Source of the DNA: Opeltia flavorubescens
Taxonomy: Eukaryota; Ascomycota; Lecanoromycetes; Teloschistales; Teloschistaceae
Direction: 5' to 3'
Assembly: GCA_000442125.1 (NCBI GenBank)
Contig: KE546971.1
Location: 250,583 to 314,582 of the forward strand
Length of the DNA stretch: 64,000 bases
The translations under genes were made by a program, and so were the position numbers. Below, piece by piece: positions 1 through 64,000 of this stretch. Within the stretch, counting starts at the first letter, position 1, and each line of letters begins with the position of its first letter. The notes below the pieces were generated by a model. It did no database searches. It was given only the letters and a program-made list of their open reading frames with translations, and was not told the DNA's origin.

Positions 1-2398
1 AAGGAGATCCTGGTATGGTCTGTCAAGGCGACTGTTGATGGCACGATCGTCTCTGGCGATTCGACCGGCACTGTCAGCTTCTGGGATGCAAAGAATTACT
101 CCCGGCTGCAACGCATCACAAGCCACAAAGCAGACATACTCGATATAGCGGTCAGTGGGGATGGAGAAACGGTCTTCAGCGGCGGTATGGATCGTCGTAC
201 AACCATCTACAAGCGCGGTCCTGGTAGCAGACCAGGCGAAAAGAAGAGGTGGGCAGAAAAAGCACACCAGAGATTTCATTCACATGATGTTAAGACGATG
301 GCTGTCTTTGAATCCAACAAGATGAGCATTTTGGCATCTGGAGGTCTTGATACTATGCCAATTGTTGTACCTGTACAGCAATTTGGCAGAGAATACCATC
401 GAACTCTATCCAGCCTACCACAGCAACCACCTGTCCGCAGCGCGCCCAAAAAGAGACTATTGCTCAGCTGGTGGGATCGCGAAGTCTGCATTTGGAGGGT
501 TTCAAAATCAAGAGAAGCACAAGATACCACCGGTGTTCTGGAAGGGTTGCCGCAGCCTCCGGCAAAGAAGCTTGTAGCCAAAGTTCTCCTTCAGGTAAGC
601 AAAACCATGTTTGAAGGATTTGATGATGGAGGGTTGCTCAATTCTACCATAGGGAGAAGAATCCTTAACGGATGCCGACATACTTGAAGACGGTTCTCTA
701 CTTGTCGTATCGACACCATCTGAGATCAAAGTTTTCCGGTTGAGAGAAAGCAGTCTTATCGACTCCACTATCAGGTTACGAAAAGTGGATCTACCAAGCG
801 AGCTTCTCAACAAGGGGGCACGATCTGTACAGTTCTCCCCAGACGGCAAATGGTTACTGTTCATCACGAGTACCAACAGAGTTCAGCTCGTCCGCATCGT
901 AAGATCAGACGAGAAGAAAGAGTCTATCCAATTCCTTCCCCAGCCCATCACCCTCAAACGCCTACCTCGAAAACCGACCCAGGTCAGTCATCTCCACGGC
1001 AGCCTCGGTACATATGACAGATCCATCAGTCGCATCGCATTCTCAGCAGACAGCCGAATCCTCGTCATTGGAGACCTTGCTGGTCACCTAGACACCTTCG
1101 TCCTCGAAGGCCACGAAGACCTCACTCAAGACCCTCCTATCACAAACGCCAACGACGATACTAGCTCTTCCTCTTCATCCTCATCCTCATTATCCTCCGA
1201 CGAATCAGATTCCGAAGCCCATCCTACACTCGTTTATGCCCAACATTGGCGCCGCAGCCCCACCGCTCACCTTGTTCCCAAACTCCCTTCTGCACCGCTG
1301 ATAATGTCTTTCCGGCCCGGACACTCAAATCCCACGTCATCCTCTAAATCATCACCAGCTTCCCTCGGCAAAAGTAATGGCACGACAATAACGCACCTTC
1401 ATCCCACGCGGCACACCCCGCACCCACATTCCCACGACTTACCCAACGGTGAATCCCGCCTCTTCATCCTCACAGCCGAACACCAGATCTATGAGTTCGA
1501 CATCCTAGCTGGTAAATTGAGTGATTGGTCTCGTCGAAACCCTACTTCAACTTTACCATCCGAGTTTAGGGAGCTGAGAGATAGAGCTATGGGTTGTGTG
1601 TGGGATGTTGGAGCTTCTTCCTCTTCCCCATCTGTCAAAGATGCTGTAGCGCCGAGAGAGAGGATCTGGCTCTACGGTAGCTCTTGGCTCTGGATGTTTG
1701 ACCTTAGCAAGGATTTTCCGAGATCGTCGTCCTCTTCTTCTTCTGCTTCCTCCTCCTCCTCCGACGAAGCGCAGACACAACATCACGACTCCCCGAGTCG
1801 CAAGCGTAAGCGCAAATCGGAAGGGCGCTCGTCGTCGGCACTTACACCTTTCGCCAACGACGATCATGATGGTAAGAGGAGGAAAAGACAAAAAGATACA
1901 GGCGCGGGAGGTAAAATCCCGGATTCTGAGCTGAGGAGTGGGATTGGGAGGTTCATACGCAAGAGTGTTGGGGCTGAGGGAGGGGGGGCGAAGTTTATTG
2001 ATGTTGATGGTGGGGGTAGCGGTTCTGATCCCGAAAGCGGAGATGAGGAAGAAAGAGAGTCTTCGGCGCTGGTACGGTGGAGGAGGGGTGGTGATGGTGA
2101 TCAGGGTGGAGGGGTAGGGGAGGGAGAGGGAGAAGAAGGTGAAGGGAGGGGGAAGAGGAGAGTACCATACTGGGGCACTTATAAATATCGACCGATATTG
2201 GGGATCGTACCTATTGGTGCTGGGATTGGGTGGGCTGGAGATCGGGATGGCGGAGAAGAGGGGAGTCAGGATGGGATAGGAAGTGTGGAGGTAGCTCTGG
2301 TAGAAAGACCGATGTTCGACGTCGATTTACCGGGACGGTATCATGGGGATCAGGAATGGAGCGAGAGGAAGGATGCGGGGGATCTATGGGGGGTATGA
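1..2398 (+). CDS. utp4: UTP4/Cirhin-like WD40 protein of the U3 snoRNP (5' end outside window)
   Basis: WD40 subunit of the t-UTP (UtpA) part of the small-subunit processome, which acts in the nucleolus on pre-18S rRNA transcription and processing. The visible part is 1..594 and 653..2398, 779 residues, joined across a 58-bp GT-AG intron (595-652) that keeps phase. The first exon reads as WD-type blades (ILVWSV, GTVSFWD) and contains the family signature around LLLSWWDREVCIWRV. The second exon has another blade (VQFSPDGKWLLFI), then long Ser-rich and acidic/basic low-complexity inserts (about 1160-1215 and 1730-2160), and ends with the family-typical ERPMFDVDLPGRYHGDQEW just before the stop. 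The frame is already open at base 1, so the N-terminus lies upstream. Identification rests on the two conserved blocks and is confident. The low-complexity inserts are fungus-specific spacers and say nothing about function. Confidence 0.9.
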
Positions 2399-2854
2399 CT
2401 AGGGGGTTTGGGGTTGGAGATGGAGATTTTGGGTCTGAGTAGGCAGGGTATGAGGTTGTGTAGGTGAGAAGGCGATTCTATAGGGGGTTGAAGGAGGCAA
2501 GATAGAGGGAAGAAGAATGAGACAAATTTATTGATATAAATTGACTAAACGGTATAACTCAGTTGGGTGATGCAGGATGCGTTTGAGTACGCGCCCCTTC
2601 CCCTTTTCCCCCGATTTAGGATCTCTGTTCATCACCATCTATCTATCACCATAATATCCTTATACTTCTATCATATTCCATTCTCCATTGACACTATGTT
2701 GGTGTCTCTTTACTATCTTTCACTGCTTTCGAGTAATCACCATGAAAGAAATTTTATCTTCCTGCGGTCTGATTTAAATTCTCAAGTTGCGGCTAGGTAT
2801 CATTTCGCGCTTTTTTTGACCGTAAAAAATAATAGAGTACGTCGAGGACTGACA
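2399..2854. other. intergenic / 3' UTR between convergent genes
   Basis: AT-rich tail after UTP4, running toward the opposing small ORF. It contains no convincing coding frame, only short shadows. It probably holds both 3' UTRs. Confidence 0.5.
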
Positions 2855-3298
2855 TCAACGGCTGCCAGTAGATGGTGATTTAAGTTGTGGAGTACAAGAT
2901 GAACTATCCGACTGGGATTTTCCTTCAGTTGCCCCAGGCGTATCGGATTCTCCTTCCCCAGGACAACTTTCATAAAACTCCCTTGGTACAACAGAATCTT
3001 CTATATCCCTCCAACAATCCATCACCCATTTAACGCGGCTTTCCAATAACGAAACCCGTCTTTGCAACTCTTCGATCTGTCTCTGTTGCACTTCACACTG
3101 TATCTCACAATATTTGAAATCGCTCCCTTGATAGCCGATCCGTTTCTCCTGCTCTGGGAACAGTCTCTCTGACCCTTCCATCTGTCTTGATATTCTTTTG
3201 TTGGTGGCTTTTAGGGCTTTCACTTCCATTTTGATTTGCTGGAGCAGGTCGAATATTGTCATGTTTGCTGAGATGTTTGGTGGATAATGAATTATCAT
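2855..3298 (-). CDS. Small coiled-coil hypothetical protein
   Basis: Single-exon ORF of 147 residues starting at a true ATG (3298); a second in-frame Met follows at residue 13 (MTIFDLLQQIKMEV). Residues about 13-100 are strongly heptad-like, rich in Glu/Lys/Gln/Arg with regularly spaced Leu/Ile/Val (QQRQIEELQRRVSLLESRV), so a coiled coil is likely. The C-terminal 45 residues are acidic and Ser/Thr/Pro-rich and look disordered. I do not recognise a family. The codon and residue composition looks coding and unlike the random ORFs nearby, and it faces UTP4 tail to tail. It may be a real small gene or an exon of one; no splice partner was found. Confidence 0.5.
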   Translation of the reverse strand: MIIHYPPNISANMTIFDLLQQIKMEVKALKATNKRISRQMEGSERLFPEQEKRIGYQGSDFKYCEIQCEVQQRQIEELQRRVSLLESRVKWVMDCWRDIEDSVVPREFYESCPGEGESDTPGATEGKSQSDSSSCTPQLKSPSTGSR

Positions 3299-4020
3299 TG
3301 CTAATTTGTCTTGATGTGATATGTCGCGGAACGGTAATCTGATCGAGTTTTTGGGGGTCTTTTTGAGATAGAAGGTGATTTAGATGGCATCCAGGAAGAT
3401 GGAGAGCATATGGAGAAGATCTGATGGGCTGTGTAGTGGGAAGATATTAAGAAGATTTTATTTCGTATTTCTCAACACAAGTCAAATTTCGAGAGGTGAG
3501 ACAGATATAAACCAGTAGAGGAGTATTGCTCTTAAAAACGATCGCTGTTTAAAATGGCTTGGGGGAAGAGGAGTGGAAGATTGTAGATTTTGAGACGATT
3601 TTACGCGTGTTCGTAACTTCAAGATATTGGGAGATTGATAATTGAGGGAAATGCTAGAGAAGAGACGATTTGAGAGAGTATAACTTACGGAATAGATACA
3701 GGTGTTTAGGATGTTGGGAATCAACTCTTATTAGCTCATTAGCCATGCTGATCATGAAAAAGATGAATGCGGGGAACCCGTGGTTTTCACCATGGTTATT
3801 GTCTCTAGGCCATGAACTACGGGTTGTCTTTCCCTCTCTTCACAAGGGGAGAATTCCATTATGTTCAGGGGCACAAGGTATTCTAGCGCCAAGCAATCGG
3901 CCTAGCGACTTCCGCACATCTTCAACATCAAACACCACCCACCATCCCTCTTTCTCCCCTCCCAACTCCCCCAACCATACCCACCACCACCCCCCACAAA
4001 ACCAAAGAAACAACAACAAG
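3299..4020. promoter_or_regulatory. Divergent intergenic region
   Basis: About 720 bp between the minus-strand coiled-coil ORF and the plus-strand FKBP gene, so it should hold both promoters. The 100 bases before the FKBP ATG are pyrimidine- and CA-rich, as is common for fungal 5' UTRs, and end in a purine-rich AACAACAAG leader. A long open frame enters the FKBP exon from upstream, but its sequence is not protein-like before the signal peptide. Confidence 0.45.
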
Positions 4021-4646
4021 ATGCATCTCCTCCCCCTCATCCTCCTCCCCCTCCTTCCCCTCGCTCTCGCAGCAGAAGTCGAAACCGAATACACGCTCAC
4101 GAACGAATGCTCGCGGAAATCCGCAAGGGGAGATACGGTGCAAGTGCATTACCGAGGCACTTTGGCGGCAGATGGCTCGGAGTTTGATGCGAGTTATAAC
4201 CGTGGACAGCCGCTGGAGTTTACGGTTGGGAGGGGCATGGTTATTAAAGGGTGAGTTGGTTAGTTTGATCAGGGTGGAGCGATGATGGGTTTGGAGATGG
4301 GGAAGAGAAGGGCGGGCAGTGGAGGCAGATTGGATTACTGCGATTAGGGACAGTTTTTGGACAAGATAGGCTTTTTGGAAGGAAAGTTTTTGCTAATGTG
4401 GTTTTTGATTTTATACAGATGGGATGAAGGGCTTTTGGATATGTGCATTGGCGATAAGAGGAAGTTGACGATTCCTCCCGAGTTCGGGTATGGTCAGCGT
4501 GCGATGGGCGCAATTCCGGCGGGATCAACGCTGGGTGAGTTGATTGAGGTTCTTTGGGGTCTGGTGGGAATTGCTGCTGATGATTGATTGTAGTTTTCGA
4601 GACAGAGTTGATGGGCATTAAGGGTGTGGAAAAGGAGGAATTATGA
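4021..4646 (+). CDS. ER-resident FKBP-type peptidyl-prolyl isomerase (FKBP2 type)
   Basis: Three exons, 4021..4250, 4419..4534 and 4594..4646, 132 residues; all junctions are in phase. It catalyses cis-trans isomerisation of Xaa-Pro bonds during folding in the secretory pathway. The N-terminus is a clear signal peptide ([17 protein letters not shown]). The FKBP fold follows, with the conserved [46 protein letters not shown] and IPAGSTLVFETEL segments, which include the active-site Trp and Tyr of the family. The last four residues are KEEL, close to the HDEL/HEEL retrieval signals of fungal ER proteins, so retention in the ER lumen is expected. Length matches FKBP2/FKBP13 homologues. Intron 1 (168 bp) is unusually long for this window; intron 2 is 59 bp. 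The ATG at 4021 is the one placed directly before the signal peptide. Confidence 0.93.
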
Positions 4647-4825
4647 AAGTACGAGACGGCCCATGATTCAAGCTACAGATGTCATGAAATGCTAGGGTAT
4701 GCTCCTATAAAATTCAAAAGCAAATTCTATTTACGATTGAGGTCTCGTTTACGATTAAGGTCTCGTGTGGCATAATCATTCTTACCTTTGTTTCATGGCC
4801 TCGAGACGCCGTCCCTCATGTGCCT

Positions 4826-5878
4826 TCAGTCCATATCTTCCAGGCCAGACCCATCCTTTGGCGCCGCGCTTGTTTCCTCTTCACTCACCAAAATGCCTAT
4901 CATGCACTCTCCCAAAAGCCCTTCCCAGTTGACCCAGGGATGTATCTCCATGAAGAGCCTCTCAGCATCCTTTTCCCGCCCAGCTCCTTTCATCAACTCG
5001 TTCACACCGCCAGGGTGAAATTTCATGTACGGTGTCAGGTTGTACACTTTTCCTTGCCAGACGCCCCATGCGTTCTTCCCTTTGCGGCCGTTGTGGTAGC
5101 GAAGGGCAGATGGCGGTACACGGATAAGGTTGGGAGGAACGTCATCTCCGCGAAGATAAGTTGAAGAAGGTGGATTGCTCATGAGGTGAGCCCAGTCTAG
5201 AGGCGAATGACCTGGTTCCAAAAGGACCTTTTTAGACGGACGTTGCGAGGATGGAAGGGTTGAGGCTGTTGGAGCGGTTGAGAGAGTAGATGGAGCAAGT
5301 GAGCGTGTTGGAGGTGTACGCAATGTCGAAGCTGCGGATGGTGGAGGGCGTGAGGTGGAAGATGCGGTCGGTGGAACCCGTAAAGAATTATTGCTCTGCT
5401 GCGGTAGGGAAGGAGGCGGCATTCTGTTGGCGGCCTTAGGTTTGAGTCGTGGTCCAGGGCGCGCGGGAGGCTGCATCTTAGTCTTTGGCTCTGGCATATT
5501 CCCAGTCTTCTTCTCCACCGCTTCGTAACCTGCCTCGAATCGATTTGTTCCACTTGTTGGTGCAGAAACGGTGGTTGCACCGCCTAGCAATGTCTTCGCC
5601 ACTTCGGGCGTTCTATCTTCAGATCGCTCATTCGATGCAGACCTGTTTTCGCGAGTCTGTGCGGCCAAATCCGCATCAGGAAAATTCAGAGTGACACCTG
5701 AGTCTTTGAAGACATCCTTGGAAGGACTTTCATCGGATTTGCCAGTGCTGGCTCTAGACGGGCTGTCAGCATCCTGTGCTGATGAATCTTGCAGCTTCAA
5801 GCGCCATCCACGGGATCTATAGACGTAGAATAGTATAGGCAATGATGCAAGCAAGGCTCCATATGCAACATATACCAT
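4826..5878 (-). CDS. Membrane-anchored cytochrome b5-like heme/steroid-binding domain protein
   Basis: Single exon, 350 residues. The true ATG is at 5878; the frame extends one GTG codon further, but no upstream ATG exists before a stop. Residues about 3-22 (VAYGALLASLPILFYVYRSR) form an N-terminal membrane anchor. Residues about 25-240 are a long Ser/Pro/Thr-rich, probably disordered linker. The C-terminal ~100 residues carry a cytochrome-b5-like domain: WGVWQGKVYNLTPYMKFHPGG contains the heme-ligand HPGG motif, and LFMEIHPWVNWEGLLG supplies the second His. This arrangement resembles the b5 domain of the Ncb5or/CYB5R4 lineage without a reductase. It probably serves as an electron donor or heme-binding protein on an internal membrane; the partner cannot be told from sequence. 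It is head to head with the PIN-domain gene. Confidence 0.85.
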   Translation of the reverse strand: MVYVAYGALLASLPILFYVYRSRGWRLKLQDSSAQDADSPSRASTGKSDESPSKDVFKDSGVTLNFPDADLAAQTRENRSASNERSEDRTPEVAKTLLGGATTVSAPTSGTNRFEAGYEAVEKKTGNMPEPKTKMQPPARPGPRLKPKAANRMPPPSLPQQSNNSLRVPPTASSTSRPPPSAASTLRTPPTRSLAPSTLSTAPTASTLPSSQRPSKKVLLEPGHSPLDWAHLMSNPPSSTYLRGDDVPPNLIRVPPSALRYHNGRKGKNAWGVWQGKVYNLTPYMKFHPGGVNELMKGAGREKDAERLFMEIHPWVNWEGLLGECMIGILVSEEETSAAPKDGSGLEDMD

Positions 5879-6404
5879 CACATCATTCGACGGAATCTAT
5901 CGAACGTTGACAATGATAGATTGACTTACGAAACTTTTCTACTTTAGAACATTGGGGCTTACTCTTTCAATGCCCTAACCCCTTCCAGTCGCAGTACGGT
6001 TAATCCCGCCGCTAGTGGTCAGCATGTGCGGTTTCTACATAACATGCCTTTCGGTTCCACGTCTTATTGTTCATCTATGACTCCTCATCCTCCCTTCTGC
6101 TATCTCATTCTACTGGCTTTCTTCACTTGAGTTCCTCTATGATCACTGTGAGGCATCACTGTAGCCTCTTGACCACTCAAGAGGCTTCCCCCACCCACCC
6201 AAGATGAACCAATGCGCCTACGCTCAAGCAAGTCTTGAAAAAGGTGGGTAGCCTTCTTGCACACCCTCCAAACTTGCTCTAGTCCCTTGGTCCTGCAGCC
6301 AGAATCTCATGTCTCTGTTAGGTCTTTTGATCGGAGCCTCAAGCTCCTCGAATCCGTCTCCATGAGACCGCCGTCAACGCGTTGATTCCGCTTACTATTC
6401 CATT
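5879..6404. promoter_or_regulatory. Divergent promoter region and probable 5' UTR of the PIN-domain gene
   Basis: Separates two head-to-head genes. A short upstream ORF begins at the ATG at 6204 (MNQCAYAQASLEKG). GT and AG dinucleotides at 6244 and 6319-6321 would allow a leader intron, but the resulting frame meets a stop before the PIN domain. I could not join this segment to the PIN protein in frame, so it is best read as 5' leader with a possible uORF. Confidence 0.4.
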
Positions 6405-8877
6405 ATGGATCACGCCATCTGCGTCGTGGACGCAACCACTTTGGTGGACCATATCCAGGAGATCAAAAACCTTGTATATCAAGATAAGATCCGCCTCATC
6501 GTGCCTCAGTGCAGTAGGTGTCCCTTCGTGTGGTTGAATTAACAGCACTAATGCAAACTTCTCATAGCATCAACGCCGCTCGAGAGCAAATATGAAAAGC
6601 TCACCGAAGAAGCGAACAAAAAACCTTCAAGGCAACTAGAGCCTCAGCGGCCGAAATCAAGCGGAAGACCTGCCAAGGTCGAACCCCCGGCCGTGGATAT
6701 TAATCCCCTTGTAGCTGGTGAATTTCTAGCCAGATTTCGATCAAAGGAAGGACAAAATGTTGTGGAATTCCAGAAAGACAGCGAACAGTACTCGCCTTGG
6801 AGAATATTGGAATTGGAAGAGGAGAGTAGAGCTGCCAGCGAAAACCGACCTACATCGTTTGCTCAAGCTGTACGCAAACAGAGCATGGAGCAGTTTTCGA
6901 ACGCTGCAGGGGCTACAAACGGTGAGCGACGGCCGGTTGGGTCACACTTCGCTCAAGCTTATGATTTCAGGTCCTCAAAAGCCACGTTTGGTAGCGCGAT
7001 CCGCGGGAGCTGACGCCTCACCATGGAAGAAGAGCAACAAGGCACTATCTCTGCCAATCAGTGAAGTGCCCAAGGAGAAAAGACCAATTCTTGGCTGCCT
7101 TCTTTGGCGATTGCACGAAAAGGGTGCAACTCGCTGGGACATTGATCGCACAGTGTTGATTTGTAACGATGAGAAGACGGTTGTATTGGCCAAGAAACTG
7201 GGGATTGCTACAAAGTCTATGGCTGATCTCAAAAAATCATGCGATACCAAAGATCCTGCAGATAAGAAAAGGGAAACCTTCGGAGATCTCGAGAAAGATT
7301 TCGGTATTCCAGAGACAGTCAAAGTCTCGTCATCACATAATACTACGAAAGACTCCGTGTCGGTATCCATAGTGCCTATCGTGGATCCGCCAAATGAGAA
7401 TAAGCAGGACTCTACTTCTGCTCCCGAGGAAGCCAACAGCTCTCATTCTAGCATTTCATCCACAGAGAATCCTGCCGCTCAACATTCGGCTGACACGTCG
7501 CCTTCCGATAAAAGAGTGGTCAACGTTGAGAAGCCTGATAGTGTGGGCATTTCGAAAAGCACTCAGATCGAAAATCAGACGCAAAATCAGATCGATGGCC
7601 TTCCTCCTACCCCGTCACCCGAAAGTGATAGCGAGCCGGTGGTGGATGCAGCTCCTAATGCGCCTATCGACGCAACCGCGCAACGTAATCAAATGGCAAA
7701 CCAAGCACCACGCTCAAGCTTCAGTACACTGGCCGTTGAGAAAGAAAATTCCATTGCTGAATGGGTTAGGAGCCTCATGGATGCGACCAACAACAGCGAG
7801 ACTAGTGGACGCAATACGCCAATGTCCGGTCATTCATCCACTGTGGATCCCGTTTCAGCACAGCCAGAGCCCTTGAAAAAGTTCAAGCCTTTGAGCTATC
7901 TGCAAGCTGTTACTGGAAAAGCAGAGGAGGCAGCTAAGAAAGTAACCCCACCGCCCAAGAAACAAATCATCCCTTCACCTCGTAGTAGCCCAGTCAGAGA
8001 TCCGTTGCCAACAAAGATGGAAGATCCTATTGATAGTGACGAAGAAATCGTCGTCTTCAATCCAAAAGCGAAACGTCTTTCAGCTCAGAAAGCCCAGCAA
8101 AATCAACAGATCCAGCAAGCTCGTCAGGCCCAACAGGCTCAACAGGCTCAGCAAGTTCAGCAGGTCCAGCAGATCCAGCAAGTACAACAAGTAGTACCGC
8201 AAGTCCATCAGGTCCAACAGAATCCGCGACCACAGACCCCAAAATCTTCGCCTAGGCATACTCATGCTCGGAACGCCAGTGGTGGCCGTTCCCACACCAG
8301 AGGTGGCCATCAACGACAATCGCGACCCGGACCTCCGCCTGTTGTCATCGATCCTGATTCCTTCGGACGTGACTTAGGGACCAATCCTCAGCCAAGTGGT
8401 GTTCGCACTTTCAGTCCTTATGGTGCTCATGGTCGTATGACCAATGATCGTCGCGGTAATCATCGATCCCCCAATCCTCGTCACTCCATGCAGAATACGC
8501 TTTCAAAAGTCACCGCTCTCACGAATGGTAGTTCGGACGCAGAGATACAGCCAGCAGCTCCTGTAGTGAACGGGCACGACACTGTAGAACCTGCTTCTGC
8601 GACCCCGGCTCCATCAGTTGCCACCCCACCAGTATTATTGAAACCCAGCCCTCTAATCAACGGCCCAGTCGCCGAATCTGCGGCGCCTGGGCCTAGCCTC
8701 TCTGTCAACGGGCTTCAGAGCAGCCCAAGTATTCTGCCATCTCGCGCCGAAAGACCTCGATACTCGCCACGAGGTAGTCCTCGCCGCGCACCGGCAGAGC
8801 CTGATGTGGGGTACGTGTTGAAATCTGGGCAACCTCGCGAAGCCACCCGGGNGAGAGGCAAGTTATGGGTTCCTTAA
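6405..8877 (+). CDS. PIN-domain protein with long disordered tail
   Basis: Exons 6405..6513, 6568..6921 and 6971..8877, 789 residues, with introns of 54 and 49 bp, both in phase. The first exon (MDHAICVVDATTLVDHIQ) has the strand plus acidic residue that opens PIN ribonuclease folds, followed by the IRLIVP strand. Residues about 40-155 interrupt the fold, and its second half returns as WDIDRTVLICNDEKTVVLAKKLGI. PIN domains are metal-dependent RNA nucleases or inactive RNA-binding relatives; the substrate is unknown. Residues about 230-780 are low complexity, with a Gln-rich tract at 8090-8220 built from CAG/CAA codons, Ser/Pro runs and an RGRGKLWVP C-terminus typical of conserved tails. Base 8852 is N, making one residue unknown. 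The start at 6405 is the only in-frame ATG after a stop at 6363; an upstream coding exon is possible. Confidence 0.72.
8090..8220 (+). repeat. Imperfect CAG/CAA (glutamine) repeat within the PIN-domain gene
   Basis: Coding repeat of Q-A-Q-Q, Q-V-Q-Q and Q-I-Q-Q units, interrupted enough to be relatively stable. On the opposite strand it gives Leu-rich ORFs with no support. Confidence 0.8.
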
Positions 8878-9479
8878 TTAAGGGTCGAGAAACGACGCAG
8901 GTTCAACAAAGGCGAAGAAATCATGTCTGGAAGGTCGATTATAAAGCAGCTGGTTACACTAAGAGACGAAATATTCGACGTGCAAGCAATGGCGACTTTG
9001 ACGACAATGGCAACGAGACCAAACTTACCGAAATGATGGCATAAGATAACGAAAGGAAGGGAAGGTGTAGTGATGGCAGGAAGTTCATCATGAAAAATAA
9101 ATGCATACCAAACTTTATGCACACAAGCGTCCAGGGCAATGGAGCATAGATTGGTGGAAGATGTGGAAGAAGAATCAGGGGACGTCAGATTGTTACATTT
9201 CACAGACTGTTTTTTTTTTTCTTCCCCCAAATTGGCGTAGTTGTTATGGACTGATATTTTTGCTTGCTTTTGCTTTTAGACTGTATCCAGAATGTGCAAT
9301 GAATATGCTTCTTCTTTACAACCAATTTCAAACATGCATTGCTCTCTCATATGAAATGCCATGATTACACCTTGTCAATGCCGCTCTTCTCTCTCACTGT
9401 CCCTTTCCGACCCGGCCAGCGCCCATGCCAAATGTTGTGGTTAAAGTAAATTCGTAAGTCCCATAAGTCCATACACTTG
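8878..9479. other. Intergenic, convergent 3' ends
   Basis: Lies between the stops of the PIN-domain gene and Pol kappa. It holds a poly-T/C run around 9210-9228 and no protein-like frame. Expected 3' UTRs only. Confidence 0.5.
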
Positions 9480-11806
9480 TCATCCGAAGAATAATTTCTT
9501 CGCCCTCCCTTCAGCGCCACCACCTCCCAAACCTAAACCAAGACCATCAAGTTTCCGTTTCCCCCTCGATTTCGCTTTTCCTCGACCTATACTTCCTTCT
9601 CTCCCTCCTCCTGTTTTCCCATCCGCACCGCCACCCAAATCCCATTTACCTACCGGACCGATCGCAGATGAAAGCGAACCAGCAGATGCTGCTTCACTGG
9701 CCATACACTCCTCAGCAACCTCCCTAATAACCCCCCTCGAAAGGCAAAGATCAACATGTTCGTTGAAGGCGCGGTCGCTGGCGACTTGAGGCCGGGTGCA
9801 GATTGGGCAGTGCCATATCTGCACCCCTCCTTCCCCTTCCCTACCTCCACTCCCTCCTTCCCCCTGATTTCCTTCTCCTTTCCCTCGACCCTCGCTCCCT
9901 GCTGCGCTGTTCCGCCCACCCTGCTCACCCACCCCGCGGTATTCCTTTTTCGGGTATGCGGGAATATCTGTATTTTGTTGACGGCTACGGAGGCGGCGGT
10001 CAGCTTCCTCGCTGGCTTTCTGTTGGGAGCGGGTGGAGGATTGGTCGTTTTTTTGTAGATTGGGAGCGGTGGATTTGATTAGGGGGATTTGGTTGGAATT
10101 GGGTAGAGGGGAGGAAGTGGATTGTTGTTGTTCGTGTTCTTGGCTGAGTTGTTCGAGATGTTGGAGTTCCTGCTCACGTTCCTCGCGGGCGGCGGCTTCG
10201 AAGTCGTCTTCTGGCCAGGGGGATTGCCATTCTTCTTCGTCGTTGGCTGTGGGTGTTTGGTCATTCAGATTTGGAAGAAGAGGAGGGGAGTAGGTGGATG
10301 TGCTAAGGTGATGAGTGTGAGAGGAGAGCGGCCGCTTCAACCCGAAGAAATCTACATCTTTCTCCCTTTTTGTGCTTACGAGATGTGTGCACCTCAGACC
10401 CATAAGCCTTAGCTTCATCCCCGGGATCTCGCGCTCCAGTTTCTGGAACATGGGTAATGCGTACGTGTACAAGTCGTCAGCCGTACTTACGGCTTTTGGC
10501 GGAATAACCTGCCGGGTCAAAACTTCATAAGTGTGGAGCTTAATCTTAAGCACTAGAGTCCTCCCTTTATTACCCGTGCGAGCGAGATCTTTCTCCAATT
10601 CCTCCGCGATCCAGCGTAGTTTTGCGCGGAGTTCTTGCTTCCCGCTCATGTCTCTGAAGGTACTTTCCGTGCCTACGCTCTTTCGCTCGTACTCTTCTGC
10701 AGGGCGGACGCTCGTGTGGCCAAGGCCGAGGTGGACTTGCATGAGGAAGTGGAAGGCTTTTTCGCCGAAGAGCTTGGAGAGGAACGCTCGTTGGGCGTAG
10801 ATGTCGCCGCAGGTCTTGACGCCGATGGCGTCGAGTTCGCGCTCGAAGACTCGGCCAATGCCGTTCACTTTTCTGGTGGGGAGATCTCGCATGAAAGCCA
10901 TGATTGTGGTTCTGTCGCTTGCGACTCGGAATTGCCCATTAGGCTTGTTGCGGTTGGAGGCGATTTTTGCGATTCTCGCGTTTGCGGCCACGCCGGCTGA
11001 GACGGTGATTTTGGCCTTCTCGAAGACTTGGCTGCGGAGTTGGCTGACTGCTTCATCTGCGCTCATGTCGTGGTCGGTGCAGTATTGGGTGATATTCAAG
11101 TATGCCTCGTCCATGCTTGCACTTTGGAAACGCTCATCGTATTGAGCCAGTACTTCTCGGACCTCTTGTGCTTTCTTGGTGTATTTTTCAAAATTCAGAG
11201 GGAGGCAAATGAGCTGTGGGCATAATTTCATGGCGACGAAACCGGCCATGCCACTCCGGCAGCCGAACTTTCTGGCGTGATAGTTGCATGTGGTAAGAAC
11301 ACCTTTCCCGACGGCCATGGGAACATGTTTCAGTTCTGGCCGGTCCAGCTCTTCAACGGCGGCGTAAAAGGCATCGCAGTCGACGTGGACGACGATCTGG
11401 GAGAGATCTCTGGAGAGTTCCAATTCAGCGATACGCTCATCGGCGCGGCGCAGGTCAGCCGTAAGGTCGATAAGCTCGAGCTGTCGTTTACGAGCGAGTA
11501 TCTTTCCGATCTTCTGGGTAAGATTCTTGTCCTTTGATTCTTCGTTGTTGAAGAATTTAGATCCTTTGGAGGCGTTGTAGATAATCTCTGAGACCTATGG
11601 ATATCGTTAGCAGTAGCAGAGGTTTAGTGATAGACTAGACATACCTTCTGCTGATCCACAGCATCTTGACCTGCCTTGGTCAAGGAGGGTCCCAGAAGGT
11701 GATATTTGAGCGTGTCATGCTCTGCAACGGCGACTTCTGCTTTCGCGACTGGGGGCTTCGCATGCTCATCTTCAACGGTAGATCTAGTCGCACCGCTTGC
11801 GATCAT
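9480..11806 (-). CDS. DNA polymerase kappa (DinB-type Y-family translesion polymerase)
   Basis: Two exons, complement of 11645..11806 and 9480..11594, 758 residues, with a 50-bp intron in phase. It extends primers past bulky minor-groove lesions. The N-terminal block LKYHLLGPSLTKAGQD and the QKVSEIIYNASKGSKFF helix are characteristic of kappa. Catalytic motifs are present: HVDCDAFYAAVEELDRPEL, the CNYHARKFGCRSGM finger region, SMDEAYLNI with the metal-binding Asp-Glu pair, and GVAANARIAKIASNRNKPNGQ. Helix-hairpin-helix and little-finger regions follow (RKVNGIGRVFERELDAIG). The C-terminus has one UBZ-type zinc finger (CPICTRP...FNEHVDLCL) for ubiquitinated PCNA. Between them lies a Gln/Ser-rich linker. 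The start is the first in-frame ATG (11806), about 30 residues before the conserved block, as in homologues; the frame is open further upstream without an ATG. Confidence 0.93.
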
Positions 11807-12439
11807 CTCGCGAAGGGGCTTCTGTGAGCTACTGCCATGGAGAGTCTGGAGATCATGCTGGTCTTGGTCGTCGAGACTGGATGAGTCTTCTCCACGATCC
11901 CACGTCACCACGTGATTCGATCTTATCTAATCGAAGTGTGCTACTCGTTACGTGGGTGAGTATCAACAGCCTCTTTACCTTGAACTTCCTTTCCTCCTTC
12001 TTACTAGACGTATGAAGCCCGAGTCAAGATCAGTGCTACAAGGGTAACGTTATAGATTAGAAGCTGTTTTTCTAAAGAAAAAGAATATGATTTCTAGATG
12101 AAAAGTACGATATACTGCATCTGTTTCTGCCACAGTCCTCCTCAACTCGGTTAGACTCAGACCCCTGCAGATCCACGTGACCGACAATTTTACAGGGGTT
12201 TGGGGGGTAACCATTACATTTATATTTGTCTATGGTATAGTTGACTTAGATAGGACCACCCGAATGCATTCCCCGTAGCTATGAGATCCTCTATCAGAGC
12301 TGGCTTTATTCAAACTATCCAAAACTGCGACGTCAACCTGCAAAAGGGTATTCATTCTTCAAACAATCGCCCAACCTCGCCTTCATTCAAATCACACAGC
12401 ATTCGCGTCCTCTCTTCCATTCCCTCTTCGTAGAAAATC
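11807..12439. other. Intergenic; Pol kappa 5' side and 3' side of the next gene
   Basis: Contains the Pol kappa promoter side. The reading frame continues upstream of 11806 to about 11927 without an ATG, so a leader exon cannot be excluded. No other coding signal is seen. Confidence 0.4.
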
Positions 12440-14673
12440 TCAAGCATAGGTCCCCCGTGGAAAACTTTGCCCCCTCAAATTCTTCCTCTTAGCCAAACCC
12501 TCACCGATCTCCAATACCATCCCCAACGACCTTTCCCTAACCCCATACCCAATCGTCCCACCTTTTCTCTCCGCCGGATCCATCTCCTCATGTCCCTCCT
12601 CCTCAATCGCCTCCGCAATCCCCTTCGCCTCTAGTAAATTGCCTCTCTCCCCCACTCTACCCACTAAGCCATGCAGTAGCTTCGCGACGACTAAGTTACT
12701 GTCCGCTGGCACAACCACCGGTCTCGCGATGAATAAGATCAAGCCGACGAGGAGACAATGCACGCCTGTGATGATAACAGCGAGCGCGATGATATAGTTC
12801 CAATTCACGGAAAGGTTGAAGCCGAGGGTGGGGAGAGTGCCGGGGATGTTGTCGCGAGGATTGTAATTGGCCATTGATGTGAGGGAACCGATGGCGAATT
12901 CAGCCATTCGCGATCCGACTTGTTGAGCGGAGAGGTTGTCGAGTTCCCAGTAGGAACTAAGATAAAGAATCAGCATACGTTAGCAGACTTTATTTCCTAT
13001 ATCCTGGCGCTGAAGTGAAAAGAGATTGAATGATTCAATATATGTAAGGTAATGAGAGAACCTGGGATCGCGAAGAGAAGGGGCAATTTCTCGTGAAAAG
13101 GTATACACACCCAAAAGGATACCATTGATATTGCTGCCAATGTTTCTCGTCACTCCCATTCGGATTGGTATATCGCCCTGTCAAAGCGATAGAAGCCGCA
13201 GCCAAACGCGCCGTATCATCAGGTACATCCTGAAACGAGCGCATAGAATTGCTAACAGTCGAGACTGAGATAGGACACGTAAAGACTTCCTCCGGCCGAT
13301 TGGTCACGGGTCCACCCTGGCGGAGCGCATAGAGGACGATACAACGGGGTCCGCAGACTACAGAGGAAGCGGAAGCGTTTTGCGGCGCTTCAGTGCCAGT
13401 AAAGGCGTAAGTCGTGGCGTCGAAAGATAGGTCGGTCACTGCGATTCTTATCGTCTGATCAGTTCCATTCGAGTACGGAAAGACGCGGATTGATTGAGGT
13501 CCGTCAGGGGACGCTTCCAAGTACGACTGCTTCGTCTTGTACTGAGAGCATTGTCCGGTTCTAGTCTTTATAAGCCGCTTGGTGAGATATGGAAAGGCTC
13601 GGCCGCGATCCGTTGGATTGTATTCCACATAACGATAAGCGAACTCTTGATTATCCATCCTCGCGAAATATGTGCAATTCTGGGGGGCGTCGAAGATATC
13701 ATCATCTGTCTGGTATTGGCAGCTCCTTTCACGGAAATTGGCTTCCCCATATGAATGGGCTTCGTTCTGTGCGACTTCCGGTGGTTGGTCTGGATCGGTC
13801 GTACAAGTACCATTGGCATAGAAGCAATCAAGTTTGGGAAAAGAGACGTTTCCTCTACTCATGGTGATCCCGGTCGAGTCTGTACCGCCGTCCATGGAAT
13901 AATTGAGCCCAATGATTGCGACTGAGGCTTGGGCGAGCTGGAGCATGTGAATTCGAAAGTCAAACTACTAATCTTATGGAAGACTCACGATGTTGAGGCA
14001 AATCTATGACACTCTGGTGAGTAGGGTCTCAACGAATCTGGAGAAGGGTGATTGCAAAAGCGAAGAATTTGAAGGGTGACGTTGAAGAATGGCGACTCAA
14101 ATCACTTACCCAGGCTGCACAAACGAAAAGCGTCAAAGGCTTTTTCATGGATTCTCGCATCAGTGTTGTCAGATTAATCAAGCTTTCACCTCCCAAGATT
14201 AGATCCGTTTCTCGCACTGTGAACCTCCGGTTGGCCAGAACCCTCCAACGAAGAACTTTGGCCATGTCTTTGAATGCTTCCTTAAGACCTTGTCAGCAAT
14301 GACGGAATGTCGATGTCTCGCGGGCAGTAGAACTGACTAGGAAATTCAAGCCAAGTGCTAGATTCAGAACGGTGATGATGGTATTGAAGACGATTTTGTT
14401 ATCGTGGCCGACGGAGCCTTTTTGTTCGTACACCTTTAATGTGATGATGGTGACAGCTACCAAGACGGCGGTGAAGATCAACCTCGGCGTCTGTTCGACC
14501 AGAAGCTGCCATGATTGTCTTTTTGGATCGAAAGACTTTGCATACGTCGATGCTGTGGTTTCTCAGCATGACGCACAGGAATTGATGGTAGGATTTTTCC
14601 TACCGGTCTTGCCCTGCTCAGTTTGATCCGATTCATCGCCAGACTGTGTACGTAGAGCTTTCTCGCCAGCCAT
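12440..14673 (-). CDS. Fungus-specific multipass membrane protein with large extracellular domain; one unresolved frame break
   Basis: Model: complement of 14604..14673, 14338..14552, 14280 down to 14110, 13989..14003, 13062..13937 and 12440..12956. The N-terminus (MAGEKALRTQSGDE) leads to a first membrane segment (LIFTAVLVAVTIITLKVY), then a second (NTIITVLNLALGLNFL) and the family block EAFKDMAKVLRWRVLANRR, FTVRETDLILGGES, LTLFVCAAW. A large ectodomain with many N-glycosylation sequons and Cys follows, and a last membrane segment (YIIALAVIITGVHCLLVGLIL) precedes a basic tail. Exon 4 is a 15-nt microexon (ICLNI) that restores the family's WICLNILAQASVA. Exon 5 must change frame near 13110-13165, between LTGRYTNPNGS and GVYTFSREIAPSL. 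No intron of suitable length fits, so there is a sequencing slip, a real frameshift or a missed intron there. Function is unknown; this is a widespread ascomycete family with no named role that I know. Confidence 0.7.
13989..14003 (-). other. 15-nt microexon of the membrane-protein gene
   Basis: Encodes five residues (ICLNI) between an AG acceptor and a GTGAGT donor. It is needed to restore the hydrophobic segment expected between FVCAAW and LAQASVA. The flanking introns are 106 and 51 bp. Confidence 0.7.
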
Positions 14674-15326
14674 AACTTCTCGATATCGAATTTATTGTGA
14701 TGTACAAGCAGCAAGTTGACCCGGGCAAGTGTGCGAGGAAAGACCTCGCTGCCAATGGCTTCTCGAAGTTGAGGAAAGCATCTGGAGGAAAGAGTCTTTA
14801 GATATGTAAGCATCTTCACCAGCTGAACGTGGGGACGTCGTCGCTCCCGATTCTCATTGGACGTATGTTGTAGAGATCTGCACGCCAGACAGTTTAGCGT
14901 GTCCCACAGTGCTCAGCCCTTCCAGTTTCAGCTTCAGCCAAGGGTTTGACAACGGCCCCCAATCACTTCGCTTAACACTTGTGAGGAGATATGGGCCGAG
15001 CCGCCTTTCCCTCACAACAAATGCCTTGGAAGCTTGCTCAGTAAATATGCTTCGTCATCGGTGTCATGGCTCGTACTGCATGGAGCCTGCCGTGGAGCTC
15101 GTCATCGCAATGCTGGTGATATGTTCTCAAACAACACCTGCAAAATCTCAACGTAATCCCGCCTCGAAGTATGTTGTATTGGTTATTAGGAGAGAAGACA
15201 ACTATTAAGTGATTGAGGGACTCGGACGAGCAGGTGCGTTGCTCCATTGCCGAAGTTCTCCCGTCAATGTTCCGTAAACGTGAAATTCACAGCCACATAT
15301 GTTCCACAGCCCATCCGAGAGTACCA
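14674..15326. other. Intergenic, nothing recognised
   Basis: Upstream of the membrane-protein gene. Open frames here are short, off-phase and not protein-like. The promoter is probably in the first few hundred bases. Confidence 0.4.
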
Positions 15327-15758
15327 TTAGCAATTCTTGCCGATAGGTTGACCTAAAGGGTAATCGGGTTTTGAGTCAAGGAGCCGAGTACTCTGAAAAA
15401 TCGATAGCAAGTGACGCTTGACGTAGCCCGGTAGTATGATTTCCAAATTCGAGGTATCGAAATAACTTGTATCTACCAGCAGCTCCTTATATAGTCTTCG
15501 GTACCCGAGCAAGCTGTCATCGTGCTTACAACGGTTATGATTCTCTAATTCTTATCAGTATACATTCATCGATGATGCAACATCCTCATCCAAGTCTGAG
15601 AAGATGCTGTGGTTGACTTGAGGTTTTGTATGGAGAATCCTGGATATCCTGCCCTGGTGGACTTTACCATATTTGAAATAGCTGGAGACATAGTCAGCTT
15701 GTTCTCTAATCATTGGACAGACCGGTATCGAGAGAGATGGGTTATCGTGAGTCAACAA
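15327..15758 (-). CDS. Possible small two-exon gene or gene remnant, unknown family
   Basis: Two neighbouring minus-strand open frames (about 15758-15560 and 15521-15327) can be joined by a 39-nt GT-AG gap, giving a run of protein-like sequence that includes FKYGKVHQGRISRILHTKP, LGYRRLYKELLVDTSYF and LEIILPGYVKRHLLSIFQS. The composition looks coding, but the intron would be very short and no start or domain is convincing. It may be the decayed end of a larger gene. I do not recognise a family. Confidence 0.2.
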
Positions 15759-16110
15759 TGGTCAACGAATTAAAAGGCAACTGAGAGGCGAGAGGGACAG
15801 GAAAGAACAATGAAATTTTGGTCTATCAATGAGTAATATGATTTGCATCAATCGAAAACTCACTAGTCCCAGGCTTGCAGGATAAGATTGCCTCGGACCT
15901 GATCAAAGGAAGTATTGTATCTGCCATTCTGCTGCTACTATTCTCATTCGCCTCGAATAAGACTCACGACATCTTTGGAGAAGTCAAATATGGTCGTGTA
16001 TCAGCAGAGATCTTCGCCTGTTTGGACCTTTCGCAACCGTCCCGTACTCGTCCTCATCTTCTTTTCCCTCCTGCTCACAATCCTTGAGGCTTTATTCATC
16101 GTCCTGGAGC

Positions 16111-16737
16111 TCAGGTGTTTACTTCCTTTGCGACACCCAATTGAATTGATAGTTGTCGACCAGGAGAAAAGACAGATTCCCTCGCAAACGAGAGTTGAAG
16201 CAAGAACGGAGATGGAGGGTCCTCGAAATGCTGCGGAGACCCATCCGGATTCCATTGCAGAACACGACGGGCCTCCACCTTGTATCCTTCAAGCTTGCGT
16301 TTGGCTTTCGTAAAATAATCGTCTTCCCACTCCGCCCTCCTAACCATGGATTGCAGCTCTGCGATATGAGCGGCAATTTTCAGCATCAGATTCTCGGTCT
16401 GTTCAAAGAATGTCGCGGTCCCGGCCTGATACGATAACACCGAGTCGTCTTTCGGGGGAATCGTGAGCGTCAATTTCATTGAGGGAATTCGTTCCTTAAG
16501 ATGTCCAGCTTGATGAAGGAGAGTCTGAAGTCCTTCGTATTCCTGAATATGCACAACCCCATGATCCCTAATTTCGGCTAGTTGAGATGCGTGGGTAATG
16601 TTGAAATCGTAGCCAAGGGCTGTGAGGAGTCCGGACTTCTTAAGGTTAGTGTGTGATATTTATCAGAATCAATTGGGGGTAAGTACTTTACTCAGATCAT
16701 CGGACCCAAACTGTGCACGATCCATTGTCTCATTCAT
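16111..16737 (-). CDS. Hypothetical two-exon protein, fungal family of unknown function
   Basis: Complement of 16687..16737 and 16111..16638, 192 residues, with a 48-bp intron containing a CTAAC-type branch site; phase is preserved. It starts MNETMDRAQFGSDDLSK and continues into KKSGLLTALGYDFNITHAS. A predicted helical region (LQTLLHQAGHLKERIP) is followed by a segment with the feel of strong conservation (IPPKDDSVLSYQAGTATFFEQ), then long amphipathic helices (LMLKIAAHIAELQSMVRR) and basic EWEDDYFTKAKRKLEGYKVEA. No signal peptide or membrane segment is present. The tail after PPSPFLL is less certain: an additional intron could lead to a different 3' exon. Coding quality is good, but I cannot assign a function or a named domain. 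Confidence 0.55.
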
Positions 16738-18019
16738 TTTTTCCTGGCTGTGACGGCTAAGACTTGATAGGTTTTTTGATGGCAAGAAAAGGTTGAAGAT
16801 TGAGGACCGGAGGATGAAGACTTATATTGTGCAATATTGAATGGTCGCGTAAAAGCAACGCAAATTTAGTTGCTGTTGGAACTCTGGAAGTGAATAAACT
16901 GTTGACGGGAATCATCAGCCTTCATTGCGGATGACGCAAGAGGTTTTCCACCCCGTTCGCCAGCCATTCGTGGTAAATATAGTACGGGCCATATTTGATG
17001 AAGCTAAATTTGATGAAGCGTTATAGGCTCTTCGTTGCCATATACCACCAAGTCGGATTATCGATTAAGCATCCTATTCACTAGCCTATACTCTCTTCTC
17101 TGCCTAATGTCATCGGCTTCAAGATGCTGCCCCAGGATTCATCTACTCCTTTCTCTTGTTTTGGTGGAAGGCCATCAGCCCATGGAGAAGTCTTGCTCGA
17201 AGTGGTCCTTACTGTATCTCCTGTTCCTTACTACACTGGATTCGCTTCATGTGATACGAGTAGAGAAAAAAGCGCAGGAGCAGAAATGGTGGTGCTCTTA
17301 CGATTGTCTTGCTAATCATGAATCGTTCGCTGATGTGGGAAGTTTAAAACCAGTCCTCATTGCTACAATGCACAAATATGACTTCATGCCATCTTTAAGT
17401 AATGAGAGTGTACTCAAAACTTCGACTAGCGGTGACACGAGGGAGAAAATCTGAGGGTACGAACGGACTATCGATTTACTATCGACACAAGGCTAGCCTA
17501 CGATTAATCGTTCCCACATCGCAACCGTAGATCGCTCCTTAATGGCAGCACACCCAGAAATGTACAGTGGAGCACTGGCTCTATTAAGTCTCAGGAGGCG
17601 AACAAAGTGAACTACTATGAACTCAGGATTCCAATACCTAAATAATTGGCTGGTATGTAGGGGATGGTGTACCATAGTTGTGGGAAGAGCTACAATTGGA
17701 TGGTCGAACGGAAGAATCCGAAACATTCATTCAGATTTGACTTTTTGAAGGATCTGAAAGGAGGTGAAGGATCCGATAAGATACCCCTAAGACCTGAGGC
17801 AAGAATGAATCCTCCGCACCAATTTCGTCCACTAGCTCCCAGGTTCTTCCATACTTGATTCGTAGCCGACAGACCATGAGGATTTTGGAGGATCACTTAA
17901 TCTGGAGGACATGAGGAGGAAGGATCCGCCAATGCGCTTGGACTTCAGCATACCAACTATGATACAAAACCCAGCTCCAGATCCAGGCCAAAATTCCTGC
18001 CATTTCTACACAGCAAAAT
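16738..18019. other. Intergenic, no supported gene
   Basis: Contains a 139-codon plus-strand frame (17035-17454) of Ser/Leu-rich, non-domain-like sequence that I do not accept as a gene. The last few hundred bases should carry the 5' leader, and possibly a signal-peptide exon, of the next gene. Confidence 0.35.
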
Positions 18020-18907
18020 ATGACGCTCTCAGAACCCTCTGGATTCGCTGTCCGAAGAAATGGTAGTTGTCTTGTGAGCGAAACAGACTGCGGTGCCACT
18101 GTCGACCCCTTCCGCGTCTGCTGCCCCGGTAGTGCCTCATGCCCGAAACAATACAATCAAGACTGTTGTCCGACAGCTGCAAATTGCACCCAGACGTTGC
18201 TCCAGGCACCCAGTTGTGCTAATAACACTTGGACACTGTACAACAATGGTGGATATTTCTGCTGCGCGCCAGGGACGATTGGGTACAATGCAACGGACAC
18301 CTATAGTGACGGGTGCGCCTCTCCTGGCTCTCCTCCTGTGGGAGCACAGCTGCTCAGTATAGTTTCAGCAGGGACGAGTAAGTTGGATCAACCCTGTTTG
18401 CACCAAGTTCATCGATTTTGTGGCTTTTGCTAAGGTATCTTTTGCTGCCATGTAGCTGCTACTCCGACCTCTTCTTCCAACGCCGCTTCAAACACCACCT
18501 CAGCCCTGCCATCATCGAACAAGAATTCAGAATCCGACAACTCGACTTCGAACACCGGAGCAATAGCCGGAGGGGTAGTCGGAGGAGTCGCCGCTCTTAC
18601 CATTGCCGCTCTCCTACTCTTCTGGATCTTTCGCAGAAGAAAGAACAGGCCACGAAGTGCTGATCATCAAGTGGGAGAGGGAGACCGTGACGGAAGTGTC
18701 GGAGCCTATTACGAGAAAGATACAAATGTGCCCCGTCTTCCAGATCCCAACGAAGCCGACGGCGCGCCATTGTATGAAATGTCTTCCAGCAAGCAAGCAT
18801 TACAGAAGTCCGGTCAGATCTCAGAATTACCACCAAGTAAGAAGTCTAGTCAGATTTCGGAACTACCGCCGAGCTATAAACCGAACCAAATTTCGGAACT
18901 GCAATAA
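18020..18907 (+). CDS. Cys-rich single-pass surface protein with Ser/Thr stalk
   Basis: Exons 18020..18377 and 18456..18907, 269 residues; the 78-bp intron is in phase. The ectodomain (residues about 1-115) has many cysteines in patterns such as FRVCCPGSASCP, DCCPTAANCT and GGYFCCAPGTIGY, plus N-glycosylation sequons. A Ser/Asn/Thr stalk (about 120-155) leads to one membrane helix (GAIAGGVVGGVAALTIAALL) followed by a basic stop-transfer RRRK. The cytoplasmic tail is acidic and ends with three ISEL(PPS) repeats. The architecture resembles Mid2/Wsc-type wall-stress sensors and related fungal proteins, so a wall or surface sensing role is inferred. No signal peptide is visible at 18020 and the frame is closed shortly upstream, so a leader exon may be missing from this model. 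Confidence 0.75.
18800..18904 (+). repeat. Three tandem QISELPPS-type repeats in the cytoplasmic tail
   Basis: Three copies of about 13 residues, each with the core QISEL, the first two followed by PPS and Lys/Ser spacers. This could be a repeated short interaction motif. Confidence 0.75.
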
Positions 18908-21082
18908 GAACAACTCCTGGTCTGATGCGCTGGAGAGACACCTTCATCTATTTACGCCGGGTGAAGAAATGTGATCTAGAATACTGGTTGCGCGTCTTGG
19001 TTTTTTTTGGCTGGTCTGGTTGTAAATAAATAACAAGTGATAGGAGTTTTTTTTTTGTTTTAGTAAATGCCGGCGTTTGTATCGTGCTATCGAGACTATT
19101 GAGATATGAAATACTTGAAGCCTTTGATGCCCAAGACCACATCCATACTTTCCCAACCGATTCAATTAATTCCTATTCAAACGCAAGTGCCTAACACAGT
19201 CCCTCCTCACGCTCTTCCTCAGGACAAAGTACTTAATTCCAGTAAAAATCCACCTCAAATAACGGCATTTCCAAATCCCCCTTATACCCATTGAACCCTC
19301 TTTACCATGAAAAACTCATTTCCAGCCGCCAAAAACTCACTTGATACAGCCAACACCCCAAAAAAGTATTAAAAGAAATCTATATACCACGACACCAAAT
19401 TCCTTACCCGTATCCAAAAACGTTACAGAATGCCGGTGATATGATTGAGCAGCTCTAAATTGGCTGTGATGGTATATGGGTATATTTCTTGATAATTACG
19501 TCGCGGTATGGTGATTTGGCGGACACACACACACTCTTTTTTGATAGGGGGCCGAGTGGAATGGATTCATTGTTTTCCCCCCTATACCTGTCGTTCATCA
19601 ATCCATGGTCACAATAGTATATAAAAAGCAACCTGCCAGTAGAACCAGCAACAATAATCAGTAAGTCCAAGATCCAACGCGCAAGAGCAATATGAGATTG
19701 TGTACTGGGTATCTTCCACTGATCCGTATGATACCGATAAATATAACGCAACACAAAGTCTATCACTCGAACAATTCGGTCATGATGCCGAGATCGTCGT
19801 GCTTATTAGGAGTATATCTACCTCAGAATAGCGAATCACTCCACTCCTAGGTGAAACATGCCGATGTCAATTGGTTCAGAATTTTGAGATCGCCGAGATG
19901 CTTTCCGGTCAAAGAGATATCTTGAGTTCTGGCTAGGGTCTGAGATGGTTGGGTCTTGGGGGAAGAAGGTAAATTAATCTTTGGATGATTGTGAGATGTC
20001 ATTTGGATCAAAAGGATCATGTCTAAGCCATCAAAAAGCAAGGAGTCACCTATGTCAAGCACCCTTTGCGATGATAAAATGGCCAGCATTATACATCTCT
20101 CTTCGACCACCTTATTTACCTCTTACGCAACTACATAACCCTTCCCTGCCTCCACCACGTATAAATCACGTTTATTTCCCATCCTTTCACACTCCTTCCG
20201 AGTCTTTCACCCAACTTACATGTATTCCCAAAAATCCGCTTAATGTATACAAACTCCTCTGGAGAAGCAACATGCTTGCAAATATATTCTGTTGATTTGA
20301 GTCGTCTATTGAACGATTTGAGTATGTAAAGTCAAATAAACCCTTTCGATACTTCGTTTTCGTCCTTTGATACTTTTCATAGTATGCTCGGCCCCTATCT
20401 AGCTCCACTTCATTTGGTGTCTTCACTCATTTCTCATGGCCTGGATCTTTGTTAGTGACATGTAAGTGGGATTGAGTATGAGGTAACTCTTTTGCAAATG
20501 TTGGCTGCAGAGTTGGTCTTGTTCTTTTGGATATTGGAAGATTTCATATATCCGCATGCAAGGGATTTATCCAAGATGTACGATTGCTTTCTTTGTCTAG
20601 CATGTCGAGATCGTTCCTCATCAGTAGAGGCGTGGCTCGGCTATGGACGTCGCGCGAAACTAGAGATGTCTTCTTCATTCCACCCATTTTGACATTACTA
20701 TAAACATGGACAAGCCGTCACTATACCAGCTGCAAGATCTTGAAACTTTGAATCACGCGAGAAAGCCAGGCTTCGACTTCGACGTTGCGATTACCCTCCC
20801 AAACGGGGCGGACATCAACAATTAAAGTAATAGACTTCGAGTTTTTTTGTCTTCATTTTCAATTTGAATTCCATGAAGACCTTTGCATCTCAACCCTGGT
20901 CTCGTGTTTATCGTCTACTTCTTCCAGCCCAGGTAGGAGAATCCATTGAGTCAGTTTGTATGGTGCTTTCTGTTCTACTTGGTGACGTTCGCTTGGGATT
21001 GATTGTTTTATATCGGACTATGTATCCCTTGGCAGCACAGACGTGGCTGGATGGCGTCTTGTCTGGCGAAGCTTTCTCGTCA
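18908..21082. other. Gene-poor segment, left part of the 26-kb desert
   Basis: Short AT-rich stretches and poly-T runs (around 19010 and 19045) lie just after the surface-protein gene. No frame between 19.0 and 21.0 kb reads like a protein domain. The stretch around 20.86-21.17 kb has a somewhat protein-like plus frame (LAFAELLRLLGIKNNN) that ends in the left arm of the inverted repeat. Confidence 0.4.
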
Positions 21083-21582
21083 TTTGGCGTTTGCAGAACT
21101 ATTGCGACTCCTTGGTATCAAGAACAACAACACCAACACACCCATTTCGGTCAACATAACCATGTTTAACTATACAACCACGCGCTGAAATCGTTAGATA
21201 TTCAAGAGATTTAACCTTTATAGTACCTTCTATAACTCTAACAGCTTTTTATTAATATATTTCAGTGATTTAAAAACTCGGAAATTTAAGCGGGGTAAAG
21301 CGGGGCTGTCTTACGGAGGCCTACTTTAGCGGTCCCGCTACTCTACGATAAGCGTATTTAACGGAGTCCGCCGCTGTATAGAAATAAAACTTAAATTAAT
21401 AAGGATTTCACGCTACTAAACCTAATAAAGGGGTTTCGATAGACGTTATTTATAGTAAAGATATCAATATATCTTATTTATTCTATCTCAAAACTGGTTT
21501 TATTGTAATGTTGACCGAAATCGGTGTGTTGGTATTGTTGTTCTTGATGCCAAGGAGTCGCAATAGTTCTGCAAACGCCAAA
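21083..21582. repeat. 75-bp inverted repeat pair around a 350-bp transposon-like core
   Basis: Left arm 21083-21157 and right arm 21508-21582 are reverse complements over 75 bp with three mismatches. The core 21158-21507 is AT-rich apart from a GC-rich block (AAGCGGGGTAAAGCGGGG and GGTCCCGCTAC). These motifs remind me of termini of fungal Tc1/mariner-type elements, but I cannot assign a family. The arms stop abruptly at both outer edges. The structure could be a foldback or MITE-like DNA element, or a host fragment duplicated in inverted orientation around an inserted element. Confidence 0.65.
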
Positions 21583-24500
21583 TGTTTGATGTATGCCAAT
21601 TCAATGATACCAATGACCTTGTTGAAGGTTAAGACTCTGTGTATCGAGGTTATAGGACGTGTGTCAATTTCGTTGTTCCTCTGCTGGCTTTATAAAAATT
21701 CTTTATAGCCATATCGAAATCTATCTCTTTAAGACGACCTGCTATTTGTCATCGTGTTTCAGTTTTTCGATGAGGTTCACTTCAGCTGCTAGAGGTGGTA
21801 CCAGGTTCATCCATTTAGAATGATACTTGATGTTTGAGCAGCCCTCTTTCCCCTACTGCAATTCGACATGTACCCCAAGAACTTTGCACGCAACGCATCC
21901 ATCTTTCGTTTCCGATTCGCAACTTTTGCAAACCAATCACGATATTTCGTTGCTATCATAAATGGATCTATGGTTCGGAATTGGATGAATTGAATATTCT
22001 TCAATCTTAACTCAAAGCTTCGAAAGGATAATTTTAAAACAGACTAGTCTCTTCTGCCACTGTCGTTGTAGTTTGGACTTCAAAGATCCATATTGAGCGT
22101 GTTGGTCGCTGGAGAAAGGTTAGATAGACCATTGTAAATTAACAGCGCGCAAGCTCAGGGGTACATGATCTGATGGATATCCTATCTTCGAATAATCCGA
22201 TGTTATAATGGGAACGAGGAATCAGGAGTTCAAGATGAGTAGAAAAATGGAGAAACATGGCATCGATACCACCCGGTTTACTACATGGTGCAATACGATT
22301 TTGGTAGTAAGGGAAAGTATACCCCGAAGAAGGATTTGCGGAGAAGCGTCCAGGATGACAGATCCTAAGTCTCCCGTTTCTCCCTGACAGTTTCTTTAGA
22401 AACGACAGAAATTTCCATATCAAGAGATTGAATGGAATACTCAAGTAGATTTGAGGAGAAAGTCCCATATGTCCATCCACAGCGTAACCTCATTCAAGAG
22501 CACGTTGTGTCTCTAAAGTAAATTGAACTCCCCATACAGAGGACATTGCTCTAAGGGAATCCATGATTTCCTTCTGTCTGCCTTTGTGTTCATGTACGTT
22601 AATTCGTCTATTTAGCAAACGGCTTACCTCCCTCTAGCGGATTGGGTTGACTTCAATGGTCGGTAAGTCTTAGACATGATATGAAAGGTCGAACCTAGGA
22701 TGTCGGAAAATAAAGAAACGGAAGGTTTTCTGCAATGATATCCAAGCCTACTCGCATACTCTTCTTCTCTGCAGATTGGTGCCAAGACTCGAAGTTATTG
22801 AGGCGCAGAGCCTTGAAGCTTTGTCGAGTTCCGTCGGACATCTAGAGATCGTTCGATTTGGTCAACGTTCCTAGAGCAGCTAATAGATATATCATTCTGT
22901 ACCATGGGTATTGAGACGAACATTTCGTTACCAGATAGCATCGCAGATAACGCAATGAATTGGCCCTGTGCATTTGAAAGTGACAGATCGATTGTTGTGC
23001 GATGGGACCTGAAGGTGGGCAGTCAAAATGCACGGAATAATGGCATAGGTATTGCAACCCAAATTTACCAAACGAACACGGTAAAGTCAGATCCTGAGAC
23101 TTCTGCTGGGCTAGTTGGAGATCTTGAATTAATCTTTTCTTGGTCCAAGACGCTGGTAAGTGCCAAGATGTTATCGAACCCGTCGATAGAGAGTTCATTC
23201 CTTTGTGGGAATCAATTCGCTCGAACGATTCCTTAAACCTTTGTGTTTCGGGCATTTAAGTGAGCGTTCTTCGCGATAACCTGATCTACATGTCCTGAAG
23301 CCTAGGCGAGGAACTGTCTAGTGTAAGATATGCAGCCATCGTCCAATCTTTCTAAGGTGTATAAATGTGAGACCAATGCTGTGGCAGCTTGTCCGGGTGA
23401 AACAGAAATATCATTCAGACTGATCATGGGAAAATCTGTGGTTCCGAATCAATGTACCAAAAACGTGGGTGATCGCTCGCAGTGACTCGCTTCGATGGCC
23501 GCTGTTGATCATGGATTACCCAGTCGTCTATCTTCCTCGAGAAAGAACACATATGCCCAAGGTTCTTGATCTCGCATCGTTGTATTTCAGTCCCATATGA
23601 TAAGGACCGGCAGGGACATTGACTAGAGAGCTAAAGACTCTTTTTTGATCTGATCTAAGCTGTGCTCGGATCCGGACTCGCTGTATTGGGTCCATCTATG
23701 AATTTGTTGTGGTATGTGCTCTCATTTGACGACTCCGTTATCTTTGGCTGTGAACACTCGTTCAGAGCTTGAGAAAAGTTTGGAATAAGGAGACCCTTTA
23801 TTAATCAGGCGCGCGAATAACGACTGCCAAAGCTATGAAGTACCAGAGAAGAGTATACCTTCGGACTAAGCCGCATATGATTCCTGATGAGATACAAACC
23901 ACAAAGTTCACCAACATACTAGAGCTTCGTAAATACCCAAGTATTCGGTTTGAAATGCTGAGAAATTTCCTCCAAGAGTATAACGATATAATTGACTCCC
24001 CACAATTTGCCTAGAGGAACTACTTATTTGGATGCTCATAGGCTAAGCCGAGCGGCCAATCTGGGTCATCTTCATAACCCGGAATAGGGCCACGTCGATC
24101 TCGATGCAATAGAAGTTGAGCTTCGTTGTGTTCCTCCAAAGAAACGTATCTAATCCCACCACTTGACTCATCAGCGGTTGGTGGGGTGATTATCTTTTGT
24201 AGATATCAGTCGACACAAAGTATGGATTTTGACTGGAAAGTACCTTCTCATCTTTCTTTATATACGTCAATCTAATTCCTTTCTTGTGCTATAAGCGCCA
24301 GACTTTATAGGGTTCCGATTTCGACTGCTTTGGTAGCGTCGCTCTTGCAGTCACTGCGTCATCAAGGTTTTTTTTAGCCTTCATAACTTTGTGACGGTCT
24401 ACCTCTTCCTCCTCGTGCCTTTCCTGTCCTCTCACTAGATTTCCTTTACATTGACAGAATTCTGTAAGCTCAATGATTGACTCCTTACAATCTCCCTAAT

Positions 24501-27500
24501 CCGGAGCTATAGATAGTAGTCTGTCTCAATCTTTAGATGAAGCGTAGCAGTATAAGTGACCGACGCCATAATAAGAACTGGGCATCTTACTTCTCACGTT
24601 GATAGTTGATATCATTACCCGCAGGCTGCGCAGTTTTCTGAGTGGATACGTCCACTAGCCCCGCCTTGCTATTATACGCGGTGGTACTTATTCTTCGCGC
24701 TATAAGAATGCATGCTCGGAGTATTTCCACACCATCTGGGCTGCGTCGGTGAGGAAACGAGTAAATAAATGTAAAGGAAGTAGTTCGCCTGACATATTCC
24801 AATCACGGTACTTGTGGATCATCTGATCGTATTGCTGTATCCGTTTCTTGCAGTCTGCTCTGAAGCCTCGATTGGCTGATCTTTCTCAAGGGTGGGCTTT
24901 TCTGCCTCCCGGAGTTCGAAATGAATCTTTTTTATAAAAAGTCGAGCTTTTGTTCGATACCAACAAAATCGAGGTTGAAAATGAAAGAGCAGTCACTCCT
25001 ACTAAAGCCTACACGATGCGCCGATGTCTCTGTTAAGTTTGCGGGGCTTTCCCACTCAGTATTTATTCTCCAAGAGACTTGAGTGCATATCATCATGCAA
25101 GTCCAGATGGTAGAGATTGTGGGCTTGAAGTGACAGAGCTAAGGCAAGATATCGAGAAGCTTTCCACGGGAGGCACGGCACCCAATGAAAGCTTTTGATG
25201 AATGTCTAGTAAAGCACAATGTTGCGGACTTCGAAATTCATTCAGCCAGCCTTTGGATGTGGCGTAGTAAATGCGAGTTAGGAGAGTATAGTAGCGTCTT
25301 TGCAGAGCGCAACAACGAAGGGTCAAAATAACTACTGACTTGGATCACTGCTTCTAAACGATTAGAAAAGTGTCAATAAGCTACGAGTTCCATGATCAGC
25401 TTTTAGAGTGTCTGCTATACATCGTTCAAGATTGAGGATCTGATTGATCAAGAATAATGGTCGATATATCCGGAGAGTTTGATCATCTCTGTACTGACTG
25501 ACCTTCGTCTTGTATCTGATCCCAATGTACTTTATCGTGCATAAAATAAAGAGAAGAAAGTCGTTATGGGCCATCCCAGAAAACGACCATCTTATATGCT
25601 GATTAGCTACTGGCTTTAGCACCGGCAATTGTCATAATCCGAAGAACATATGTCCCAGAAATGGTCCAGGGACTGATTAAGCGACGTCTGTAGAAATGTT
25701 TTTCTGGCTCGTGCTCAATTCGCTTTGACTCCTCCGCAACAATGAAGATTTGAACCGGAAACTTCATCAGCCCACATATCAATATTGGTTGAAATCCCGT
25801 CATAGCCATGCGATAGTAATACAACAATTGTACCTGGCTTTTGTGCTGCGAGGCGTTTTGGAGCTTTCAGGCCTTCGTGCATCAATCCATGATCTCTAGA
25901 CGAGACACGGTTCCCGATATTCATGACTGCCCGGGAAAAAGGGACTTGGTGAACCTGATCAGATGTTATGATAGCACTTGGCGGCCAGGGTCTGATCGGG
26001 AAGTTTTGCTTGACCGATGTGCAATAATGGTTCCACAATCCTTGGCGAATGATTGCACCCAACACGTATATTGAAAATAGATCAAAGACAGGTGAAACTT
26101 CCGCTGTGATTGAAAGTATAAGTACCAGTCCTTCGATGGGTTGCTGTTCATTCCAATTAGTTCTACCTCTTCCCAGTACGTCCTTGTTGTGCCCATTTTC
26201 TTCAATGCTTTCTAATCTCGTGATTACTTATGGTAGCTTCTATGACATCCACGGGCCTACGTAGATTACCCCATGATCTGGACCAATCGCTGAATGTGAG
26301 ATATCCTTAGAAGCTCGTTCTTTTGTTTGGTGGTATCTCCCGTCGGACTGTCATTTCTGTAACGATATTGATTCGAAATTCATATTCTAATATGAGGATC
26401 AGTAATCTTAAACCTTCCATTGACTCTTCGTGCTCTTCGAGGTTTCTTAACGCTGGTCTGAAAGCGAAAATACAGAGATATAGCCCCGGAATGAAAGGCA
26501 AGATCCGATAAATTGCTTGGCCCAAGTGTGCGTCTCAATGGATCATAGCAATTGAGTCCCTCAATTGACAGATTCAAAGTTTTCATTTTCATAAGGTTCG
26601 TGAATAAAGGCCGCTTCGTCTTTCTCTACCGTGACTATTGTAATTGAATCTCTGTCAATCATCATTTAGAAACTATAAGGATCAAGCTATCGAGCGTAAT
26701 TCCGTTGATAGAGTTTTCGGGCGACGGAATCTATTCTTTCCTATAGGCCATAAATACAAGAACCAACGGTCGATGTGGATCAACTTGCTCTTGCGTAAAA
26801 CCTAGCACTGCAACGATACGTGTACTTGAGGGGATGTCCGTTTTTGTATTGGTAATAAGAGCCAGAATCGTCACACCTGCATTCATTACATTCCTTAAGA
26901 CCCTTTCGCATGTTTCCAGCTTGCTGAGCCATATCACGGCCCTTTCTCATGGCAAGTATTGCATCGGACCATTTCTAGTCTTCCTACCCTGACTCGTATG
27001 CTAGTTGAGGATGTGTTGGTCAACACGAGATTGATACTGACGTGAAACCAGAGGCCTTCGGGTGAAGTGATGAACAAGAGCTGAGCATAAGCTACTTCAC
27101 TATAGTCGATGTTGGTGCGCTTAAATAAAAGCTGATGTAATGATCACAAATCAAATTATGTTCATCGAAAGAACTTCGCAAATTCTGTAACGGAAACGTA
27201 AACAATAATTAGGGGTTTGGCTTTGGTTTCTGTAGATTCTGTCATCGTAATCATGGTGATTTAAACCGGACGGCCACGGTCACATGATTGCTTTCATCTG
27301 GTACAATCACAAACAGAGTTTAAAGTATGGATTTTTGTCAATGGGTCTTGGAGTCCCCTCATATTGCCTGGACGTTTGTGAGTCCTCGTCCATGAGATCT
27401 GGAGGCCCCCGAGCTAGGAGTCGAAATACCTGTTGCTTTATAGTCCTTCGGAATATGGGAATCCCACGTGGAGCTCTATAGATACATCTCCTAGTCATCA

Positions 27501-30500
27501 ATTATCAATTAAATGAACTATGTAAGCGAGTCATAAAAATTCGAATATGTGAACTTAATCGGTGCTGCAACCCTGGAAAAAGAGAGCATACTCGAAGAAG
27601 TGATGCTTGCCTGACATCGTGAGATGAACAGGATTTCTTCGGATGTCCAGATGAGCTGGACTGGCCGACCAGATGCGTCCTGAACAGGGCTTGGGTCGTC
27701 GTTGATTCGAGGTAGTCAATATTAAGCCGTACCAGCACCGTTCCGACGAGAAGATCACATCTTAATTTCTCGAAATCCGAATATCCTGAAATGCATCAAT
27801 AATATCTTGTCGTACATTGGCTTTGATACTACTATGTATGAAGCGCACCCTTGCACCTGACTGATCTGCGTGTTCTCAACGAAGGTACTATAAGGTAAAT
27901 TGTATGTTAAAGTCCAATAGGCCAAGATATTGGACACAAGTCCGGATTATCAATAATGCCTTATTCTGCGATCATTGACATCACGGCTAAGGTTAATTTT
28001 AGTACTACCAATTTCTTGTCCACTTTTCTCAGCTTATTGTCGATATTTGACATAAAGTATACGCGGCCCAAACTATCAATCGTTCATCATAGCAAACGGA
28101 TCTTCAGATCGTCCGAACACTAAAGGTATCTTTCTACTCCAAATTTGCGTGTAATTTGCAATGCAAAGATTCCTGAACGGATTTATTGACCTTTAGTATT
28201 TTGTCCAGATGAGCGCGGGGAAAAATTGAATAGAGGTCAGCCTTTGATGCTGGGAATTGGGACTGCTCGCTTGGCTCGCGTGGTACAATATTTGTGGAGA
28301 GCGAGTATAGATCTGCAAAATGCTCATTCTCCCAGTTCGCTTCCTTATCACCTCCTTGATCGATAGAATCCTTCTCTAATATCGTATCATCTTTTTGGCG
28401 GTATATATATCTGACACTTCGCTGGTCCTCTCATCTACTTCCTCTAGAAATATGCCGTAAGTGATAAAGTAATGTAAGAGTCTTAACGTCCGCAGCGCTA
28501 CCAGTATTATCCATCTTCTCGAAAAAAGCCTTCCGCTGATTCAATGCATTCTGTGATTTCACCAATGTAAGCTTTTGGTCCCCTGTATTGTAGATGATTT
28601 GTTACTTCATTGGATTCGCGAGTAGGCTCATGTAGTTCGAGATGGTCATAGTCAGATTGTGGATTTTGTGGCGTCGAAATACGTACCAGCTCAGCTTTAT
28701 ATGATGACAGGGTCTGATCGATATGATCTTTCTAGGCCTCATTGCATCCTAAATGCGATTTATGTGTCCATAATTACCAAGCCCAAGTCGAAGTGAGACG
28801 TTCCATGACGTCCTTCCCGAATCACGCTCGCGTGGATGCGGTACGATACATTTCTTGGTCATCTCGTTGGTGAGTACCGCATGTCTCTAAGTCCGGCTCG
28901 TGCCTTTGCTTTGTGGGTAAAGCACTTCATCCATCTCGAATGTATGAATCTTTCCATGGAAAGAAAATAGATTTGACCGGGCCATACTATAAGATACCAA
29001 TGGATTCACAGGATATAGGTGTCCATGTGGCTCAGGGTACATAGGCGGAACATTAAAGCGCTCGTTGTCCGGGATTTCAAAGGGCTTTCCCAGGTTCGGC
29101 TTATCAATATCCTGGAGCAGTATCTCTTACATCTTGTATTGCTTCCTCCTTGAATATATTGATCCCTTATCGTCGAGCCATCATGAAGACATTCCTAAAA
29201 GAAAATCAAGGGTGGACTAGTGGAGCTATTTCCCCACCTCGGTTTGTCAACCTGCTCCCCAGAAATGAGTAAAAGCAATCGAGGAATATTGCTTACCGTC
29301 ATATGGTCTATGAAGCCATGTTGACCGAGAATGATGCCGCTTCTCTTTTTCGGAATAGTCAATGGAACACTCATCTTGTTTCCGTCTTCAAGGCGGTTTC
29401 TTCCCACGACCGGCCTTTCTCTGTTTTCCAACAAATGCCAGCTGAAACCACATTTTGAAGTGCTGGTCACTCGCCACGAGACCTCATGTAGATAAGTCCT
29501 GATAGCAACCTCATCTCTGTTAATAATTCTGTAATCAAGGGGTCTCCTTCAGTGGCAATTTAATATGCCACTGGTGTGAAAGCACGGGCCCCTTGCGTGT
29601 TACATAATCTTATTTTCAATAAAGATATCACTCTACCAACAGTGCTCAAAATGCACGCCGAGAATGGAAGCTGTAGACCCCAAAACACACACCGAACTTT
29701 TGCCATCCGGGAAGGGCGTGAAAAGAAGAAATGGCACGGAAGAAAGCGGGAAGCATATTCAACTACTAATATAATTAATGATGTTGATGGGGATGATGGG
29801 GATAGCTGCCTTATGGGGGATGCAGAGATGGCATCCTCATGTTGTAGACAATCGTGCAATATTGCATACTGTAGAAACAACTCTCAGATCTTGCCTCTAA
29901 TCCATGCACCTACAACGAACGTGAGTAGCACTACCGTTCTCGGCAGCACATGTGCACGGATGTGTTCGCCCACTATCTCTCTTCGACTTCTCATACGTGG
30001 AATATAAAAGTGATAGCGAGGTTTAGTCGTAGGTAAAACTTGTATAGAAAGTCGAAGGAACTGAAAAAAAAGGTTAGCCCAAAGAGGTGGACTTGGTAGG
30101 AATGAGTCCAAAAAGTTCCTTTGTCTCTAATTTTCAGAACGACGGCTCCAATCCTTTCATATTTGACTGACTTTAGGTCTCAATGATCCGGAACGACATT
30201 GAACGGTTTGACCGGGCAGGTCTTCGCGAGTCGGTTCAGCGCCTCCTCAGAAATAGCAAAGGACCTCAGATGTGAACTTCTATGTATTGCGCATATCTGG
30301 ATGCAATACTTGCCTCCATCGTTAATTACTACTCGCGTCTGCTGTAGTATCCGTACGGGGTGTTTTACTCCTGAGTATAGAAGGGTTTACTCTTTCGTTG
30401 CCTTTCCACTTGTAGCTCTAGCACTGCGACGTTCAGCCTCCCACGATACAGCTTTCCTCATCACCATATGAAATTGGAGCGTCTTATCCGCTTGCTGGCC

Positions 30501-30821
30501 AGGAGCCGCCAGTAAATAGCAACTTAGACTTGAACTCATACACGAAGACAAAAGACCTAGGTCTCCAGGCAGGAACATTGTCGGTAGCAGGCACTTTCCT
30601 TTTTACTACGTCATGCTTAGACAAAGCTGATCGATGGATTGAGCGTGAGAAATAATAATTCGTATGCCCTTTGCTTGTGAAAACCGATCGCGGTTGGAAC
30701 CATAGATGCTCCTCTCTGGATTGATTGTACCAAGTATCACTAATCCCAGTACAGACCAGCGACCAATTGTAATAGGAGATGGAGTCAGATGTTGTTATTG
30801 AATTGATTCTAGTTTGCTGTA
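21583..30821. other. Gene-poor segment without an intact gene
   Basis: Nine kilobases in which every frame of both strands is broken at short intervals. The longest open frames (113 codons minus at 22.1-22.5, 137 codons minus at 22.8-23.3, 116 codons minus at 25.7-26.1, 143 codons plus at 29.6-30.0 kb) have no motif I recognise. Base composition is moderately AT-rich, not extreme. This fits old decayed sequence, whether former genes or elements, but I can name none of it. Confidence 0.4.
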
Positions 30822-31130
30822 TCAGAACATCGATAGTAAATATAAAGCGGCGTAAACAATTGTTACTCCATGTCTCAGCCTAGTTTTATGACGACTATTT
30901 GGTCCATACAAAATCTGGCTTGTGTAGTCTTCCTCCTCGTGCTCAGCCGATGACTGTTGGTCCGCCTTGAGCCGTCGAATGACGCGTTGACGATCAACGT
31001 CGGAAAGAAAGGTAGCTTCGTCGGGAAAGTCGAACACCATCCAGAAGGAGGCGATCCCTATCAGTATTGTCGCCAAACCCTCGAGGATGAAGATCCAGGA
31101 CCAGCCGCGCTTGCCGCCTACTCCATCCAT
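30822..31130 (-). pseudogene. Truncated Dal5-type (allantoate/anion:cation symporter) MFS transporter fragment
   Basis: About 75 residues match the central part of fungal Dal5-family permeases: GKRGWSWIFILEGLATILIG is the family block containing the sixth membrane helix. It is followed by SFWMVFDFPDEATFLS and DRQRVIRRLKADQQSSAEHE, the start of the central cytoplasmic loop. A whole transporter is about 480-520 residues with twelve helices; here neither the preceding five helices nor the following six are found in the adjoining sequence on this strand. It is therefore a relic cut at both ends. The fragment itself is well preserved, which suggests loss that is recent relative to the surrounding decayed sequence. 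Confidence 0.75.
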
Positions 31131-31189
31131 ATTCAAAGAAAAAACTTGCAGCAGTTGCGGCGTGTGTTGGAGGGCATTATAATGGGGGG

Positions 31190-31510
31190 CTACTCGGCGG
31201 CGGCGAACGATTTCCATGAGCTTAGTTCGCCCTGCCAGGTGAGGTCGATTCTTGTGCAGTCGGGAGAGAAGGGAGGGAGATAGGGGTGTGCTTTTCCAGA
31301 TATCTGGTGGACTAGATCAGGTCGAAGACGACGAAGATCTTCGCGGCAGAGCTCGTTATATTCCATGATTAGGGAGTTAATGACCATCGTGTCATCCCTC
31401 CATAACGAGCGAAGCTCCTCGACAAGGGCCTCCAAGGCTTCCCGATCTATCTCGAATAGATTCTCCGCGGCAATACCTCTTTTATCCATCTGGAGCCACT
31501 TTTTGTTCAA
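31190..31510 (-). CDS. Isolated ORF of unknown function next to the MFS relic
   Basis: 106-codon frame with coding-like, acidic helical sequence (LFEIDREALEALVEELRSLW, then INSLIMEYNELCREDLRRLR) and a Pro-rich end. No family recognised. It continues the same orientation as the MFS relic and the degenerate sequence to its right. It could be a domain of a decayed gene or of a mobile element. It is not a credible complete gene by itself. Confidence 0.3.
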   Translation of the reverse strand: MNKKWLQMDKRGIAAENLFEIDREALEALVEELRSLWRDDTMVINSLIMEYNELCREDLRRLRPDLVHQISGKAHPYLPPFSPDCTRIDLTWQGELSSWKSFAAAE

Positions 31511-32500
31511 TGTGACGTTGTTTTTCTTTGGGTTTCTTAATCCTCAAACTTTTGTAACCTCCTTAATGTTTCTTCGACTTGCATTGTGTGCGGCTAACTT
31601 AATCGCGGAGCTCATCCGTAAGTATCGTTTCTTCAATCAGTGCAATGAGTTTTGACCGATGTTGGTACCTATTTCTGGTAGGACACTATCCATACAAAGC
31701 ACGCTGCAGAATTTCCTAAGGAGCTGTTTACACTGTCCAGCCTTGCCTTGGTCGTGAATCTGGATCTTAACATCTTTACTAGTCTGCTTAGGGTTTTGGA
31801 GGACGATTTCGCAAGCCTTTTCCCATAGCTACTGGATAAAGTGCCCACACTCAGAGTTGGAACTTATATTTCAGGCTCCTCTTATCGTTGATTATTAAAC
31901 TTTTCTCCGAGACTTTCTCTTCTCTAGCTCTACAGCCTCCTTTGATTCTAATAGACTATCTTTTAGACTTGGTAAAGGTCTCTTACTACGTTCCTCAACC
32001 GTAGACTTAGAATTACCGAGCTTCGGCTTCTCCACTGGTATCCCATCAAGCAATATCGCATGGATAGATTCCGTCGGCGTATAGTCTATCGAGATAGTTA
32101 ATTCTAGAGGTCGAATACGGGACTGCTAAATATATACTACCTTCTAGGGGAACCATTTTTAACCCAGAACGTTGCTAAATTAGATATGTTATACGCCTTT
32201 TAACAAACTATCGCTGCCTTTAGATGGCGATCTCGCGTTATTATAACAGGTGCTTCTAATGTACTAGCTACTGACATATCACCGGCATCGCAGACTATCA
32301 ACGCGTCTTCGTATAGTATTTAGTGCAAGTGGCCTAAGTTAAAGTCTGTATCGTCGGAAAAATCCTCCACCTGGTACGATCGCCATAATTTGAATTTAGA
32401 GATCCGCGATCCGCAATAAACGATGACATTTGAATTGTCGAATATGGAAGACGAAAGCCGAGCTGCTTTGACAGACGTTAAAAAAATAGGAGAAGGGCCT
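31511..32500 (-). other. Degenerate minus-strand coding sequence, possibly mobile-element derived
   Basis: On the minus strand, stretches of plausible protein sequence alternate with interruptions, for example around FKLWRSYQVEDFSDDTDFN and EAPVITRDRHLKAAIVC. The element or gene is broken many times over. The family is unresolved; no reverse-transcriptase or integrase motif was seen. Confidence 0.3.
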
Positions 32501-33900
32501 TAACGGAAGGATAGGGCCTTCATTCAAAGGGAATGGTTCTTGAGCGTTGCGAGATGCGGATATTCTTGTGTCACTACCGGCTCTGATCAGGATTCAACAG
32601 ATTTACTCGCCCCTAGTCGTAATTGATTGCCGAAAGTAAATTTAAGAATGTCAATTTTGAGTCCATCTTGAACATGTACTGAGTCCCAGTCTCGTCGTTC
32701 AAGAACGGACCATGAATGTCCAACGTGAGTAGATGTGAGCGGCGCTGGTATGATCTGAATCAGCTGTAATGACGGGATCGATATTACCCCAGCTTAAGAA
32801 AGGACAGTTGTCGCGCCTAGGTAGCACACCGCAAATGGCTTTGAAGGGCGGTTCAAACCATCAAACCATGTTGAAAGTAATAATTAAAGTAGATTTAGGT
32901 GTGTTTCGGAAAACAGCGAATTGTGGACACTTTCGTGTCTATGAAGAAGTCTGATAAAATATTGCACAAATGTTTGTTCACCTTTTCATTATGCCATCAT
33001 TGACAGCACAGATCGTCTCAAATAACCATCATGTTTGTCTGGTGTCGCCCACATAGTTCTCGAATCGATTCTCAGTTTGATCCTTTAGAAGCCTTGAAAT
33101 CGTGCGTGCATGAACGCCATCGCATGCTTGAAGTATAAGTAGCATTAACTTGGACTGAATTGATTTCCGAAATGATAAGCGTTTCCCATCAAGTTTTCTT
33201 TGAGGAATATTCCAGGATTGAGATATGCGAGATAAATGGTCACCTGGATGATAAACTCCTCGGCCAAGATCAGCTGAGGAAAGTTGAATCTATGCTCTCT
33301 TGCTCTTTTAGATTTCATTCGTAGTCNTGATCCTAGCTCATACATCTTACTCGTCCTTGGAACCAGACTCTGCTCGGTTGTATTGTGGAATTTCGAAGAT
33401 CCGTTTACAGACGTACTTTGATACTTCCGCCCACAGACTCCCGTAATGCTTGTGGTTGCACTCGACTATTGTCCAGACAAATTTTTCATACATAGCAGTC
33501 CTCTCCTTATCTCCTTGTGTCTTGAGTTTCTTGTATTTAAAGGCATGTTATCTTTTGGTTCCACTTCTGTGCGCCCACACCCATGGCCTTTTCCTCGACG
33601 AAATTTGGACGGCCGGTCATGACATATCGCGATTCCCATTTACCTTTGTTGAGAGCCACACCGAGATGATCTTGCGGCGATCTACCAATCTTGGTTACTG
33701 CCTTAGAAAAGCTCTCGTTGTGTATCTGTGAAAGCTGTGAACGGTCTCTCCACGCATGAAAGATTGATTTCCAGACGTGCGAGTCTTGTAAACGGCTCCC
33801 TCCCCGGCCCTTGTAAGGCGATCTAAATCTACGGCTTGAGATAGTAAGGAAAAGGCCCAATTATTTCACGGTGGAGTAGGCTGGCGAACTGGCTATACAT
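32501..33900. other. Gene-poor segment with one ambiguous base
   Basis: No convincing frame on either strand. Base 33327 is N, one of two ambiguous positions in the window. Confidence 0.4.
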
Positions 33901-35860
33901 GGTTTGGCGTCTATCCGGTTATTGTTTCAACTCCTCGATTTTATGGTCAGGGATCATGACGTGCTTGCCCTTGCTCGTGTATTAGTCTCTTTGGAAGCTC
34001 AGGTCGAAGCGCCCTTTCATCATCGTCATCACAGCCCGAGTAATCTCCCGAGTTGTTGTCGGTGTCAGTACAGTCGTCTCGATCCTGTAGCAGCGGTTCC
34101 GGGGGTCGCTCAGTGGTCTGCTCAAGACCCTTGCGTACTACCTCCTCCGTAGTGGGGACGATCTCCTGATCGTTGGGCGGCTAAAGTACCGTGGTGCCTT
34201 CGTAGAGCTTGTCGACGAGATGTTCCCTAATAGGAGCTGTTAAAGGTTTGCGGGGGTCTCGACTGCTTATAACTGTATAGTCCTAAGTTATACCCTTCGT
34301 GGCTATGGTCAAGGTATTAGGGGTGACTTCGATTCTTGTATTCTATTCATCGAGGGATAGCCTTATATCTTCATCTTCGCTTGCGGAATCGTCTGGCGTC
34401 TCGGCTTGCTTAAAGCGCTCGAGTTCTTCGTTAATATCATCACCTGATAATATAGTCGATATTAGAATACGTGAGCGCGTTTGAATCTTGTCTTACTCTG
34501 TAATATAAGTAGGGGTGATGGCGAAATCGCGCTGCGGTCTTTCTGACTTGTTCTTGCTCTTCTATTAGGTATCCTGGCGCTATGCGTGCCTGAATATAAA
34601 GGACGCCCGGTTCTAGTCTTTGATTGTGTACCCTAGAACCTTAGGCGCCTGAGAATTGCGGGCCTGATTAAGGGTAATCTCGTCGAAAATCTCTAGTAAC
34701 ATCTAGGTATAACGAATGTGCTACAGATATCCCGGATCGTCTGAGTTGATCCCCTCGCAGTTCTAGTGGTGAACCAGTCTCTACTAAGCACTGGATGGGT
34801 CCTAAAGACTTGGTGTACCTTAGATAGCGTCTATTTAGTTTAGCCGTTTCCACCCGTAACGCTGCAGCCGTCGTGCTTTGAATTGATCAAGGTTGTGATA
34901 AGCCCCGCTAAGTCGTTATGAAGCCTAGGTAATCCGCGAGGAGTCGTTGGCTGGGTTCGAGGTCGACCTCTACTATATACACACCCTCCGGGTTGCTTTT
35001 GGCAGCCTTATCCTTGCGCTCCTGGAGGAAAACCTTGGGGGGCTTCTGGGGCGCGCGATTCACTCGCTTTTTTAGCTGCATTTCGGTCTTAGAGTCCGTG
35101 GCGGCTGGTCGCTTCCCGGATTACTTCTCGACTCCTACTTCCGAACTTGGTCTGAACGTCTTCAGCGGCGATATTAGACTAGGTATCTAAGTCTCTTTCG
35201 ATTTGTAGAGCGAAATAATGTGGCGAACCATCTAGTAGCGGCTAGCTTGAAGGGATGGCTTGAAGCATTAAAGGGTAACCGCCTCCCGATAGGGTAGTGG
35301 CTACACATCATACCTCGAGCAAACAGTCTGCTAGATGTCCTGTGACTATCCCTAAGGGAATGGTTGTCATATCCATATTAGGCTCCAAGATAAGTATATT
35401 GGTGGAGGTTAAAGTCTTTAAGGGATGACTCAGAGCTGGCTTTCGACCTAGCAAGTTAGCCCCTTCAGGTATGTGTGTGTAAAGGCAATTGTCGGGGTCT
35501 CTAAAATATCTGTTTTTATCACCGAACGCTTTGGTTGCTCTCTCGTTGTTCGCTTTTAGGCCCGCTTTCCTTTCGAATTTTGCGATAGGGTTGTATGGTT
35601 TATCCCAGCGCTGTCTGGTAGGATTAATCTTATTGGCGGGAATTCTCTTAATGTTATTCTTGACCGTTCGGCGTTCAATGATAGGTGTATCTTGACGCAT
35701 AAGGGCCTGGTGCTAATGGTGTGTCTCCCAGAAAATTTATGGTGAGGATCTCGTTGATAAACAGAGATATATATGTCAAAGTGCTCAACCATCAGGAAAA
35801 GTCGTAATCCATTCCAGAAAGAAGCAGAACAAATATCCACCAACGTACAAAACAAAATCA
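33901..35860 (-). other. GC-richer block of degenerate coding sequence, likely a mobile-element relic
   Basis: This ~2-kb block is visibly richer in GC than its flanks. Its minus strand reads as interrupted but protein-like sequence, including an acidic DDDD-rich patch near 34020-34060, REHLVDKLYEGTTVL near 34200, and a 130-codon frame at 35308-35700 with Lys/Arg-rich sequence. It is broken throughout. I cannot assign it to a transposon class; no terminal repeats were found by eye. Confidence 0.35.
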
Positions 35861-36179
35861 TACGTTGCCGCTGCTTAAATATGCTGCACCAGATGAGCCA
35901 TGAATTCTTCAGCCAGGATTAGCTCTGTTATGCCGTTATCGTCTCGAAAGACTCAAATGTGGTCGATACCACGCGGTTGGGGCATTGGGAAGAGCTTTTT
36001 TGAGGGTTTTGAATCTCACAACAGCATTGTCGTGGTAGATTAAATGAGGAGATAATCAATAAACCTGTCCATATTCAGCGACCCATGCCATTCCCATGAT
36101 AAGTCTCATGCATGAAAGCGTCTCGCCGAAAAAGCTTGCCGCATCCAAATTCACTCATCAAAAGCAGACAGCTTGATGT

Positions 36180-36617
36180 CTATAGTATCCGGATTATGGC
36201 ATTGTATAAAGTCTTCGAAATAAGGTGAGTGAGTTTCTCACGATTCAAGAAATGCACCAGCCTATATTTCTCAGAGAGGCCAGTATTCGAAGTGTGAGGT
36301 AAGTGGTAAGGAATATTTTTATTTTCCATATATAATGTTTGCCCGTGTGGATATTCTGCCGTGTTTTTGGCCATGTTCATCGTCTCCAAATTGAGATCGT
36401 TCTGCCACACCCAGTTCGCCATGCCTAGAATGATGTTGTACTGGGTGTGGAAGGCACGTTTCAAAGCCGTTGCTTTTGCAAGCAAGACTTCTTGATCCCC
36501 GGAAATCTCAGAAAGTCGAAGCAAGTTCTCGAGATTCGGTACCTCTAAGTCGAGTGGTATATTAAGATCTGGATGTGCTTGAGTTTTGCTTGATGCAAGG
36601 ATTGCATCAATATCCAT
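36180..36617 (-). CDS. Isolated 145-codon ORF, hypothetical
   Basis: Starts at an ATG at 36617 (MDIDAILASSKTQ) and reads through protein-like helical sequence (VPNLENLLRLSEISGDQEV, then LLAKATALKRAFHTQYN) to a stop at 36180. It has an even residue mix, unlike the neighbouring random frames. No domain, signal peptide or membrane helix is seen. It might be a small real gene or a surviving exon in a decayed region. No splice partner was found. Confidence 0.35.
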   Translation of the reverse strand: MDIDAILASSKTQAHPDLNIPLDLEVPNLENLLRLSEISGDQEVLLAKATALKRAFHTQYNIILGMANWVWQNDLNLETMNMAKNTAEYPHGQTLYMENKNIPYHLPHTSNTGLSEKYRLVHFLNREKLTHLISKTLYNAIIRIL

Positions 36618-37247
36618 TTTCCCAGAAGCTCCATCTCCATCCGCATTCAATCCTTCTTAACTATTTACATTCAGTTGTTTTTATAAATTGAGCAGTATAT
36701 TGTTCCACATCACCTTTGTTCTGCCTGCGACCACAGATGTGGTAATCACCGTGACAGTGGTATGAACTCTCCGAGCGTTAGCTTCATGAATTGAATTGAT
36801 GGTTTTACAGCTTCAGACTTAAATGATGAACCTTGATATCCGCTAGACTTAGATTATATATAAGATAAGTCTAATCAAAATGAAGACCGAGAGGAGCCAG
36901 AGGCCGATCAAGGGTCGCCTCCTCGAACAAGTTGTCGGAGTCAATGAACATGGTATGCTCCACGAGCTTAATCTGATACTTATTGGTCTTGGTAACAATG
37001 GTGGTATCTATGATTGATCAAGTGATAGCCGGTAGCTGTCTTTCGGTGACTCATTCCACTCATCACTTACGCCACCTGAGAATACGTGTGACTTCAAGGG
37101 GTATGTGTATCAATAGGGTTGAATCGACGAGAAAATAATAGGAAAAGCCTAGGCTCGTTTTCTATGGAAAATGTCATTATTAGATCATATGTTTGATAAG
37201 TGAAGATCGTGAGAAATCGGTGGGCTTCCTAACTGATGCTCGGTGAT

Positions 37248-38010
37248 GACGTCGAAGCTTCAGCGTATTTCCGAAAAAAAGCTTGAGCCAGATGTATCTC
37301 GGAGGAGCTGACTGTTCATAAGCTCATCTTCATCAATCCTTCCGGAGGGTATACCATCGTAAACGCAAGCTGGATATTGTGCAAGGAGGCTTGACGTCTA
37401 AAAACTCTCCGTCAAAAGCTAGACCCTCTTTGCTGCTACACGCCATTTCAAAGTTTGTGTGTCTTGATATCTTCTCATCTTCATATACTTTTAATTACGC
37501 CACTGCAGAGTCTTCGAACCAAAAGGCTTGATTGAAATGATAGTGCCTCTGCAAATTTGCCACAGAGTTCTCTCCCTGTCTGTACCTGAGAAGCATTCAC
37601 TGTATCTTCGGTCACTTCATCTCCCAGTGCCTCAGCGGGATATCCAATGATGTGTAACATCCAGTACATACCGCACGGACGCTTGACCTCGAGTGCTGTC
37701 CGTCTTAAGTTGGGGCTTCCTACTTGCTGCATGCTTGGTAGAATTGGGTCGCTCTCACTTCTATCTTCTCTTTATACCACTGAAGAGAATGAAAACCAAA
37801 GGGCTGAGAGGAAAGCTAGCGCCTCTGCGCATTTTCCGCAAAGCTCCCTATGTGCCCCCAAAGTGTTTGCTGTGTCTTTTGTCATTGGATTTTTCAGTGT
37901 TTTGGGAGGATAGTTGATAACGTATGCCATCTAGCACATAGTGCATGGGTGTTTGATGGCCAGAGGTTCTCCGTCTCACGCTAGGCCTTACTCCCTGGTA
38001 TATGCCTTGA
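37248..38010 (-). repeat. Three diverged tandem copies of a ~280-bp former coding unit
   Basis: The same order of motifs recurs three times, about 37248-37430, 37500-37720 and 37768-38000. On the minus strand the second and third copies both read RELCG-K-(F/C)-AEAL and share a preceding I-x-YP block. The first copy keeps only weak traces (VYPPEGL, FRKYAEAS). Nucleotide identity is low, but protein-level similarity persists in the same frame, so the unit was once coding and duplicated in tandem before decay. Confidence 0.6.
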
Positions 38011-41000
38011 AGAACTCAATGGATCTTAGTGCCACTTCATTTTAGTGAGGCTGAATTAGGTCTCTTTCGGTACCTCTGGTTGGGCGTTGTAAGGAAGGCT
38101 CGCTGTTGCATGTCGAATCGTCCGATGGTATCTTGCCGGCGTTGTTGGTCGTTGTGCTGACTGACAAACTGGCCGATGCGCGTGTCCAAGAATGGCATTT
38201 TGGTAAACATAGGTCCAATGGTAGATGAAATTGTATATAAGGTGTAAAGATACTAGATGCTAGAGTACATTGCTCTGGATCGTCGATTATTCGATACGAG
38301 AGATGATGGGATGGAGAATCCTAGAAAAGGAGATGAGTTGACAGAGGAAAGATTTTAGGTTTATATACATTTCTGGAAGTCGAAAAACGCGGTAATTTGA
38401 GGGCATTTATGGGTGGTGCGAGCTAGAAGTAAACACTTTCTAAGGACGGTTTTCCTGTTTGAGCGAGTTATCTCCATGGGCCCTTTAGAGAGAAAGAGAA
38501 CATCACGCTTGTCCCAGTGCGACGATTCTCCCTTGGCGAATCCGAAAGGCCCCAGGAGTGAAGATGACCGTGACCATTTGTGACTGGGAACCCGAGATAG
38601 CTTCTGAAACATAATTGGCTGCAGTCAATGAAATTCCGCTGCCGAAGAATACGGCTGCCATAGACTTGGATAGCTCTGCAATCCTTTAGGCATGTAAGCC
38701 CTGGACGCCCATTCTGTCTTGCTCGATAATGGTAACGAACTTCTTTCGGTGAGTGATTTATGTATCGAAGTAACAAGAACTAATATGTTTCACTCTACAT
38801 CGGAATTGCTCGATGTTCTTTGCGAACGTTATACCATTTCTCTCGAATTTCACATCCCTGTCCTTGTAATGAATGCTTGTAGGTAGTCCAATACCTCCCA
38901 ACACTTTAAATAAAGCTAGATCAATCTAGGGAAGACGTGAAAATCCATTTCTTTAAAGGTTAATCTGACTTGATAGTGATTGCTGCATTCTTCATGTCTT
39001 CGTATCGAAGGTCCGGCTACGTGACCTCCCGACATTATAAGGATAGATAGAGATGTGCAGTGAGAAGACTTAGACTTGGTGCGGACTGCGTACGTTGGAC
39101 ATGTCATCAATTATTGCCCGCTTTCATTCTAAGGTTGGTGTCTTCGATATAGTAAGTTTCTAGCGGAGAACATAAGTAAGATTTCTGATATTCATGTGAT
39201 GATACCCCATCTCGCTTCCTCGGTCTGAATCATTAACGTGAGGAGCAATGCCCTAGAATTTCTGACGATCTATGATTGTGGTTCCAAGCTCTGTCGATAG
39301 TTTAGTGCGTTCTTTCTGTTCGTGATCAATAGCAACGAAAAGAATGCCAAAAACAGAAACTGGCAGTGGCTTCTCAAAGTCAAGTCGGACAATCTACTTG
39401 CCGGTCTCTGATCGCTTGACACTCTATGGATTTCCAAGATTTGGATCCAAGATCAGCCAAATCGCAGCTTGTGCGTTCACAGCGGAATCGTTCCCGGGAA
39501 TATGAGACCTGAGATGTAATTTTAGCCGGTGCTCTTAAATATTAAGCTGTATGGAATCTCATATTTCGGTTGTTAAACACTCACGAAAGAAGTCGTCCAC
39601 GGAAAGGCCATGGCACACAATCAATCCAGCAGGAGTTTAATGTAAGAATGTTCAGTCATGAAAGCAGGAAATGACTTCGCCAATTTCCACTATTGCTATG
39701 ACATAGCTTAAGTGATATCCGAGGAAAAAATTTAAAACCAACCAGACTGCGAAAAAGATTCATGCTAGACTGGTTCTTCGGAAATTTTATTTGCTGAATA
39801 ATCTATGAGGGATTTTGCCTGTGGATGACAAGATTCGGAATTGAGGGCGTGTGTTGTATAAAGCTGCTGAAACTCGCTTTAGTCTGAAGAGAGTATTTGT
39901 AGTATAATTTCGGATTCTCCGGACACAAAGACCTCAGTCCTGGATTTTCATTGAAAAAGGGCGAGGACCAACTTGAAAGTTGACCGATTACAACGTCCGC
40001 TGCGACTCTTTGGGCTTTGGCAGTCCTGCCCAAGCATAAGTTCGCGCCGAAAAAGTTCCAGAATCTTGGTCCTCCGTCATCATCTTGATCTCCATCTCCA
40101 TCTCTTTCTGCTTTTGCCGCCACTTACTTCGCCCATCAACCTCACCGTCCGAGCGAGGCAGACTGCTTCAGCTATCCCTACCTTTTGTAGAGATATCATC
40201 TGGGGCTGTATAGACTTGACTGTTAGAAACCCTGTAAATGAGCGATTAGACATACACAAAGCTTGTACTTGCTTTCGGAAAGTAGCAACTGCTGAGATAA
40301 CTGAATCCTAGCTGTTAAATATGCCCATTGAGGGAACCAGAGATCTTAAAGCAAACAACTCGGCATTCCAGACGAACGTGGAGAACACTCACAAAGTCTC
40401 GCTTGAGAAAAGTATCTAGCAATTTCAGACGGTCCCGTCACCTGACTTAGCGACATCTTTCTGCGAACCAGGTAACGATAAAGCCTCCCATAAGCACAGT
40501 GAATATAAATGCCGGCGTATCAGCCACCATAGGCTGGCCATCTACGCTTATAATTCCCTCTTCCTTGAGTCAACTTTTAATGGGCCTTAAAACATATTGT
40601 AATAACAGAGTGATAGGCATCATGTTGATCTATGCGCAAAAGCGGAGGTCACAGCAAGCAGCATCCGGGAATATTAATGAGGAGATGAAGTACATAAGAC
40701 CGTAGCCAAAGTACACGAGAAACCATAAGACTCGCTAGACTGTTTTGGCAATGCAGCTGCGTAATCGTGAAGTCTGGTAGCTGAGATCTGCCCGTCCTGC
40801 GATCGACTGAGCTGGGGCTTAAGTTTCTTACGGTGGCGTCATAGAGGTTCATAGACTCAAGGAAGACGTGCTTTTACCTTTCTTTCCATGGTCTGGTTTC
40901 TGTTCGAAAATTTGATGATGACTCTGAGATAAAGATGAGCCGTTCATATAGATGTAGGTATATATGGTACACTCAAGACCAGATATAGACTGTATTTCAA

Positions 41001-41517
41001 ATAGAAAAGAATACATGACAATTATCTGCTGGAAATTGCATTGAGAGAAAATCGAAGCCTAAGAAAGCATCAAGAAAGCTACTATGTTGGAAAACTGCAA
41101 TTTTCATCGGTCTTGTTCCTTTATGGATAACAAAGACACAGAATGATCCAGCCATAACCAGCCCTAAAAACTTTGACGTTGTGACGAAATGACTTGACAA
41201 ATTCATAAAGACAGACTCTCAAATTGCTTCTGCGCCACCTTCCCCCTTGACGAGCAATGGTGCACCAATGTTAAAACGAGATGGTCACGGTATTATCACC
41301 TGTCGGACTCTGTAGCGCATTCTTCGATCTCATCTCCCTTCGGTCAATGGCAAAGGAAACCTCAGACTGAGATATCGACGCCAGATCTCTCGGTATGGCA
41401 ATCGAATAATTTCATAGAGACAGACGGCAAGCCCAGAGAGAAACTTATAAGACGGTAATTCTTCTTGATAAGTATAGGACATGTCAGTTCTCCGACTTGG
41501 TCGTATCTAATGTCATC
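38011..41517. other. Gene-poor segment
   Basis: No intact gene. A minus-strand stretch at 39.8-40.3 kb has somewhat protein-like frames with a GTAAGT donor-like site near 40125, possibly a decayed exon pair. Nothing else is supportable. Confidence 0.35.
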
Positions 41518-41706
41518 TTATCCAGCCAATAAGGCATCGAAAGCGTAGGTAGTGCAGAGATGGGTCGATTCGATGCACTTGTCGACAGGCAGACAGGAAG
41601 TAATTTGTTTCGTCAATTGATCAGCTTCGAATTTTCGCAGTCCTTCAAACAAAACGCTTAAGTAAGGTGAATCCCTGGCAATTTTGGCACGCTCACTTTG
41701 AGCCAT
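41518..41706 (-). CDS. Short ORF, doubtful
   Basis: 62 codons from a true ATG (MAQSERAKIARDSPYLSVLF) with a balanced residue mix and two cysteines near the end. No family recognised; it may be a fragment. Confidence 0.2.
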   Translation of the reverse strand: MAQSERAKIARDSPYLSVLFEGLRKFEADQLTKQITSCLPVDKCIESTHLCTTYAFDALLAG

Positions 41707-44700
41707 AGAAAATCCATCTTAGAAACAGCGCAATTAAATTAGCTTCCGAAGCTGATTTGTAAAGAAGAAAGATGGACTCTACAAGTCGATGGAGGCGGCA
41801 AGGGCAAATTTCGCTCTTCTCAGCTGATTAATCTTTAACACACTGATCCAGCCAGCTCCCCATTCTCAAGGCTGCTCAATTATCCCAAAGGAAGTCTTGA
41901 AAAGTAACTTGGCTATTGTTGATCACAAACTTAATACCGTTCAGTATGGGATCGAGGTAAGGTATTCTCGCGTAGAGGCTTGTATGCTGAGGCTTGAGGA
42001 CTTGTGTCTGTTCAGGCATATTTCCTTGGATCTGTTACATTTGTGAGTACGTGCAACCATGAGACAGGAATAAAGAGCCGAACTTGTACTAGATTTGGGT
42101 AGGAATTTAGGAGAGGGAATTGATGATCTCGTGGTTGTTGTAAGTAAGTAAGTAAGAGATGGCACGGCTGAGGCATCAATTGACATACTTGACGAATAAA
42201 CAAAGTCGCTATCAAATATGTGTGCCTTAAAGGTTCCACCTTTTTTTTTGGACTCGCTTTGTTTCTTCCTGATTCCGCTACATGTTTTCTTCTAGTCACC
42301 ATGGTGCTGTGTAGTAGTAACAATGGCAGTCTTCAGGTCTATAGTAGAGTGATGTAGTGGAGAGTCACTGAATCACATTGCGGGTCCTGACTCCGTAGAG
42401 AAGGAATTTGTGCTGCCAAGTTGATATTTGAGGAGAAAGTTAGCTTCATGAAGGTAAAAGTTCTTCCTTTTAAAACTTAGGGAATTCGCATCTATCCCTG
42501 GGCACGCCTTTTTGCTATGATATCCTATAAAGTCAGCAAATAGATCACCAGGAATAACAATAGAGTCGTCAATCCATGATTCTCGGCCATATCAATAATA
42601 CCGACAGCCACCACTCCCACGGCTTTTTTCGATGCTGGAATTCGCATGCGTCCATCTGACGATATGGTGCCAGTTGTCGGAGTGGCTAGGGCACCACGAA
42701 GGCTGCCGCTTCATTGATCCAGTACCATATCAACAATGTGATGATGATGGTAATCTTGTGACGGTGAAAGATTTCTTGAAGCAGCTATCTCCATTGAGCC
42801 ATTGAAAAAATAGCGCAAGCCATGTGTCGAGAAGGTGATGTTCAGCAGTTTTAATAAAAATGAATTTTTGTGACCGCGTCGTTGCCTTGATAAAATTTAC
42901 GAGAATACTATCCGGGGGAAAGTTGCTTAATAGTCTAAACTCGATGTTTAGGCTCCACAGCTGGTATGTTCAAATGTTGCACTATCTCATCAAGCTTATA
43001 CTCCCCATAGCAGAATACGGTTCCTCTCAGTGGTGCCATCGCTTGCAATGGAGGATACGAAATCTCGTCTTGGTTGTGCAAGAGTTTTATGGTGATATCG
43101 ATCGCGGACCACTTCCGGTAGAATGTTGCGAAAGAAATCGATGGACTGGTGCTGAACTGATATATATCAATGCTGGAGACGAGTACACTGAGATGAGAAT
43201 CAACATGATGTATGATATTATGTGGAACATAGGAGACTTTCAGAGTACATTTGCAGGAGCTCGATGTTTGGAGGGAAATATACGAAAAAAGGATCAGAAA
43301 AAAGAGTATATAACGTAGGGGCGAAGAGCACAAGGCTGGCATACAAGGAAAATAAATTGCTTCGGGAAACGGCTATGAACTTGCAGGTGAAAAGGAAGAT
43401 GTAGGAACAAGTTGCGAGACGCGAGAGGGCGAAATAAAAGCCGAAGTTTGTAATCTAGGAGCGATTAGGGAGTCTATTTTATTACAAAGATACTGTCGTC
43501 ACATAAAGTCTAATATTTTGCTGACGGAGGATTGCATCATTGTACAATATTCGTGATCATTCGTAGGCAGTGAACATCAGCAATGCCTCGGTGATCTTAA
43601 CTCCCAACGCGTTCAGTCAACGATGAATGCGCAATGAAATGGACAAGTTGACAAAGATGTTCCTATCAATTCAAGTGCCCCTTTCTTGATGTCGAAGAAA
43701 TCACTCTTTGAATCTTTGAAAGGGAGCTACATGAATCTTGTTGAGCGCAAGTCGATTTCAGACTGTAAGATCGAAAGAGACATGCTCCACCATCTTTGCA
43801 TAACAACGTTCCTACGATCTCAGTTCAAAATCTACCATGAAATTTTCTCCCTGACGATAGAAGAAACTAAGTCGGTATTGTTAAATATCTGAAGCAGATT
43901 TCGTCTGTATTTGGGTGGTGACACAAGATGAAATTCACCGTACTTGGGTGGCAGATAATTTTCTGCAGTTCGGGACCGAAGAAAGCAACTGCCAATTGGT
44001 GAAAGTTCAATCTCTGCATAAGCGTAGTACTGATTGGGGAGAGCTGGTCTCCCTCGCAAACGAAAGAGCGGTAGATAATTTCGAGGTCGGAGTATGACGG
44101 AAGAAAAGATGGGAAAGGAAGTGGAAAACTATAGCAAGTGTACTAGGAGGCGGCAATGAGAACGGCACAGGACACTTGCCTCAGCGTTTTAAGATCATCA
44201 TGGAGAAGGGAGTCCAGAATGATATCTCCCTTACCGGCTTACCCGTATTGCCGACCAGTATTCTCGTGCCCTCCGTAAACCTGATCATGTCTAGCCATCA
44301 ATATGGAGTAATCAGGATGGCTAATAAGCAATGCACCAGTCTCCATCACCGCATCATTGGCTCCCCGTGACAAAAGATCGTTAGAGTTGGCTTTTGGCCC
44401 TGTCGTTGACCTGATAACCATCCCTACGTATTGCTCTATGTGTGACTCAGGATGACACGTTCGCCCTGTACCCGTCAACTTTAGCCACGGTCCAAGCACC
44501 AACGAGTTCTTACCTATATCAACCATTTTCCTTAGCGCTTGCATATTTTACCTCTCCAAAGTGCATTTTAGGAGCACGTTGACCGTTATATCCTAAGCAC
44601 TCCTGTACTGGAGTGTGGAATTGCAGCGAGCTTAATACTATCAAAGCTTCTTCTATCAACAGATCAATGCTTGGCATTGCTGATTTTTTTATGGTTATTT

Positions 44701-44730
44701 TTTGGTTCCATTCCGGGCGAAATGAAGGGG
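41707..44730. other. Gene-poor segment with overlapping opposite-strand open frames
   Basis: At 42.86-43.34 kb both strands are open for more than 130 codons. Neither reading has a recognisable domain, so I call no gene. A (GTAA)n microsatellite lies at about 42140-42155. Confidence 0.35.
42139..42155. repeat. (GTAA)n microsatellite
   Basis: Four tandem GTAA units, slightly imperfect at the edge. Confidence 0.7.
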
Positions 44731-44807
44731 GCTCGGGTAGGAAGCTAATTGGACACTCTAACTGCAGCTAAACGAGATTAGGTGTCCAATTTTACCTAGC
44801 CCGCGAG
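44731..44807. repeat. Small hairpin / inverted-repeat element
   Basis: Arms 44747-44756 (AATTGGACAC) and 44782-44791 (GTGTCCAATT) are perfect reverse complements. The complementarity extends imperfectly outward to about 44731 and 44807 through a GGG-TAGG motif. The spacer is 25 bp. It could be a MITE remnant or a transcript hairpin. Confidence 0.5.
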
Positions 44808-45523
44808 GGGGAGAACTGTAATTGCTGACGTAGTTCAAGCAGTCAAATAATTTTGCCATACTTGTTCAGAGGGCCGGCTTAGGTGAGCTTAGAACACCCT
44901 TTGAAATAGATGAAAATCAAACCGTCCTTATCAAGTGCCAAAGACTGGTGTAATGCAATGTCAACGAAGAGGCAATATACCTCCACTTCCAATTCATGCA
45001 CTCGTAGTTATTTCCGTATGATGTAGGCCAATCAGATGCAGCGCTTAGATTAGTCACACTAATCCTAAAGGGGTACTAGCGCTTAATCGACAACTTTTGG
45101 GTTATCTGGGCAAACTTATAGAGTCAATTTACACATGGACACGTTCTTTTGACAGGTATGCATGAGTGAAGTTACCCGGGAAAGGAAATCCAGTCCCACG
45201 ACATGGGACGAATAATTGACGCGATGTGTTCTGTCTCAAAGACCCTCCACGCAAGACACAATGAGCGCGCGACAAGCTTCGAGAATATTGGGATGACCAC
45301 ACCCTCAGCTGCGCCCCTAAGTGCCGACCATCCGGTACATATTCCCCAGCCTTGCGCGCTGAAACACGATGGCAGACCATCGGAGAGGGGGCGATGATCC
45401 GACATGCATGAGGCTAAAGATCAACACTTTAAGCCAATGGCAACTACTTTTTACTGACTTGAGTCCTGCTTCGATATTCTATTTCTCAAAAGATCCTGCG
45501 CCGTCTCTCACCATTCAATTCAT
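44808..45523. other. Intergenic upstream of membrane-protein gene
   Basis: The block 45.13-45.41 kb is noticeably GC-richer and open in several frames on both strands, but no reading looks like a protein. It probably contains the promoter of the next gene. Confidence 0.35.
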
Positions 45524-47784
45524 ATGGAGAGTATATCGCATTTTCCTGGCGATAATGGAGCGCATGGTGGACTCTCACGCCATGAGGATCGTAACAATCA
45601 CATACCAAGCCAAAGCACCCCATTTCTGCAGAGGGATGATATATTCTCCGGAGGCCAATATGCCCCCATCAGCAGTAGAAACAGTCCCAAGAAGGAAAGG
45701 AATAAGCCCAAAATCCACGACTGGCCAGACACAGCTAGCCGTCTAAGAACGAGGACGGCATCGGCGTATCTGTCATTAGCTTGGGCACTTATCATTACTC
45801 TTCTCCCGATTATATTCCTAAGTAAGTCCCTTTTCTGAAGCGTAAGCCCTCATCCTGATAGAATTGGCTTGGTCGTAAAATCGTCCGTGTTCTACTGACC
45901 TGCATGCATGCAGTCCTCGGTTGTGCCGTGCTCAGCCACGATGGCAATAAGCGATCAAATTTTGGCGACAGTATCATTGAGCTCGGCAAATATGGGGCGA
46001 CGGTGTTTCCAATCATGTTTGCTGCAATTGCAGCGCGAATGTTCAGAGTTATAGCTTTGTGGAGATCCGAGAAAGGTGTAAAACTTGGAGTGAGTGAGCC
46101 TAGTCGTTAACAGCTCGATTGGCGGTGATATCCTAGTGTCGCTGTGCTAATCTCTTTCTAGCTGCTTGAGCAATTAGTCGGTAGTCAAAGCCTAGGTGCG
46201 ACCGTGGAAAGATTTGTCCTCCTTGGCAGATTTGACATACTGGGAGCAATCGTCGTCCTCCTCTGGTTTTTGTCTCCCCTTGGCAGTCAGATGTCTTTGC
46301 GACTGCTTAGACTTACGAGCGTCAACATCATCTCCCAGACATCGATACAATACTTCGATACGACATGGCCGCCTGCAAGCTCGACAGATATCGGCAATGG
46401 GCCTGGCTGGGCCGTGTTTGGCTCGGGGAGTAGTGTAGACTATGCTCGTGCGTCACTTACTGCGTTTGCAAGCGCCAACATGATCGCCTCTACCAATGTC
46501 CTCAGATCGCCCGTGGATCAGTGGAATAACATCAAGGTACCACGACTGGATGAGATGGCCTATTCGGGGGATGAGTCCGACAATCCGTGGATTTCAACTG
46601 CTAATGGCTCGAGGATGACATGGGCTTCTCTCAGCGGCCTCATGATACAGGGTATAAACGCCTCTGGTAATTCGACATTCATCATACAAACCTCTTACAT
46701 TGATGTGACCTGTTCAGACGCTATGCAGACAAAACCCGGTAACGATAGTTATGACAGCGATTTCGCGGACATGCTCAAATCAGTAGGCTTGGCTGTACAC
46801 GTCAACAATGCCTCTTCTCTGTTTTCTGATGACTGGCAAAATGGCGGACGCAGTAGCTCTGTCATCCTCGACACGAATTCAAACGACTTCACTCTTTTCG
46901 ATGCCCCTCAGAACCTCTTCTATGCCTCAAGAGCAGCCTTCTTGACAGATGCAACAGATAGCCAGCCACCTGGTCTCGATGTCTACAATTGCAGTTACGC
47001 GACCCCAAAAATCGAAGGTAACGTTACCTGCGTAGGCCAAGATTGCGCAATCACCCAAGTCCGACGATGGGAAGACGCGCCCTCCTCCCCCCTACAACCG
47101 CCCTTTGACTGGGTCCAATTCACAAATCTACTTCTGTTCATTCCTGGATCCCTGGGCTACTCACATGCCGGTACCATATCTCCGGTGGACCAATACATGC
47201 TAGGCTCTGATGCACCCTTCTCTGTCGGCTACCAAACATCTCCGTCTAATTTTTCGAAGATCTCCGGCGCCGTATTCGGAAACCGGCTCACCACTCTCAT
47301 AAACACCGTCTGGCAAGCCAACCTAGCGCCTTACAGCATCGCACTAGGATCCTCCGCTGACTTCAATGCGAAAGAAGACACGCCAGGATGGGTCCCTGCA
47401 GCTACTGCAACCGCTACAAATGTGCAGAGATTGGAGAGCGTGAAATACGCTGCAAATAGAAATCATGCGATAATCTTGATCGTAATCACACTGGTGCTTC
47501 AGATCTGCGCTATAATTGGGCTCGTTTTAAAAGAGATGACAAAAGCGCCTGATATATTGGGATATGTGTCAACTATGACGAGAGATAATATCCATATTGC
47601 TGTCCCGATGAGCGGCGGTAACACCTTGGATGGGGTCGAAAGAGCGAGATATCTTTCTGATATGAGAGTGCAGCTGGCGGACGCCAGGCCGGGAGATGAT
47701 GTTGGACATATTGTGCTTCGCAGCGTTGAGAATGGTAGTGAATCGAGGAGTGGTAGATTGGATAGGAGAAGGTTATATATTTGA
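45524..47784 (+). CDS. Fungus-specific multipass membrane protein with glycosylated ectodomain
   Basis: Exons 45524..45821, 45914..46089 and 46162..47784, 698 residues; introns of 92 and 72 bp are in phase. The N-terminal ~80 residues are hydrophilic. Membrane segments follow: SLAWALIITLLPIIFLILG across the first junction, FPIMFAAIAARMF in exon 2, and ILGAIVVLLWFLSPLG in exon 3, preceded by LLEQLVGSQSLGATVERFVL. The SPLGSQMSLRLL block is a hallmark of a large ascomycete family. Residues about 200-590 form an extracellular domain with many N-x-S/T sites and paired cysteines. A last helix (AIILIVITLVLQICAIIGLV) and a ~80-residue cytoplasmic tail end the protein. No biochemical role is known to me. 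The layout is analogous to the gene at 12.4-14.7 kb, but the sequence family is different. Confidence 0.82.
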
Positions 47785-48386
47785 TGAGGTAATACGTTTG
47801 ATGAAATGATGATGGTAAATATACCTTTTCTTGTGAAAACTAACGATGTGATGTCTCTGATTACTATTTGATGATATGTTGCTAGTTCTGTTGATACTGG
47901 GGTGCGGAGGGACCAGTAGCAGAAATCCAACAAGCTACTCATAGCCAACAATAGCGGACTGTGAGGTCAGCCCTGCTACATTTCCTACCCTAAGGCATTG
48001 AGGCTTCCTTTTATTTCTCGTGATTTGTATTCTGTAAGTTTGAACAACATATTTGCAGCTCCAAAATCCTATCATCACATCCTTCAAGGTTTACCGACTT
48101 CCATGCAGTTCTAACGGGAAAGACTCTTATCATCTGTAAAGGAGAGTATACTCAGCACAATTGTGACTGAAATCCAATATTTTGGCACTAATCGAAAGAG
48201 ACATCTCAGCTCTATACATTACACATACTGGAATCGAACTGTAAGCATTGCGGGAATAGCTGCCCGATGACAACTTTCAAGGAACGCTATTCACGATCAA
48301 TCAATCTACTCGCGCGACTTCAAATACTGTAAGCTGATATAATTATATCAGTTTAAATTTTCGGTACAACTTTCTCACCATGCATC
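47785..48386. promoter_or_regulatory. Intergenic / promoter of the 2EXR-like gene
   Basis: About 600 bp between two plus-strand genes. No coding frame. It should hold the terminator of one gene and the promoter of the next. Confidence 0.4.
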
Positions 48387-49490
48387 ATGGCTGCATCAAT
48401 CTCATCTACTCTCTGGCAGCAGCCGACTATGGAAGATCCCACGATATATATCCTCGCTGTCAAAGATCACATCAAAAAGCGGAAGGAGCAGGGTTTTGAA
48501 GGTATGACTGACCACAACGAGCATACAAGTCCTACTGATGGCTTGAACTCATGATTAGGCACGCTGAACTCTACTGCCTGCATGAACGCATGGCATGCAC
48601 TCACTTATGACCAACGCAGATCATACAATTATGGCCCACGCGAGAACCGCTACAAAGCAGCGATGGCTGATTTCAACGCCAATATCCCTCTCTCCCCATC
48701 TGTATCCGGAGAAAGTTCCAACGACAGCGATCCCGACGAAGTGAGTGTCGCGGATCGACGGGCCATCCAGAAATGGAATCGATATAGCAGGGACTATCAC
48801 AAAAAAGCATCCGATGATGACTTGCCCGGGTTGAGCGCCAAATTTCCCTTTCTCCGACTTCCGTTCAAGATCCGACGCATGGTGTATGCTCTGATTGTTA
48901 GTCGACACCAATCTGTGATCCAGATGAAACCAGATGGTTCTGGCAAACATCACAACGGTCCCATCGATCTAAGGATTGCTCTAGTGAGCAAGCAGCTTTT
49001 CACAGCAGTCATGACAACCTTTTTCGAAGACACTATCATAGAGCTTGAAATACTCCCAAATGCAACCAAAGGCCTCCCTATCCTCTTCAACTCCAATGTC
49101 ACAAGCGCAGTATACTGGCCTCTGCAGACGATCAAGTCCGTCAACATCTCCATCTCCTACTTCTGCACAGAAGAGAGCAATTTCGTCCGTGCAGAGCTTC
49201 TCAAGCTCTGCAAAATCCTTCAGCATTGTACTTTGGCACGGCTGCAAATTTCAGCTTACTGTATGAAGAGTCGCTATTCACCGGAACTGGAGGAATCTTT
49301 CGATCAAGTCCTTGCCACTTTGGAAATGCTTAGAGGTGTTCAAGATCCAAAATTCAATGAAGATCCGGATGTATATCGGAAGCGAAGGCTCGGACAGCAT
49401 CGTAGTGTCGGAAGCAAAGCCTGCATGGAGCGCCTACGTACTTTGGTAATGCAGCCGTCAAGCAGATCGGAGGAGGAAGGACAGAAGTAA
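48387..49490 (+). CDS. 2EXR / F-box-like domain protein
   Basis: Exons 48387..48501 and 48559..49490, 348 residues, with a 57-bp intron in phase. The ATG at 48387 (MAASISSTLWQQPTMEDP) is preferred over the out-of-frame ATG at 48381. The hallmark is FPFLRLPFKIRRMVYALIV near residue 120, the fungal 2EXR motif (a degenerate F-box-like helix), followed by a region typical of these proteins: an inspection of a stored surface value (DLRIALVSKQLFTAVM), then a strand-rich segment. The N-terminal third is charged and Ser-rich. These proteins are numerous in filamentous fungi. A role as a ubiquitin-ligase adaptor is often suggested but not established. The C-terminus is hydrophilic with no membrane segment. 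Confidence 0.75.
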
Positions 49491-50810
49491 ATTAGAGGAG
49501 ACAACAGTACGGCTAGCCCATGAGACACTGTAATGATGGAAATGCTACGGGTTTCATATCATGCCCTTCTTTCGACCCTAAAGGTGTAATGAAAACAAAA
49601 CCCAATCTCGGATACCAAGAGTCTTTCAAGCTGTATCCTGGTCCCTAAATTTTCCCATAAACAATATTTAGGTCATGCGAAAGCGGCTAAATTGCTTGGT
49701 ATCTTCATAGTAGAGCCATTGTGTCAATATTCATTTTAAGTGCTTGTGAAGCTTCAACTCCTACACCTGTAAATAATTTATTTCTGTGTCATTTGAGCCA
49801 ATCACATGCGCGTACTACGCCAAGCAGTGGATCCTAGAAAGCACTACTCTATACCTAACTAGGCACTAGCGCCCTTGCACCAAACTTTGGTCGATTTGTT
49901 CATTCTCCATAGACTTCTTTCATGAATTGATGGAATTGATGCACACACACAATTTTTTGACACATCGGAAACATATTAATGACTAGACGTGTGACATGGG
50001 ATTGTTGGAGGGCTTGACGCGCTAGTACCAAAGCAGTAAGCTCCATCCAGGCAAAAATATATTGTAGGATTCATTGAAATTCTCCACATCCTCTGGCTAT
50101 ACCTCATCATAATGCAATGATATCCCTTCAATCTTTGTCGGAAATTGCGTGCATGAACATAGTCCCATGAAGGGTCCATGAAGGGAACATCTGTACGCAA
50201 ATTCCGAGCACTTTTACAGTGAGCCGTTTAAGCCGCCGGAAGGCCGAGCCATCTCGGAAGCAAGATGGCGACACTCTCGAAAACTGGGCGCCAATACGGA
50301 ACGTTCAGGTAGGGACAAGAGGGCTGTAATCTTCAACGGCCAGGACATGCAGTCATTTGCTCAAAAGATAGCCGATAGAATTGCACGAAAGTTGTAAAAC
50401 GTCGCAATTACGGGGTGCCCGCATGAATGATGGGAGGCTCTGTGCGATTACGCGGATTGAGGTACGAAATATGTCTCTCACAGAGAACTGGTATTGATCA
50501 GGGTAAGTCAAACTTTTGTATCTCATTCCTTGTCAATGCCCGGATCTTGTGGGCAACGGCAATTCTAGCGTCAGATCTATCGTATTTAGTCAGAAGTATC
50601 TGACTTTGATGCAATTACTGGTAAGGCTGCGGCTATCCGGTCTTCGTGGCAATGCTTGCATACATCTCTGGCGTCTTGCAGCGGATTGCCGCCTTCAGCT
50701 TACGACGAGTTGCACAACTGACTGACCCACCATCTTTCGTGGAGGCTGATAATTGCTTAAGAGTTTACATAAGGCACACTCTGATGAGGCTATGACGTTT
50801 TCTTTCTGCC
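49491..50810. other. Intergenic, 1.3 kb, no gene seen
   Basis: Only short frames. A slightly GC-richer, open stretch around 50.2-50.4 kb has no protein-like reading. Promoter function for the following gene is assumed. Confidence 0.4.
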
Positions 50811-52749
50811 ATGTCGTCTCCTCTGTCTCAACTCTCCATATTTGTCCTCTGGAACATTGCTGCATGGTATCATTCATACCCTGGGAATGCGGTCAAGATA
50901 GCAAATATGCTTTACATCATTTATTTCTTCTGGGTGCTATTTGAAAGAAGTCAAGCGGCACGTAACGTCGAAGAAGATATCGCGGCTGCTCGTGGCAATC
51001 AGACAATACTTCACACAAAAATCGCACCGTCTTGGGTTCTCGGGTCTGATGTCCGAGGTACCGCTGATATTGTATGGAGTTGCTTTGTTACACTTACAGC
51101 TTGCATCTACACTGCGATCCACCTCAATGTTCCACCTCCTCATCAAGGCACATGGCGCTTGGTCCGGCGACAGCTGAGATGGGGCATTTTAGCACTTGTT
51201 GCGCCAGAATTCGTCCTGTATCGCGCATCAGAGCAGTTTGAGGAGGCTCGGTGGCTGACGAAGGAGTTGAACAAGTTGGGAGACGCCAAGGGTAAATCGG
51301 TGAGCCATGTGGTCGTCAAAGTGCCAACGACGTTCAAGGAGCACTAATCATAAACCACCTGGTGAACAGTTCACCATGGAGTACGGATTCTTTGTGGGGA
51401 TGGGTGGCTTGGCAACGCGAAGCATTCACCTTCTCAGTGAATGTATCGAGGAATATGAACCGCGAACTCTAAGTCCCCAAGCAGTCTATATTTTCGCTCG
51501 CCGGGGCGTCTTCTTCGATATCTCTCTGGTTGAAATCGAGGACAAAAGCAAATCCAATCCATTGGGAAAAGTGCTGATTTGCATTCAAGTTTCATGGTTT
51601 GCTATACAGTGTATCTCCCGACTAATCGCCGGGTTCCCCTTAAGTTTGCTCGAAATACAAACGGTAGTACACGTTGCATGCGCTCTTGCGATGTACATTT
51701 TGTGGTGGAAAGTAAGCTTTACCTGCCTTCAGTTAAGCATTTGATTTTGCTAATAGGATGACAAGAAACCCCAGGGTATTGCCGAACCTATCATTCGTGA
51801 CACTTCGGACCATTTGGACATCTTGGCTGCCTTACAAGTTTCCTCGAGTCGGGAGAGCAAGTCCTTAATCTACCATGATGTCAGTGAACTATGCCAAGAA
51901 TGTAGAAATCGCATCACGGCAGAAGATCGCATGCCATCGATAGACCTACCTGGCATTTCCAACCAGGTTTTCATGATCGATGAGATTTGTTACGGTGGAG
52001 TATACCTTCCTATCCGGAGAGGACGCCCACACGTACGCTCATTGGTGGCGGGTCAAGCTTCGTTGTCTATGATTGGACCAGCATATATTACCCGCTCACC
52101 AAAGCAGATAACGTACCTTACACAGAGTGATGTCCGTAGGTGGAACGCACTTGGTGCATACCTTGCCAATCCTGAGCTGCAGGAACGCATAGCAGAAACG
52201 ATCCGTAAGCACCAAAGAGAATACGAAAAAGGCTCAAATACGGCGGAAGGACCCGATCACAAGGCCGGATTTCTCGTTCATGATCTGCTAGAGGTGATTG
52301 ATCCTTTGCATTCACGTTCAGATCTAGTGGGATCTCATCGCCCCGATCACCTGGGCTTGGGTTTTCCTCCTGAATTTAACATAATTGTGATTCTGCAAGT
52401 TTTGATCCTGCCCTTCATCTTGCCAGCTGCATACGGTGGGTTTCACCTTGCAGTTTGGAGTTATCATTTCGCTTCGGGCACCGAACTTCTACTTTGGAAC
52501 ATCGCCTGCATAGATATTATGGCAACAGGTTTGGCATTTCCATTGTGGATATTGTACGCGGTTCATCATATCTTCAACGAGACTATCAAGCGTCGGTTTG
52601 TTCTAAAGATGTTACCATTTTGTGTCTTTGGCATCCTCTACGGGCTGTCAAAACTCTATCTCTTCGTTGAAGCTTGCATAAGCTTGCGGCACGCACCCAT
52701 CGGTGTGTATGCTGCATTGCCGTGGGTACAGAATATACCTCACATATAG
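50811..52749 (+). CDS. Fungal multipass membrane protein, unknown function
   Basis: Exons 50811..51299, 51370..51711 and 51757..52749, 607 residues; introns of 70 and 45 bp are in phase. Hydrophobic segments lie near the start (IANMLYIIYFFWVLF), at ADIVWSCFVTLTACIYTAIH, at the exon 2 end (LEIQTVVHVACALAMYILWW) and three times near the C-terminus (IIVILQVLILPFILPAAYGG, then TGLAFPLWILYAVHHIF, then MLPFCVFGILYGLSKLYLF). The block HLNVPPPHQGTWRLVRRQL followed by LRWGILALVAPEFVLYRASEQ and FFVGMGGLATRSI is characteristic of a large ascomycete-specific family, often clustered with heterokaryon-incompatibility-like genes. The function is not known to me. Tail residues point to the end of a membrane segment rather than a GPI site. 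The start at 50811 is the first ATG of the open frame. Confidence 0.82.
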
Positions 52750-54055
52750 AATTCAACACGAAGAAGAGTATCAATCGAAGCGGCCATAGTCCGAACACTC
52801 TGTCAATCACGGACATCTTATTGTAGCAAATAGATAAAGAATTTGATGTTACAATTATGGTCATTCACCTGTCACTTTTGTCCATTCTGTGGAAGACAGC
52901 GCTTCTGCAAGGAAAATTCGAGACTCAATGCATGTCTGAACTGAAATAGACTACGAATATGATATTCTTACCTTCTTTTATATGGGTACAGATCTTGCGA
53001 GGGTAATGGGCCAGGATAATATAGGAGAGTACCGGTCGGTGTTCAAAAGCAGCATGCAAAAGATGTCATCGTATTCCGTACGTTTATTTCTTCTATCTTT
53101 ACGCAACTGTTGTCATAATGCAAACGCTTTACCTCCCCTTTGAATATCCTTACTATCCAGAGCAGCGGATGAACATGTAAATCACCCTTTTTCTCGAGCA
53201 CGCACTTCTTTAGCACCTGCCCCCCATCCTGTACATCTCCACCCCATGGATTCTCCCATCTTCACCACCCCAGCAGAATAATCTTTCATTCTCAAGAACG
53301 GAAGTCGTAAATCTCTTGACACACCTATGTTGCCGTCATCGCTTTGAATTTCAGCCTTACGCGTCGGACTAATTGCATGTAGGTAATAAGCTTTTTTTTT
53401 GCATAGAGAACTATAAGAGAAACATGATCCGAAATACGACTACAGACGAGGAGACTGCTGTAGCCATACCAAATCTCCTCTCCTCAATCAGATTTGGATT
53501 CGCTTAATCCTCTACACGATGATAATCTGATAGAATATCACGGCGGTGGATAGGCAGTCTCCTCCCATAGAATAGCCTTAAGATAGTTTTTGAAATATCA
53601 ATAACCTGCTTTGAACATCCAAAAGAATTATGATTATCTGGGAGGAAATTATACTTTGTGTAACATTTCTTGCTAGATTGGTGTCGTATGAGCTGAGTAG
53701 TGATTTGAACAAATTTTGATGGGAAAGGTAAGTGGTTATTCTTATGTGAAGTCTCATAGGCATAGTGTACTAGGATGTGGGCGGTGGATATGGTCTAGCA
53801 GAATAGTATAATGAGAACGAAGTGAGAGTGACGCAACCGAAAGATCATTGAGAACACGCTAGTACGAACGAAGTAAAGCTAGTGAAAGGTTAATATTGCT
53901 GCCTAAGTACTTTGTTTCGACGCCTCGAGTTGTATCACGTTAAGTATAAGGCTACCACCGTCAAGACTCTTGATGGCTGTCAGTACATCCAGCCTACTAC
54001 TTCTTGAATTGATGTCGTGCCAGTCAATGCATATATTCTAAATACTCATCGCGCA
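52750..54055. other. Intergenic, 1.3 kb
   Basis: AT-rich with a T-run near 53390. No gene recognised on either strand. Confidence 0.4.
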
Positions 54056-54535
54056 ATGTGCACGTATACCACGGCCGAGATCATTCATGATCAATGTATC
54101 AGAGATCCTCATCATAAGATTGTGAAAAGGCTCTTCAAGAGATGTGCGGATCGACCTAAGCCAGGACCGCGGTGTGAGAATCCTTCACTGGATCGGTCGC
54201 TTGGTGTGCATTTTCCGTGTCATAGAGTTGGACCGTGCAAGTTTTGTCGGGATTCGGGTGCGTCGGTTGGAGCTGAACGGTACCAAGATGTACGTTGTGA
54301 TCTTGCACGTTTGACATTAGAGATTGTCCTAAATTGTAGTAGCACGATCTTCCGCCGGATATTCATTGACAAAGATTCTCCCATGAAACTCTCCAGCAAG
54401 CAATTCCGTCCTAACATATATCGGCAACATCTCGAAAATCATGAGTACCACAGTATATTCTCTACCGCAGCATCGCCACCTCACAATCGGGAAAGACTCG
54501 TTGAAGTTGGTAAATCCAAGCCGCTTGCGCGATAG
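54056..54535 (+). CDS. Small Cys/His-containing hypothetical protein, possibly truncated
   Basis: The frame opens at 54017, but the better start is the ATG at 54056 (MCTYTTAEIIHDQCIRDPHH), which gives 159 residues. The first ~80 residues have spaced cysteines and histidines (KRCADRPKPGPRCENPSLDR, then LGVHFPCHRVGPCKFCRDSG). They resemble a family of short fungal proteins that begin MCTYTT and may bind metal. After residue ~78 a GTACGT site (54293) could be a splice donor. The sequence beyond reads less like a protein, so the real gene may continue in an unseen exon or be decayed. Function unknown. Confidence 0.4.
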   Translation: MCTYTTAEIIHDQCIRDPHHKIVKRLFKRCADRPKPGPRCENPSLDRSLGVHFPCHRVGPCKFCRDSGASVGAERYQDVRCDLARLTLEIVLNCSSTIFRRIFIDKDSPMKLSSKQFRPNIYRQHLENHEYHSIFSTAASPPHNRERLVEVGKSKPLAR

Positions 54536-55586
54536 GCGAAGTCGCAATTCGAAAATTATATCACGATGGCAAAACAGATTTCGACTTTAGTTTGCGAGGA
54601 TCCGAAACTCTCGGTGCTCATATGAAAGTTATGAGAACCTTCGGTACTACCGACCTGAGCTCCATCATCCCTGGCTATGGAAAACGTCTTTGAATGAATG
54701 CTCCACAATTGGATCCAGCATGCATCCTGGCCCATACATCCCATGTCTGAAAACCTCGACACTAAAAGATGGCAACTTTGTTCTTTGAGTAATCACGTTA
54801 TAATGTTCCCTATGGATGTTCCCTAATCGAACGGAAAAGAGACCATACTATATATCTTATGCTTTTGACGAGCAGACATGCCTTATCAGACATTTTCATC
54901 CCGAAAAGCTTTTCCAAGGAACTATGGACCACGAAATTAGTGCCACGAGTGGAGTTGGCAGATATGATACACTTGAAAATGCTATTTGGCCATTCGAAAC
55001 ATCAAGCTTCCGAAGAAAATGTCGACTCAGGCTATGGATCGTTTAGTGAAACGTTGGGTGTCTGATGCAATTTAGCTATAAGGAGAAGAATCAAAAAGTA
55101 TGGCCTACTATCTATCAATGTCTCCTTACGTGTAATTTTATGGTGGATATGGGATCAGAGGACGAAGAAGGAAGGAGTGAGTCGGTAATATAAGGTGCGA
55201 TTATATGCGATTCGATTGACATTACATCATTTTTAAGTATAGCCATACTATCGATGAGGGGATATTTCATGAGATCTTGACATCCACGAAATATTGCATC
55301 TCAGTTGATGGTCAAATCATTCGAGGCCTCGGCTTTTCCCTCAACAGGACTTACTGTTTTAGTACTAGCGCGTTACGTACTGTCACACACCTGGTCATCT
55401 CTACGTTTCCAAGGGCTTGGCCATACAAATACTAAACGGAACGAATCCTTTCTTGCCTCATATTATTTCAGTGTAGCTGATTTCACACACAATAGGTACT
55501 ATATATGGAAGCATCACTGCACACGATCTTTCAATTCAATGTTAAGATTTCCGCGGCCAATTTGACAAGCTCCATTTCCCAATTTC
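54536..55586. other. Intergenic, with weak coding traces
   Basis: Around 54.86-55.07 kb a plus-strand frame ends in ASEENVDSGYGSFSETLGV, which is protein-like, but no start or splice site makes a gene of it. It may be an exon remnant. The rest is AT-rich without features. Confidence 0.3.
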
Positions 55587-57345
55587 TTATCCGTACAGCT
55601 CATATCTCCCGCGTTTCGAAGCATCTTTCTCGACTGCTGCAACGCCATCTTCCAGCTCCAATGGCCCGTTCGAAATACCATGCAGTTCCGATGGAGGAAC
55701 AGGCTCTCCGTGGAGCTCATGCTCACCTTCTCCGCCAGCCGCATCCGATAAGGTGATCTTATGTTCCAGTTCGGCGGGCTCAATGACCTCGCTGCCTCTT
55801 TTCCATCGCCATATCGCCATCAATGATGATATGAGGATCACAAGGAAGATGATTGATGACATAACGATGGCCGCGATGATCCCCGAAGGAAGATTGCCCG
55901 CAACCTGCTTGGAATGTTGGTCGGAGCTTTCTGCTTCATTGGTTCCGTTCGTAACATTGGGTGGAAATATCGGGCGGATGTCTGACGAGAAGTTTTCGAC
56001 GAACCGACATTGATTTATCGAGAAGCTGGAGCGCTCGTAATCCGCTACAAGGTATCTGCAATCGAATGTAAGTGATTCTCCTTATGTTTTCGCTGAATTA
56101 TGGTGTGGCCTCAATCAGGAGTCTCATACATTGTTGGCTCAGGAAACGTATACTCACGACTCTTGTAAGAAAGTCCTTCCTAGTGTGTATTGCGTGTCAT
56201 TCGCCGCTCTTCTAAGTGGAAAATACCTTGTCGAGTTCGCCACCTTTGGGTAGGTGTTCAAGACCTGCAGGTCGAAACTCGCATAAGGAAGAGTAATGTT
56301 GATAACATCAGCGGACAGTGTATCCGTTCCGATAATAAAGGATAAGCTCGCATTCTGGGCCAACAGAGCTTGATGCGTGGTCTCGTTAACAAGATAGAGA
56401 TCTGAAGCAGGATCCCATCTAATCCTAAAGACTTCCTCAAATATCTTACATGCCTCTAACGGCAGCCAGATATGGGGTACCGTCGCATCGATGAACGTCA
56501 AAATGGGTGAAGGTAGCAATTCTTGAGAAGACCCAACAACAGAGATCCTCTGGAGTCCGACGACGAGATCACGGGAATTATCATTTGCGAGCTTGAATGT
56601 TAGGTTATTCGGTACGAAGCGAGACGCATCGAAGCCGCCGAGAGTGAGACTAGCTGGTACCCTTTTCAGCCCTGGAGCATTTTAGCATGGGACTAATTCG
56701 GCGAAATTCATAGGAAGACATGCGGTATCTGGCACCAGCTGTGTAGCTAAATGACAGACTTGGGACTCTCTGTTGCCCTTTTAACGTTGACAGCAAGCTT
56801 TGATACGAGTCCTCGGAATTCAAAGTCACCTCACGTGGATCGCCTCTCGTTAGGTTCGTTGGTCGAGGTGCAATACCCCAGCTGGCAATGTAAAATTCTT
56901 TCGCAGCGATTGTCGCAAGAAGCTGGTGCTCGACTGTGATGGCACTGGTTCCCGGATAGCCGAGAGCAATCGTGTCTAAGCCGAAGTCTCCATTCCCACC
57001 ATAGCCGAGATTGAGCTCTTGATCGAGCTCGTACAGTCCCTGGTCCTTCCATGTCGATGAATGGTTCTTGTTGAAGAAGCCACCTCGATCTGAAGCACAG
57101 TTGGCAGGGTCTGTGGCACTACACCCAAGCGGATCCACTGCCCAAGGTTGAGGACAAGTTGTCGATATAAGGACCCTTACGAATTGCGGAGGCGTCCCAA
57201 ACCCCAAGGCGAACGTTGACCAAGGCCCATCGTTCCCATCCCTTCAAGGTCTTAGCTAAGTATAGAGCATGATGATGGTTGAGCTGAGTACAGTGTTGAC
57301 GTACCAAGCTTCGCTGGGACTGACGACGATCGGATTGCCGGCCAT
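55587..57345 (-). CDS. Membrane-anchored aspartyl-protease-like protein (A1 fold, first catalytic Asp missing)
   Basis: Complement of 57305..57345, 56724..57241, 56158..56671 and 55587..56055, 513 residues; every junction is in phase. The pepsin-like fold is seen in FGTPPQFVRVLI, LGYGGNGDFGLDTIALGYPG, SLTLGGFDASRF, ILTFIDATVPHIWLPLEAC and NDTQYTLGRTFLQES. At the first active site the expected D-T-G is S-T-T (residues 40-42); at the second the Asp stays but the motif is D-A-T (248-250). Catalysis is therefore unlikely, as in a known non-catalytic fungal branch. A membrane helix (about residues 405-430, ending MAIWRWKR) and an acidic tail of ~80 residues follow. Intron 2 (56672-56723) uses a GC donor (CCGCATGT). 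No signal peptide is visible at the chosen ATG (57345), which is odd for such a protein; an upstream exon may be missing. Confidence 0.82.
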
Positions 57346-57942
57346 CTTCTCTTCACTCCGAGTGCTTGAAATTGCAAGTAGTCTTTGACGGATCTCTTCT
57401 CATACTTTTTGTCTCGTGCTTACTGTCGATTTCTTGGATTTGCTTCAATTACACAAGCTTACGCGGAGTATTGTCCGCTTTTATCCGGTTACACATGCTT
57501 TCCATGCAGGCCACCGTCGACCTATACGATACTACATGACGTCAGTGTAACCCAACCGGGAAGCATAAATAGATCGATGCATATTCTTGCTTCTGGAATA
57601 CGACAAAACCCGCTTTCCCGCAGCTCGCGGGTCCCTAACGGCTTGCAAGTTTCACTTCTCTTGTCGCACCACGCTGCTTCTCTGAGGCTTTACAGTCCAA
57701 TCTGACTTAAGCTTTCCGGCTGTGGTTATTGTCCCCCGACCATGCAGTCAGCGTAGCCTTTCCCATTCCGTGATATTCGCATATTCCAACCATAGAATCA
57801 TGCACTGCCTCTCTCGGTAGCGGTAGACGTGTGCTCAAATTGGGTACAGATGCGTGCCTACGTCTTCAACAAAAAGGAAGGAGCCCTTCGAATATATTTC
57901 CTGCGATTACTGCTTCTCCTCATGGTCATTGATAAGTACGAA
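57346..57942. promoter_or_regulatory. Bidirectional promoter region
   Basis: About 600 bp between two head-to-head genes that encode surface proteins. It could be shared. It contains no supported gene, although a 106-codon plus frame exists at 57385-57705. Confidence 0.45.
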
Positions 57943-60490
57943 ATGTCAATAACAATTCGCTTTCCTTTGGATGTAGTCCTCCTTCCGAGAAGGCTGGTCC
58001 TCTTATCGTACCATGTGATCATCGCTACTAGCTTTACTGTATCTGGTCAGACTTTTTATAGTATTTGAAGTTACAAATGCTGATCTTTTCTTGGCCTCTA
58101 GAAATATGGGCAAACTCTTCTGCTTCACCACCAGCAGCGATATCGAGCACGAACGCTTCATGTTCCTACGACTGCACAATCTCTGGCCTTAATCTTAATA
58201 TAAATTGGTATCGAGCTGCTGTCACGAAGGTTGTCGCCGAAGAGACAGCTACAATCAATTCTTCCATTGGGCAGTCGGCCAGCAACGCTTCCTTGTCTCT
58301 TGTCAACCTTACCCAATGGATTGTAGCCCCTAAGCCGGCAGCAGGTCACGCAAATGATGATCAATCTCTCATTACTCACAGTGACACATTCTATGAGGCT
58401 TTCCTGTCTACAACTATGTCAGTCATATACCCTTCTTCAGATTGGTACTCCAGTGACTGATGTTTATCAGCACATCGCCAACCGTAGTAAATATCATCTC
58501 TATCGCTTCCATTGATGAGACAGTTTCTACAATTGTCAATGGCAAGCCCACTTGCGAGAGAGTCGAATACGATACTGCTAGCTTAGGTATCTTCGTTGTA
58601 AATCCGGAAGGAGGCAATCAAATTACAATGCCTCCCTCCTACTTATCGAATTTGGGTGTAATGTCCCCATCAGAGTGCGTACATTCCGAAAGTATTGTTA
58701 CAGCGAATGTCCCCGTATCATCACTACTTACAGCTACCGTGGCATACACATTGGCATTTGTGCCGAACACATCGCCTGCCCTACCGTCTATTACAGCCAC
58801 CGAATCAACCCAATCGCCCTCTACTATAATTATACCTCCCTCAGTCCCAGGCATTCAACCCAGTCCAAAGACTCCAGTCACCATAGGGTTGTCACCTTTG
58901 GGACTCCCTGATTGGCATGATTCATCTCTAGCGAGTGAACCCTCACACGAAATGAGTATCACAAAGACCTGGCTCGAAGTACCACCAGCTGAATCACATA
59001 AGTCTCCGATGGTAGACCCACAAATTTTGGAAGTACCCAGTGGTTGGCAAAGTGGTGGTGAACCTCCCTGGCCTCATATTATTGTAATCTTCAGTGGTAA
59101 CGCTGTCACTTTACTCTCTTCGGTGCGCCCAACTGGAGCCGAAACTAAGCGGTAAGGATCCAGTCAACGACAGGAGAGTCTACCTGCAGTCGAACAGTCA
59201 ATAACACTTGATTTCAGACCACAGCACGCTATGGAACAGGGGATATCATCAAATCCCGTCATGTTAACTCCAGGTGCCAATGATCCTGCCAACGCAAGGG
59301 TAACCGACACAGCGATACCTCGTACAAAGTCTACTGCAGTCCTTCAGTCGATCAATATTGCAGGTATTGAAGCCATAAGAAACTCGAACTCGCAGTATAT
59401 CGTTGGTTCGCAGACGCTGACACCGGGAGCGGCTGCTATCACCATCGATGGAACACCCGTTTCTCTTGACCCTTCAGCAACAGCTTTAGTCATAGGTTCA
59501 TCTACCCAGCCTCTTATTATGTCCTCGAAACAGAGCGCATTCACGGCTGATGGCTTCAAATTCACTTCTGGGTCCAATTCAGCTCTCATCATTGGTACGA
59601 AAACAGTTACGCCCGGTGCAGCTGCAGTCACAATCTCCGGAATGCCGGTCTCGCTGGCTATCGATGGAAAAGCGTTAATGATTGGTGGGTCAACAATCCC
59701 GGTGCTCAATCGATCCGTCATCAGTGCGACGATGACACCACCAGCCGTCATACAAGTCAATGGCCGATCCTTCACAGCGGTTTCCGGATCCATCTTCATC
59801 CTGGGTCCACAGACGCTGATACCAGGAGGCTCGGCAATCACATTCGGTGGTACACGAGTCTCATTGGCTCCCGACGGAACAGCCATCGTTATTGGAGAAT
59901 CAGCAATACCATTACCAGACCGAACCACAACGCCAACGGTACTACAATTCAACGGCCAATCATTCACAGCAATCTCTGGATCGGAACTCCTGATCGGCTC
60001 TCAAACACTTATACCAGGGGCATCTGCAATCACTGTCGACGGTACACGAATCTCCCTAGCCCCAGACGGAACAGCCATCGTTATCGGTGGATCCACTGTC
60101 CCAATCCCGCTTCCAACGACCACACCAGTAGCCGTGCTCGAGCTAGGAGGAAAATCCTACACAGAGATCTCTGGATCCGAATTCATCATCGGCTCGCAAA
60201 CGCTTGTAGCAGGAGGATCCGCAATTACAGTCAACGGCACACTAGTCTCGCTTGGTGTTGCGGCGACGAATCTGGTTGTTGGGACAAAGACGGCGGCTTT
60301 GACGACGTCAGGGGGCTTGGGCGAGATAATCATGGGCGGGTTCTCGGGTGGAGATCCTGGGGCGCCGAGGGCGACGAATACGAGTGATCCAGCGATCTTC
60401 AGGGGAGGGGCGAACCGGGTCGTTGAGCAGCGGAGCGGATGGTTGTTGCTAGGGATGGTTTTTTCTGGCATCGTAGCTGAGCTTATCTGA
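57943..60490 (+). CDS. Repeat-bearing GPI-anchored cell-wall protein
   Basis: Exons 57943..58045, 58102..58417, 58471..59151 and 59218..60490, 790 residues; introns of 56, 53 and 66 bp are all in phase. The ATG at 57943 puts a signal peptide in exon 1 (LVLLSYHVIIATSFTVS). Residues about 35-420 are Ser/Thr/Pro/Asn-rich with many glycosylation sites. Residues about 421-724 hold five tandem repeats of ~50-60 residues built on IIGSQTLxPGxSAITVDGT, then (V/I)SLxPDGTAIVIG. The C-terminus ends in a hydrophobic stretch (GWLLLGMVFSGIVAELI) that fits a GPI-attachment signal. A structural or adhesive wall role is inferred from this architecture, which is common in Pezizomycotina. Repeats 3 and 4 are nearly identical, suggesting recent expansion. 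The gene is head to head with the aspartyl-protease-like gene. Confidence 0.88.
59385..60300 (+). repeat. Five tandem ~170-180-bp coding repeats
   Basis: Units begin near 59391, 59570, 59760, 59945 and 60135, each carrying G-S-Q-T-L-x-P-G, the A-I-T-x-x-G-T-x-(V/I)-S-L core and an I-x-I-G end. Divergence is greatest for unit 2; units 3 and 4 are the most alike. Repeat number may vary between strains. Confidence 0.85.
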
Positions 60491-60849
60491 TCCGCCAATG
60501 AGCAAATCTGGTTTCTGAAAGGCTGGTCAAGATAAAGGGCGATGTTATCATGACTAAATAACTGTACTTCTATACTTTGTAACATCGTATGGGGCTATTT
60601 CAACCACCCAAGACAAGAACCTTGCCCCAAGAAAAGAAACATGCTTAGAAATATCTTGATTTTCCAGATTGTGGCTTGGTTCTTTCAAGAGGAAGCAATG
60701 ATGAGGGAAGTACGTGTGATCGAATTTGACTAATTGTGCAATCACCGAGACATGATTTCATCTCCTTTCTGGGATGATACGGCATTTTTCAGAGTTAGGG
60801 AAGAGAAAAAGTATAATATTTACAGCTTTAAGGGGACCTTCTGAAAAAT
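60491..60849. other. Intergenic, 3' UTR and tRNA 5' flank
   Basis: No coding signal. A minus-strand ORF overlapping the tRNA is treated as spurious. Confidence 0.45.
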
Positions 60850-60980
60850 GCTCCAATGGCGCAATGGTGAGAGATACATCTGCTCTGTCACATTTCGCGC
60901 AATCTAACAGCATCTTCAGGTAGCGCGCCAGACTTCTATCAGGCATCTGGAGGCTCTGGGTTCGAGTCCCAGTTGGAGTG
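60850..60980 (+). tRNA. tRNA-Arg (anticodon TCT), interrupted in the D-loop and at 37/38
   Basis: Acceptor 5' GCTCCAA (60850-60856) pairs with 3' TTGGAGT (60973-60979; one G-T), discriminator G at 60980. The D-stem is GCGC (60859-60862 region) with GCGC (60923-60926 region). The anticodon stem CCAGA pairs with TCTGG, and the loop reads CTTCTA then A after removal of six bases (TCAGGC, 60939-60944), the standard tRNA-intron site. T-arm: CTGGG TTCGAGT CCCAG. Box A (TGGCGCAATGG, 60857-60867) and box B (GGTTCGAGTCC, 60959-60969) are intact. Between the two halves of the D-loop lies a 53-bp insert. After removal of both inserts the cloverleaf is complete, with a 7-nt D-loop (AATGGTA). Whether this copy makes a working tRNA depends on removal of the D-loop insert. 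Confidence 0.85.
60867..60919 (+). other. 53-bp spliceosomal-intron-like insertion in the tRNA D-loop
   Basis: Starts GTGAGA, has TCTAAC (branch-like A at 60907) twelve bases before the end, and ends TTCAG. Length and signals match the protein-gene introns of this window (45-78 bp for most). A GGT is repeated on each side, so the exact edges can slide by two bases. It is not at the tRNA endonuclease site and would not be recognised by it. Confidence 0.75.
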
Positions 60981-60986
60981 TCTTTC

Positions 60987-60991
60987 TTTTT
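60987..60991 (+). terminator. RNA polymerase III T-run after the tRNA
   Basis: TTTTT six bases after the discriminator, preceded by a broken T-tract (TCTTTC), the usual Pol III termination signal. Confidence 0.8.
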
Positions 60992-61768
60992 GCAAATTTT
61001 AGTCATTCTGTCGTCCGGCTCATGGGTCGTTTTTGGCAGGCGATGCTGTAATATCCAATGTACTCGGGACGTTGAAGTTGGGACGAGATACGCGAGACGG
61101 CTAAGATCCCTGCTCAGTGTCGCCGATGGTCGGTGACAAAAGTCCTGCCCCATAGGGGCTCGAGGGATAATTTCTGCTTGGCCAGCTTCACAGGCTTGTA
61201 TTTCCACCCAATCCTTGTGAAATGTCCTATAGATAATTGGGGTTTGAAGAACAGTTAAATGCGCTTCGAACTAATGTCTTTATAAATCTTTTGAACCTTG
61301 ATATGGGACACGGCGTTTTTTCAAAGAGAGCTTGTTTCTGGGTTTGCCAAGCCCCCTATGGAGCAGGACTTTTGTCACCGACCCTCGCGCAGTGTGAATA
61401 GTCGGAGGATTAAAGCTTGGCATTGTTTACTTGCATGATGACAGAGCCTCGGTCCCACAAGGAATTGTGTGCCCACTCGTCCTCGCCGTCGTCTTCAACC
61501 AATCATTCTGTAATTGGGAATAACAGAATTGAGGGCGAATCACAAAGGTGGTATACTATCAGACTTCTAAACTTTTTCCGGTGACGCCACTCGTGACTTC
61601 CGTTGCGGGCAAGCTAGTCTACTAGGGTGCTTTTCGATGAGATCAACATTATGAACCGTCAAATCCATTCCACTCTGCTATCAACCTTGACAAAATCACA
61701 CTCAGAACAAAGATGAATGGGGTCGCAGTAGCTGTCAAGCTTTATCAAGCCGCTCAGAAGCCGCAATT
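60992..61768. promoter_or_regulatory. Intergenic, upstream of the last gene
   Basis: Probably the promoter and 5' UTR of the coiled-coil gene. A 149-codon minus frame across it has no domain and covers the tRNA, so it is rejected. Confidence 0.4.
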
Positions 61769-64000
61769 ATGACCTTCGAACGGTCTACCAAACCTCCAAA
61801 TGCCAGGACATCAGCAATCTCCAACCCTCCAAGATGGAGCACCAAAAGCGAGCAGAAACCAGCAAGTGGCAAGCCTTCAACACCTACAACACAGACTACA
61901 CTACGAAGAGAAGCTCAGGTTATCGGGGCAAGTGTGCACATGGCAGAAAACAAGGGAGATGGGGCGACTCCGGTGAAAGCATTCATGAGCTCCAATATAA
62001 CACCGAGGTCAGGATCCAGGAAGGCAAGAGTGGAGAGCGCTTCGTCAACACCAAGGATGACTCCTGAGAGTACCCCTCCAATTGCTAGGCCGACTTCAAT
62101 GATCGAGGCCCGTGAATGGACTTCTGGAGGACCAAAGACTGCCAGAGGGTTTGGGGCAAAAGGCGATCCACTACGGCACACCAGAGCCCAGAGTGTAGTC
62201 AGTGATGTACAGTACCCCACTGGATTTATATCTGCAGATGGTCGGGGAGAAAGAGTATCAAGGACCGCAAGCCCAGATACGCTACCTAAGTTCTTCCACG
62301 CCAATGAGGCAAAGCCGAATGGTATGAGACCACAGTCACAGAGCCCACGAATACAGCCAAGATTAGCAGGGCTCAAACACATCAATGGCGCGAGTACTGT
62401 CGATGCATCCACCCCATCTCCCAGCCCCGACGCTGGCGACGAACGACCAAAGTTCTTCCATGCAGATGGCAGCCAGCCCACCAACACTTCGACACCGAGG
62501 CTTGCAAATGGACCCTTCTCTGCGAGACCGCCCCTACAAACCATTTTCAGCTCTTACCAAACCACCAATAGTCCGGTGCAACGACCGCCATCTCCTCTGA
62601 AGGAGGAGCTGGTATCCATATCGCGCAAGTCATCCCTCAACAAACCATCGCCGCGACGTCACACACGGCTCGTATCACGCGGCTCTAATGATATCAGAGC
62701 ACCAGAGTCACTGATCAACGGACAATCGAACTTATCTCGTAGATCAAGTCTCAATGACTCGGCAAAGAGGAACAGTCAGACACAATCACCCACCACGGCA
62801 CGTTTTGAATACACATCGAGCCGGAGATCCAGTATTGCCCTATCAGATTCAGGCAGAAAGCCCCCTCCTATGATACCTCCTGAGTCGACGAGCCCACAGG
62901 TATCCCCAACCGAACCCACGGGTGCAACGTCTCCAGAACCACAATCAGTCGACAGTCCGAGCAGACCAGCTCCCGGCCAGAGCAAACTAGACCATCTCAA
63001 CGAACTCGCCGCAAACGCCCGCCGTGAGCGCAAAGTCCTAGATCTAGAAATCAGCAACTCCTCCCTCCTAGCCATCAACCGTACCCTCGAAGCCGAAATG
63101 CGAAAACAAAAAGCCGAGCTGCGCCACCTCCGACGTCTGCGCTCATCAGGCCGCTTCCCATCATCAGCACGATCGGGCTCGAGTAGATTCTCCATGCCGT
63201 CCACAAGCGATGATTTATCGCCTACTTCGTCCGCTGACGAAGACGATGAAGGGGACGATGATCGATTCAGTAACATCTCAAGCGGGACAAGTGACGGTAC
63301 AAGTTTCCCTGACTCCTTAAGCTTTAGTCCTACATTGCGGAACTCATCGATGATACCAGTGTCTAAGGGACGGCAAAGTCGACCGCATAGGTTGGATTTA
63401 TCGGCTCAGAGGACGTTGTTGCAGGATAGTCAGAAGCTTAATCAAGCTTTGAAACGATGTTTGGGTCGTACGGACGAGTTGATTGCGGATGGGAAGAAGG
63501 CGCTGGAGTATAAGGTTGATACGAATGATCTGGCTGTTCCTGGGCCGAGGGTTCTTGCTCCAGAAGATCGTGACGATGGGGGGCTGGAGTTGGGGAGGGG
63601 GTTGTTGAGTCCGGGTTTGGAAGAGAGGGGGGAGAATCCTTGGGAGCGGATAGGCGAATCGAAAGAGGATCTTGGGAGTCTGCAGCTTGAGAACTTGGAA
63701 GGGTTGATGCTGGATCTCGATGAGTATGATGGTCAAGGTCAAGGTCGAGGCCAAGGTCAAGAAGGTGACGGAAGGAGTAAATACGTTGAGCAGGACATCC
63801 CTTCAACAAGCCCACAAACAAATACCGAGATACCGCCAGGAGACCTCGACACCCATTCACCTGAAAAATCACAGCCCCCCAACCTCCCGCAACCCCAACC
63901 CCAAGATCCCACCTCACCAACCACACCAACTACACCCCATGAACAAGGAGACATCCCCTACGAAGACCCTGGCATCGACACCGGAAGCGAGACTTCTCCA
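61769..64000 (+). CDS. Large Ser/Pro-rich protein with central coiled coil (3' end outside window)
   Basis: Continuous open frame of 744 codons from the ATG at 61769 (MTFERSTKPPNARTSAISNP) to the window end; I followed the frame over its whole length without meeting a stop. The first ~400 residues are disordered, with Ser, Pro and basic residues and two copies of a PKFFHA(N/D) motif (about residues 173 and 229), possibly short interaction motifs. Residues about 405-460 form a conserved-looking coiled coil (LDHLNELAANARRERKVLDL, then EISNSSLLAINRTLEAEMRK, ending in a basic LRHLRRLR). An acidic DEDDEGDDD patch follows, then a second helical part (TLLQDSQKLNQALKRCLGRT). It belongs to a fungal-specific family that I recognise by pattern but cannot name. 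No signal peptide or membrane helix. The far C-terminus is beyond the window. Confidence 0.8.
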   Translation, partial: MTFERSTKPPNARTSAISNPPRWSTKSEQKPASGKPSTPTTQTTLRREAQVIGASVHMAENKGDGATPVKAFMSSNITPRSGSRKARVESASSTPRMTPESTPPIARPTSMIEAREWTSGGPKTARGFGAKGDPLRHTRAQSVVSDVQYPTGFISADGRGERVSRTASPDTLPKFFHANEAKPNGMRPQSQSPRIQPRLAGLKHINGASTVDASTPSPSPDAGDERPKFFHADGSQPTNTSTPRLANGPFSARPPLQTIFSSYQTTNSPVQRPPSPLKEELVSISRKSSLNKPSPRRHTRLVSRGSNDIRAPESLINGQSNLSRRSSLNDSAKRNSQTQSPTTARFEYTSSRRSSIALSDSGRKPPPMIPPESTSPQVSPTEPTGATSPEPQSVDSPSRPAPGQSKLDHLNELAANARRERKVLDLEISNSSLLAINRTLEAEMRKQKAELRHLRRLRSSGRFPSSARSGSSRFSMPSTSDDLSPTSSADEDDEGDDDRFSNISSGTSDGTSFPDSLSFSPTLRNSSMIPVSKGRQSRPHRLDLSAQRTLLQDSQKLNQALKRCLGRTDELIADGKKALEYKVDTNDLAVPGPRVLAPEDRDDGGLELGRGLLSPGLEERGENPWERIGESKEDLGSLQLENLEGLMLDLDEYDGQGQGRGQGQEGDGRSKYVEQDIPSTSPQTNTEIPPGDLDTHSPEKSQPPNLPQPQPQDPTSPTTPTTPHEQGDIPYEDPGIDTGSETSP

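Follow-up and report, generated by a model that had tools for sequence, protein, structure and literature searches.

Results

The window, by which we mean the whole 64-kb stretch of DNA analysed, holds on its plus strand at 60850-60980 a tRNA-Arg(TCT) gene that extends from its 5' end to the discriminator G73 and is interrupted twice, as delineated by ARAGORN in the form without 60867-60919 and by the stem pairs. Read directly on this strand, the locus consists of GCTCCAATGGCGCAATG, a 53-base insert, GTAGCGCGCCAGACTTCTA, the hexamer TCAGGC and ATCTGGAGGCTCTGGGTTCGAGTCCCAGTTGGAGTG. In tRNA numbering, the first exon (60850-60866) comprises positions 1-18 without position 17, the second exon (60920-60938) positions 19-37 with the anticodon TCT at 60935-60937, and the third exon (60945-60980) positions 38-73. 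Between G18 and G19 of the D-loop lies the 53-nt insert (60867-60919; GTGAGA...TCTAAC...TTCAG), which we read as a spliceosomal intron on the basis of its sequence, of signal scoring and of a deletion scan, while the second interruption, TCAGGC at 60939-60944, is a tRNA intron of the ordinary type at 37/38.

ARAGORN does not call tRNA-Arg with the insert in place. With 60867-60919 removed and introns allowed, it reports a tRNA-Arg(tct) whose 6-nt intron, TCAGGC, lies at 37/38; the same insert-free stretch is misread as Asp(atc) without introns allowed, and the sole call on the intact stretch with introns allowed is Asp(gtc) with a 35-nt intron. On the intact 64-kb window, ARAGORN without introns allowed found no gene and a scan with Rfam gave no match at the gathering score. 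A Rfam search restricted to 441 bases did give a tRNA match at 60901-60980 with 29.6 bits (gathering 29), the 5' half of which is located within the insert. All 21 of the 21 stem pairs, one of them G1.U72, form as standard or G-U pairs in the insert-free tRNA, and the expected base is present at 17 of the 17 inspected positions which are generally known to be invariant or semi-invariant in tRNAs, such that a cloverleaf with the anticodon TCT and the invariant bases is seen once the introns are removed. What a sequence-only reading of the locus had claimed, a tRNA complete in every stem and a second intron of 6 nt at 37/38, is thus borne out by the ARAGORN calls and the paired stems. The locus is a tRNA-Arg(UCU) gene, and its structure leads us to propose a working product.

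The hexamer begins one base 3' of the anticodon, and C32 can pair with its third-last base G, as tRNA introns at 37/38 follow a pairing rule between nucleotide 32 and intron position -3. This pairing fits a fungal 37/38 intron better than a bulge-helix-bulge. With 6 nt, TCAGGC is at the short end of the range of 6-133 nt given for eukaryotic tRNA introns in the part of the source at hand (PMC4090602).

Signals for transcription by Pol III surround and pervade the gene on the plus strand. Box A is matched by TGGCGCAATGG at 60857-60867, the last base of which already opens the insert, and box B by GGTTCGAGTCC at 60959-60969, 102 bases from the start of box A, or 43 bases minus both introns; both assignments are based on what we take to be the consensus of these elements. 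A run of five T (60987-60991) is the likely Pol III terminator, no TTTT occurs inside the tRNA gene, and TATAATAT at 60812-60819, 38-31 bases upstream of the tRNA, might be an upstream Pol III TATA element. The statement of the sequence-only reading that box A, box B and terminator are intact therefore holds for each of them. A same-strand open frame upstream (59156-60490) encodes 444 aa in which a motif of approximately 60 residues (TLxPGxxAITxxGTxVSLAPDGTAIVIG-like) is repeated; neither a Pfam match of this frame nor a tandem array in its DNA was found, and the hydrophobic C-terminus, as judged by eye, suggests a GPI-anchored wall protein as the product.

How far the boundaries of the insert are determined by the tRNA was addressed by a scan of 2067 deletions of 40-65 nt, each run through ARAGORN. 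Any tRNA was called upon 909 of these deletions and tRNA-Arg(tct) with the 6-nt intron upon 134, among which 40 share the top score, 115.0; as D-loops vary in length, the position of the insert ends does not follow from tRNA structure alone. Exactly one of the 134 restoring deletions, 60867-60919, has GT...AG ends, which places the ends characteristic of a U2-type intron at positions that restore the tRNA, and the same stretch additionally carries GTRNG, YAG (CAG) and, 8-25 bases before its end, a CTRAY branch site. The branch-site match is TCTAAC at 60903-60908 on the plus strand, the A at 60907, 12 nt from the 3' terminus of the insert, being the likely branch point. Direct reading and deletion scan together confirm the previously noted D-loop insert of 53 nt with the spliceosomal signals GTGAGA, CTAAC and CAG.

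To estimate chance occurrence, the same deletion offsets were applied to all 127,640 anchors on both strands of the window. The top set meets such signals at 53 anchors and the full set at 154, or at 36 and 104, respectively, once the insert itself and nine introns inferred in the window are excluded, which gives a chance of comparable signals of approximately 3e-4 to 1.2e-3 (0.03-0.12% of the window anchors). A lower figure, 12/127,894 (9e-5), presumed that the ends of the insert are limited to four registers and was discarded; the higher figures are preferred because the deletion scan showed more boundary freedom than that.

As a reference from the same genome, a frame-joining scan of the window delivered 16 intron candidates, eight of which were kept by eye, while the other eight (starts 11588, 30809, 46094, 46133, 46142, 48532, 48535 and 63038) were, likewise by eye, dismissed as overlapping alternatives or doubtful. 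The comparison set of nine introns consists of the eight signal-selected ones and an intron at 4251-4418 (GTGAGT, GCTAAT, ACAG) of an FKBP-type gene, identified independently via the protein family, as exon 1 matches FKBP_C and the match of the joined product spans the junction (59 residues, E 4e-20). In the same window, a DNA polymerase kappa-like gene (9480-11644; PDB matches up to E 2.5e-107) carries an intron of 50 nt close to its 5' end, and single N bases at 8852 and 33327 indicate an assembly that is not resolved throughout. Judged by the intron signals, the polymerase kappa-like gene and the FKBP gene, the host is probably a filamentous ascomycete.

In splice-signal scoring the insert reaches 14.9, compared with 13.1-21.1 for the nine introns upon leave-one-out scoring, and is the second lowest of ten; 11 of 127,894 53-mers, the insert counted in, score at least as high. 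Its length of 53 is inside the range of 50-168 of the comparison introns. In the branch site, a T occupies a position at which the nine window introns show A, G or C, and the base at +6 is A. The insert resembles introns of the same genome at splice sites and branch site, a likeness which is partly built in because eight of the nine comparators were required to carry these signals. Of the earlier assertion that the insert equals the introns of neighbouring protein genes in signals and length, the fit itself stands, while as an independent comparison it is reduced to the FKBP intron.

A second copy of the insert is not present in the 64-kb window, where only chance-level matches of 11-19 bases were retrieved; an origin by tandem duplication was rejected on the same grounds, and the absence of a copy within 64 kb says little about a genome-wide introner. 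Pattern scans of viral_contigs for relatives returned 0, 0, 32 and 0 stretches, the last 0 being the outcome for a 23-base stretch, by which no further copy was retrieved there either. One of the 32 (L009) has a box-B-like motif after the match according to a script check, and was dropped as by eye no tRNA follows. The one match in genome_contigs (L001) is considered a chance match, since it is without Rfam match and translates as an open coding stretch.

Folding was inspected with respect to the bulge-helix-bulge, the motif addressed by the tRNA endonuclease, in four registers with 36 geometries each and with the 6-nt intron as control. The GT-AG register forms no more than 2 of the 4 central pairs across its 36 geometries, in a test which is weak because the accepted 6-nt intron itself does not exceed 3 of 4 and, in the standard geometry, has 2 of 4; by the same weak test, one other register reaches 3 of 4 central pairs with uneven bulges. 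The energy-minimum fold has no bulge-helix-bulge at the two insert junctions. Within 60859-60900, pairing of the insert's initial 34 bases among themselves and with the 5' D-strand is possible and would cover the 5' splice site; in the unspliced RNA this hairpin has -14.2 kcal/mol, and 35 of 1000 shuffles are as good. Such a predicted hairpin could hinder U1, or be meaningless. The 7-base sequence GCGCAAT of the D-arm recurs within the insert.

Discussion

The insert is probably a spliceosomal (GT-AG, U2-type) intron in a working nuclear Pol III tRNA-Arg(UCU) gene. The sequence-only reading had placed side by side a spliceosome acting on a Pol III transcript, a mobile intron that silences the gene and a Pol II transcript that covers it; we lean towards the first. 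For a gene of this anatomy we infer that Pol III would transcribe it from box A and box B, that the spliceosome would cut out the 53-nt intron in the nucleus, whereby the D-arm would be rebuilt (AAUG|GUA), and that the tRNA endonuclease, the Sen54 subunit of which touches the D-arm, would afterwards remove the 6-nt intron at 37/38. That two splicing machines operate in series, with the spliceosome having to act on the D-loop before the endonuclease acts at 37/38, is on this sequence-based argument an evenly balanced proposition; as the D-loop intron would have to leave first, the supply of the AGA-decoding tRNA would be tied to the activity of the spliceosome.

Several features count against this interpretation. 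Leader and first exon together would offer the spliceosome a very short upstream exon, the signal score is the second lowest with the deviating T in the branch site and A at +6, and a single gene only is concerned. The main rival to a spliceosomal intron is a freshly dead gene copy, in which a 53-bp insertion, be it an introner, a reverse-spliced intron or random filler, entered the D-loop, the RNA is not productively spliced and other tRNA-Arg(TCT) copies serve the cell. Accidental signals are rare yet possible, as 36 to 154 of the 127,640 anchors demonstrate, and the GGT at both ends of the insert is like a short target-site duplication. Yet the rest of the tRNA is undecayed in its 21 of 21 pairs, its invariant bases, box B and terminator, so that such a copy would have to be very young, and we regard this alternative as unlikely.

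The same-strand open frame that ends at 60490, 360 bases upstream of the tRNA, leaves room for Pol II read-through, and a read-through transcript from this gene or a lncRNA might carry the intron with the tRNA as a by-product or passenger, in line with the low-efficiency protointrons that are known from yeast noncoding RNAs according to the available text (PMC6726248). The promoter boxes and the terminator of the tRNA itself are intact, though, and a passenger intron is not expected to restore a canonical D-loop, which makes this origin improbable. Even less credit is given to an ectopic D-loop intron cut by the tRNA endonuclease at a bulge-helix-bulge, with accidental GT-AG ends: removed introns in the D- and T-arms of eukaryotic tRNAs are known from nucleomorphs and Cyanidioschyzon merolae, as stated in the part of the source at hand (PMC4090602), and the weakness of a test in which the control intron reaches 3 of 4 pairs at best speaks for leniency, but a 4-bp central helix is formed in none of the four registers, the energy-minimum fold is without the motif at either junction, and GT-AG, branch site and CAG would be left unexplained.

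If the insert, as favoured here, is spliced as a spliceosomal intron, it would break the rule that introns of eukaryotic nuclear tRNAs belong to the tRNA endonuclease alone. The non-messenger RNAs that host spliceosomal introns, U6, U3 and rRNA, would then be joined by a tRNA, and the spliceosome would be able to handle a Pol III transcript that is uncapped and very short, its first exon amounting to approximately 17 bases plus leader. The locus would also be a clean case of intron gain, by reverse splicing or as an introner, with GGT on both sides. Beyond this gene, tRNA finders can overlook genes of such a structure, as ARAGORN and the whole-window Rfam scan both missed tRNA-Arg(TCT); the tRNAscan-SE 2.0 paper states that a eukaryotic tRNA gene has at most one intron (PMC8450103). 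Searches of a collection of open-licence papers brought up no recognisable report of a spliceosomal intron in a tRNA.

Introns in the D-arm of eukaryotic tRNA genes do occur in nucleomorphs and in C. merolae (PMC4090602). They are, in contrast to what is proposed for the present insert, cut by the tRNA endonuclease, with lengths of 3-24 nt in Guillardia theta, and GT-AG, branch site and CAG are not described for them in the part of the source at hand (PMC4090602). Fungal introner-like elements, which are presented as short elements behaving as new spliceosomal introns (PMC8476143), come close in this respect to what is proposed here, but they are defined by many near-identical copies, whereas the insert is single within the 64-kb window. 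Most fungal U3 genes are transcribed by Pol II. The U3 snoRNA of fungi is a small structured RNA with GT-AG introns that carry RCTRAC and YAG at branch distances of 6-36 nt, and according to the section available frequent interruption is known, among small structured RNAs, for U3 and U6 only (PMC5832005); U3 belongs, however, to another class of RNA than a tRNA.

In the rDNA of lichens and other ascomycetes, spliceosomal introns, in one instance of 57 bp, reside in a gene that is not transcribed by Pol II and, for the lichen rDNA, all are removed in vivo, as far as described in the accessible text (PMC8527467), the difference being Pol I and rRNA there and a tRNA here. Closest in polymerase is U6 of fission yeast, a small structured RNA produced by Pol III, whose mRNA-type intron is spliced and is thought to stem from reverse splicing (PMC10484740). 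U6 is a likely target of reverse splicing because it is itself part of the spliceosome, whereas the insert described here resides in a tRNA, which has a splicing pathway of its own and a promoter of box A and box B.
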